Shown here: piece after piece, positions 1-64,000 of the stretch
Position numbering within the stretch: position 1 is the stretch's first letter
Layout: each line of letters starts with the position of its first letter
Assembly: GCA_009739215.1 (NCBI GenBank)
Contig: VSJF01000009.1
Location: 62,001-126,000 of the forward strand
Source of the DNA: Floccularia luteovirens
Taxonomy: Eukaryota > Basidiomycota > Agaricomycetes > Agaricales > Squamanitaceae
Direction of reading: 5' to 3'
DNA: 64,000 bases
The notes under the pieces: generated by a model
Databases searched by the model: none
Told to the model about the DNA's origin: nothing
Seen by the model: only the letters and a program-made list of their open reading frames with translations
Made by a program: the position numbers and the translations under genes

Positions 1-468
1 CATCGCCATTCCTAGTCGGAGAGTTTAGAGGCGCGATTTCGGCCGGTAATGTCACACATACCAAGTGGAAAGATCATCTTGTTCATCGGATATTTCGTCG
101 CTTTCAACAAAAGCAGCATTATTTGATGCAAGAGTCCCAAAGTTCGCTGTATTCGGGAGTTTTTCGTTATGAAATAGATTTTACCAACGAGAAGGGCCTG
201 CCTTTTTCATCGAAAATGAGCAGCCTGGGGCAAAGCGTGTCATATCCCTGTGCAAAGCTCCCTTTTCTACCCTTTCATGATAAAATATACACTGACAGCA
301 CTGACTCACCGTTGGGGTGAGACTTTTCGTGAACGATATGTCAGGATCGATGTAAAACTCGTCAATCTCAGGACCCTCTTGGTTTAAATACGATTCTTGG
401 GTATTCCAGAAATGTGTCCCAGTGTAGTTGGCAAGTTCTCCAGCTTGTATATAGATGATTTCTTTCAT
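1..468 (-). CDS. DML1: DML1/Misato family protein, 5' part (runs off the left edge)
   Basis: Dml1/Misato proteins are tubulin-like factors for mitochondrial inheritance and morphology. Translation starts at 468 with MKEIIYIQAGELANYTGTHF, followed by WNTQESYL, the near-invariant N-terminal signature of the family. Exon 1 (310-468) leads to exon 2 (185-247, phase 0), which reads GYDTLCPRLLIFDEKGRPFS, the expected next block. A third coding block (about 51-146) reads ANFGTLASNNAAF, also typical, and after a 50-nt intron (GTATGT...CTAG) coding resumes (WNGD) at the edge. The exon 2 to exon 3 junction does not splice cleanly in phase with the GT sites I can see (184 or 189), so that junction is either misread or damaged. 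An upstream in-frame extension to 519 is treated as 5' UTR because homologues start at this Met. Confidence 0.88.
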
Positions 469-1077
469 AGTTTGATTTTGAGTATCAGGGGCGTTGAATC
501 CGAAGGAAATTTGACACACCCCTTGAGTTTTGATTCCGAAGACCCGAACAAGTCAGAATTCTAGCGGCCAACACAACACCGGAGTTTTATCGGCAACTTA
601 CATAACAGGGTCACATGACAGCAATTACAATGACCGCTGATTCCAAGTGCAGTGAAATTCTTGACTACTTACACCAATCATCTCAGGTTTCTTCAAGAAA
701 ACACCCAGAAATTACTCAACACATAGAGAGGAAAGTATAAAGTCTCAATCAACACATAGATCACTTAGATGCTAAGGTACTAATATTTATAAGGAATCTA
801 GGGTGGTTGTTTTCTCGAACGGTGTCTTCGCTTCGACAAAACTTTGTGGGGATTACAAACCTGTCAGCCGGGACTTGGGTAACCAACCAGCACGGTTATA
901 ATTTTGACGTTTCTCCTCGACACGAAGCGGCCCGGGCTCGAGACAGAATGAACCATGCGAAAGAGAGTAAGTAATGGCTATGCGACACGTGTTGCGACGG
1001 GCCGTATTGAAAACTTTGTATGCAAGCAGAGCAAGAACCTCTGATGATAAATGATCGAAGAACTGCATGAAAATAAG

Positions 1078-1451
1078 CTACTGCTTCTTCATCATTACCA
1101 CTCTCCTAAGGCGGTGATTGTATTCACTCCTGGCTTCATTAAAAATCTCGGTGCAAAGTCGGAAATGCCTCTCGCTTGATTTCAGTAATCGTATCATCTC
1201 GTATCCGTAATCAGTCGGCGTTGGAATCTATGTCAATCACCTCAATACAGTTAAAGAAGCTTGTAATAGTACCGTGCCAAGGCAGAAAGACATGATTTCG
1301 CTGATTACCTTAATTGCTTATTTGGAAGTTCTAAGCAATTTGTGAACACCCCACCGAGGTGCCAGCGATTTCTGTCCGTTCGTCATCCACTTCTGTTGAC
1401 AAGCGTTCTCGAGTATCGAACAGTTCGCGATAGCCGAGATGTTGAATTCAA
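1078..1451 (-). other. possible two-exon coding remnant, unrecognised
   Basis: Two stop-free blocks join in phase 0 across a canonical intron (1228-1354, GTGGGG...ACATAG). The upstream block (1355 to about 1440) reads HLGYRELFDTRERLSTEVDD and onward. The downstream block (1078-1227) reads IPTPTDYGYEMIRLLKSSER and ends in MMKKQ-stop. The charged, helix-rich composition looks like protein rather than chance. I find no start codon or further 5' exon: an in-frame TGA lies just upstream at about 1450. It may be the 3' end of a decayed gene or one with an unrecognised first exon. I do not recognise the family. The 469-1077 stretch downstream of it shows nothing I can support. Confidence 0.3.
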
Positions 1452-1632
1452 AAATTTCATAAATAGCATATGTATGTGGTGACTCCTCGCCTAATCATAA
1501 CCGGAATTGCACATGGAAATATCTAACCAAAAAACTAAGCACCTGGATATATTATGTCCTATCTCTATCTAGGCCCCCTGTGGGTATAAATTGTGATACA
1601 AATAGTACATGTCGAACCTTGCTATATTATGA

Positions 1633-2787
1633 TTATAATACGACTTTAAAACTGTCAAGAACTCGGCGGTCCTCCGTGGATAAAGGCGCATAGCTTGAAG
1701 GACCACTAGATGGTGGTCCCGAACGCGAATGCAGAAGCGTCGGTCTTCGGCCATGTTCTAGTGTGTTGATTGGAGGGAGGGTGATCTTTCCGTGATTCGG
1801 TGTCGGATTAGGTTGATACGGAAATTTTGGTGTACCAATCGTGGTCATATCTGGAGCCAGGCGAGGCTGCGATATGCGATAGTTCTGGGGTGGTTGTGTT
1901 GGTGATTGACTTCCATCTTCGTACGATTCACTTTCATCAGAATAATAAGAATAGCGATCGCTTCGGGCGCATAAGACCTTGTTGCTCAAGAAGATTCCAG
2001 GAACCACGCGGATGCTCCGCAAATAATCGTAACTTTCAATAACAGGAAGTCGCGCGTAGTCATTGCCCTAAATGTCTAGGTCAGTTTGTATCACCACGTT
2101 ATGCGCGAGCAGGTAAATACCGAAAAATAGGCGACAACGTGCCATTTCCGGCTCTCATTTGAACCCGGGAGGTTAGTTGTCACAGAATAAGTCTGTTTTG
2201 TAAGCCCATTGGGTTTAGATGGTCGATCTTTTCTCCTGATTGGAGGGGGAATAATAGCGTTTGGATCAGACGCACGCCGTGCCCTGTCATGATAAAGTTC
2301 GTATATAGAATTCTGTTGTTGTGAATCAGAAAGATAACATACCGACGTGCGGCCTTCGCATCTCTTTCTTCTTGCGTCGTCTCAATTTTTTCTTCGTAGA
2401 ACAAATAATCTCCGCGCATTCTACTCTGGGACCTGTGGTGCAAGTTGATCAGATACATAATTTCCCATTTGTCATGGCTGTGTTTGAGTTTACCATCGCC
2501 TGCCATCGGTCCACCGTAAAAGACCGCCATCATCTTGTGCTTCTTCCCAAACATAAACATGCCCACTGCGTAGCTCATCTCTCTCGTTTGTCAAGAGTCT
2601 CCGCTTTATCAGTGGCAGAATGTTTAGTCTGACAGCCTCCAAGACGACGTGAGCATCATGTGCGTCCCTGATGTCTATTAGATGATTAGATTAGTCAAAT
2701 TGTATTATAGAGAGACGTACGAAGGGAGGGATGTGTCACGGAGCCGGTCTTGACTGGAGAAAACGTACGGACACTTGCAAAAGACAT
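1633..2787 (-). CDS. Gti1/Pac2 (WOPR-domain) transcriptional regulator
   Basis: This belongs to the fungal WOPR family (Wor1, Ryp1, Pac2, Gti1), DNA-binding regulators of morphological switching, nutrient response and mating. Five exons (2721-2787, 2494-2674, 2343-2432, 2121-2283, 1633-2067) join in phase to give 311 residues. The N-terminus has THPSLHIRDAHDAHVVLEAV, then KRRLLTNERDELRSGHVYVW, RWTDGRRWSQSRMRGDYLFY and EEK. These are the WOPR first-half signatures, including the conserved WTDGRRWSxSR and the Lys-Arg-Arg helix. The second half has NGLTKQTYSV and WHVVAYFSG, then a Pro/Ser-rich C-terminal tail. The start at 2787 is the only Met before the conserved block. The first intron is 46 nt. 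Length is on the short side, as for the compact basidiomycete members. Targets are unknown. Confidence 0.9.
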
Positions 2788-5700
2788 TTGAAATGGGCTG
2801 ATGGATCTTACGTCTCATGGTTGCTTATATGTATGTGGAAACCTGGAGCGTGACGTTGAGCCCACACGTCGTCTTCGGGGAGTTGGCGGCAGCAGAACCT
2901 TGGAAACTAAATCAAACCCACATAACTAAGGTAAGACCAGATCCGTTGGTCGGTTTCTTTCTGTTTTCTTTTCGACGGTTTTAGGCAGATACTCCCGAAA
3001 GAGAGAGACCAAAACGGGCCGATATCCATTTGGTAAGGTTGATTCGTGGCAAATTTTAATTCCATTTCTTCCGGCGGTACTTACATGGCCGAGAACCGGG
3101 GACTCTCCCTGTTCCCTGATATATGTTACCCATTCAGTAGAAATAAGGCAAAATATTCTGTTGTTGCGCCACAATATATATCCAGAACTCAGTCATTTGT
3201 TGGTCGGTTCATCTTCTCAGTCATGAATGTTTTAGATGATCTTTATAGCATTTTACCACAGCTTTCCCTGTGTCTCGCAGGGATAAACCTCGGTATTCCG
3301 AGGTTTTTCCTTTCCCTTGCCCCCATCACAGTTGATGTGCTCTAATCCTTTGCAGCTCACAATTAACGTTATTCTTGAAGGAGAATTTAAGCGTCATCAA
3401 TTTCCTGCGCTAAGAAACTAGACGAATTCAGAGAAAGCCTTTGATCGATCCCCTGCCTCTATTGCAGCATGGCTGATGCACGTATCAGTGAGCTGGCCAT
3501 CTGTACACCCTTTCCATGGGAAGAATCATGGGATAAACTTGAATCGAAATGGGCACCCTTGTATGTTTATGTACACAACATCATATCCAGAGTGTTAACA
3601 AAGATAGATTGCAATCATAAAATAAGATGTGAGCGTGAGATCACGTTCCGCCCAATCTGGTCCCAAACCTGTACAAATTCATGGAAACTGACTACTAGGA
3701 ACAGATCAATCAAAGATGGTTCAACACATAAATATAGCGGAGATGTAGCTCGTGTACGACCCCTCCACCTCTCCTGCACTTACTAACCACTTGTGGCTGC
3801 GTGTTCAATCACTGCCAGCTCAGTTGCCTGACGTCACGACCGTTTGTCAGGAACGCCTCTATTTACTGCCGGTTTAAAATTTTTTGTCATGAGAACTCGG
3901 CTTCACAAACAAATTTGGATTTGGCTGTGAAAATAAGCTTGGATGTAGGGCATGTTTTTCCCCAATCAGTGCCCAATTGCTTCATTGCTCAGCAACAAGT
4001 CTCATGCCCAGGTCCAAGCTGATAGTGGCGTTCTTGGACTGCACTTAAAAGGAGAGCCCAATACATGAGTGTGCCTTCTCCGTCTTTTGCGGTGAATCGT
4101 GAGATATGCTTCACATACAGCGAACATAGAAGCCCCAGCAGTACGGATTATAGAATATAGGTATGTAAGTATGTCGATCACTTGATACAGGAATTGCCGG
4201 TCCGGCTACAAAACAAGTTCAGCACTGTGGAACTGAATTGGAACGGAAAACGATAGCTTGATGGTTTTGCCGTAAAAATCTGCTCCAGTAGCATCAGATC
4301 ATAATATTACTATTCTAATTTATTTTGTTACCGTCGATTCCCGCATATTACGTCTCAATCAGTGCACCAATTGTACACGCTTGGCATGCCTGATTAACTA
4401 ACATCTTTATCCAACTTTTAAGTCCGAACTTTGAGATTACGCGACCTCCATCCAACTCTACTCTGGCAAGATCAATCAAACGGGCCGTCGTAAATCCCTT
4501 AACAAGGCTAATTGTTGAACATAGCGCGGCCAAGTGAGGCTGAAGGCACTGAGAAATATGATCACAAGAGTCTCGTTCACGTTGAAGAAGTTTGATCACC
4601 GTGAGATGCTCTAGCAGCTGTTCATGTCAGACTTGAAAGAGGTTTGGTCAGAACATGCGGTCCCGATATGCGGACCTCCATCCTCATCTTAAATTTAGTT
4701 TATGAAGAACGGATTATCCAACGCCAATGTGCGAAATTTCCAATTCAGAAACGTCCTTGTGGACTCAAAAGTAAAGGATCAGTAGCGGCTGGTAAGATTG
4801 CCCACTCCCTATGAATAACCGTTTGTGATATAAAAAATCGCCGAAAACTCGAATGCAGTATATGTTTCGGTTCCGTGGTGAGAAGAGAGAACTGGAACAA
4901 CCACGCGACGCATCGGTGCGTCGCAACCACCCTCTAGCTCATGTGGCTGATGTACAGACAGAATATCAATAACGTGTTCAACTTGAGAAGATTTGAATCA
5001 GATTAAGTAGATGTATCAAAAGTTGGTGGTAAGAAACTTCCCAAAACCTCATTTCCTGCATATAAAAGCAACTTAGTTATAGCCGTTGCTCCTCACTATC
5101 GAAGACGTTATATTTATAGAATCTATACGTGAGTCTAATGTATTATTTGTTAAACGAAGGTCCCAACAGGACATCGAACAAATGATAAGAATCTGGTTTG
5201 TGGAACAAAAGCCAGAGATCAGAAGGAGCTCCCTAGTGAAAAAAGAAACCCCAACCAGGTGTTGTAAATCTCCCACAAGTCAAAAGAAGAGGAAGTATTT
5301 TTAAAATGAGACTCGATGAGGGGCACCTGATGGGTCATGTTACCACATGAATTTGAAGCGTTGTAAGATTACACTTGTTATATGCAGAAGCCAAAAGCAA
5401 ATTTAAACAAAATATGGGAACATTGTCCGTTTATTCCTCGGACTTCCAGAAACTTGGGATTGAATCCAACGTGGACATGTGCTTGAAACCTGAAAAGTTC
5501 TTTGTATTCCAATAATATCCCTCTCCAAGTGTTAATTGAATAGAAGTGTTAAAAATACGAACCAGCAGACGATGTCCGAGCCCCGACCACGTCAAGTCTG
5601 TGAACAGGACAACAACCTGCTTTCGTACAGAACTCATAATGGTCATTGTTTTGAACTTTCCTTTTTGAGAAACGATAATATGATGATATATATCTCTTCA

Positions 5701-6177
5701 TCAAGAATGTGTCGAACTGGAAAAGATTCGAGTGCTGAATCTGGACAAGTTCATGTGGGAGGCTAAAACAAGACAATGTTACCCGTGATCAGTACCTTGG
5801 AGAATCCTTTTATGCACCTCAAGTATATATCTTATTAGTAATTTTTCACTAAAAGTCGCCAACGTCCTAGTTTTAGATCTCTTGGTGCATGGGCCCACAT
5901 CAATCTAGCAGCCCAGTCTGCTTTTTGCATACCCGTCATGATTAATTGACTGTCGCCACATATGAGTGGATCCTCTAACCTATTTCATCGACCTCTCCAA
6001 AAGTGGTTCAAAAGCATCATATCCAAGAAAAACATTTTTTATTGTCAGTGTATGATCCGACACAATTCAGTGACTACAAAAAGAAGAATATCCTGCTTGA
6101 AGAAGCAAGATGCACAAGATATGTTAATTATCATCACATGCTCACTTTTCCTGAGCGACACTTATTGAATCTTGCCC
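2788..6177. other. 3.4 kb without a supportable gene
   Basis: Only short uncorrelated open frames occur here, on both strands (for example minus 4348-4599, 83 codons, and plus 3469-3786, 105 codons). None shows a motif I recognise, a phase-consistent exon partner or a signal peptide. Orphan or lineage-specific genes cannot be excluded without transcripts. Confidence 0.5.
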
Positions 6178-6908
6178 TTAGACAAGAGCATTGATGGTGG
6201 TCGCGAAAGCCATGGCTATGTCCGACTGGAGTTTTGAGGCTTCTTGCTTTTGGTCGAACTACATAATAGAAAAATAACACACAATCATCAGTTTAGGGGA
6301 AAAAATAAAGATATTCAAATGAAAAGCTTTCTTACGGGGCAACGTTGGACGAGCGCATCAGATAGTATACCTTCATACTTTTGAAGGGTGACCAGACCAG
6401 CACGTACGTGGGGAATAAGCCCTGCCGCTCTGAAACAATCGACTTTCGCGGCTAATTCTTGAAGGGTTGCGAAAAGGAGTCCAACAGACTCCTTGATCTG
6501 ATTTAAGATGGCTTGTCCATCAGTCTCAGAGAAGGGCGCTGTAGCCTATATAAGGTGTCAGTACATTACAATTTGTCAGGTGGTGTAGATCAACCATTGC
6601 ATCGTCTCCAGCCTTTTTCGCTGAAGTTGTCAACTCAACCGACAACTGGAGGAACGACTAACGCATATGAAACAAACAAAAACTGTTATTCCATTTTTCT
6701 TTGCATAACATCACCAAGAACTCACCGAAAGTTGTGTTTCAGTTGGATGATTGCCGAATTCATCGAGTGCATTTTTGAGAGAGATTGTTTGTGTTTTAAT
6801 AACTTGGATATCTTTTTGGATAGCACTGACAGTGCTCTGTACAAGAGGAGAGCAGATAACGCCAACAAAGATGGTGGCAACGACAAAAAGTATGGATCCA
6901 AAACGCAT
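6178..6908 (-). CDS. HsbA-like hydrophobic-surface-binding secreted protein
   Basis: Four exons (6726-6908, 6595-6657, 6336-6545, 6178-6258), all joined in phase 0, give 178 residues. The first about 20 residues (MRFGSILFVVATIFVGVICS) form a clear signal peptide. The mature part is a chain of amphipathic helices with the repeated Ala/Thr/Asp pattern of the HsbA / cell-wall galactomannoprotein family: alternating hydrophobics around STVSAIQKDIQVIKTQ, an AKKAGDDA segment, and SETDGQAILNQIKESVG, matching the family's SExDGxAIL block. Members are secreted or wall-associated small proteins, some of which bind hydrophobic surfaces and recruit hydrolases. The second exon (63 nt) uses a weaker GTTGAT donor. 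A single Cys pair is present in the last third. Confidence 0.82.
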
Positions 6909-7351
6909 TGTGAGATTGTAAACTTCAAAGGTGAAGAGGTGATTTTAGCTGGGTACCCAGTGTTAGGATAGCTATTGCAAATTGGACTTGCTTTTGTACC
7001 GTGTTGTGTGCAACGATGATGCAAGGACTCCGATTTCAGTGGAAATCGATGCAACTTCGTTATGAGTCCATTGTCCACAACTAGTCTGTAGATTCCTATT
7101 CTTGCATAGGAGGGCGGGTATTCTGTAGCATATTGGGTGTCTAATTGCCTGCAAAGCCTTCGAACCCGTATTCCTTGCTGATGAGCAATGAAAATCGAAG
7201 AGATGCGTGGAACAACAATGTGGCGGTTTGCGGGTCGATAATGACGTCGAATTACGTGCTTGTTAATATTAATGGCAATTCTTTGTCTTATCGCTGCTTC
7301 TCATTGTTATTTTCAGACTTGATAAAAAAAAGTGGACAATAAGTGTCGGCG

Positions 7352-7766
7352 TTATGAAGAAGAAAACTCGAGTAAAGGCTCCCTTCTTATGTTACACACG
7401 CCACTCAATATAAATAGAGACGGGGAAGTAACTTGATCATCAACAATTCCTTCTTCCACCAGGACGGTCAACACATTCCGTTTGGATAGCGCTGGAAATA
7501 CTTGAGCTAAACCTGGCGTAACTCCAAAAATAACAATTTCCAAATTTATCGTTCTTTTTGATTCCGATAAAGGCACTACAAAGGCGCTTCCAGTCATCTA
7601 GTATGAGTAATTCATCAGGTGTTATATAACCTGTGAATCTACAATTTAATAAATGAGTTGCATAATTGACAAAAATTTGCATATTGATTGGCCTGTGACC
7701 TAGGGTTCCATGCGTACTCGGCGTTTCAGGTTTGAACATCCTAATCTGATCCGCATAGCCCTGCAA
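7352..7766 (-). other. overlapping open frames downstream of the pseudokinase gene, unrecognised
   Basis: A minus-strand frame at 7440-7766 is preceded by a good acceptor (TTTTGCAG at about 7767), and a second frame at 7352-7597 continues in another phase (reading GVTPGLAQVFPALSKRNVLT). Together they could be exons of a small gene or of a decayed 3' neighbour. I could not find one splice that joins them convincingly, and neither block matches a family I know. Confidence 0.25.
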
Positions 7767-7842
7767 AATACACAGAAGGTATAGATTCGCTACATTGAAC
7801 GGTGTGTATATTATTGGCCTTGACAGGATGTATAAGAATAAA

Positions 7843-10800
7843 TCAAAGGGAAGTGGGCTCTAGTGCGTCAGGTTTGAACCGCAAGCGAGCTAGTAGGACA
7901 GCCTTCCATGGGTCATCACAATTGGAGACTTTGTCGGCAAAAACTGGGGTGCTATCCAAAGATTCTTTGTAGGATGGACCCTCTCTGGTGAAGGAAGTTG
8001 CTACTTCTGTAGTGAAGGACCCCCATGGGGTGCCAGGTTTTGGAGACGAGAAAACATTGAAGTGAACCTGTTATAAAATTATCAACAATTAGAGTTTCAG
8101 AAGGCATGTTCACCGTGGCAACCTACTTGACTATCTGGGTGACTATGACTGACCAATAGAGCATATGTAGGAACATAAAGTGATCCGATGACTCGGACAA
8201 AAATTTAATACAGACAAAATATATGATTCAAATCTAGGGTTCAACTCACCAAAGTACAAATCTTCTTTCTGAATATTGTGTTCAACCCCATAAACTTCCA
8301 TTATAATTTCAATGTTAGTTTTAAGCCACAGCTTCGGAGCACTTAATTCCTCTACATATCGGTAATCAGATGTCTCAAGACACATATATGCTGCCTTGTG
8401 GCCAGCTCTCAATGCGAAAGAATAGCGCCGTTTGACCCTGAATAGTAATCGGAAGCATCAGTTCACTAACATTTCCGCAAGCACATAAAAGCCGTACACA
8501 GTATTGTCCCTTGATCTGACTCGCGCAATAAACGATTGTATGCCCCTTTTTTTAGAAGCTTTTCTGTCTTGACGCATACTTCCAGTTTTGACATCACCAA
8601 ATGCATTGACTGGGGAAATATTTTTGATGGCCGTTTCACTAGCCATATGGGGAGAAAAAGCATTGAACAATGTGACGAATGACCCAGAAGGTTTGGATAG
8701 ATAACCAATTGCACCAAGCTCTATAGATGATGGACTCCACAGTGGCAGTGTGACTTTTCACCTCATGTCAGTCAATTCAAATGAATTACGAGGAACAACA
8801 ATGACCACATACGCGAAGGATGATAATCATGGGTCAACAAAAGCCGATATCTTCGTTCATTTCTTCTCTCGGCCGCAATATCATAGATAGGAGGTGGCGA
8901 CGCCGAGTCAGCGCCTCCTGCGGTAGCAATTGTTGCACGGGATGATTCTGAGATAAGGTCACTTGAAATGAGGGACGAATGTTTCGCTATTTCCGGATTT
9001 ACTGGCTCAACAGTCCCGCCAGGAGCGTCATGGATTCCAAGGTTTGTTTGGTCAGCGATCGTCGGTATTAATGCATTATCTGTCGCAGTCATAATCCAAT
9101 TTTGGTTAGTACTGAAACCGTATGAACTTGGTGGCACCATACCAGAAGGATCTACTTCTGCTGGTAGACCGATTGCACGCATATCAGGGGAAGGACCTAA
9201 CGGGTGGTCTTGCTCCAGCTCTGGAAGATGTCGTGAAGCAGGGGTGTCCATCACTACAGGATTCGCATTGAGCGACCTGAGGTCAGCCATGACTTTCTGG
9301 AAGTTTGGGCGACGTTCAGGATCCATGTTCCAACACTTTATGATAATAGCTTGTAGCTCCGGAGTGTTGTATCGTGAGTTCTGAGGAAAACTCGGCCGCA
9401 CATTGTCTTTACAGATGGTCGTAAAGATGCAACCCAGATTGTCAAGAAAAGGAGAGAACGAACCAGCCACCATACTTTTCAAGTTATCTTCACCAACTGT
9501 GCCCCAGGGTAGAGACCCCATGTATAATATTTCCACACAGCATATTGCAAAGGCATAAACATCCATAGCTTGTGTCAGCTCTTCTCGACCTGCAAGAAGT
9601 TCTGGTGCTTGCCAGCCTAGAAACTTTGCTGTAATACAGAAGCGATTAACATGAATGTCGACGTGAGGGTGTGGGAATTACGCACAATGTGGTTTGGTCC
9701 CAGAGAGACTGTAGGATTCTCGTTTCATCTCGCTCTGTCCAAAATCGGTAACAACACATCTGACGTTCCCGTCTACAAGGATATTCGTACCCTACCTCAG
9801 AAAGATGAGTTTTTCTGATCTTCTTAGATGTATAGAAACTAACATTGAGATCTCCGTGCAGCACTCCTTGACAATGCAGATATTCCATGCCCTTCGCAAT
9901 ATCACTTATGAATGTCAACAGATTGATTTCCTCCACAGGGGTAGTAGCAGGTGCTTGAGGATGCTGACTCTCAACATTTCGCAGAAAGTCCGCAATGCAC
10001 CCATGTTCCATGAATGGGGTCACAAAGAACCATGGCGGCTGGCCAATCGCACTACTCGCACCACAAAGTGTTAAAACGTGCGAGTGCCTTAGCTTCGTCC
10101 ATTGTTGCACGGTACGAAGGAACAGGTCACGAGGTGTTGTAACTGAGATTACTGTGACTGCCACCGTTCCCGCATGCCAACGTCCTCGATATACAGTGCT
10201 AAACTCGTCTTTAGTAAGCTGCTTTTCCGTGTCGAGTTCGTATCTGACGTAATTGTTGAAATGTGGATATCAAATCAAAAATTGAAAGGCGTACTTCGTG
10301 ATTGTCCAGTTCGGGAGGTTAGTGTTACTGCCTTTACTCAAGCGCTGTAGGCATTCAATCCCATTCTCCAAAAACTCTAAATCGAGCGTATCCTTGGTAC
10401 TTGGTTCACTTGCCTCACGACTCGGAATGACATCTATCAGCCTTAGTATCGGAACCAACTGCTGACGGAGGTGTTTGAGATGCCCGAGCTAATTTCTTTC
10501 TCTGATTCGGCCTCAAGTGCACGCTGTAGAGACTTGGTGGCATCAGGAATCTCATCTCTGTGGATTTCTAAGATTTCCAGCATTTCCGCATCACTTCCAG
10601 CTTGGAGTGCCTTGCGCATAACCTCACGCAAGTCCGCCACATCCCAGGATCTATCTTCCGAGTTCTGCTTTGTGTGGATGGCTGTGAGTGTCGGAAGAAC
10701 ATCGGGTGGTAGCAAATCGGAAGGTCCTGATGAGATAACATGAGATATTATTTCAGGTCTTGCTTCGGGTGATGCTTGCTTGTCAGGCGGGACGGAGGAG

Positions 10801-11856
10801 TGACCCGCAGCAGTTAACTGTTCAAGCAGTAGCCGAGTTTCTTCTTTCCTCCTCCTGTCGCTATCTTGAACCTCGCGTAATATCCGTATCTGAATAGAAA
10901 GCTGAAAATAGGTTCATGTAAACTAGACAGATTTGCACACAATATCAATACAAACTTACACTAAACATTCCCAGCGCATCTCGAAGTTCAGCTTGACATA
11001 CTGCGATGCTCTCGTGAATTTCATTCCTCCCAAGATATCTCTTCAGGAATGGCAGATTAGCTTGTCGCAAGAAGAGAGCCCTTACATCAGCAAAAACACT
11101 TGAAAGTCATTCTGTATCAGCCACCATAGTATTATGTATTGTATAGGCTGGAAACACACCCTTCCAGTTTGCCTAAGGGAGCATCAAGTTCCTTTCCAAC
11201 ATAGTCTCCTGCGTCATGGATTTCCTGGCGTACTGAGAACAGAATCTCTCCACACCTCTCTGCAAGTCGAAGGCAAGCAATGCGATTTACCTGAAACGTG
11301 GTCACACCGTTCAGAGAAGATATCCCATTTCGGAAAATTACGCTCACCTCAATAAGGTCTAAGGCATCCCAAATTTGCAACAATATTACTCCAACTGCAC
11401 GCAGGCCAGGCACTGGTGCAAGACTCAGGAGATCAACTCCCGTATAGAGGGCTTCGTGTGCAATGTCTGCCGCTGTATCCAAAGTGGAAGCTACAGCTTT
11501 CGCAACGCACTGGGAGGCAATGTGAGCGTATATATGCGCAAAAGTTGGTCATAGAAAGAATGTAGATTTTATCTCGGACTGTAGATGAGAGGTGGAGATG
11601 ACAGAGAACGCAAACTTACTATTCGGGCATTATTCCATGCTACAGTATGTTCCGCAGAGGTGGTATTGTTTCGTTTCCGAGATTCTTGAGCGCGTTTCGT
11701 TGTTTCAACAGCACCGAAGCTATCCATATCAGAACGACCTTGAGTCGATAATACATTGATATTCCTATTGTGCTGAGGTCCTGAAAATAGTCTGGATCTA
11801 CGCGGAGGGAAAAAAACACGGTCTTCTGAGACTGGAGGAGCATCGAAAGAGTCCAT
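7843..11856 (-). CDS. MLKL/HeLo-like helical bundle, TKL-type pseudokinase and agaricomycete-specific C-terminal domain
   Basis: Fourteen exons joined by hand (11620-11856, 11348-11509, 11160-11290, 10960-11098, 10460-10901, 10295-10433, 9844-10243, 9686-9791, 9476-9628, 8813-9406, 8471-8753, 8250-8437, 8127-8191, 7843-8067) keep phase throughout and give 1087 residues. Residues 80-225 form a helical segment with the LAPVPGLRAVGVILLQIWDA signature shared with fungal MLKL-NTD-like proteins, followed by a coiled, charged linker. Residues 417-700 form a TKL-like kinase fold: WTITKYELD, then HGDLN (546-550), DFG (566-568), WQAPELL and MDVYAFAICCVEIL. The VAIK lysine is Thr447 and the glycine loop is gone. 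Residues 823-1087 form a domain seen mainly in agaricomycetes (LLLTHDYHPS, GAIGYLSKPSGSFVTLFNAF, RAGHKAAYMCLET, VIGSLY, VLLARLRFKPDALEPTSL-stop). Two proposed introns are only 26 and 33 nt. Function is unknown; a cell-death or signalling role is inference. Confidence 0.82.
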
Positions 11857-12593
11857 GAATATAGGTTGAAGAGAAAGAATATAGCCTGTTGGTTGAAGTG
11901 AAAAAGAAGTTCATAGCTTCTACATAAGACATATACGGCACCGATCAGATGAAATACACAGGATCATGAGCAAACCGCAGAACCGCAGGAGCATGCAGTC
12001 ATTAAAGTACAACCTTATTGGTTTATCATCGACATCTGTGACGGTCGCGACAGCGGTCATCAATTCTGACTCCTGAGGCCTGAGGTCTACCCCAGGTGAG
12101 AAATGAAATGCCAATTATATGCCTGAGAGGATTCCACACTTCTTTCAACATTGCAGAGCTCGGTAGTAGGTACTAGGATATGTTCTGAGAACAAAATTAA
12201 AAGTCTAGCCCCGATATCGTGTGAAAGCTGGAATCAGGAACGTTTATACCGGCATTTAAAGAATAATCGGGGAGTTGAACTATCTACTTATGAAATTTTG
12301 ATGGACGTGGTATCCATTACCTGTATTCTTTGTGTGAACTTCGTCGTTGTACCATACAGAACAATTGTTTCTGTTAGTGTGAAGAGAAATGCTTTGTAGT
12401 CAAGCAAAAGTGTGATAAGAATAAGTAATCGATAAAACATGAGGTAAACGTGGCTGTGTTATATAACATTTCCCAAGGAAAGGGCTACCAATTCAACTGG
12501 CCAGGTCGTTGACGGCGCCACTTTCTTTTCTTTGATACTTTCTCTTCCCTCGTAACGCACAGTTCAACTGTTCGTTGGAGGTTCAAAAAAACA
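11857..12593. other. intergenic region between divergent genes
   Basis: About 740 bases separate the start of the minus-strand pseudokinase gene from the plus-strand membrane-protein gene, so the stretch should carry both promoters. A short plus frame (12151-12399) shows no recognisable features. I see no clear TATA box or repeat. Confidence 0.4.
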
Positions 12594-14148
12594 ATGCAGT
12601 ATGTTCCACGCCAACTGTCCATTTCATTGACACTCCCCATTACGGGATCCTCTCTGAGCCTCGAATTGCCACTTCCGGTGCGTGGTTGTGGCACATGTTC
12701 TCTTTACATTCGGGTCCTTACTCGTGTAATGTAGCTACCAAGTGATACCCCTCCTTCTTCAGTCCCCGAAACTCCTCCCCCTTCTTCTATACCAACGAGT
12801 TCCGAGTCACTCATTTCAAGTTCATCAATATCAGAGTAAGCCAGGCGGGGAGTAAAGAACAAGAATAAAACACTAATAATCCTTCTCCACCTTAGATCTA
12901 GTTCTATTACTGAAAGTAGTTCAATACCCTCATCATCTTCGACTGAAAGCTCCTCAAAAATCACATCCTTGTCATCTTCACAACCAATAACCTCGTCATT
13001 GCCCCTGACTTCATCATCCGAGCCAATTCCAACAACTCCGCCTCCTCCGCCTCCTCCTCCATCATCCTTATCGAGTTTAGATCTAGAAACACCGTCACCA
13101 TCTTTCACAACCTCCTATACGACTGTAACAACATCCAGCAATGGACAGCTCATTACTGTATGTAATATCCCATAACATCTTTACTGCGCGTATCCTAACT
13201 TCAAGTTGGTAGTACACATCCCCTCTACCCACATCTCTCTTTACTTCTCCACCCAGCGACGCAGCTATGCATCGCAGTTCAATAATTGCAGGTGCCACGA
13301 CAGGTGCTGTTGTCCTGTTGTTACTCATTCTAGGCGCAATTTTCGCCTACCGTCGAAGGAAACTTCGAAGTATGCTTGAGCTGCTTGGAAAGAAAAAGGA
13401 AGCAAAGGGCCTTCTTGATGGTGAAGGATTCGATGATGATGATGTCCCTATGGGCACATATAGTGACCGTGGTGTGACCGGGGCTCTTAGTATCAATTCT
13501 ATCGGTACGCGGTCCTCACCACCATCATTATATAGGGCCCGGGCTTCGGAGACAGGGTCTATCTTTCATGAAGGTGTATGGCCTCCTCCTGGTTCGGAGA
13601 GCCGGTTTGTGGATCCATTCTTGGACGGAGTTCGCGCGAGTAGTCAGGTGGACCTCAACAATATCGTTAACGATATCATGGGTCCATCTGCTGAAGCTTC
13701 GACATCACAACAAAGGCATGAACGTAATCCTTCCGGCTCTTCCTCAGCGACTTCATATTCTGGTCTTCCACCAAGTAGCATGCTTTCCTTATCAGACCCA
13801 AGTCCTATATCCACCTCTCATTCCATTGAAAACCCTCCAGTACTCCCACCGCCCTCTTTCCAAAGTAATCCTAGTCCCCAGTCATTGCCACAGTTACCTC
13901 CAGGAGCTCTTAGCCCCAGTATACCCTCTGGTGTACCATATCGTCTTACTATCCCATCATACGAAGAACAACAGGCACAGAAGGTGAAAGCACTAGCGCT
14001 TAAAGCAAGTGCACAGCCTGCAACTTCAAGTCCTTTAGCGCGAGCATCACCTACGGAAGAAAAATTATGGATACACAGGCGAGTTGGCTCTTCAGATAGT
14101 CGGACGATCAGTAATGATAGCACAGGTGGTAGGAATGGGGCTGGTTAA
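12594..14148 (+). CDS. single-pass membrane protein with Ser/Thr/Pro-rich ectodomain (Mid2-like layout)
   Basis: Exons 12594-12677, 12735-12835, 12896-13161 and 13265-14148 join in phase (444 residues). The extracellular part is extremely Ser/Thr/Pro-rich, with an eight-proline run and SSSS clusters expected to be O-glycosylated. One transmembrane helix (IIAGATTGAVVLLLLILGAI, then FAYRRRK) is followed by a long cytoplasmic tail with acidic (FDDDD) and Ser/Pro-rich stretches ending RNGAG-stop. This layout resembles wall-stress-sensor-like or Mid2-like proteins of agaricomycetes, but no catalytic domain is visible. The exons from 12735 on are secure. The first exon (MQYVPRQLSI...) is only phase-compatible and lacks a strong signal peptide, so the true 5' end may lie further upstream. 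Confidence 0.7.
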
Positions 14149-15560
14149 ATTAGTTTGTTGCCACTTTCGCTCTTTGTCTTTAATTATTTCTTTATTTTTC
14201 TTTGTTTCCAGTTGCTCAAGGACTGCCTTTGGCTCCATATCCACTGCCGTGTTTACAGCATCTATGCTTCATTTACTATGCGCCTCGAACAAAATAGAAA
14301 AATTAATCCAACCTTGTCAGCGTGTTCATAATGTACTAAGCCTCCCGGACCTAAAGTAGCCACTGTTATTGTTGCTTCCTTCCATAACACTCCTGATGGA
14401 CTTGTCTATTCCTCTAGTACTACTAAATAATTGTATATACGATTAAATTTAAAAAATTATTATTATTTCAAGTGTCCTGAGCTACCAAAAACGGCAACTA
14501 TGTACTTCAATGTAAGAACCAACCATGTTCCCTACTCACTCCAGACACTTGTCTCTTTTTACCTCATCTGAATCGAATCCTTCAATGCACGGATGCATAC
14601 CGCGTAAGAATGATGCGTGATATATATTATGTTGATGAAACACTTACGAATTCCACTCAATTGTCCATTATGGATTATAAGGAACTTTGACACCAGCTGC
14701 TCGGGATTATGTGATTTCAGAAGCTGTGTCATGACGTGGTTCCGATCTGTCCGGGAATGACAATCTTGTTTTACTTGTAACTGCCTAAATTTCATTCGGA
14801 CCTCGGAAGACTCGGAATCAAAAAAGGCGACCACACACCGAATCGAAAATCTCGTACATATACACCAATTGTACACTGCACTGCACTACACCGGTCTATT
14901 ATATGATCAATCGATGATGCATCATGACGCATTGTACAGTTTTGGCACTTGAATCTGGATTGATAAATTTACTAGCTACGTGCACGCCAATTTTTATTGA
15001 TGAAAAACGACAGAGTCGACGTGTTGGCATGCAATGTTTTTTGATCCTTGATGCCGGAGAACCAGTACTTTATTGATATCGGCTCCAATGATGGGACTAG
15101 TCACCATATGGTTGATATACCATAAGGCTATAACCTCGATTTCTTATCTTGCCCGTCTGCGGCATCGAGGTGGAATTGAAGGTCTCGTTTCCCCACCCTA
15201 GCGATGTCAGAACAAAATTTACAGATTTCGGTAGGGAACTCATTTGGTGGGTGCAATCGAGTGTCATCGATTGGAACTTGTTGTAAGGCTTGAATATTGG
15301 TGGTTTTCAGGTGCTGGATTTCTTGGTGCCGTCGTGATGGCAATGTATGTTGCCTAACGCTTTCCTTAAGATTCATATGTCTTGTGCTGATTCAGAAGTA
15401 TAGGCTTTACGGTGTAACATCACTTCAAGTGAGGAAGCCATAAGAGGAATAACTTGAACCGGAGGCTGGAAGACTGATCATCACTCTATAGACATACTTT
15501 TACTTCAATAAATACACCCTCGATTCATTACGACAAAAACTACTGGTGAGTCATTTTCCA
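14149..15560. other. 1.4 kb without a confident gene
   Basis: Two minus-strand frames, 14559-14876 (105 codons) and 15128-15376 (82 codons, real ATG at 15376), are protein-like in composition but have no recognised motif and no partner exon. An AT-rich run lies at 14430-14465, consistent with the 3' end of the preceding gene. Confidence 0.35.
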
Positions 15561-15589
15561 AGTATTGTCACGTCGACTAAGTATGGGAT

Positions 15590-17510
15590 CATTGCTTCAG
15601 GTCTCTTCCATATGGTGAATTGATACCATTTTCTTCCAAATTAGAATTAACAAATATACGGGGTGTAGGTTCCTTGACACATTTCATATATTATTGGGTA
15701 TATATATCCCAATATCATCACTCATCTCAACTGAAGTTTCTTGTGCAGTTATCTATTTCATGTATCACTACCTTGTTCGTGCTCGACTTTGATTCCAACA
15801 AATTTCCTTTAATGTGTACAATTCAGGTTACGAGCTATGGGAACCCGGAGAATCAGTTATTAGGGCACTGGTGCGTTGCATAAGCTCAACTTATCTTTCC
15901 TTCCTAACATCAACACTGCTTCAGGACTCTTTATGTAGGTATTTTCTTCAACTTGGGGATAAAACATGCTCAAATGGTGTTCATTACATATAACCAGGTT
16001 TCTATCCTAACAAACGTATGGCACCTAATCTCATTAAGATACAGTGATTCACACTAACTTTCCGATAGATCATAGTGTCATGTACTGTTCAATGGCATGT
16101 ATTATACACTTTCCTTTGACATAACCTTGGTTCAACTTTTCAACCAGCTTCTTCACGTTGCGAGTCTTCTATTGTTTGTGGAAACATCCAAATCTTCTTG
16201 AGAAATAAAAGTCTAATGATATGCTTGATACAGTGTGTAGTGGCAATTGGCGGTGGATTGTAACAACAATTATTGTAAGCTTCCAAATGTTCCCTTTCTT
16301 CGAACAATATACTCATTGTCATATCATTCTCTCCAGGGTATATCAGTATTAGCGCACCTTGCTTTTGGGTTAGGTGGGAGCTTTCCACTTCTATGTACCT
16401 ATTCTTCTTCTCTGATTGCAGAAACCTGCCAAACAGAAACTACCATATTAATGTGAATCTATGAATGCTAATTATTTCGAGTACTGCATATACTCAAAAA
16501 TTCCTTTACAGGTTCATGAGTGACAAACTTATAGGCGATAAAGGAAAGAAAACCGTAATTCCCCCCAACTCTTTCCGGCGCTGACCATATCAAACTGATA
16601 TAAATGTGATTCTTTTCTGTAGCTCACTGCAATGATACCATTCGGTGTCTTCGTAACATTATCAGATGTTCTCATTGCAACAGCACTTTGCGTACTTCTC
16701 CATGGTAGTCGCACTCGCTCAAAACAGTAAGTTGCTAAGAAGCACCGGAATCAAAAATCCATCACGGTTGAAACACAAATTCATCTTCAGGACAAACGGC
16801 CTTCTCAAATCTTTAATGATCTATGCCATCAATCGCTGCATTCTTACTTCGTGAGTACAGTTGAATATTTTTGTTCGACTTACTTAAAGTGTTTGTCAAT
16901 CCAATACAGACTCGTAGCTATAGCGGAGGTGGTTATGGTAAGTTTATTTTCTTACTTCAAACATCTAGATCTATGACGCTACTTTTAATTCCAGTTTGCT
17001 GTCTTTCCTCAAAGCATGTGGTTCATTGCGATAGACTTCGTCGTTGGAGAATGTTTGTATATCACAATCTTCCTTTACACCCTCACATTCACTAAACAAG
17101 CTCATACTTTTTACAGTATATGCAAACAGTCTTCTTGCTCATCTGAACAGCCGACAAGCCATGAGAATGCGAAATCGATCATTACTAAATTCTCTACATC
17201 TGTCGAATATCACTTTCCAAACACAACCTTCTGGACAAGCGGTCAGTGACAAAGTAATGTATCCGTTTTTAAACAAGATTGAGACGTTTGCAAAAAAAAA
17301 ATAGGAAAACCATGTATTCGACCTACAACCGGAGTTAGCTCTAAGCAGAAGCTCAAACACATCAAATACACCCCCGACACCCACAGAAGAGCAAGAGGAG
17401 GTAATTGTGATTTTTGTGCATTCAAGTCATGTTTTGAATTCTCATTGTATTTTCTATTTATTCAGAAAAACTCGAATGGATTGGAAGATTCACCCAAAAT
17501 AAACCCTTAA
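15590..17510 (+). CDS. DUF6534-like multi-pass membrane protein
   Basis: The family consists of agaricomycete proteins with about seven helices and no assigned ligand, often in clusters. Exons carry its hallmarks in order: SLTHFIYYWVYISQYHHSSQ (early helix, about 15670-15740), LTAMIPFGVFVTLSDVLIAT continuing ALCVLLHGSRTRSKQ (16620-16730), NGLLKSLMIYAINRCILTS (about 16800-16850), LVAIAEVVM and FAVFPQSMWFIAID (16910-17040), and VYANSLLAHLNSRQ (about 17120-17160), the near-diagnostic 'N-S-L-L-A-x-L-N-x-R' end of the last helix. A Ser/Thr/Glu-rich tail follows, ending KNSNGLEDSPKINP-stop at 17510. The start codon and the exons between 15780 and 16600 could not be resolved. Some of that stretch reads poorly, so the gene may be diverged or partly decayed. 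Confidence 0.62.
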
Positions 17511-17783
17511 CTTTCCAACTCATAATACTTCTTCCTAAGAATTTATAATAAGTATAATTTAATTGGCTGGCGAGTCATCACTAATGTCATGTGCTAAACT
17601 TGGGTCAAAGCACAGAGAACAAATACATGATTAAACATCTGTACATGTAGGATATCCACATGAAATAGGCATTATTTTGACAACCATCATGACATAATGT
17701 CAACATTGAACATTCCGAGAGGAATGTACCTAACGGGCGCTTCCTGTCATACTAAAATAACATAGGAGGTGAAGCATAGCACG

Positions 17784-20700
17784 TTAAATAGAAAGCCACT
17801 GCCGATAAAGTGCTTCTGCCAAAGGTGTCGCTCCCGTCAATACAAAGATGAGTGACAGGTTATATGCAGCTTCGCGCGAGAAAGTATCATCCTGTAACAA
17901 AAAAGGAAAACAGTTAATCATATGATACGCCTCTTTTGACAAGTGAAAATTTATATACCTCCTTATTCTCTGCCATTTCAAGGACTCTCTCGTAATGCTT
18001 GACTGCATGAGTTAAAAGACCTGACATTGCAATTTTCTAGGAGCAGACCCAATGATGAGATTTTTTACACCTACCTAATTGGTGAAAAGTCCTTCCGAAA
18101 TTATATTCGACCTCCGCAATTCCTTTTGCATCAACTCCTCGTAAGGTTCGATACTGTGATAGGAAAGCCATAGCCTGGACGGGAAAAAAACATATTAGCA
18201 AACCACAAAACGCAAAGCAAAGCATTTTCCCAACAAACCTGTGCAATCAAATGATGTCTGTTGTCAGATTGTCTTTGCATTGCTCTCCCTACAGATGCAA
18301 TTGATAGACAAAGACAGATCATAGGATCATTCGGGCAATAGTCATATGCATGTAGAAGATAGACTGATCGTAACAATCAAAATCAGGAAATTCCATTATC
18401 ACACAGAATGATTAAAACTTACAAATGGCACTTTGATAACTCTTTGCTGCGATACATATCTGGCCATATATTGCCACAATCACCGGATTATGCTTCCCTG
18501 GAATCTCAGGTTTTTTAGCATTGCTAGAAGTAGACTCTACTTCAGCAATATCGGGAACGGCGTCATCTGGTTCATCATCTCCAACCACATCTTGATCCGC
18601 AGCTTTGCTTTGTGTCACCAAGGTGTATCGCTTATTTAAAGGATTCCACTTCAAACTCTCCGGAGCTTTAACTGCAATATCGGCCATTTTCATTTCCCTG
18701 AAGAGATGTTTCTGTAGGGTTGATGTAATGAAGGCATCTGTCGGACGCAATCCGCTGGATAGTGTCGCCATTAGAATTCGCAGTGGTTCATTATTGAATT
18801 GGTGAGATGTTATGAGCTTTCTGACTTGTTCAACGACAATGGTATAGTTTTTAATGAAAAGTGCACAGGCTGCGAGAAGCTCAGAAACCCCGTTCTGTAT
18901 TGTTAGTAAAGAAAACGCACTAATGAGTGTTATCCTGATTGTATCTTGCTGTTCCACCGCCTGGTAGGCGTTGGATACCAGAACGTGACGGAGAACCTCT
19001 TCCGCCACTTCAAACTGTTCGCGCTTCGTAACAAGGAAACTATACTGCGCACCAGAAAAATTTTGATTGTAGGGTGTAAGATGGAACTGCAAGTATACCT
19101 ACCTGCATGATCAGCCGTAGCCATTCATCAAATGATACACCCCTGAAAATATCGACCTTTCCGGGCTTTATCCCATTTCTCGACGATTTCTTCGAGATAA
19201 TGTCGCGTTCTAAAACAAAATTAAAGCAGTTATGCGACGATGATGGAAGAAATTTACCAAGGTCAAGTTGAAGCCTTGACACCATACGATCCTCATCGGC
19301 TTCAGTATCTTCCTGTCGCCTTCTCGTTCGACGAGGAAACATTCCACGAAATGGGTGCGACTAACATATCATGTTAGCCAATAGACAAAGTTGTTGATCA
19401 GTACTCACTCTGCTAGTCAAAAACAGGTTTCTGGTTTCTCGGAAAGTATCAATAAGTTTTTCCGCTTCTACCAACCATTCTCTCTCAACATCAGGTTCTT
19501 CAGCTAGCATATTTTCCCAAAGTATTTTGACCCTATTGTAACCTCGGAGCACCTCTTTCTCCTTTTGTACCTCAAGTTCTCGAAGTTGGGCAGTAGTAAG
19601 TCTGTTTTGAGCCCGCAAACCAGCTGATTTTGATTTTGACTTTGCGTTTCCTTTTTCTTCCGAGAACAGCGATGTATTTGTAGAGCCCTGTGGTAAATCT
19701 TCTGTGGGGTTAGTAGCATCCTTTTGTCGCTTTTTGCGAGAGTCGATGACTGGAATTTTCCTTAATGAGATCGTATATGCGCAAACTCGATCGATTGGTA
19801 CCTTCATATACAAGATCAAGCGCTTTACGAGGTTCATTCATTATCTCATAGATCTCGGCGAGTTTCATTTTTGCATCATTGTGAGTTGGATCTACAAGCC
19901 TAACTGTCGATCTGGATCAGCCATAGTTTCACATACATGAAATGTGCAATTTACTATGTTCGTAAACCTCGGCCGCTTCTTTGAGCTCGTCTAACATTCG
20001 CAAACAAGCTGCCGTTTGTAAAAGAACGTAAAGGCTGCTAGTCTATGGTGGAATAGGTCAGAGTCGAAAGAACGGTATACGCTAAGATTCCATACCGCAG
20101 GGTCTGCACCGAGAAGTTCATAGATCGGTTTTGCTTCTGCAAACATCCCACGTTCGAAATATGCATCTGCAATCTCCGAGAATAGTACCGCATAATCTAG
20201 TACATCTTCGGAAAGCACCGCATTTGCATGTAGCTGAACAGCCGGGCTATCAAAGATGGTCCGTATATTGGGATGCGACTAACCTTTCCTTCTTCCAACT
20301 CTCCCATCTTTATTCTCGATACAGCTAATCGGTGTCGAGCGTTAGTATCCAATAAAAAGTGCCCAGGTTGAACCCCTCCTGCCCCAACACTATTAGGCCT
20401 TGGAGGCCACCCCTCTAGATCGTATTCCCGATCATCATCACACCTATCCCAATACTTTTCCTCTGCTCGACCTTGGAGCCAACGCGTTCCTCCTCTGATA
20501 ACATTGATGGCGTGCATATATTCTCCGAGAGCATTGTATAAATCTGCAAGGAGTAATAGGTCCAATCGATTGAACCCACCACCGGTAACAGCTGCACCAG
20601 AACTCGGATCTTGACCTTGGCCTGAAGGATATGCACTCTGATAATGGTCAAAAGCTTGCTGTAACAGTGTCACGCATGTAGAAAGTTCGGAGAGTTCCAC

Positions 20701-21764
20701 GAGTATCGTGTGTAGCTCTCGGAGGACGGTAAGGTCATGAGGAAATCGCTTAAGGATAGATAGGTAGGCATTCCGTGCCTACAATTATGAACATATTAGA
20801 ATGAATTTCTCATGTTAACAGTGGTCACGTACGATTTTGAAGTCTGCAATCTCTTTGGCAAGCGAAGCCCGGTCCCACAAGGCGTCGACGTTGGTTGGGT
20901 CAAGGCTATACACCTTGCGATAGCAGTACAAAGCTTGTTGACTATAACCGAGTTCTCTGGTTACAATGAATGAATACATCTGAATAATTCCACGTTCCAA
21001 GTCCATACCTTGATTGATGTGCTAAACGATCCCATTCTTCCGCATCATGTCGCAGGTGGGCCGCCATTATACGAAGCTGCAGTGCTTTTCTATCCTGTTT
21101 CATGTCTTGATAGCATTGAGCAAGTACGGACCACGCAGCAGCAGCTCGAGGCTCTATCCTGATAACCTCTTGCATGATACGTATAGCCTCGGGGAGATCG
21201 TTATCCACATATGCTTGGTTTCCGTCACCAATGAGGGCACGAACTTGTTGCGATAGGGTAGGTCCTGCTGCACGTCCCTTCTAAGACACTGTAAACGGAT
21301 CAAATGAAAATCGTGGGTATTCGCAATCCGTCTTGCCTTCCTGCGTTTACGCCCGATTCCTGAAGCCTCACGCAAGTCGTCACGAAATTCAGCCTCTCTC
21401 TCCTCAATGCTTATGTCCCATTCCTTCATCAAAACTCCGGTATCTGAGGAGCTGTCTCGGAGGCGAATATTTTGTACAAGACGACTGCAAACATTCGAGC
21501 TTGAGACTGAATGAGTATGGCATAAGAAACGCACTCAAAATCTCCCTCTATTTCTTGTTCGGCAAGGCCATCTTGTGCACTTTCCTGAGCACCTACATCA
21601 TAGTCGGTATCGGAGATAGATGCATCGGATGACGACTTGGACTCGCTCAACTCGCCTAATGATTTGCTTTTAGCACTGATCTTCCGAATAACAGCAAAGT
21701 ATGACCCACTGTAATCCTGTTCCCCTGCGCTATTAAAGTCTTCCACAGAAGAAAGTGAAGACAT
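17784..21764 (-). CDS. TFC4: transcription factor IIIC TPR subunit (yeast Tfc4 / fission yeast Sfc4 homologue)
   Basis: This subunit (tau131 in yeast) of the RNA polymerase III factor TFIIIC is a TPR scaffold in the nucleus that recruits TFIIIB to tRNA and 5S genes. The start at 21764 (MSSLSSVEDFNSAGEQDY) is followed by an acidic/Ser-rich N-terminus, then EWDISIEEREAEFRDDLREA and a basic GRKRRKARR stretch, a usual family feature. TPR units follow: DNDLPEAIRIMQEVIRIEPR, AWSVLAQCYQDMKQDRKALQ, QQALYCYRKVYSLDPTNVDA and others, then a charged middle. The C-terminus has DPMICLCLSIASVGRAMQRQ and ends REAAYNLSLIFVLTGATPLA plus EALYRQWLSI-stop, which is diagnostic. About a dozen short introns interrupt the gene; I did not fix every junction. 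It is divergent from the P450 gene with 248 bases between starts. Confidence 0.9.
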
Positions 21765-22012
21765 ATGATCATGACAAGTGTGACTTTCCCGTGACTTGTA
21801 TAAATTGATGTGTCTTGTTGTGCACTCCAATTGTGGCAGTCTAAACCATATGGCACAGAAACCATGTACACGCACATGATTCTCTACTATCACTCTGATT
21901 GGGCGCGTTAAGCTATAGCCGGAGATCATTGTGCGACTCTGCGGGGCAGTTAAGTAGTACTCAATGTGCAAGTCATCAAGTATAATGTGATATCTCCCCT
22001 GTCCTCTTCCCC

Positions 22013-24654
22013 ATGGCACTTACCCCAGGAATCAAGTTCATTGCTAATGGCATCGGACTCCTCGCAATTCCCATAGCTTTCTCACTAACCTTAAGGAATT
22101 TCGGGGTTATACAGGCTCCTACCTGGATTTTAATCGCAGGAACGGCATTAAGCGTGCCAATCCTTACCGCCATCTACATCATCTATGTTGATATTAAGAC
22201 TAGAAGAGCTGCGGCAGCTATGGGTGCACGGATCATCCCGAGAGCGCAAGGAAACCTAATAGGTAATTTTGATATCTTGCAAACGATGCGCCAAAATTGG
22301 GAATATGGCTATCCTGGTAAGCACTTTGTACAAAATGTTTTTTCGTCCAGTACTGAAAGATACTATAGGTGATGGGCTCGATGAACTTTTTGCAAAACGA
22401 GGTCCTGTTGTCAATATGCGCATTCTGTGGTCAGATCTCATTATGACTGCATCACCGGAGCACATCAAGACAATCCTTGCTACAGATTTCAACAATTACG
22501 TTAAAGGTATATTCCTTTCTCCGTCATGCCGATCCCTTAGCATATTTTTTGATGACTGCTCATATACTAGGTGAAAGGTTTCATGAAACCATGGGTTCTG
22601 TCCTGGGAACTGGGGTATTTAATTCCGATGGTAAACATCTTCCGTTTAAGTCCCTATCCGTATAACTTACCATACATGCAGGCGACATGTGGAAGTATGT
22701 GAGAATTTGTCGGAGAACCTTTTTTTCTAGCTCATTCCCCTTGAATACAGGTTCCATAGATCAATCACTCGACCAGTCTTTACAAGAGACAGAATCACCC
22801 ACTTCGAAATTTTTGACCGCCATGCAGACCTTGTCATCTCACAAATCAAAGCCCGCGTGAAAACTGGATATGCGATTGACTTCCAAGTATAATCCCCTCC
22901 AGCCTCTTAGTGGTAGAGAAGTTTTGTTGATATTCCATATTTTAGGATCTAATGTCGCGTTTCACCCTCGACTCCGCTACAGAATTTCTTTTCGGATCTT
23001 GTGTGAACAGTCTTGCTGGTTCTCTCCCTTATCCATATAATGCAGCATACGTACCCCCTGAGTCGAAGTCTACCCATGCCAAAACCGCAGAAGCTTTTGC
23101 GTCTGCTTTCCTAGAGGCACAACAAGCCATTGCAAACAGGGAACGGAACGGTTGGATTTGGCCATTGAGGGAAATATGGAAGGACCACACCTCGGAACCA
23201 ATGAAGGTAGTAAATGCATATATCGAGCCTATCATTCAAGATGCTATCAAGAAGAAGGACAGCTCACCGAAAGTCGAGAAGAAAATGGATTCAGAGTATG
23301 AAGATGATGAAACTTTGCTTGATCATTTAGTAAAAATCACTTCAGGTGAGAGGGATTCTGGGTTATCCATTGTCCAACTAAATTTGTATCAGACCCTAAG
23401 GTTCTTAAAGATGAAACGTAAGCTCTATATCCTTTGCTTAATACACGTAAAAAACCTCATTTTGGTACCATACTCAGTCTCAATATCATGATCGGTATGA
23501 GTGTCATTCTATTTGGGAGCAATCAACTGAAATGACCACGGGTTATAAGCCGGCCGTGATACAACAGCAGCAACTCTGACCTTTGTTTTCTATCTCCTCG
23601 CTCTACACCCTGAAGCTGCCACGCGTCTTCGACAAGAAATCATCAACCATGTAGGACCCACACGCCGTCCAAATTTCGATGATATCAGGGAGATGAAATA
23701 TCTCAGGGCTGTAATCAATGGTCTGTCACTGATTAACTATATCAGAAAACCCCTTCATTCATACATTACCGATTAATATTCAGAGACACTTCGGCTATTC
23801 CCAATTGTGTATGTTCTTAACATTCTACTCTGCTACGTTATTTGCTCATCAATGAACGTAGTCCTTTCAACATCAGGTAAAATCCGACAACGGAGTCCTT
23901 TCCAAACGCAGTACTGAATTTGCTTCAGAGAGAATATTCACGCCACTACCTGGACGTCCGCCGACCCAAGCGAGAAACCTCTGTACCTTCCTGCTGGTAC
24001 CAAGTATGTTATATCACCAATCGGTTAACATGTGTCTTAGGGTTAACGAACCTATCCCTTAAGGGTTGGATATTCTGTGTTCATGATGCATCGCCGCAAG
24101 GATTTATGGGGTCCTGATGGTGAAGCTTCTACACATGAGAGTCTTATCAATTGGCAATTGAACCCCTCTCTCTTTCAAAAATAGCTGAAGAATTCGACCC
24201 TGACCGTTTCCTGGACGAGCGCCTCAAAAAATACCTTGTCAAGAATTCATTTATATTCCTCCCATTCAACGCTGGTCCAAGAATATGTTTAGGACAACAG
24301 GTGTGCAATGTGCCATTTGATATTTATAGTTATACTCAATTGGGGGGGAACCCTAAGTTTGCATACAACGAGATGTCATTCATGATTATTCGCCTCCTGC
24401 AAACCTTCACCAACATATCCCTTGATCTGGAAGCTTCATCACCCGAAAACCGTCCCCCAGCAGATTGGGCGACAGCAGAAGGAAGGAAAGCCACCGAGAA
24501 GGTGTACCCTAAAGTGCATTTAACCATGTATGCACGGGTAAGTCTATTTCTGGAGGCGTTTCGTTATTTTCACAAAGTTTACTTATGTTTATTGCAGGGT
24601 GGAATGTGGGTTAAAATGCAGGAGGCTGATGCTTCTCCTGATATCACACTTTGA
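22013..24654 (+). CDS. cytochrome P450, CYP63-like
   Basis: This is a membrane-anchored haem monooxygenase of the ER, of the type used by basidiomycetes on alkanes, fatty acids and aromatics. The start at 22013 opens a hydrophobic N-terminus with two helices ([11 protein letters not shown]..., [20 protein letters not shown]). Later exons give [20 protein letters not shown], a helix-I motif split by an intron ([18 protein letters not shown]), ETLRLF (the ExxR of helix K), [35 protein letters not shown], and the haem loop [15 protein letters not shown] with the ligand Cys codon at 24286-24288. At least ten introns are inferred. All required motifs are present and in register, so the gene looks intact. 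The N-terminal length and helix-I form match CYP63 of wood decayers; the exact subfamily needs a tree. Confidence 0.9.
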
Positions 24655-25144
24655 TTATGACTCGAATTTGTACTAGCGTCTTCGGTTGTTCAAGGGTGGG
24701 TACAGGGTAGTTAGTTTTTGTCTGTATAAGATACTCGTCTCTCATCTTCTGTGAAAATTATTCCAAAGTGTGTACTTCAACGTGGAATGCACGATTATAG
24801 CAAAGGAGTTGACAACTTGGTGCATTCCTACCTTTTCCCCCTCTTCGGGGATGAAAGTACACTCAATTGTTGATTCATTGGTCGTGTAAAAAAAAGAAGG
24901 TCAATTTTAAATGGGCGATCATTAAAATCTAAAAGATCATAATATACAACATTACAAAGCGTAAAAAAGAGAAGAAAACCAATACAAAGAAGAAGGAAAA
25001 ACGAAATAAAATGAAGCATTATTTCCGTGAAATGATCATCATATGCAAATTATAGTCAAAAAGGAGAGGAAAAAAAACGTTTGGCCACAAGGCAATCTAT
25101 CCAAACTGTCGTCATGATCGTTGGAGGGTGGCAGATTTGTTTCT

Positions 25145-25950
25145 TTAAGCAGCAGTTGTGACGGGACGAGTGTCAGCTGCGCGGGTTTCTGGGAAAGTAC
25201 CGGCGCGATCCCGACGACCGTGTGCGGCACCACCGAGACCATGTCCGTTGCGCTTCATGTTCCACAAGGTTGCAAGGATAAGGAATGTCGTGAAGCCGAA
25301 GCAAATCCAGGAGAATGCTTTGATTGTCTCCAAAATACGGCAAGTCTCGAATGAACCACGGCACCATTTCAGATTTGAGAATCGGTGCTATAAGATGTAA
25401 TGAGTTAGTAAGAATGATACAATACCAACGGAAAACGGGTGGCTTACAGTGGTGATGGCAGCGCCGACGAGATACATGACCCAGATGGTGAAGAGACCAA
25501 TCAGTTCAGCGCCCCAAGTTGACATGACACCAAGACTGAGATGGCCGGCAAGAATTGCGATGCTGTTGAAAAGTATTTTTTTGAGTATCGAAGAAGATTC
25601 AATTCAGCTCCTTTGGAGTACTCACAACCAGATAGACCACATAATTGCCAATGCACTGGTAACAATCAATTCCACAATGATTGCATCTATGAGACATATG
25701 TTAGAAAACGCATCAGGTAGGAAAACATAAATGCGACAAACCATAGAAGTCGAATGATGAGGTGAGAATATCTCCTGTCTTGGATGATTCTGTGTGGTGT
25801 ACTCTGAAACCTGTCAACCCCAATAGCACTACTGATGTTGCAAACTGAAAGGTAGAACAAGAAAGGTTAGGAGAGTGTCAAAGAGATTATCGAAGAGGGA
25901 ATACATACCAAGATAGCGTAGAGCGCTGAGCGAACTGGATGGAAAGCCAT
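25145..25950 (-). CDS. MARVEL-type four-helix membrane protein, copy 1
   Basis: The start at 25950 (MAFHPVRSALYAIL) opens helix 1. Following exons give LLGLTGFRVHHTESSKTGDI, IIVELIVTSALAIMWSIWL (helix 2), IAILAGHLSLGVMSTWGAEL running into IGLFTIWVMYLVGAAITT (helix 3), SNLKWCRGSFETCRILETIK and AFSWICFGFTTFLILATLWN (helix 4), then a basic tail NMKRNGHG...RPVTTAA-stop. This four-helix plan with two Cys in the loop before the last helix is the agaricomycete 'Marvel domain' family, probably acting in membrane organisation. Five to six exons are implied. A paralogue lies about 1.3 kb upstream in the same orientation. Confidence 0.75.
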
Positions 25951-26802
25951 TGCTGTGGGCTGAGGAGACTTGGTATTGAACTTGAAATGTCGTAAGTCGT
26001 AATGGCGAAGTATTGAGGGGTTGGACGCACTCCTTTTAAAGAGGTTCTGAAAACCCAATTTTGTTGTTTGTTGATCAGATTACAAAAAATCCGAAGGCCG
26101 CCGCAATCTCCAACACTATAGAATACGAGACATTGTATGACGCCAAGTGTGGTGTCACAACCGGGATGCCGAATACAATGTAATAGGGCTAGCGAATGAA
26201 GTGGAAAACGTGCGAACAAAGCGTACAGATCATGTTCTCGAGTATTAGCATCTCCGTTCGGAGCAGCTTCAACGTGGATCCAGGGTATGATATGAACGCG
26301 AAGATGCTCTCGTAACCGTCTAAAAACTAAGCGGTAGATCCGATACCGAGGGAAAACTGTTTACTTTGAAATTTGAGGACCGGAGCGTTGATCATAGCCC
26401 CTAAATAAAGCTAATATGTGGATTGATTAGTCATGTGACTGCTATGTTCTATTGTTTTTGGTTTCAACAGCTCCAGCCGGACTCCGGGTTGCGCTATCGA
26501 GAAGACAACACCTGACTGCCTCTAGCCTAGCCTCGACGCTAATCGAAATCAGCTGAGCTCGGTATACGACGGTATTCACCTGAACAACATTTTCTCTCAG
26601 TTCCTAGGTAAACCATCGTGGTTGACTCACTGCACAGGGAAAACAAATGTAAACTCGGCCCGCACCATGATTAGACTGACAGAACCTGACTGTACTGCTG
26701 ACACTTCTAAACATTGACATTCTATCATTCTCTCATCGTCCCATCATATCAAACCCTTCCATTTGCCGTTTATTCGTCCCCTAGCTTATTCTCAACTCCC
26801 AC

Positions 26803-26965
26803 ATGTCAGAAAAAGGAAGAACTGTAACCGGCGCACTGGGTGCTACCAGCAGTAAGTTCGGTGCATATTAGACTATCCTCTTCCCACCGTACACAGTCTT
26901 CTGACACCTTATCACACACATGACACCCCCTAGGCCTGATCCGCCTTAGTGAAGTAATACTCTGA
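26803..26965 (+). CDS. very short two-exon ORF or gene remnant
   Basis: ATG at 26803 opens MSEKGRTVTGALGATS. After a canonical intron (26852-26933, GTAAGT...CCCTAG) the frame continues SLIRLSEVIL and stops, giving about 26 residues. The beginning resembles small Gly/Thr-rich fungal proteins that start MSxKG, and the rest would then be missing, so a truncated gene is possible. It lies between the two MARVEL-type genes on the opposite strand. Confidence 0.25.
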
Positions 26966-27235
26966 ACATCGAAGGCTTCTGAAGAACATCCTCGCTGTTA
27001 GATTCTTTCGATCGGACAAAGATCTCTTCCCCAGATACCAGGCTCTTTGATCTTCCACTTCCTCTCCGTGGTTCACAATTCGGTGCCACCTTCATCCACA
27101 ACCGACAACGTCGGGCATTCATGTTCCGTTCGCACATTTAGGAGAAAGGTCTCATGTGGTCAAAATCCAATTATAGTTCATTATTTACCGCTATGATGTT
27201 AACGAGTCCGACACATTCTACCAATTAATAATTCT

Positions 27236-28041
27236 TTAAGCACGACTGTCTCGATATCTACTGGTCCTCGGATCCCACCGACCATGGAGAGGTTCCTTGA
27301 ACCCACTGTTCGCTAAACTGAACAGCACACTTATTACCAAGATGGCTGTGAGCACGATCCAACCTATCCAACAAAAGGCAACTAGCGCAGTCAGGAGGCG
27401 GCATGCATGGAATTCCTGACAAAACGAGAGGTCCCCCCAGATAGACTTGATAGGTCATCAGACGTCATACTTCACACACACGGTTCTTACTCTGGTAGAA
27501 AATGACTCACACTAGCGATGGCGGCGCCTATGAGCCAGAAGATCCATAGTACTGACAATCCGATAATTTCTCCGCGGAACAGGGACACAAAACGATTTTC
27601 AGCTCGCGTATGAATCGAATGAATACTAGTTTTCAAACAAAAAAACGCCCGTCAGTTTCATTTTTGTCTAGACGAACATGGCAATCTTTGCATCGAACAT
27701 ACATGAAAATGGCCCAGGGCATAGTAATCAATGTTGTGAACAAAATCTCCGCAACGATAGGATCTTTGGTGTGAAAAGATGATCGGTTTTCAAGGGTGAG
27801 CTTTCAATTAGTAGAAGTTCTTACCATAGAACGATCTCCCGCCGTTCAGCGGATCCCCGGGAGGCAGATGTGTGGTGTATCTCAATCTTGCGGCAGACAA
27901 TCCGAAGAGTACTAGGGAAAAAAGGGCCTACAACCCATTGTCATCGGTGGATTTTCGCAGAAGCGCCGGTTATTGATAGGGACTATTACTAACCAATGCA
28001 ACATATAACCCAATACGTAGAGGTGGTATATCGAAAAACAT
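27236..28041 (-). CDS. MARVEL-type four-helix membrane protein, copy 2
   Basis: The start at 28041 gives MFFDIPPLRIGLYVALV (helix 1). Next come ALFSLVLFGLSAARLRYTTH with LPPGDPLNGGRSFYD, then PIVAEILFTTLITMPWAIFM (helix 2), IHSIHTRAENRFVSLFRGEI followed by IGLSVLWIFWLIGAAIAS (helix 3), IWGDLSFCQEFHACRLLTAL followed by VAFCWIGWIVLTAILVISVL (helix 4), and the tail FKEPLHGRWDPRTSRYRDSR-A-stop. The GGRSFYDPIVAE and EPLHGRWDPR blocks are the standard form of this family, so this copy is closer to consensus than its neighbour. Same orientation and exon plan as copy 1 indicate an old tandem duplication. Confidence 0.8.
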
Positions 28042-29178
28042 TTGTAAAGATGATGATGTCTAATATTCCGTCAAGCGTCGGGCGGAAATGATTGTAGGTG
28101 TAAGAGAGTAAAGTTGAAGGAGCTGGGGGAGGGTAGCAGGGTGCTTTAAGCTAATGACGACGATGAAAGCCATGTGTGCTCCACGAAATACCACAACCCA
28201 GCACCACTGTGCCTCGTTTTTTTCATTCAAATTAGTGATCACAATATGTGTGGTCGTGGCGTCGTGGCTACTGTGTGTGTATGATGATATCCCACTTGGC
28301 GCTGAGACACGGTTCACGACCAATTCTCACCCCTCCCCGCTCTTACCATTACAATAAATGTCCTCTATAATCGATACCGTTAACCTAACTTCTTTGCAAA
28401 TAATGTACACACTATTGTTCCTCAATAACTAAGTGTAAAATCCCCAATTAGCCTGTACACATGTTGATTGTCCATCACATCAAGATGTGCGCAATCAATG
28501 CAAGCTGTATACCACATTTTCAACAAACACATTGCCTTACAACGGTGTTAAGGGGTGTTGCTTGATGTGATGATGCGAAAACTAAATGAAGGTTCGTCAC
28601 CATATTATCATAGCATAGATCATACATCATCAAGGTCTCCGCCTCAGCCCCATCTCTGTATTCCTGTGCAAGTCATACAGTCTTTGATATGATGCCATAG
28701 TCCTTCTTTATTGTTCACCGAAACCGCTTGTCAATCCCAGGCTCAGGGTCGTTTTTAGTCATTCCACACAAAGAGTAGAGAGCACTGCTTTTTAGCGATC
28801 CGACTAACCCAAAAGTTGTCTAGACTCTGGAGCAGCACTTCCTCTCCAATCTACATAAAAGGTTTGCCGATCAACATTGACAAGGACCAGGTTGGAAGTT
28901 TGTCCACTGTCCACCCCAGTTATATATGCGTTCAAGCGGGGGTGGAGCTCTTTCACACGTCCTAGAAAATTGTTTGATCCAGATCTAACTGGGTACCCTT
29001 CCTCTTATCTACTCCAAGACTTTCTGTGTTATCATCAGAGCATATAATCCACATATGTGCGGGGAAAAAAAATGCCTTTGGCAATTTCAGATACGCTCAA
29101 CATGGAGATTTTGCTTTGTTACAAATCGTCGCCTGCTGGTGTATAAAAACAAAATATGCTGCTCTTCGGACTACTTAT
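28042..29178. other. intergenic region, nothing recognised
   Basis: Short AT-rich non-coding sequence between the MARVEL-type gene start and the 3' end of the DUF1479 gene. No phase-consistent exons, repeats or RNA genes seen. Confidence 0.45.
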
Positions 29179-31002
29179 TTAATTCGAGGGTTCGAATCCA
29201 AACATCATACGACCTTCTTGGGTCTTTACATCTTCCAAAGTAGCCCGACCTGAAAACCTGGATTCACCTTCTCCCCCTGGAAAGTCGCTGTTTACACATA
29301 ATTAGTCCTTATACACGGCAAAAAGGTTTAATATATGCGTACGGTGCAGGTAGCCCAGAGACAAAGTTCTCTCGTTGGTCACGTAAGTAAACCCCACTGA
29401 AATATTAGATTAATCAGAATGTTTTTTATAGGCCATACTTGATTTCTTTACTTTTTCTGAGTGAAAGGAACAGCAGGGATATATAGGACAGAAGAGTCAC
29501 CAACACCCTGGTGCTGCGCCTCCACTGCATGTACCACGTCACAATGCCCTGGGAGAACATATCAAGCTGCTTGTAAAGAGAAAACACGATGGACCGGCAT
29601 GGGCTTACAGTATACTTGATCGCCAGGCTCTACCCTGGAGATTGACATCATCGTCTCATTAAGTCTCAAATGCGGATGCGTTTTCTCATTCAATTCTTGC
29701 GTCTTCCCGATGCTACTCCCGGGGAATGTGGAACTGTCAATATCGACTTCCCAGTCCTCGAAGCGCAGGGACGATGACAATGGATTGCGGGGACGGAAAA
29801 AACGGGCGAAGAATGATATAAGCGGTCGCAAGTGACAGCATGGGAAGAACTCGTAGGGTGCCTTCGTTAGGGCCCGTACTTGACAGTGACGTCCACCCTT
29901 GCCATGGCCGGAAGATGGAACACGCGTTTCTGAAACAACGTGGCAATCAGTAACACACAGTAGTTTAGCGCATGGGAGAGTCAAGTACGAAGTATGATCT
30001 AATTCGTGGTTAGCCAATGTTCTGGGCGTCGCATCAAATGGATTATGAGCTCTCCAGGAACTTCCTCCTTCAAGTATTTTGCCAAAAGCAGCACGAAACC
30101 CAGGGTCCTCCCAGCGTTCAGCAGAGCCCCAGTCGATATGTGGACCCAGTGCAAATTTGGCATCTCCAGGTTGCCGAATGCGTAGCCTATCAAAATAAGA
30201 GATAGGTGCGTTGAGGTCAATTTCCTCCTTCGGCTTTGATGTTTTCCATAGTGAAAGCAGTGCACGTTGAGTATTGACGATCTCGGGGTTTGTGCGGGCG
30301 GCAACTTGAGCCTTGGAGTTGTATAATTCAAACACCTGTATATTATCAGGAGGAAAACCTGTGTGTTTGTTAGAGATGGTTATGGGTTATCATGTTTTCA
30401 TATACACGTGCCTTTGACTTTGTCGACATTGTCATTGACGTATTGTTTGATGGATTCTTTCCATGATAGTGCTGTCTGTGTAGAGATATACAATTTAATT
30501 GATGTAGTAGTAGTTGTGAAGGTATACCTCTTTTTGCACAGCTCCAGTGATAACCACAACCCCCGTTGCTTTAATTTGATCCACTTGATCCTCCGTCATC
30601 CCATTCTTCACACTTGAATAACTCATTCGAGGGATCAACTACCATAGAAACTCTAGTCATTTGCTTGAATATACCAGTAGCAATAAGGTCACCCACATCT
30701 GTACGCTTCGAAGTTATCACTTCGACTGCTCCCTCCAGATCTCGTAACACCTCTCTCCAGCTCTCAACAAGCGAGTCTTTCCATAGACTCTTCTTCAGAT
30801 CAGCAAATCTCTCTGGAAGATGAGTGTGCTTCTCGTCCGTCAATGAAGTGAAGATAGACGCTATGGAGCCTTCTTCCCTAGGCTGTCTACGAACAGCATG
30901 ACTTGCTGCAAACCTCCTATGACTACGGGTTAATTTAGCCCTGATTGCGCAAAGTCCGGTCCTAGTATGGTTTGGAAACGTTGCTGGGGTGACATGCAAC
31001 AT
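29179..31002 (-). CDS. DUF1479 (YbiU-like) Fe(II)/2-oxoglutarate-type dioxygenase, apparent frameshift
   Basis: The start at 31002 (MLHVTPATFPNH) gives a basic, Arg-rich N-terminus that could target mitochondria. A TTG at 31014 is not a start. Family blocks follow: LPERFADLKKSLWKDSLVES, LIPRMSYSSVKNGMTEDQVD, IKATGVVVITGAVQKE, RLRIRQPGDAKFALGPHIDW with the HxD metal motif at 30132-30140, GSAERWEDPGFRAAF, CSIFRPWQGWTSLSSTGPNE, the distal His region YWHCDVVHAVEAQHQGVGDS, SVLYIPAVPFTQKK and the end DFPGGEGESRFSGRATLEDV running to FGFEPSN-stop (29179-29181). All junctions splice in phase except one place: at the six-A run 29797-29802 the frame must shift by one base to pass from AYIILRPFF to RPRNPLSSSL. 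The substrate is unknown. Confidence 0.82.
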
Positions 31003-32639
31003 TGCAAACCGCAACTATATTTGCTCTTGAACTCGTGTGCCCATTTTATATAAAAGGGCATAGATCATGTGGATAGTAATCGCGGTGCTTTCATTGGAAG
31101 GGTCATCCATTTGGAATACAAGTGCCGGTACGTACATGAACTCATATTCAACGTTGAATATTGAATATTGGCGTCGGGACTGTCCAGTAACTTTAGATCT
31201 GGAAGGGCGACAAACGGTGGGATAAGGTAGTTGTCATCAAGCTGTGCTGAGTGTTCAGCTGAATCATGTGATCCAAATTGAATTCACGAATTTCCACAAA
31301 AATATGGGAAGGGCAAACCATCCAATCACTAATCACTCTCCGTAAGATTTTTTCTTACCTTCAGGTCTGCCTGGAGGTTCAAAAGTTTATTTTTCCGGTG
31401 TCAATCTGTTTTCTCCATCATGCTAGAGGCTGAATTTCTAGGCGACTAGATGGCACGGTCAGTATTTGCACCCCGCTTGCCGCTTTTTGCACGACTCATA
31501 CCACTTGGGTTGTCACTTGCGAGCCTTCGGAATGTCGTGCCCGGGGCACTGAACGGGGTTCCATGGCTTGATATTGTGAGCTTTTTCCTTGTAATTAAGA
31601 AACACAAAATATTCATTTTTGTTGTCAAAACAGCATGCCAGCAAAAGTTTAGTTTTGATCATCTTTGACTTTCACTGTCTTTGAATTCGGCTTTGAGTAT
31701 TTTCAAGTGTCTTTATCATTAGACTTTGAATGTCTTTGACTTTTGGATGTTGCAGCTATCTCTAACTAGTTTCCGACTCTGCAAACTCTTGAAGCTACTG
31801 TATGACCGGAACTCTCGGTACGACCAGAAAGAAGGGTTACCTTCAGAACCTTTCCAGTTTGGAAAAACCGTTACATTTTCCTCCAGCATACACGACATGT
31901 AAGTTCTCACAAATGGCAACACAATCAATCGTATCAATGGCGAGACACGTAAGGTAAATGGACATGGGCACCTTACGACCAAATGCTAGTCCTAGTTCAC
32001 TGGTCCAATTCTAAATTATTTACACCCAAGAGATGTTGCGCATAGTTAAATCTATCAGCGCATTTATCATCAACATAACCTCATTTTCTGCAACAACGGT
32101 GAGCCTTTGCGTCTTCCATTTTACAACCGCGGACAAGTAAAGCCCACGAATTTGACATTTTCGGAGGTGGAATATTTCACAAAATCCTGACTGCCGATCC
32201 AGACCATCAAAACACATAACTACTACTTATCTGACGCTTTTGAGGTAGTGCTCCTTTAGAACTAACATCTTTTGTGTCTCCTTACGGGTTTGATATGTTA
32301 CTCAGCCGTGTCGCTCCTCGCTCCTTCTAACATCTTCGATGTCCTCAATGAGAACTTGCATCTGACAGACTGTCTAGGGTGTTACTGCTACTGAGATGAG
32401 GGTTGAATGCAAGAATTGTGACCCAAGCTTGAGAAATTGATTATGATCACATTGAAAGATAATTACAAGTACACTTAAGTCTTGCTTGGAATATCGATGG
32501 GCTACAGTTTTCCAATTTGTACGAAATTTCTCATAAATAAAAAATGTTACACAATCTGAAAACTCCAAGTCTTAATTATAAATAGATGAATGGATGGCAA
32601 AGGGTGCGGGGGATACTACTGTATCATTTATCTAGAACG
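31003..32639. other. 1.6 kb gene-free region
   Basis: Short open frames only, with no motifs or phase-consistent exons. It forms the spacer between the dioxygenase gene and the first duplicated DUF6534 unit. Confidence 0.45.
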
Positions 32640-35270
32640 CCGAGATCAACAAGTCAATTGACTAGTCCTGAAAGATCGTATTAGAAAAAAAAATCAATTA
32701 ACAATCCCAATCTTAAACCCCTACAAGTTAAATTGTGTGCCAATCTTGGAAGACTGCATTCCTTGCTTTTGCATGTATTTCCTTGAATTGAGTCTGATGG
32801 ATTTCAATTAGTTGAGGGCTAAGGTGCGACAATATGGGATTTTACACAGCTAGAATGGAGTTTATGTACACTAGAAATGATTGATTTCAGCTGGTACTTT
32901 GCGTACTTCGGAATTTTGCAAATATTCACTTACGCTTGGAATGAATCATAATAGCACCCAAGTAAACGAGATTGTCTTGCATGGCTACAATCTGTAAAAT
33001 CAAGTAAAGATATGAATCTGAGAAACTGGGAAAGTTTTCGCACACATATCATGCAAACAGCACTGAAGAAACTAGAAATAAAGAATAAAAGACAAATAAG
33101 AGTGAGGACACATTTGGACTGACCTTGTCAATGCTCCTGTATGTACAGTATACCACACCAGCAAATTTAACATAGAGTCAGTCCTATCATAGATAATTTA
33201 ATTGTTAGACAAATTCATCTTATGTGCGTGCATTTAAAACAGACCTGCTAACACCCGTTCTACTCTTGCGTAAGCACCACACGAGCGACCCAGTAATCGC
33301 GATATCAAGAACAACGTTCAGTGAAAATCCCAAAATTAGAAGCCACTATTCGAGCATAGGGGATGTTAGAGGGGACTCTCGGAGAGTGCATTTTGTTTAC
33401 CGTAATTTTGTGCAAATTGCTGAATTTAGTCAACATAATCCTTCGAAGAATAATATTATAAGCTGGTTCAAAATATAGTAAATGTGTGAATATACGTTTT
33501 AGTGCAAGATGCTGCCCAGTCTTTTCAGTAGAGGTAAACAGTAGTTTCCAAATCAGCGACTTACCAAATACTATTCCTGTTGATAGGTGCGCTCAGTCTG
33601 GTGTGAATAAGTAGGACAAAATGACTAAAATACCAAAATGGATGGCTAACAGTACAACCTTGGTAGTCAGTGTAAGCAAGTTATTTCAAATATCAAGAAA
33701 ATGGTATGTTACTAAAATTTCTACGAGTAGCGTATTTTTCTTCCTTACTGCCAATTCACCTTGTTTAGAATAAAATATAAGTTTCGGGGAATAGACACAT
33801 ACAAATGTAGAGTCTCCATATATAGAATCTATGATAGTCATGTCATTAGCATAATGGCATTACAACGAACAAAAGAGTTATGAATTCTCACCCACTTGCC
33901 ATCAATTCCACTGCCATCTATGATATCGAAAGTCACAAAGCAGAAAAAAGCCCATGACAAAGAGTGAGAATACCGTAGCATTGTTTACAACCTTTAATAT
34001 ATCATTAAAAGAAAATCTCAGTGACAGCAGTAGACAAGCTTACTGCTGGTGGCCTTGAAATACAACCAATAATCCAGTCATCAATTGGCTAAAATAAAAA
34101 TACTGAAGAAAATCACCATCCCATAATATCAAGGCCTAGGATATTTGTATGGCAGAGAATCGTGTAGAAATAGCTATATAAAGTCATTAGACTCCTAAAT
34201 AGTTATATGATTATATGTAACTAACCTTCCGTAAATGCATGCAGCGACATGCAGAATATCAAGTATCCTGGAGGAGGTCAGCCATTAAAGATAACATAGA
34301 ATATTTCCCTCAATTTACCAAAGAATAGCTACCTGGAAGAAGTTACTATCAATTGAGGCCTGAATTATAAAATCACACATACAAAAATTTTTAGCCATAT
34401 TGTATCATGATGATTATACAAGCGGAAGTAGCGGTATGTTTGGTGGGTCGTCAATCCAAATAACCTAAGAGTTTTACCATCAATACATCTCATTTCCGAA
34501 CGGGAGTAAAAAGAACTAACATTGACGAAATAAATGTTGCAATGAAGATAGAACCTATTGCAGGTCTGAATGCTTGAAACAACCTATGAATTGGTTGAAG
34601 AGCTTGATCCATGGTTTTGTATATAAATTCTTGTACCACGATAACAGCTGTTTAAATAGATCTTTGGGGGTGGATAATCTTCCCATAGGGTCTAGGGTGC
34701 CATGGGGAAAGTGTTCATTATTAAATTGTTAAATCAAGATGGCAAGCAATCTCTGATGAACCGTTACTTAAATGCGATGATAAGAAGCTTCCGTTATTAT
34801 TCTGAGTCTCATTGATAAGGGAAGATTTGGCTGTTAATCCATCACCAAGATGGCTGTTCCATAGCATTATACGCAATGCTCATCAGTGTGTTCAGTTAGG
34901 ACAGGAAGTTCTGCATGAATCTGGCATGAATCAATTGTTATAGCAGATGCATATCACACAGGTTAGCCAGACAGGAAGAGTATCGTATGGCCGTTTGGTT
35001 GTAAAATACTAGGGCATGATACGATAGTGATCGATGATCCCAGAAACATATCTATGATGGGTGATCAGTACGAGTTATCAATGTGACCTGTATCGGCAGT
35101 TCTTCTTTTATAGGGGGTGTGATGAATCGTACATATTGAGTGTATAAAAACATACATAGACCGGAATGGCAAAATAGCTTACTTTTGCCTAGGACAACTT
35201 AAGTATCTATCAAGTGTTTTGCGCAGACTTCTCGGGATATAGTAGTCATTTATTGTCACTCACCAACGTC
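32640..35270. repeat. duplicated unit, copy A (gene plus promoter)
   Basis: This segment is similar along most of its length, introns and upstream DNA included, to 59080-61640, and its 5' part also to 35760-36520. Shared non-coding landmarks include CCTTGCTTTTGCA (32757 versus 59347), TTTACACAGCTAGAATGG (32842 versus 59426), and TAGGGTCTAGG upstream of the gene start (34688 versus 61256). Similarity in non-coding DNA implies recent segmental duplication rather than conserved coding alone. Confidence 0.75.
32721..34612 (-). CDS. DUF6534-family seven-helix membrane protein, copy A
   Basis: The start at 34612 (MDQALQPIHRLFQAFRPAIG) opens helix 1 (SIFIATFISSML). Many small exons follow: LFGLTTHQTYRYFRLYNHHD, PQLIVTSSR, LDILHVAACIYG, YFYTILCHTNILGLDIMGW, PIDDWIIGCISRPPA, VNNATVFSLFVMGFFLLCDF, LNVVLDIAITGSLVWCLRKS followed by RTGVSR (the family-typical helix VI with KSRTG loop), IVAMQDNLVYLGAIMIHSK, VYINSILAV and RLNSRKYMQKQGMQSSKIGT, ending QFNL-stop at 32721. 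Exons are as short as 35-60 nt, which is usual for this family and explains the lack of any long frame. No disrupting stop was found in the blocks I reconstructed. The role is unknown; membrane receptor-like or transporter-like functions are speculative. Confidence 0.72.
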
Positions 35271-35339
35271 CCTATCTCTCAAGAGTGTGCACCCGAATGC
35301 TTTGTAACATTGGCACTAATACACTCCTTGTAGGGTTGA

Positions 35340-37180
35340 TACATGATGACCTGCCAGCCTTCGGCCTGATAACATTTAATCTAATAAGACAAGGCAATGA
35401 CAACTAAGAATTAATTACTCACAAATCTTCAGTCTTTCGTTCAGCAAATTGTACACCAACACCCGTATTCAGCTCGTAAGTTTGGAGGTCCCCCCTAATA
35501 GACTTTCTGGAATTCAACCTATATGTAGAGATGAGCCGTTATTCACTATAGATTGATGAAGAACAGTTACACTGCAATGACAGAGTTCGTATATAACTAA
35601 TGACCCTGTTTCGGCTCGGATATGTCATCATGATATGACATGATGCTGCTCCTTCTACAGCATTTTAACAACATATACTGTATATTCCCGCATGCAATTA
35701 CTGCGATGACGACCAAATTTGACGTCACAAGCAAAGACCCCATTGGCGTGCCAGGTTTTCATGGAATAAATTAGCATCTCATTTCCGAAGAAAAGTAAAA
35801 AGGACTGACATTGACGAGATGAATCAAAATGGAGCCTAAGGCTGGCCTCAATGCTCAAAACAGCTCATGAATGAGTTGAGGGCTTGATCCATTGTATTGC
35901 AGCCATATATGGGTTCATGTACTGTACCACGGTGAAAAGATGTTCCAATGGGTTCCTGAATTCTCACATACAGTCTCGGGTTCTATGGGGACATATCGAT
36001 TAAAATTAGGTATCAAGATGGGATGTGAACCAAAACAATGATCAAGCTCCTCGTCGCTTGAGAGCTTCTGTTATTCTGAGCTTTACCAATAAGGAGTCTG
36101 CCAGTGTTCAGTTAAGGCTCGGTGTTCTGCATGAATCTGGGCTAAATTGGTCATACTTATATTTCAACAGATAAAACATCTCATAACTCACTAACAGGTT
36201 AGCCTCGCATTGGGAACATGGCCGTTTTGTTGCAAACAGTTGAGTAGCGATGTCGGAAACACATCTATCTCGATTGGTGATCAGTAAGAGCTATGTTTAT
36301 GACTTATTAGCGGTTCTTCTTTGATTTGGAGTGGGAATTGTACACATTGAAGTGTGTAGAAACATAACTTCTCCGGAATTCAAGTGATATAAATAACATA
36401 ATTTTCCTAGAGAGAACTTACTACTAACGGTGTCTGGGATATATAAAGATTTATTTCTTACATTGCTATCTCTGGCCACGGTTGAATTCCAGCCCAAATT
36501 TGTACCAGCCCATCAATAGACATCTTCTCAAGCAGCTTATAATAGTTTTATGAAGGGAAAGAGTCCACGGGCACCGTCCGAGATGGGGTGCTAGAAAACT
36601 TTATCTGGTTCAGGTGTGTGAAATTGTTAAACACAGTCACACATCGAAACTAAGTTAAATAACATGAGTGAAATGAGTGCGTCATGGTGCGTCCCTTAAA
36701 AGAAGAAACTTTCGGGAAATAGACATACATGTTTGAGCCTCCATATATCATATGATAGAATCTATGATAGTCATGTCAATAGAATTGCAACAAACAAAGT
36801 AAAAAAAATTCTCAATGCTTGCCGTTGAATCCGCTGCCATCTATGATCTCAAAAGTCACAAAACAAAAGAAAGCTCATGCCAAGGAGTGCAGAATACTGT
36901 AAGAGGTTCATTGCCTTCAATGCATTAAAAGAAAATCTCACTAAAGGATAGCTGCCTGCAAGAAATTGTTGTCGGTCGAGGCCTGTATTATAACAGAAAC
37001 TTTCAGCCATGTTATGTCATGGCGATTATACAAGCGGAAGTAGCGGTATCATGTTTGGTGGGTAGTTAATCCGAATAACCTAAGTGTTTCATAATCAATA
37101 AATTGGCATCTCATGTCTGAACAGGAGTAAGAACTGACATGGACAAAATAAATATGGCAATGAAAATGGATCCTGGTTCG
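35340..37180 (-). pseudogene. shuffled, decayed DUF6534 fragments
   Basis: Two kinds of fragment lie here. 35340-35600 copies the 3' end of the 37300-39339 gene: RLNSRKSIRGDLQTYELNTG versus RLNSRKSIRRNLQTYELDTG. 35760-35930 copies the first exon region of copy A, but reads MDQALNSFMSCFEH-stop because of an early frameshift. 36680-37140 copies the middle and second exon of copy A, including the GCGGAAGTAGCGGTAT stretch (antisense of YRYFR). The order is not that of a working gene and the connecting exons are missing. The 35930-36520 DNA is a degraded copy of the copy A promoter region. Confidence 0.65.
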
Positions 37181-37299
37181 TTTCTTGTCACTCACCAACA
37201 TTGCTATCTCTTAAGAGTGAGCACCCGAGTAGTTTGCAATCTTTGTAACTACAATATATATCGTGATAACTACAAGAAATGGGGGGAAAGATCTCATAA

Positions 37300-39339
37300 T
37301 CAGATACTCTCGGTCAGGGCACTACGTGCAGACACTTGTAGCGTTGACGACCTGCCAGACTTTGACCTGATAACAGTTCAATAAGACGTTGACAACTAAG
37401 AATACGTTACTCACAAATCTTTAGACTTTCTTGCAGCAAATTGTACAGCAACACCCGTATCCAGCTCGTAAGTTTGGAGGTTCCTCCGAATAGACTTTCT
37501 GGAATTCAACCTATATGTAGAGATGAGCCACTCTTCACTATAAATTGATGAAGAAAAAATACACTGCAATGACAGAGTTCGTATATACTAAAAATGGACT
37601 TAGCTCTTCAAACAGTTTACGAGGGTCCAAGTTACTCACACTTCGACAAGGTTATAATAGTTCCCAGAAATACTGGGTAACCCAAAGAAGCAACCTATAT
37701 CATTTCAATAATTAGATACTTTCATCATGAAACAAGAGAGATTCGAACTCGGAAACATATCAAGCAAGTGATATTAACCACGCTAGAATGAGCTTTGTGA
37801 GATATGATAACGGGTTTCAAGTTGTTATTGCTAGTCGGACCTTGTTATTGATCCCGTATTTATACTATACATTATTAGAGTATTGATCATCGAGTCCGTG
37901 CTGAGATCATAAATTGTCAGATAGGCGCATATATCAACAGGGGGACTAGAACAAACCGTTGGAAGCCAGTCCTACTCTTATGTAATCGCCATGCAATGGA
38001 CGCAGATACACAAAGATCAAGGACAACGTTTATCACAAGGCCCGCAGTGACCAGCCGCTACTCGGTGTGTGATCAATATAATACTCCAGGCTGTAGAGTA
38101 TGTTCTGATGCACATACCGTAAGTTGTGGAATCTTACTAAATAACCTCAGTAGCACGCTAAGTAACACTTTCAGCATGAGCTTTAGGACATGATAGATTA
38201 AAACTCACATTTTGACTCCTGTAGCTATTTCATCGAGGATATATCAAATGGTTCAAAATGAATATCTTAACTCTTACCACATGCGATGCCTAGAAGATGG
38301 ATTTTAATCAGATAGTTGTTCTGCAGTCGTTCGAACAAATAAAATTACTAAAATAAACAACCAATAAAAAGGCCTTTGAGTCAACAAAGTTAGACAATAC
38401 AATTTAGGGAGTGAAAATAGTAGGCATGTACCAATCCCATTACTATCGCGGAATTCTTCCGCACCACTAAAATCCCTTGTACTGAATAAATGGTCACGTT
38501 TTTGATATGAATATGACGCACGGGCTCTCAGTCTCCAGATGTAGAAGCTGCCGTGATGTTAAATATGATATATAAATATCGCAGTGAAAATAGTATTACC
38601 CAGTTGTCATGACCTGGATAAGTATCTAGAAAAAACGGAACAACTCAGCATTAATGAATCCAGGCCACAAAAGAGCAATACCGCATCAAAGATTACAAGC
38701 TTTTGATAGTGTTAATACCAAGTAAATTCCAATAGCTATGATCCGCGTACCGTAGCTGACCTTCGAAAATGAAATTTGTTAGAGAATATTTGACATAGCT
38801 AGGATTTTCATACCACCCTATGCCATCAAGACCCTGAACATCCGTGTGACAAAGAATTGTGAAGGCGTAGCTGTAAAGTTTTAGGGTCGTTGTTTCTGTC
38901 TCGCATGGACTAGCTAACCTGCAGTGTATGCATGGAATGACATGTATCACGTCCAATAACCTTATCGCGTTGTCAGAATCGAATGATGGAATGGGAGGGT
39001 CCACTACGCTACCAGAGGTAAATAACCTATGTACAAAGTTAATAGGTGACAATGACAGAACTGGTCCAGGGACAACAGTACATAACACTTTAACCCAATT
39101 CTATCGTCAGGATAGAGGCGAAGATACCGATAAACTTGGTGACTTGTCCAACCGAATAATCTAATGAAGAGCGTTTATTAGCATTGGCTTCTTTTTTTCC
39201 CCGCGTATTTATGCGGAGACTTTTTTAAAAGGCTACTCACATCGTTGAAAAGAAAGTTGAAAAAAGCATCGCCGCAATTAGAGGTCCTTGCAGGCTGGAA
39301 TAAAGACTGTAATTGCTCTTCTGTCGACGATCCACTCAT
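37300..39339 (-). CDS. DUF6534-family membrane protein, divergent copy C
   Basis: The start at 39339 (MSGSSTEEQLQSLFQPA) leads into GPLIAAMLFSTFFSTM, but a one-base phase change is needed between them unless a short exon was missed. Further blocks are LLDVIHVIPCIHCR (38900-38990), YSYAFTILCHTDVQGLDGIG followed by WYENPSYVKYSL (about 38770-38870), INVVLDLCISASIAWRLHKS with RTGFQRF (37950-38030), GCFFGLPSISGNYYNLVEV (37640-37700), RLNSRKSIRRNLQTYELDTG and VAVQFAARKSKD (37410-37510). After a GTGAGT donor a last exon reads LSKSGRSSTLQVSARSALTE and ends at 37300. The gene is intact in most blocks but may be inactive if the phase change near 39280 is real. Confidence 0.6.
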
Positions 39340-42300
39340 ATTGCCACGAATAGGTCCCAGGTGCAGATAACGATAACGTAGATAGAGTCAAGAGTGGGGG
39401 GTCAGGGCTTCTCACCAATCAAACAATTATAAGTAGTTCTCGGGATAGGTGAGACCGTCATGTGTTGCAAAAGAAGAATAGGTTCCCTAGTTCTGGGTAT
39501 CAAAATGGTAGTCTACCCTTGAGCGTCGCAGCTATTATGTGTGGGACCAACGAATCTGACCTATCCTATCTTTACTTGCGGCGTTTCTTCTTTCTGTGAT
39601 AGCTGCTGAGAATCCATTTCCATATTGCGCGGAATTAGGTCCTCATGAACCGATGACACGGGAATCCATCATGGTCATGGATCCTCCGTGACACGGTACG
39701 GGTGCTGACGGAGTAGCATAATGTTCGTGCTAGCCGCCCATTCACAAGTACACACAAGTACCCTCTCCAGGGCTGGTGAGACGTATGGATTGTGTATTTG
39801 TTGCACTCTGGGCTAGACTGTGACTAGTTCAGCATGATGCGCCTGCTGCTTTCTAATGTTCGCAGGTTCGTGTTTCTAATTCGAGGCGAGTGGTTAAACG
39901 TTTGGTCAAGTTGTGGTTCTTTCTTTGATCAGAAGGTATCACTAACATGAGGTCAATGATGAACATCCCAAATACTCGGATTGATTGGACAACACCATTG
40001 TGGCTGAACGTATCATGATTCACATCAGTACGGAAATGGTCTATGATGGTCACGCAAATATCAAGCAAGCCAGAAGTACATTATTTGTTCCTCCTGCAGA
40101 TAATCATCATGAAGCACGGTTTGTTGGGACATCCATACTTTGAACCGCAGGTTTTATGCCGGTCGTTCCACGTTAACATCCTGACAGAAAGGTGTAAAAA
40201 CTTAAGGGTCCTCCCAAATTTAGCAGTGTGCGTGACATGGCAGCTGCAATCCTCTTTTTGATATCATTTTTGCAAACCATAACTCAACCAACTACTTTGG
40301 CTCATGTGTTACCTGGGCAGCGGGACATGTAATTGAACTCACGCAAGTAACCACTTCAAAGCTACACCAGATAGTCCAACGTACCCGGAACATGATAAGT
40401 AGTGCATTAACAACATTAATTATTACCGAGGGGTAGTTCAGGGATCATAACTGTTTATAGCATTTAGACTTGTATGATATATGTGCTCGGGGTGCATGCT
40501 ATATGATGAACGCTAAAGAAATCATTGAAATGGTTGATATCGAGATACCTGCAACATTCTTCAAGATTACTGACCTTGGAAGCATTGTGCAAATGATTTC
40601 GCTCAGGTGGGAACATGTACAAAAATAGCCGTGGGATGTGACCCAAAGTCTATTTTCTGCATTGTTTTGCAAGGTAAGAAGGATGGGCGCAGAAACTTGC
40701 CCATGCACAGTCGTGTCCGGTCTATACTGCCAAAACAGGCCCTCGAAACCTGAGCACTTCGCGCCTCTGTCATTACTCTTTCAGATGTCTTCTTGATTTG
40801 TACTAAATTCTATGGGTATCAAGCAGAGCTACTGGTAACGGCTACATCTTCCTCCGCAAGAACTTGGCGAGACGTGGGCACCTATTGCTATCAGAACAAT
40901 GATATTGTTTCATGATTCGGGCCGCAATTATGATCGAAGCGTGCCTCTACAGGTACCAATAATCACTAATTACTCTCTTCTTATCTTCTATTTGCTCTGT
41001 ACATGGTCAAGGTATTTATTTGCAAAGATTTCTCAGTTCCATTTCTAAAATATCCCTCAAACACTGGAACAATATTCATGTATATATATATGTCAATGAA
41101 AATCTTGTTCCAAACATGCTTATTTCCTCTTGAAACGTTGATGGCTAAGGTCAGATTGACCATTATTAGGTCAACAGTACATTTTCTGTTCCATTATGAT
41201 CGTACTTAGTGTCCATCTTAACCCCGTCTTTACTATTTTGGCTATCATAGGTGGACGAAAAGCGAGACAAGACCTCTCCGCAGGGATCCGTTGTCATTTT
41301 GTTGTCCGTGTGGCAGAAATGACTGAACAGCACTACACTACTGTCATGATGGCTCGAATGTGCCGGCCAACCCCACCGATAAACATTTGACGTTGATGAC
41401 ACGTATGCACAAGATTTCGGGTACCACTTTTTGGGTTTGATTGTATTACATGTCAGTGTCTCGATGCCATGACTTCAACGTACTTTTCCACACCAGAACT
41501 ACCATTAGTTGGTTTTGTTCAAAGACTTGTCTCCACTTTCTCAGGCTAAGATTTCTCAGGTGGGGTGAGTATTTTTCATGTGGGCCATTCAAAAAATAAC
41601 CATGGGCCGCTTGCCCCACCAGCGCTCGAGTGTTCAGAAGCCAAAATCCCCATCACACAATCACACAATCATGTTTGATTGATGGGGTGTTTGAATATGA
41701 GAAAACAATGTTTCAAGATCATGGAGTACATAATTTTCCTTAAATACCTTTCGCAACAGATCACAGATCTCACGGTGAACCAAAGCTGTCAAAACCCCCT
41801 GTGGTACAAATATCAGAAATTGGTTATCATGGCCGCCTAGGGTCTGGCTAATCAACAAATGAGTCGCTTCACCAATCACCAACTCACCTCCCTGGAAAGT
41901 TCGTTGAGATTTTTTTTTGATGTAGTGTCAGGATTAATAAAAATTCAATTGGTATGACGGTACACGGTACATAGAATGGTTACCTCACGAGGCGCCAGAC
42001 AACGTGTTCTGTTCGATCCATGCCCATGAAACATCGTGGAGATAAATTAATGCCACAAAGCAGAGCTGCCAGCAAATACACCGTATATCACGCAAGTTGG
42101 GTTTCAATTATAAAACGCTCGAGAACTTTAAATAAATGATGGAAACCATCAGTGGCCTTATCAGAATCAGGTTCCTGTGGGGTATATATGCACTATATTC
42201 TACCAACCATTGGGTATCACTAAAAACCGCCAAATGGAAGTAGTATGACTTGGTTCATATCCACAGATATGGCATGAAGAAAGTAAAAGAAACGAGTGCT

Positions 42301-42494
42301 ATAACAGAAAATGCGGCTATATAATACCAGGATGTATATTAATGATATAGGTACATAAAGCGCGATGACACATATCCACTCATTTTAGTGACTATTAACT
42401 GTTGTTGGTTGAAATAATATACTTTGATTTGGTAGTGTTTTGGAACCGGACGAGGCTGAATGAATTTGGCGTGTGATTTAACATAGAGACGCTT
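39340..42494. other. 3.1 kb without a confident gene
   Basis: A minus frame at 41661-41882 (EATHLLISQTLGGHDNQFLI and onward) is the most protein-like block, but it has no recognised motif and no convincing partner exon. The rest is AT-rich with only short frames. Confidence 0.4.
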
Positions 42495-43793
42495 TCAGTC
42501 GTGGTTGGAGTGTTCCTCATCTTCGGGCTTAGGGTCCTTGATGAAGATATTGTCACCCTTGACATTGAGGAAGGAGTACTGAGAGGGCATTCAGAACACT
42601 GAAAATCAAGAATGAAGGAATTTGTACCTCGGCAAGATCACTGGTGCCTTTCTGCCTGTTATAGTTAAGGTATACCAGGTTGGGCTAAATATGGAGGTTA
42701 GTCAATATCGTGCAAAGAGGTTCTGTTATTTCGTACCTCAGTCCAGAAAGGTCGCAGTCCAGTTGCTTCGAGGACCTCCCACCAGTTGAGGAAATATTCA
42801 AATGTCATATCCCAGGCATGGATCTCGAGCTGAAGCTGGCCGAAAGGAAGGGGCTTTCCAGAAGAGACATAGCCCTTCAGCAAAGTGGTCAGAGTCTCGA
42901 ACTCCCATTTTTCGATGTCAATTTTGAGCAGGTCAATGTGCTTGTGTCCTTAAGCAGGAGATAAGTAACTGATAGACTCAACATAATAATATAGTTCCTT
43001 ACCATTCATCTCCATCAAGCTTTGCAAGGTGTACATTGGTTGCTCGCCGTCTGGATTGTCCTGTCCAGCCAATCCGAAAGCTTTGAAGTGTGTGCGATGA
43101 GCAGCGTGAGATGGTATCTCAGGTCCAAACGACTTCACGCTGAAATCGTAACCCCAAATTTCGCAATGGTCAGTGTTTTCCAGGATTTCAGCCTCGAAAG
43201 ACGACTCGTAATTGATACCTTCCACTAAGGTCAGCAACATGTAGATAGTATAGTCATAAACATTCTCACCAAATGAGTAGACGACACAATCCTTTTTCTT
43301 TGACACGCGAGATAAGCCACAAACCCATTTGCCACCATCGCCCAGAGCTCCGAGACGCTCAATTTCATGCGGACAGTTGAATGCCGCTGGGAAGAAATCC
43401 CCTACAGACATCACATGTTCAGTAACATGTGGTACACACAAAATATTTTTGATGACATACAAATTGTGTAGGGAGGCCAGGGAGCTTTGTCCTCTGGGAA
43501 GCTACAACACAGTAAGCACAACAAGCAAGAAGCCCATAAAACTAGACACACTTGACGATGTCGGCTGGGGTAGGACCAAATTTCTTGATAAGGCCTTTAC
43601 GCGCCCTCAAAATCTTGTCATAAATTCGATTAGCCCGTTCCATGCGATTAGCAAGGTTGTTATCCCGAAGGATTATAGAACTGGCATGTTCTACAGGATA
43701 CGAATTGATAGGTGCCAGCAAGTAAAAGGTAACAGCAATCACGACGAAAATAAAAATAGAATAACGAGGGTGACGTTGCCAGACGATAGCCAT
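42495..43793 (-). CDS. membrane-anchored methyltransferase-domain protein (METTL24-like)
   Basis: The start at 43793 (MAIVWQRHPRYS) precedes a single N-terminal helix (IFIFVVIAVTFYLLAPI), which suggests a type II anchor in the secretory pathway. The core exon (42950-43440) contains DFFPAAFNCPHEIERLGALG, DGGKWVCGLSRV (the family's G-D-G-G-K-W motif), CVVYSFGENVYDYT, LENTDHCEIWGYDFSVKSFG and HRTHFKAFGLAGQDN. The next exon has HKHIDLLKIDIEKWEFETL, where the acidic KIDIE(K/G)WE motif is typical of SAM-dependent FkbM/METTL24-like enzymes, and LPFGQLQLEIHAWD. The end is PNLVYLNYNRQ...EEHSNHD-stop at 42495. About five exons; all junctions checked are canonical. Its substrate, probably a glycan or lipid in the secretory path, is inference. 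Confidence 0.82.
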
Positions 43794-46150
43794 GATTCTG
43801 ATATAGTTGGTTAAATGAGAACGAGCTAAAAAGTGATAACCTCCAGCAGTTGAATGTGGAGGGAAACAGTGAAAAATACAAACCGAAGTGCAACGCAAGT
43901 ATATAATCTTGGCAGCCATTGTTTGTACCAGCTTGGTTTGACTTTAGGCATATGCTGATTGTAAAGTATATATACAGTACATTGTATGTACTTTGTAAGT
44001 TACCATTTTCAGTTTTGAATCTCCGCCGGTACCGAAAGTCTGGGTACAAGACTACTTCAACGCCCGCTAACGCATCTATAATACCAACGGTCTCTTCAAA
44101 AGTCTTCATATGCAAGGACAGACTGACAAAGTAGTGCTCAGAAGATTGGTGGGTGAGCAATTTTACAAGGTATACCCCCACAAATTACTTCTTTTGTGAT
44201 GTCACAGTGAGAATCTCCGCATTTCACGCTGTTGGTTTGGTGTGAACTGCCCTAGACTAAACGTGTTTGCGAGCCGTACTGTGCAGGTATGTAGTCTACT
44301 TATATACTGATAAGATACAAGTAAATGGGGTAATATACAGTCCATGCAGCCTGGTCACAGCTATTTCATATTGATAAGACTCGTCCACAAGTCTCTATAT
44401 CGCAAAATGAACTAAAAAGGAAATACTACATTGGTGTGAATCACGGCGTCCACATTGGGAAGCATGCGTGACCAGTATCGCTACACTTAAAGTTTATCTG
44501 CTCCCAGCGCCCACGTGCTTGTGATGATGTGAAAAAATTTGTTGAATTTCGCATGACTAAAAACAATTGCAATGTGGTACAAATGAGCAGAGTCGCTAAG
44601 AGTAAAATATACGTTTATCAATCAACCAACTAGAAGCTCGGCGGTTCTGTTATTGCGAATTTTTGTGCCTGATAGAAATCAATGTTCGGTTAAAACTTCT
44701 TTTGGGTTATGACAACTGTAAGGGGAAGTTTTATTAGTGTCCAGAACTCATCCAGACTCTGATGTCACTCTCCTCCTGCTGTACTTATAATATCAAGGAG
44801 CAGCATCGCAATGAAAAACAGCCACAGGCATAACCAGAATCGGCCAAGTCCTCACAAATCGGATCGCAGTTGCCTCCCCCTCAGTTGGAGAGGAAGGAGA
44901 TAAAACAAAAGCCCCACCTGAATTGCCACTTCGAAATTATTTTTGAAACTGGTCCTTTCGCTTTATCTATGAAGCGCACCTCGCGGATCATCATGTACCA
45001 TCACTTTGTTATATATTCTTAGAAACACCGATGATGATCCCTATCATACACAGATGTGACACCCAAAACCTGCACAGCCCTCCCTTAAAAAAATCTACTA
45101 TAAGTAATTATACCTGTGTAAACTTGATCAGAACTTAAAATCCAAACCAATGAATATACATATGGAATAGGCCCGGCTCCGATTTTGGGATCACCGTAGA
45201 ATGGAGGGGGGAGGTTCCATCTGGAGAGCAATGACAACCGAAGAGATAAGCCGAGTATCCACATGTAAGCACTTAGTCAACCAATCACACCAAAGCGCAG
45301 CTGAATGGCTTCATAAATATAATTATCAATATATACATCCAGAGTGCTTGATGAGGAAGAGAGAGATAAAGGAGGCAGGGTAGGAGAGAGGGAGAGACTT
45401 GTACAAGAAATACCAGAAAACACGATATAATACGTATATACTGGATACAAAAAAAAAGACGAGAGTGCGAGTGGTACGTTCGTTTTTTTTACATACACAT
45501 TTCCACCATTGCTTCTTCTTTCTAAGCGAATGGTTTCACTATATAAATAGCGAGGGAGGGAAGGGAAGGTTAGACAGGTTTGCAAAGATCAACAACAACA
45601 ATAAAAAAAAAGACCGGCAGATAAACGCGAATCATAGAAGGGGAGATAGATGCGACAAAGAAGGGGGATAAATAATTTTCAAGACATCAAAAATGATTGT
45701 GATATAGAAGACATATAAATATGACAAGATGAGTGGGAAAATGGAAAACAAAAAAATATTTAAAAGGGAGGTTTATAATAATGGCCGACTTTAGTAGTGT
45801 TAAAACAACAATTAAGACGAGGCCCAGCCAGACAATGATGTTAAGATAGAGCACATATAGATTATAGCGAGAAAGACACAAAGCGGGGTTTATTGAGAAC
45901 ATGGCGGTCGAGTTGCTTGATGAGAGAGAGATTGAGAATTCATGCGTATGTTGAGGGAGGAGAGATGGTAGATGTCGTATAATTGTGTCTGACTTTTTGA
46001 TTTCGAATATTTGTCGGACTAGGCGTATATCGATTATTGATTACAAGATTATGACATTCAAAAAAAGTGTTTGTTGATGGGGATTAAAGAGGATGACTGT
46101 GTAGCTTGGCAAGAGGAGGGAAGGGGAGTGGATTGCGTGTTTTAAAGATT
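43794..46150. other. 2.4 kb gene-free spacer downstream of STE12
   Basis: AT-rich with simple A/T and GA runs (for example 45370-45620 and 45640-45780) that probably include the STE12 3' UTR and terminator. No motif-bearing frame found on either strand. Confidence 0.45.
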
Positions 46151-49100
46151 TCACAACGTTATGTGTTGCTGTGGATGGGCAGAATAAAACCCATCACCAA
46201 TCCCTGCATGGGGAGCAGAACTCGGATAGTGCTGTTGTTGTTGTTGTTGCTGAGCTCCAAATTGTTCGTGTTCACCATAGATTACCGGCGCCGAGTGTCG
46301 ATGATTAGAACCTCCCGGTCCACCCGCACTGCCTCCCCCAAACTGCATAGGCAAGTCGATCGCATAAGGAGCAGGTGACTCGGTCTGTTGGAATGTCGAA
46401 GGCGAGTCGGTTCGATAGGAACTATCACCATACATAGACGTCTGATGTTGTTGGTCTCCCTGTTGTTGTTGTTGTTGTTGTTGGCCTTGTCCACCATCCA
46501 AAGAAATCCTCATTAACTGACTAATCTGCTCAGCGGGCACTCCAACTCCAGCCCCATGTGCACCGAAACTCGAGTTCCGCGACTCCGAACGACGCGGGGC
46601 GCCAACTTGCATAGAATATGCTCCTGGGCTAGATGATCCAGGCCTTGATGTAGTAGAAACAGTTCCGTACGGTGCGTAGGGATGGTATCCGCGTGCTGAA
46701 CTCATGCCGCTCGGCGAACCTCCTCCACTACCACCATTAGCACTTCCAGTTGGATTGGATACTGAGGCAGCAGCAGCGAGATCCCCATTACTAGCTGTCA
46801 TAGGTCGCCTAAGAGGTTGGTCCCCACTCCTGATTAGCGAAGGGGTCATGCTTCTATGCCTCCTAATCGGTCCTGTAGCGCCAGAAGCAACAGAAGCGGC
46901 AGAGGGAGAAGTCCCCGCAACCATAGAAGCAGGAACACCAGGAACGCCTGTATCCATCAAACCCAAGCCAGTAAACATCCCATTTTGATCGAACGACCGT
47001 TTATGTGATGGTGCAGAAATGGAAGTAGAGTATTCGTAATCATACTCGAATTCATCACCTCCGTATACGGAAGAAGCTGCAGAAGACGACGTCGAATGGG
47101 AAGGTGTGTGATGGCGCATTGAACTAATGGAGCGATTATTTCGAATATGTTGTGCATAGGTGCCATTATGTGGTCCGGGGGGTGGTGATGGTATGCTGAC
47201 GGATGAAAAAGCTGGACTAGGTTGCGGCCGTGACCACTGCGCCTCTTGCGTAAAATCAGAAGGACCGATTCCGTTTCCCGACGAGAACATCATGCCATTT
47301 GTTGGTGCAGATGGGTTGCCAGACGAAAAGGAATAAACATCTTGCCCGCCGCTACCAGAATTGGCACCTGCACCACCTTCTTGTCCCGATTGGACACCAA
47401 GTGGTTGTTCAGAACCGTCCCGTACATCAGCTTCGCGCATTTGCATATCTAGGCCGTCCATAATCCCAAAGGTATTCAGAGGCATACCCATTCCAGGGTT
47501 AACACCAAGGTTCATAGAGTCCATGTCCATAGTTCCAGGCGCATACATGCCACCCGAGTACCCGACCATACCATGTACACCTTCATCTTCACTCTCGCCT
47601 TCACTCGCATGCCCGCCACTACCTCCACTGCCTTCTTCACCTGTATCACCATCTTCTTCACCCCAATCAACTATACCACCGTTCATGTTAGCACCAGAAT
47701 TCAAACCGGCACCGCCCGAGCCGTTACTAGAAGAAATACCAGACATCCCTACACGCTCGTGGGTGCGCAAGTGCTGGTTCAAGTTATCACTCCTTGAGAA
47801 TCGTTTCCGACAACGCGTGCATGCAAAAGGTCTCTCCAGCGTATGTGTACGTAGGTGTCTCTTGAGGTGTTCCATTCGTTTGAACAGTCGTCCGCAAGTT
47901 TCAAGGTGGCACACGAAGGCCTTGGTTTTCCCGTCGACGACTTCATAGACAGAGTTATTTGATTCCACGGTTTGCTGCTGAGGATGCAAGTGAGATTGTG
48001 TCTGCGTGAACGGGGCAATGCCATTGCCATCAAAACTCCCAGAGAGGGTAGGATGCTGTAGGACGGGGCCGGGATATGAGTGACGGTGCAAATGAATATC
48101 TCCGAATGACGACTGTGGTTGGATCGCATGGTCTGGGTTCCCTTCGCTATAATATACTCCGACCTCTCCCACACTGCTCTGCATTCTTGGTTTACGAACG
48201 ACGCCATCAGCAGGAACGAGTTGGCCATGAGCTTGTTTGATGAACATTTGCGCAGCAGTCATTGCATCATCCGCATCGGTCTTGATATGAGGGCCAAACT
48301 CGTCCATCATACTAGGGTGGACTCCCATCATACCCATATTCATACCCATACCCATAGGGCCTCTCTCTCGACTGACACTCGCGCTACTTGCAGCATAGCG
48401 GCCACCAGGTCCTAGACCTGTGCTCCTCGCTCTTCCGCGTTCGTCCATGAGATCTTCACTACCTCTTCTAACCAAGCTGCCAGGATCAGGTCCACCCATT
48501 TTGGCATTCCTCTTTCTTCTCTGTTTATACCGTGAGCTCCCTTCGAATAGCGAAAACATTGCAAAGACGGGTGGCTCATTAGGTCCCCGGACACCCGACA
48601 CGCGTTTCTTCCTCCGTTGAACACTAGAGGGAATATCGCCGTCGCCATCTTCGCTGTTGCTCACACCTTCACTCTCGTCTGCGGGGTCGCCAGAGCCTTG
48701 ACTCGAAACACCTTCCATAGCCATAGAATCTTCACCATCTATGCTCCCGGTTTCCGTTGCGCGACGTACAGCAGCTTCGAGCTCGCCTTCCCCTTCCCGC
48801 GCGCCTTGTGCCTTACTAAATTGTTCATAAAGGCTCTTCTTCGGATCATAGGTAAATGAAAGGGCAGGTTCGCCAACGACTTCAGTTGTTGGCGCCATAC
48901 CCATCTTCTCGCGTTTCAGATCACGTTCGAGTGCATCGAGAAATAGCCGATCATGCGGTACCGAAAACCTGGAGAGGATAATTGTAAGATTGATCGGAGT
49001 TTTGATGCGAAACGTGCAACAAATGTTTTGAAGAAATGATAGGAGAGAGGGGAAACTTACCAGTAAAACACTTTTTGCTTTTTCTGTGTACGTATGCATT

Positions 49101-50441
49101 GATACTTGAAGAGTAGATCCAAGAAAGGACTCTGAAGCAGAGGGCTACATGTCAGTAATCTGATAGACAACAGAAGGAAAGAATGAACGAGAAAAACTGG
49201 TGGAGAAAGTCAGGAACTGGCCGCTAAGGGGCGGTCAAGACGTAAATACCCATTATGGCTGCCAATAGGAAAGCATGTGGCCTCATATATACAATACGGA
49301 AGGGACGTAAGCAGGTCGACTGCTATATGAATAGCGAAAGAGTGAAAATTTTCGAGTTCACCCCACCCACTTGTCTCCCAACCACCTCAAGACAACTACG
49401 TGGCCGAAAAAAAATTTCTTTCAGCTCCCGTCCCATCACTGCGCAGGGAACACGACATATTCACATGTTCCAACAACAGAACCAAGAAGAAAAAGGATAC
49501 AGGGAACTCACCTTGGGGTCTTCCAAGCATGCATCAACTCCTGGCTTCAAATTGCGCAGATCACTGAACACGCCCTCCTCGAATTTTTTCATGTTGCGAA
49601 CGGGACGCCCAAAAGCCTAATTAAAAAATGCAAGTTCCAGCAAGCAGTTTTCAATTTCCGAGGACGGAACAAAAATAGAAACGGAAAGACAAGAAGGGTG
49701 TGTAAAAGGCGAGGGAAAACATCCACTCACCTCGAAGCGAAACACGAGGGCTCTTACAATATCTGTGCCAGTGATATGATAGAGGCCATTCCACAGCACA
49801 CAAGTGACAAACTCTTGTGAAGGAAGGAGGAACCGGTTGAGAGCAGGATGAGGCGGTGCATGGTAAGCAGCAGCGTTTCCAGTAGTTCCTGGAATTGCAG
49901 AGTCGCCAGGATATGCATTGCCGAACTGGGAAGAAACAGGAAAGGAATTGGTGGACGATGATGCAGAGGCTGCAGATCCCGATGAATTCGGATTAGTCGG
50001 TGATGCTGACGAATCCCATCGTGATGGAGCGGTTGCAAGAAAAAATTTGAGTTTATCTAGATGTGCAAGACGCTCCCGCTCATGTGGCTTCAGAGGACGA
50101 GAAAGACCACCGGTGATACCAGCAGCAACACAAGAGAAAGGTTCCTCATTGCTCGGCTCTGTTGATTCCGAGTGGTCTGGTTCTGGAGCATTGAGTGAAG
50201 CAAGGGAATGGTGGAATTGGATGTGGGCATGTGCGTTGCCAGGTCGTGCGGTACGCTCGTTCGGATCTTGGTCGTGCAGTGACGAGGTTGAAGTGCTCAC
50301 CTGGAGAGGAATTGGGGCGGAGAAGGAGTAGGAATTCTTTTTCGAGAGAGGGTAGGCTGGAGAGTAGGAGTAGGAAGAGACATCGAGAGATGAATGGAAA
50401 GAACGGGGAGAGGAATTGTCGGAGTAAATCTGTGGATCCAT
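46151..50441 (-). CDS. STE12: STE12-type homeodomain-like / C2H2 zinc-finger transcription factor
   Basis: Ste12 acts in the nucleus downstream of the Fus3/Kss1-type MAPK cascade in mating, filamentation and development. Four exons (49731-50441, 49512-49616, 49061-49131, 46151-48968) join in phase to 1234 residues. The STE DNA-binding domain (about 200-310) spans all four exons: [76 protein letters not shown] and [20 protein letters not shown]. Two tandem C2H2 fingers (about 649-700), [20 protein letters not shown] and [20 protein letters not shown], give the basidiomycete STE12-alpha-like plan absent from yeast Ste12. The rest is low-complexity (Ser, Gly, Met-Gly repeats, two poly-Gln runs near the C-terminus). 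The start at 50441 has no upstream in-frame Met nearby. Confidence 0.95.
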
Positions 50442-53400
50442 TAGAGGGAGAAGTAGACGGAAGAGAAGAGGTTATAAAGAAATTAAAAGAGATTGTGACG
50501 ATGTGAAATAGATGATGGGGGAAGGGGAGAGAGCACTGTCCTTACTCGTTTGGTAACTTTTCAATCCAACCAAATGACAGCTGGCCGGCATTACCATTTC
50601 TCGGTCCGTCTTTTCGGGGTTACCGTTGCTCTCCGATTACGATCCGTTTCTGCCGCACTTTTTTCTTTTATTTTGCATGCAATGTCATTCTCACTGCCTG
50701 CAATTTGATCTGTTTGATATTGCACGTATCGTACTCCCTCACACCTTACTCTCTCCCTTCCTACATATTTCCGATACAGTACATTGATTTCATCACTTCC
50801 TTCCAGGCTGTGTCGATCACCGCCTCTTCTCTGCCATCTCCCCTTCAAGCCCGACGGTTCGACCCTGCATCCCCATCTTTCGTCATCTCAAATCTGCACA
50901 AAGTCCATGTACCCATATGTTCTTTGCGATTCTTTGCACCCAATACCGCCATTTAGACTATTTTTCTCCTCAACTCATTTCCGGTCGGACATTCAATCCC
51001 TTATCCATGAATCTGGCTCTCCCTTCCGGCCTTTTGGCTCCCAGCCATCAACTCAGCCATCACAAACGCATGCTATTTCTCAACTTCTTATTGAGATCTA
51101 GAACCTGAAATGTAAACGATCATCCCATCACCTATCACTCACAAAATGACATGGAAGCACCACACTCGGTGCAATTGGCTGTGCAAGCCAACCTTCCGTG
51201 ACACAAATACACACATTGCTGACTGAGTTTTTTCACGCGACGGACGCTATGAATCCCCTCCATATTCCCAGGTATAATACTAAATGTCTCTCACAGCCCT
51301 CCAGGATTGCCGCATGTATGCATTCCACATTTAGAATTCACTGAACCTTTCCTTCCCCTTATGATGGTCGGCAAGCCAACTTACCTTTTTGACCCAACGC
51401 TGTCCATGTACGCATCAATTTAGTAAGGCAGGTTCATCTAGATTCTTTGTTTCTGTCAAGTCATCCTGCTAAGTACTTAACACCAATGGTTCTTCCACTA
51501 GAACAACTGTGGAACCCGAAAGTGCGTTCACTAGCTACCAGGTTCATCATCTTCAGGTCATCATATCTCACGTCTTAATTGACCGCAGCAGGCCGAACAT
51601 CGGTTGGTAACTACCATATTACCCTATTTCTCTTCCTTCTTATCAATTCAGCAGTCAACCTGATAGTTAGGCTGCAGTTGAGGGGAGAGAGGGCGGAGGG
51701 CGGTGTTTACGAAACCAAGTAACCCCTCACCCCAATTAAGAAGCCTAGCCCTCGCCTGCTTCCACGTTCATCCCATAACTTGAATAAAGATAAGGTTGAT
51801 CGATCATCAAGAACAAAGTCGGCTTACCCTAGACCGAGATACAAACTCATCGGCTAAGTGAAGGTCTCGTTGCTACTGATTGGAAACATTAAACTGCTGA
51901 TGTTTAACGTTATCCATCAAAATTCAAAAACAAATCTCCCTTTACTATCTTGTCTCTATGACTCATGTTGGCTATCTACATACTATGCATCAGCATATGG
52001 AGCAGCCCCATCTCCGCATCACAACGTACGTCAACGTTGCTATCCATTGCCATCAATCCCATCAATATCCTCATCATAAGTAACCGCCGACGAACTCCCT
52101 CCTTCCCTCCCCACTCATCTTTCGGCTTTTTCCTTGTTTTTCCCACCGCTCGGCATCTAATTCCAATGCGTCAGTCCGCACTTTCATGCACCGGAGATGC
52201 GAAATGGTGGAATAGTATAATAGTGTGTGAGTTACTGATAAGAATGATCAAAAAAAAAAGAGTTCTTATATCCATTTCATTCAGATTTGATACATGTTAA
52301 GAACCCACACACTAACGTATATATCAGGTATGTTTCGACTTTTCAAACACGATCGGGCCTGGATGGATTGCGACACAATCCCATGGGCGTATGTATGCAA
52401 CTGTTGATTATAAAAAAGTCACCCCTCCCCCAACCGCATTAGTACAACCTGACCTGCCAGCATGAGTTTGGTCGAGATATTTTTGTGATATAGATCTTTT
52501 GGAGTGTATCACATGAACGTATGAGCTTGTTCTGCCAAAAAATATGAATGTGCTTCTTTTACCCTGTCAACTTCTATGACAGCGGAACGATAAACGACCG
52601 TATGCGAAAGATTCTGGTCGTAGGCGCTTCATGCCCTTTTTACTCACGATGGAAATAAGTCATACATATGTATATGGTGGGTGTGCGATAAGATATTGTT
52701 CGTTGCATACTTACATTCATCATCATATGTATCATAAAACATCTTCGCAATGAATGTAGCAACCAGATCTTTTTTTTCACATATTCGTTAATGGTTTATC
52801 AATACTTGGGGATGGAGTAACAAAATTGCGAAATCGGTACTTTTCTGTCACAAATTTCGCCAAAGGGGTGGATGGAAGAAAATGTCTACTCATTGTCACT
52901 GTTTTCTCAATATAGAACTCCGCGGTACCTCAATATATATTATATATAAATCAGTATCAACTCGTGCCCCTCATGCTTTCGAAGTTTGTTTCTAATTCAA
53001 TAAACAACCTGGTTGAGCAAAACAAAGGCATAATCTATGGACACCGATTCATGAAACCCGCGTACACGGGTATAATTAAAAAGTTAGCGGGGGAGGCGGT
53101 GATCCACGAGCCTCGCAAATAATCAATAATCAATAAATCAATAAATTTCCCCCCATCATCAAACAACTCAACGTCCAACGCCCAACCGTCCAACATCCCA
53201 ACACTCACAACACTATTTGTGCGGCCGCCATCATCATTTCTTGACACCAAAAAAATTTGAATAGACTTTTTGTTTGGTTGTCTCTTTGATTTCAGAAACT
53301 GAGTCTTAAGTCCGGTTACATATCTTTTCTGCATATGCTTTGTGCCAAGTCCCCTGAATTAGTTAGAACGTTTGCATCAAAAAAGTGGTTTCGAAGCACC

Positions 53401-55034
53401 GCCTCGCTATCTTTTTTTTTTCGTCACCCTTCCCGACATGTGCGTGTAATCTGTCAACTTCTGATCTAAAGGTTCCCCCCCCCCCCCACCCCACACCCCC
53501 CTCGTTTTTGGCTCCTCGGACTGCACTTCTAGGCGATATTAAATATTAAACATTCGCGTCCTGAATTGATATACATTTCATTTTTTTATTGAATGAATGT
53601 TCGGTGGTTAGAATTCGACGAAGAAAGTGTACCTTGTTATTTATGATGGGCGTGCCGCGCACATTGTCCGATAATCGTATTTATATATCGCCCGTAATTA
53701 AAATGAATGAGTACTTTTTACATAAAAACCCTTATTTGTATTACTCAGCTGAGCTTTGTTTTATCCGAGGGCATTGCTTACAAGTTACTGTTTTGTGAGA
53801 CTCAGTGTAACTACTATTACGCTTCCACCCCACTCAGGGCCTTTTCCCGCCAAGTGGACGCCCACTACGCTGTCCAGGTGCTGAGGCAGTTCTTCGGCTA
53901 GGGTAGCATACACATGGAGCACGAGTAGAACTGAGGAGGCTTATCCGCTTAAAAAAAATGATAAGAGTCTTTACGAACCTATGCCTCCTTTCAATATGGC
54001 GAACAAGATTCAACGCTCAGCATGCAATGCATACACAACAGTGTCTGTGCACGATGGCTGTGCATCCTGTATACCCCACATCAGAATCAAGGACTTTTCA
54101 ATTCTAAGCTTCCTCGGTAACCCCGACCTCTGGTGTTGGAACTCCATTTAAAATACTAGATCAGAAGAATGAAACGGTCCCCATCAGCTTACGTAGTACA
54201 ATAGAGCATGGTATTCATAGCGTCTATCACTGAATATCAAAGGTCACTTGCGGGGGGAGCGTGGCTTGGTAGCTCGACACTCTTGATTCCTTATTGTTGT
54301 TGAGCCCACACCGGATAGAATCACTGCAATGTGCTACAGTGAATTGCCAAACGAACACCACCGCAGATATCCGTGACCCAACAATCCGTGACGCCCGAAT
54401 TCCTGAAATATACCTTCCAGGCCTGATATACATACTGAATATGTAGGTTCCATCAGTTAGCAGGCGAAATCCAACCCTCTTTCAGGATAGTATTTATAGC
54501 ACATTACATACATATGCTGAATTTGATCAAGTACGTATAAAGTAAGTTACAAATATATTTCTCTATCATTGCCTCCGTAACAACTGTATGTAAACAACTC
54601 GGCGCGCCCGCAGCAGACGCGTCAGCAATGTATGTTCCATCGGCCCCCGGGAGTGAAGTAATACATACTTGCCTGAATTTTTGACCCTCCTGGCACCAGG
54701 GCTATTAATAAACATTGGGCGGAGAATTTTATTATAAGCGAGAGGTAAAGCAAAAAAAAAAACAATTATATACATCACACTGATAACTTGATTGTTTTTA
54801 AAGTTCAAGGTGTGTGTTTTGGTTTATCATTTCGTTTTGCTTTCTTTTCAGATTCTGATACTCCTCCTGATACTCCTCAAGTTTCCATTAACCCATGATT
54901 AACCCAATATCAACAAACCAACATCGCTACAACAGTTTTGTAAAAAGTAAATGGAGGTTGTTTCGATGAGTGCCATATGAAGAAGAGATGGAAAACCATA
55001 ACTATATGAAACGAGAGTACTACTGTTACATTTA
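50442..55034. other. 4.6 kb gene-free region upstream of STE12
   Basis: No gene supported. It holds long pyrimidine-rich stretches (50700-51100), a 13-C run (53475-53487) and a short GC-rich block (about 53815-53905). The length and position make it a candidate for an extended STE12 promoter or a long 5' leader, or for a non-coding transcript; none can be shown from sequence alone. Confidence 0.45.
53475..53487. repeat. poly-C tract
   Basis: Thirteen consecutive C, followed by A and more C-rich sequence. Length is unreliable in most assemblies. Confidence 0.9.
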
Positions 55035-56729
55035 CTACGACTCCTCTGGTGCGCCATCAGCCAAATTGATGTCTTCAACCCGTACAGTTTCACGAATGTG
55101 AAGTAGCATGCGTGTTGAGAATATCGCATGAAAGACTCGGTGCCAACTAAAGAACATTGAGAAATGTCTTTCTATAAGCAGGCTTACTCACGCTGATAGG
55201 ATCTGTGTGTACTCGCGCTGTATGGTTTGGAAAAAATCATTATTTTATGTAGGTGATGAACGCCGTAAATAAAGAACTTACAGGAGCCAAAACAAGTGTC
55301 AAGATATTGGCTAGGGTGATTACTACACAGAACAAAAGTTATCGGTGTTAGCGGTCAAAAAAAGTCTCTGAAACATGTAGGGGGACTCACGGAAGAGGTA
55401 AATAAAGTATGTTACCCCATCGCGATACAAGGCAATGATTAAAGCATTTTGTGAATGACGATATCGTTTGAACCCAGCCCACAGGGTAAGCACCATTGAA
55501 ACTTGGAATTTTCTTCATTAATGCATTCTTCGTTTGTAAAGCGTTCTGTCTTTCTTACCTGCTTCATATACCATTAACAGCAAAAAGTCTACAAATAGGA
55601 TAGAGCTTCCGGCTGTTTTATGGCATCCAAGTACCACGGCCGATGCGGGAATTCCATCTGTGGTAGGAGTAGGAAAAAAGGTGATTTTTTGTATTGTATC
55701 AAAACAATTACAACCTTACGTTTTACAGAACGAAGATAGATGATTAAAATCGCTAGGCAGGGTGTTATTATACACTTTTTGGAAAGTATTGAGATGCATT
55801 ATGTGAGGAGAAGAAAAGCTTATTATGGCTTACAGCATAGAATGACATTAGAAAAATGAGCATCTTCTTATTCAACCCCCAAAGAGCATACGTCCGAAGC
55901 ATAAGAATTGCTACCACGATTAGATCAATACATTGTCCCCTTAATATCATCGACAGAAGTACTTACCCTCCGCAACAATTAAACCAAATACCACGCCACC
56001 TATAGCAGTTTTTTAAATCTCGATGTATGGGTGAAAGAAGACACATAAAATTAGACTCACATGCTTCAGCAATATCGATCCTCGAGCAAAGCTACTCGTA
56101 AATCAAAATAAATTAAATTAGAATAGAATTAAAATAAGCAATCCCAGGGGGCACCCCTGGCAAAGAAGACTCTTAATTTACCTGAGGTGAAATGCCATGT
56201 GGCGACAGATCGTCTGTGAAAAAAAAAAGTTATCTAAACACAAGTGTCCAAATTCCACGGAGAAGATTCTATGCTTCTCACAGTATACTGACAGCGTGAC
56301 ATCGAAGAATGCAGGGTATCGAGATAGTAGATACAAGACTTGTGGGATGTTGATATCTGACACCCACATGTGTAGGACCTATGTGACAAATAAACTAAAA
56401 CCTTTGGCTGAGGTCTAGAATGAACTTACCTCCAGGTCCAACATTAGGATATAGTCAAAGATCTAATTGGCAAGTTAGCAAGATATACATCAATACATTT
56501 GCTCTGGACGCACCAGCACTACAAAAGCCGCGACTTTCCCAGAATGTACAATCAGCCTCGCACGTTTGTAGGAGTGGCGTTCAAAGACGTTTACCATTAG
56601 TGTACTATATACCCCCCCCCCCCCCCCACATTAGTACAACAATATATGGAGTTAAGATTCAATACTCACTCTGACGATCAAGGAACGGGAGGCGCTGACA
56701 ATGTCTTGCTCTGTGAGTCCGCTGCTCAT
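55035..56729 (-). CDS. DUF6533-family seven-helix membrane protein
   Basis: The start at 56729 (MSSGLTEQDIVSASRSLIVR) matches the family's soluble N-terminus. Next exons give IFDYILMLDLE (the D-Y-x-x-x-x-D-x-E motif of helix 1), INIPQVLYLLSRYPAFFDVT and LSVYCEKH (helix 2, the P-K/Q-x-L-Y/F-L-L-S-R-Y-x-x-F signature), GQCIDLIVVAILMLRTYALW followed by GLNKKMLIFLMSFYA (R-T-Y-A-L-x-G/x-N motif), further helices around 55250-55700, and the C-terminal FSTRMLLHIRETVRVEDINL with ADGAPEES-stop at 55035. Like DUF6534 genes it is cut into many short exons. A poly-C tract (56612-56627) lies in an early intron. Ligand and role are unknown. Confidence 0.75.
56612..56627. repeat. poly-C tract inside a gene
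   Basis: Sixteen consecutive C within the first long intron of the DUF6533-family gene. Confidence 0.9.
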
Positions 56730-57009
56730 GGCTGAAAAGAGGTTGTCAAGTTTGTATGTGGGCTTTCGGAACGAGGTGCCATGCAAGACTTATAATGAAC
56801 GTGAAGGGTTGAGGACTTACTATCAATGGGCCTCAATCAGATGGGACACACGGTGCCATAGTCATGAGGCATAGGTGTCAGTGGAATCCCTGTAGAAGCA
56901 GCGCAGGCTGCCAGTGTACATCACTTGTAAATTTGGACGTGATTTGATTTAGGGTTTAAAAGGATAGAATAGGCCCGAGGAGTTGCTTTCGATATCGTGT
57001 CCTGCAGTG

Positions 57010-57420
57010 TTCGTTGGGTTCAGAATTTCGTCATTATGGCTTGAGATTGTAGGACTGGTTACCTGGTAGTTGGTGCTTGACGTTGAATACGTTGAAAAAC
57101 ACAATGTTAGAGAACAGCTTTCTTGACGTCCGGCGCAAAGAATACCCATATCACCTTGTGATGACACGTCATTTCAATTCCTCCGAAATACCAAAATATT
57201 GTGGCAGATTTCATGATGATTTTTGGTTTGCATCAATCAAGGAAGAACATTGAAATAAAATAAGATATGTCATTGTCAAATCTGGCGCTGTTTGAACGGA
57301 AATAACAGTAATAGATGAGCGCTGAATCAGGAAACGAAAATCAGTGTTCAGAGTCTTCGTTTAATATATCTGACTTACTATGTGTAACCGTAGTCTAGTT
57401 AGTGGAGATGAAGATTTCGG
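57010..57420. repeat. diverged duplicate of the right window edge
   Basis: 57022-57140 and 57322-57412 match 63785-63915 and 63916-64000 in the same order and orientation, for example TTGACGTCCGGCGCAAAG (57123 and 63889) and GTAACCGTAGTCTAGTT versus GTATAACCGTAGTCTAGTT. About 180 bases present here (57145-57320) are absent from the right-edge copy. No clear coding frame spans either copy, so they may be exon/intron pieces of a membrane-protein gene continuing beyond the window. Confidence 0.7.
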
Positions 57421-59079
57421 AAGTGCTAGTGTCGTTATGTTAAAACCCCAACCATGGAGTTGAGAACCGAACTAATGATAGTACTGTTTATATTTCGAGG
57501 CTATGCTAGTGTTAGCGTCAAACCACTGTAAGGCCCATCATAGACGTGATGATCATAAGCCAAAATTCTTCACTATGGCAGACTTCTAAATGGTAAGATC
57601 TGTCGGTTGGTACATATGATATAAGGCAGTTACTAACTTGATTGGATACTATGATGCCTTACTTCATAAAAAAGAAATGTTGAACAATCCATATTGTGCA
57701 CTTTACAGTTTCCCTCCATTATCAATCAAAAACCTCAATACATTGAAATGATCACTCTCAACGATTGCAACGAACACTCACTGAAACTACTAGTATCTGG
57801 GGTATGATGGTCAATTAATTCCTTGAAAATGATGATGGAAACGACTCGAGAAGGTGAAAAAGTGACAACAATTTCGAATGGTTCATTGCAAATAGAACCA
57901 AACCCCAGCCAGCGCAATTGATATGAGGGGAGCAACAAAGTTATAGATGATTATATAGTGTTTTGAACAAAAAAATCATACATGTCAAAGCAAACAGCGC
58001 CAGAGTTGCTTACATGTTTCGGTAAACCGGCACGATTTTGTGAGTAAACGTCGACTTTGCTTCTAAATCCCATACACTGGCGACATCAACGCTTCAAAAT
58101 GCAAGAGTGTGTGAACATACAGGGTCCCCAGATTTATCCCGAACCTTGATTATATATGGCTTCACACGCGTCTGCCTGTTGACGATGGTAACAAGTTGGA
58201 AAACCAGCAAAATATTCGCAAGGAGAGAACGCTGAAGAGCACTCTATCTTTTCGTCTTGTTTTTATTTGTGTGAAGATATATACTGGTAATTCTTGACAT
58301 TCTTAACCATCAACTTAACGGCATATATATGTTGAATCATTAAATCCATTTATACAAGATGTACATCACGACTTATATAAATTCAGATTTTGTAGCATTA
58401 CACACAGGGAAACACCAGCTTGCAACACGCATGCCACGGAGTCGCCCTTGTCGCCACACTCCCTCCCATGCATCCTTGACGAGATGTTGCTGACAGGAAA
58501 CGCGTCTATAGAGCTCAGGAAGAACAATGAGCAGATCTGTATAAATGATGCTCCGAAGAGGAAAAGCAATACATGATGGCTAGAAAGAGCACTGGGGAAA
58601 GAAACCATGAGACACTACTGAAGAGTTCAGCGCATGTATTGAAATCAATACAAACGAATGGCGAGAAGTCTAAAGAGGTGTGGAAAATATATGGTGATAG
58701 GCTGCAGCTGATACCCTTACACGAGCGGACTGAAAGACAAAGAGGGATCAAACAGAGGAGCAATGAAGTAACCTACACCGGAGGGTTCGAATGTTTAAAG
58801 TTATCAGTCTGGACATTTGCTCTAGCTTTGATGTCTGAGGTACATAAGTCTCGTATGATGTTTTTCTGGCAGAGAATGTATCATGGCCACATCTTATGAC
58901 AATAATTGTTCAGGAGAGTTATTTAATTCCGTGTCTGAGTACCCGTTCCCGTATTCCTGAATTTTTAAACTATGACGGAACTGCTGTTTGATGTAGAGTT
59001 TCTGAGCCTTAAATAGCTCATCGGGGATAGATACTGCTATATACTTGTCGAAAAACAAGAATTGTCCTGTTAGTTGGCA
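57421..59079. other. 1.7 kb without a confident gene
   Basis: Short frames only, for example plus 58573-58899 (108 codons, Lys/Glu/Arg-rich, no motif). AT-rich background like that around the duplicated membrane-protein units. Confidence 0.4.
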
Positions 59080-61640
59080 GGTCCTACAGAATCGGATTAG
59101 AAATCAATTAATAATCCTAATCCCAAACCTTACCAACTGTAATCCGTACCGTGGCGATCATCAAGAGGAAGAATGTTGGTGGTCGTAGGATGAAACCAAA
59201 TGACTAGAACTTAAAATGGTTGTTATGATGAGCTACGGGTGGATTGGCGTGTGATGTACGTACGCGGTTATTATTGTTGCATGTCTGAAATGCAAAGGTT
59301 GTGAAGCAATGCCCGGTGTACCATGCTCGAACGTTGACCCCATCCCTTGCTTTTGCACGTATTTCCTTGAATTCAGTCTGACGCCTTTCGTAAGTTGCAA
59401 GCCAAAATATGACGATATAGAACTTTACACAGCTAGAATGGTGTTCGTGTACACTAGAAATAGTTTCAGCTTACATTCTGCATATTTTAGAGCTTTGCAA
59501 GGATCCACTTACACATGGAATGAATCATGATAGTACTTGGGTAAATAAGATTGCCGGGCATGATTACAACCTGTAAGATTAAGTAAAGATGTGGCGGTCC
59601 TGAGAAACTAGGAAAGCTTCGCACTAATATCATGCAAAAGATGCTGGAGGTACTAGAAAGAATAGATCATAATAGCTAGATGAAAATGAAGATGCATAAG
59701 AACTGACGTCGTCAACATTCCTGTCTGTACAGTATACCACACCAGCACATTTAGCATAGAATCAGTCCTACCATGAACAATTAATGCGTGAGACAGATTA
59801 TGTGTCATACGTGCATGTAAAACAGACCTGCTAACACCTGTTCTACTCCTGCGCAAACACCACACAAGCGATCCGGTAACCGCAATATCAAGAACGGCAT
59901 TCATTGAAAATGTCAAGGTTATAAGCCACTATTCACATCTGAGTTGTTAGAGAAGAATCTCGGAAAGAACGTCAGGTTTACTGCAATTTTGTGCACATTA
60001 CTGATCCTAAGTAATGTAATCCTTCGAGAACAAAATAATATCTTTAGTTGGTCCAGATAATGTAAGTGTATGAACATACGATTTGATGCTGAATGCTGTA
60101 CAGCCATTTCAGCAGAGATAAACAGTAGCATGCAACTCGGTGACTTACCGAATACTATTCCTGTTGATAAATACTCTCAGTATGGAATAAGTAGAATGTA
60201 ATGGTTCAAATACCACCGTGTGTCACTAATAATATAACCTTGGTGGTCAGTGTAAGTAAAGTTGTTTCAAATATCAAGGAAATGATATGATACCAGAAAT
60301 ATTATAACCACCATATCCTTCTTGTCCCTCCTTACTGAACATCTGGTATAGAGCGAAATATGAGATTTGGGGTATAAACACATACATATATAGAGTCTCC
60401 GAATGTAGAATCTACGATGGTTATGTCAATATAATCACAACGAACAAATTAGAATGTATTCATACCCGTTTGCCATCACCTCTACCAAAGCCTGTCACAT
60501 CAAAAATCATAAAAGAGACAAAGAACCATCAAGAAGTACAAAATACCATAGTAAGGTTTACGGCCTTCAATATATCAGTAAAGAAGAATCTCAGTGACAG
60601 CAATGAGACAACTTACACCTGGTGGCCTTCAAAGTATAATGTAGTCATTATATGGTGACACAAATATATCCAATGAAATCATCATCCCATAATATCAAGA
60701 GCTGGAACATTCGTATGATGGAGAATTTCATCTGTATAGCTGCATAAAGTCATCAAAATTCTGAATAGTTATATGATTACGTGCAATTAACCTTGCATGT
60801 ATGCTTGCAATGATATGCACAATATCGAGCACCCTGGAGGACATCAGCTATCACAGGTAATATAAAGTAAATCCCCCAAGTCACCAAAGAATAGCTACCT
60901 GTGGCAAGAATTAATCAATTATGATTGGTTGAAGCCGCATGATGATACGTCACATACAAAAGACTTCAGCTGTTTTGTATCATGGTGAGAATAAAAACGG
61001 AAATAGCGATAGGTTTGGCGTGTCATCAATCCAAATAACCTAAGAGTGTCAATCGGGAAGAGTAAACATGGGATGGAATAGGGGGAACACGAACTGACAT
61101 TGACCCAATGAATGTTGCAATCAAAAAGGAGCCGTTTCCATCTCTGACTGGTTGAAACGATTCATGAACGGGTTGAAGGGCTTGGTCCATTTTTTGTGAA
61201 TGGGATTTTGTACTACGTTTGAATGGGTTCCTAGAAGGTGGAGACTTTTTTGCATAGGGTCTAGGCAGTTATAAAGGATCCAATAAGTATTATTAGATAT
61301 AAAGATCATATGTGGGTCCTGATGAACAAACGCAATGATCCATAATGAAGGCAGCTGTTCCACACCCATGGATTTGTTCAGTCAAGACTAGAAGTTCGGC
61401 CTGAGTCTGGGCTAGATTGTTTATACCCGGGATTCAAAAGATGATACCATGGCTCGTTCACAAATTAGACAGGCAGTGAAAACGCGGCTGTTTTATTGCA
61501 AAATACTAGGGCGAGAAAAACATATCATTGATGACTCCGATGATCAGTACAAGCTGTGTTCATAACGCATCCAGTGGTCCCCCCCCCCTCAGCAGGACGT
61601 GTGTAGGAACACACCTACTTAGTTATATATATATGTAAAC
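59080..61640. repeat. duplicated unit, copy B (gene plus promoter)
   Basis: Counterpart of 32640-35270 in the same orientation, about 26 kb away. Introns, 3' flank and promoter align by eye. Copy B holds about 140 extra bases near 59160-59320 and a 10-C run (61579-61588) in the promoter region. Confidence 0.75.
59233..61190 (-). pseudogene. DUF6534-family gene, copy B, probably inactivated
   Basis: The start at 61190 (MDQALQPVHESFQPVRDGNG) and later exons parallel copy A: LFGLMTRQTYRYFRFYSHHD, MNAVLDIAVTGSLVWCLRRS with RTGVSRS, VVIMPGNLIYPSTIMIHSM, and RLNSRKYVQKQGMGSTFEHG ending HHTPIHP-stop. The small exon that reads PQLIVTSSR in copy A is altered at 60895-60935: all three frames contain a stop before its donor. 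Unless this exon is skipped or another splice is used, the protein would be truncated after helix 1-2. Other exons look well kept, so any inactivation is recent. Confidence 0.55.
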
Positions 61641-62781
61641 CTACTTATGGTGAGTGGGACTAATTCATCAGTTCTAGATTGAGCGCAGAGCTGGGAAAAT
61701 CTTTGGAATCCAGCATATGAATCCCTATTGGGCATGGTGGTGAGACTATTACCTACTGATTTAATCAGCTTAGCGGCATATATATGAAATGGATGCTCAA
61801 GACACCACTGATAGAAGACGCACTCACGAATCAAATTCGAACTTCATTTTGATTCGGCTAGTTCCTGACTACTACTGCTCCAACTTCCCTACTTTCTCGA
61901 ACAAGTTAGCAAGTTCAAACGCACTTTCTGCCGGAACTCCCACAACCCCAAATGTAGAGCTAGTAATTATAGCAGCGTGCAACCAATTAACAGGGAATTT
62001 TAAGAGAGAGAGCTTGGGAGGTGGAACAAGCCGAACAAGACGATACAGAGCATAGTGCCATAAAAGCGCGTGCGTTTGCAAGGAAGAAACTCTGTCGTAG
62101 AAGAGGTCAGACGGAAGGACTAAAAGAGATGAGGAATCAATTAACCACAACTCTCCCCAGGCTTGGACTCTCCCGTGTGAAGGAGAGTTCCAAGACAACG
62201 CCACGTTGATCATCAACGTCGTGGGAATAATTCAACACAAAGATAAGGTGTAATAATGTTCAGAACGTTCAACGTCCAGTAAGATTGTTGACGCATTGCT
62301 GATGCAAAAGAGTGCAGTTATTCATGAATATTTGAATCACTAGTTACGCATAGAAAATAACCAAGTTGCTCAATATTGTTACTTTTTTGAATGCATTATT
62401 CAGCTGACGTACCTGGACTGGATATTAGCTTTATCTGTTCTCTTTGGATGTTTCCAGATTACATTTTGTTACGTTCATTAATTAGCACAAAGAAAACAAG
62501 AGGAAATGAAAGTACAAGAGAGGATATCGCGAATCAGGTACAGGCACTTACAATCATTGTGAAAAATACGTTAGAGATGGCTTGCAGTATAGTCAGACGG
62601 TAGTCATTCCTGCCATCTCATCTCTTGTTTGTTCATCTTTCATTTTTTCATTACGCTCCCCCGCCCCACAACGTTGCCCAGCATCACATCGATCCGAACT
62701 CACATCATGGTCCCTCATAATGTTTATTCCTGTCATAACATCTCTACATCTCCCACATTCACCCCCCAAAAAATCTGAATC
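61641..62781. other. 1.1 kb without a confident gene
   Basis: Overlapping frames on both strands at 61789-62216 (plus 88 and 62 codons; minus 114 codons) are moderately protein-like, but I cannot say which strand, if any, is coding. No family recognised. Confidence 0.35.
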
Positions 62782-63540
62782 CTACCTCCCGCCACTTAGT
62801 TCAGCACCACTTGCAGGAGGTAGAGGAGGTATAGAAATATTGTTCTCAACAGCTGCTTTTTGCATCACGGTCTGCAGGGAGCTATCGACTGCTGATCCTG
62901 CATCTGCATATTTTGGACCCGGGGCAAATTCTGACTAGGAGGAAGAGATTGACTTGGACCTGCCAAGCCTATGGTATGAACGTGTTTGGGTTTTGATGGG
63001 AATATAGACTGTTTTTGGTGGCGCTGAGAGCTGCTAGTAAGTCTGGAACCTTGGGATCGGGTGATGCTTTTTTGGTGTCTGGTGGCTTTAATACTTTGTT
63101 CGATTTAGTCTCCTTTCCTTCATGCTCATCTGGGCATTTTCTTTTCCGTGACTTCGATGTGGAGGAAGGGGGACTATCATCTTTGGGCAAGTTACACATG
63201 GGTTCTTTTCTAGCCTCTGGCCTCACGCTTGGTCTGGATGAAATCTAACATCTTCTTGCCAACCATCTTCAATCGGATATCCATGCCAACTTGCCTCACG
63301 CCATTACTCGTGAGAGTGGATAATTGTCGGAGCGTCGGCTTGTTTTTGTAGACAGACATCAACTCGAGCGACAAATTCCACAGGGGAGACTTTTCGACAG
63401 AATTTTGAATGCCATTTTCAAATTTTCGTCCCGTATGAGTTCTGTAGATGTGTCATACGTGGCCTTGGATTTGATGATAAGTGAATCAAAGCTCTTCGTC
63501 CTTGTAAGAAATTTCTTAGTTGCGTATTGATACTGAAGGT
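62782..63540 (-). CDS. uncharacterised, Lys/Ser/Pro-rich protein pieces, exon model unresolved
   Basis: Several stop-free minus-strand blocks look coding. About 63230-63400 reads MSVYKNKPTLRQLSTLTSNG then VGMDIRLKMVGKKMLDFIQT. 62969-63226 reads KEPMCNLPKDDSPPSSTSKS followed by a basic RKRKCPDEHEGKETKSNK segment that could be a nuclear localisation signal. 62782-62934 reads SAVDSSLQTVMQKAAVENNI then PPLPPASGAELSGGR-stop. The blocks lie in different phases and I could not join them with standard introns, so this may be a fast-evolving gene or a decayed one. No domain is recognised. Confidence 0.35.
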
Positions 63541-63779
63541 CTTCAGAGAAGGGCTAAGCAAAAACGTATCCGTTCTCATAAATTTGTGTATAGATGGGAT
63601 CTGGGGAATATTCTCTAGGTGCTCAAAGAAGAAACGATGTGATTTGATCGTGTAGAGAAAGTCTAATGAGCTTGTTGATAAAACATGTGTTTGCGCCTAT
63701 GGCTCAATGTTAAATGAACGCTCCAACATCGTAACAATTCGTGGGGACTCTGTGAAATATTCTACTATACATGGTTCGT

Positions 63780-64000
63780 CAGATTCAGAATTTTGTCATA
63801 ATGGCTTGAGAGTGTAGGACTACTTACTTGGTAGTTTGAAGCTTGACGTTGAGTACGTTGGAAACACAATGTTGGAGAACAACTGCCTTGACGTCCGGCG
63901 CAAAGGATACCCATATCAATCAGGAAACAAAAATCAGTGTTAAGAATCTTTGTTTTGTATAACTGACTTACTATGTATAACCGTAGTCTAGTTGGTGGAG
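63780..64000. repeat. right-edge copy of the 57010-57420 repeat
   Basis: Matches the earlier segment in the same orientation, with a gap of about 180 bases relative to it (after the CAAAGGATACCCATATCA stretch). It continues past the window edge. Confidence 0.7.

Follow-up and report, generated by a model that had tools for sequence, protein, structure and literature searches.

Gene structure and splicing

The window analyzed here, a 64,000-nucleotide stretch of the Floccularia luteovirens genome, carries on its reverse strand a coding region at 7843..11856, with the ATG at 11856 and the stop codon at 7843. The gene was modeled by hand splicing, profile-guided spliced alignment, and comparison with the introns of two paralogues. 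Hand splicing yielded 13 pieces, joined by 11 ordinary GT-AG introns (51-110 bp), with one frame mismatch where piece 5 meets piece 6. When a profile built from 108 relatives guided the splicing, no frameshift was needed; the alignment used a 53-bp intron (GTCAGC...GTGAG; 10414..10466, reverse strand) in a linker that is highly variable among relatives. Both approaches support a real gene at the position given by the first-pass annotation. Moreover, because a single local alignment covers at least 90% of the query for 68 of the 108 family matches, the gene lies far beyond chance.

Two features of the model need comment. When introns of 34-160 bp were enumerated between exons 5 and 6, no strong site was found. 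The GTCAGC donor of the putative 53-bp intron is weak, and neither paralogue has an intron at the matching position; paralogue B does, however, use a GTCAGC donor for one of its conserved introns. A frameshift as the sole join was dropped, since the profile-guided alignment used the intron; the join may be this intron, or a frameshift or assembly indel. The second feature is a 57-nt stopless stretch at 9407..9463 (reverse strand), a probable intron. The model has 14 exons and 1073 residues when the stretch is spliced out, and 13 exons and 1092 residues when it is retained. Spliced alignment kept the stretch as coding at intron penalties of 14 and 10, and at a penalty of 6 it placed a 69-nt intron whose donor lies 12 nt upstream of that of the 57-nt version. 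Paralogues A and B both have an intron with the same place and phase, and we prefer the 57-nt intron because its place, its phase, and the length of the preceding exon (165) match paralogue A. The window gene therefore most likely has 14 exons and 1073 residues. The 14 exons first proposed agree with this model, whereas the 1087 residues do not. Residue numbers of domains and kinase sites below refer to the 13-exon, 1092-residue model.

The genome (27 Mb, 22 contigs) contains three copies of the family, namely, the window copy, paralogue A (C21:1135292-1138919), and paralogue B (C22:926882-930486). Exons 2-4 have lengths of 162, 131, and 139 in all three (hand model for the window copy), and this agreement indicates that the copies arose by DNA-level duplication. 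Elsewhere in the window, the 10 frames scanned, from 16 of at least 170 aa, include matches to a cytochrome P450 (24139-24654, forward strand), a Gig2-like protein (29562-30386, reverse), a C2H2 zinc finger protein (46154-49144, reverse), and an STE-like transcription factor (49620-50471, reverse). No protease gene was found beside the window gene in these 10 long frames, a type of scan that intron-split genes escape.

Family and domain architecture

A search with the full protein returned 116 proteins, 108 of which are full or partial relatives from agaricomycetes or metagenomes; the weak matches P0109-P0116, which are other kinases, were excluded from the alignments. The best relatives share 43-44% identity across most of the query. 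The Coprinopsis relatives P0068, P0074, and P0092 bear the name TKL/TKL-ccin protein kinase, and the homology of the window copy to the family so named spans the bundle, connector, kinase, and C-terminal domain. A separate search with the C-terminal domain returned 240 proteins; among the 120 listed, Pfam recognizes a kinase domain in 119 and none in P0146. A viral library gave no match at E ≤ 0.001.

Co-occurrence was surveyed in 164 rows (161 proteins, the window gene, and the two paralogues), in which counts are biased toward the queries used. Bundle, kinase, and C-terminal domain occur together in 152 of the 164 rows, which bears out the three-domain arrangement described in the first-pass annotation. 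Nine rows hold bundle and kinase only, and one row each holds kinase with C-terminal domain, bundle alone, and bundle with C-terminal domain. The last is P0146 from Hypsizygus marmoreus (750 aa), which has lost the kinase; because it keeps bundle and C-terminal domain, the kinase appears dispensable in at least one lineage. Separately, P0101-P0103 (Dentipellis) have bundle and kinase with no C-terminal domain. WD40 repeats come first in P0101 and are also present in P0102 and P0103 according to their listed Pfam domains.

Helical bundle and connector

Exon 1 (11620..11856, reverse strand) encodes an N-terminal tail with no predicted domain (residues 1-79). Exons 2-4 (11348-11509, 11160-11290, and 10960-11098, reverse strand) encode the MLKL-type helical bundle, residues 80-223. 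On the window copy, the Pfam MLKL_N model scores 18.5 bits versus a cut-off of 27, over residues 124-239; 25 of the 39 family members scanned match it at E ≤ 0.01. In the predicted model of the relative P0146, the bundle fold matches the MLKL executioner domain, and the VIA match to MLKL extends into the connector. These matches among relatives, together with the predicted fold, uphold the helical segment with an MLKL-type signature noted at first reading. At the sequence level, the bundle profile matched no PDB chain at E ≤ 1, and a single-sequence bundle query found just two weak, unrelated PDB chains at E ≤ 10. Elsewhere in the genome, a second MLKL_N match above the Pfam cut-off (31.4 bits; C1:714660-715001, reverse strand; L001, L028) lies in a long open frame whose downstream part differs.

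MLKL and HET-S carry their helical bundle at the N-terminus. In the mushroom family, 79 residues precede the bundle in the window copy and a median of 160 over 163 rows; the few rows with 0-2 residues ahead of it may be truncated gene models. In the relative P0025, predicted helices begin just ahead of the bundle. Because the bundle is not N-terminal, unlike that of MLKL and HET-S, a direct pore-forming role for it is weakened. Exons 5-6 (10467-10901 and 10295-10413, reverse strand) encode the helical connector from bundle to kinase, including the variable linker (residues 224-404).

Loss of the ATP site in the kinase domain

The kinase-fold domain covers residues 405-695 (9270..10306, reverse strand) and matches PK_Tyr_Ser-Thr at 1.6e-41, which confirms the TKL-type kinase fold first assigned to it. 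However, its ATP-binding residues are absent. On the same strand, the conserved G-x-G of the G-loop is replaced by T418-K419-D420 (10207..10215), the ATP-pocket lysine of the VAIK motif by threonine 438 (10153..10155), and the alpha-C glutamate by threonine 452 (10111..10113). In the catalytic loop (9844..9858), the window copy reads HGDLN where the family has HGDLK, so that the aspartate is retained and lysine 541 becomes N541. The aspartates of HGD and DFG are both kept.

The relatives differ from the window copy at these sites. Among 163 relatives, the first G-loop glycine is kept in 162 (one gap), the second in 161 (one threonine, one gap), and the alpha-C glutamate in 162 (one gap); the ATP-pocket lysine is present in 161, the other two being gapped, one of them the kinase-less P0146. 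No substitution of this lysine or glutamate occurs in the 163, including paralogues A and B. The pseudokinase proposed in the first-pass annotation thus holds for the window copy but not as a family trait. As judged from these residues, the family pairs its bundle with a kinase that is predicted to be active; the pseudokinase predicted for the window copy is specific to its lineage.

To quantify these losses, departures were counted per domain in columns at least 95% conserved among the rows holding that domain. The window copy departs in 1 of 19 bundle, 0 of 20 connector, 13 of 79 kinase, and 4 of 57 C-terminal columns, the last four being V-I, G-A, Y-F, and F-L. The concentration of losses in the ATP site gave p 0.0026 for eight positions that were picked after the alignment was seen. 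The corresponding departures for bundle, connector, kinase, and C-terminal domain are 0, 1, 4, and 2 in paralogue A and 1, 1, 11, and 17 in paralogue B. From these counts, the window copy has therefore lost its ATP site while retaining its other parts, and paralogue B has kept the G-loop, lysine, and glutamate while its C-terminal domain drifted. With a predicted live kinase and a decayed C-terminal domain, paralogue B would be the mirror image of the window copy.

C-terminal domain with a gasdermin-like predicted fold

The C-terminal domain comprises residues 833-1092 (7846..8861, reverse strand; exons 8813-8861, 8498-8753, 8250-8437, 8127-8191, and 7846-8067) and was characterized by its homologues, its conservation, and the predicted fold of the relative P0146. 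It is conserved, as first proposed, and the named organisms in the relatives' listings belong to genera that we take to be agaricomycetes. The domain ends the protein: in 161 of 164 rows, at most one residue follows it. None of the Pfam and PADLOC models names it. A query with the domain alone returned 94 matches of 143-459 residues, mostly from short metagenome contigs, so a standalone family is not clear.

The kinase-less P0146 was modeled because a whole-protein search with the P0025 model matched kinases only, among the matches listed; the structure prediction alignments held 67 and 87 sequences. With the confident P0146 model, the eight best PDB chains in the fold search, from six entries, are all gasdermins and include fungal RCD-1. 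The best E-value is 1.7e-3 and the TM-scores are low. The VIA alignment to gasdermins covers 161-171 of 228-233 residues and spans the whole domain. Judged by the P0146 model, the C-terminal domain may thus have a gasdermin-like fold. The sensor function suggested for it in the first-pass annotation is not what this fold points to; the domain would instead be a second one of membrane-attack type.

Conversely, the domain might be an unrelated alpha/beta fold whose gasdermin match is coincidental, in which case the protein would be an MLKL-like bundle-kinase fusion of a kind already in print for fungi. The low TM-scores speak for this, as does the lack of a sequence link to gasdermins; the C-domain profile found just two weak, unrelated PDB chains at E ≤ 1. 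We nonetheless consider it rather unlikely, given that gasdermins fill all of the first eight chains, that the alignment runs the length of the domain, and that no other fold family covers the C-terminal part of P0146 among the 50 matches listed.

Paralogues and phylogeny

Trees were built from 51, 50, and 28 selected rows. Paralogue A groups with Cyathus and Crucibulum and paralogue B with Crucibulum, while the window copy sits on a long terminal branch (0.81-0.97) and has no firm place. Each placement of the window copy was compared with one alternative tree. Grouping with Crucibulum P0130 was not rejected (p-AU 0.744), nor was grouping with paralogue B and P0107 (p-AU 0.868); grouping with paralogue A and P0141 was rejected (p-AU 0.0234). 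Crucibulum laeve also has three family copies (P0130, P0141, and P0107), of which P0141 groups with A and P0107, which has no C-terminal domain, with B. P0130 may correspond to the window copy, yet its catalytic set is complete. In paralogue A, the reading frame breaks within the last exon, in a loop of the C-terminal domain (L022, near 5420); the break is either an assembly indel or real.

The long branch and the lost catalytic residues raise the question of whether the window copy could be a pseudogene in decay, derived from an active gene of the bundle-kinase-gasdermin-like type. The 10466-10414 join, with its need for a weak-donor intron absent from both paralogues, and the frame break in paralogue A would fit such decay. 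However, apart from the linker question, about 1090 codons run without a stop or frame break, where 23-69 stops would be expected in an unselected frame of the same length at 0.2-0.6 changes per site. The losses are, moreover, concentrated in the ATP site while the conserved columns of bundle, connector, and C-terminal domain are retained, and paralogue B uses the GTCAGC donor in an intron that is conserved. Decay is therefore quite improbable, and less likely than a kinase-controlled, membrane-active protein.

Discussion

What the computation shows is how the gene is built, its three-part architecture, that ATP-binding residues are lost from the window copy alone, and that the remaining domains of this copy are conserved. 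With somewhat less than even confidence, we place the window copy in an agaricomycete TKL family with an MLKL-type bundle and a gasdermin-like domain, as a member whose kinase is dead and which would act as a kinase-switched, membrane-active protein. The path from fold to membrane attack and on to cell death is inferred from predicted models and would run as follows. At rest, the kinase module and the linkers would restrain the protein. The simplest trigger would be trans phosphorylation by an active relative, and two such paralogues are predicted in the same genome. The trigger would release the bundle, the gasdermin-like domain, or both for oligomerization at a membrane, and the outcome could be regulated cell death or compartment lysis in defense, self/non-self recognition, or development. 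Because its kinase would be unable to act on itself, the window copy would take the place that MLKL has beside RIPK3, as the partner that is switched.

A bolder version, which we consider unlikely, is a dual executioner of agaricomycetes, a single chain whose own TKL kinase would control both a bundle of the necroptosis type and a gasdermin domain of the pyroptosis type. After duplication in the line leading to this fungus, the roles would have been split, with paralogue B serving as the kinase and the window copy as the gasdermin-like partner, recreating a RIPK3-MLKL pair.

Since the family is widely conserved, a non-lethal role in development is a serious rival. Here the protein would serve mushroom development as a membrane-associated signaling or scaffold protein; the flanking domains would provide membrane docking or assembly, signaling would fall to the kinase, and the window copy would act as a regulatory pseudokinase. 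Conservation that is wide and fairly even over agaricomycetes is consistent with such a role, as are the tail ahead of the bundle and the retention of bundle and C-terminal domain in kinase-less P0146. In addition, a conserved fruiting-body set includes one TKL-ccin gene (PMC4082614), and passages of other developmental studies mention TKL-ccin genes or phosphosites; the membership of these genes in the present family is putative. Both flanking folds, however, are best known from membrane attack, and we regard the scaffold role as possible but doubtful.

The kinase-switched, membrane-active reading invites comparison with known systems. Like animal MLKL and plant MLKLs, the window copy places a bundle before a kinase fold without ATP-binding residues, and the predicted bundle fold of the family matches the MLKL executioner domain. 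In contrast to MLKL, the mushroom bundle is not N-terminal and has extra helices ahead of it, a gasdermin-like C-terminal domain is added, and the family kinase is predicted to be active. The BaMLKL domains of fungal NLRs are, as described by Wojciechowski et al. 2022 (PMC9815663), likewise MLKL_NTD-type bundles, with an additional N-terminal helix in basidiomycetes. They are attached to NLRs, whereas the bundle here is attached to a TKL kinase; in the main text of that paper, the word "kinase" occurs twice, both times in the reference list. One sentence of a 2025 review (PMC12881547) states that HELL domains can be found together with kinase or pseudokinase domains. The C-terminal domain may share its predicted fold with the fungal gasdermins RCD-1 and HET-Q1. 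Where the sources describe them, fungal gasdermins are small proteins, usually beside protease genes (PMC12881547), and RCD-1 has 244-257 residues (PMC12881547, PMC10197012, PMC11760362). The mushroom domain, in contrast, ends a long bundle-kinase protein with no inhibitory tail after it, and searches of Pfam, PADLOC, and PDB sequences gave no sequence-level match to gasdermins. The TKL/TKL-ccin kinases of Coprinopsis and other agaricomycetes are direct homologues that keep the catalytic residues, unlike the window copy. In the literature searched, we found no description of a bundle or gasdermin-like domain in TKL-ccin kinases, and none, in the open-licence literature, of a protein that unites bundle, kinase, and gasdermin-like domain.

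Compared with ascomycetes, basidiomycetes offer few molecular handles on non-self recognition and cell death. If the proposed reading is true, a family that is conserved across agaricomycetes and joins two executioner-type folds to a kinase could be tested directly in Coprinopsis or Schizophyllum, and necroptosis-like and pyroptosis-like machinery would be linked in one molecule. The window copy would add an independent example in which a kinase tied to an MLKL-type bundle turned from an active enzyme into a pseudokinase. Furthermore, the apparent mirror-image relation between paralogue B and the window copy would make a RIPK3/MLKL-like division of labor testable.
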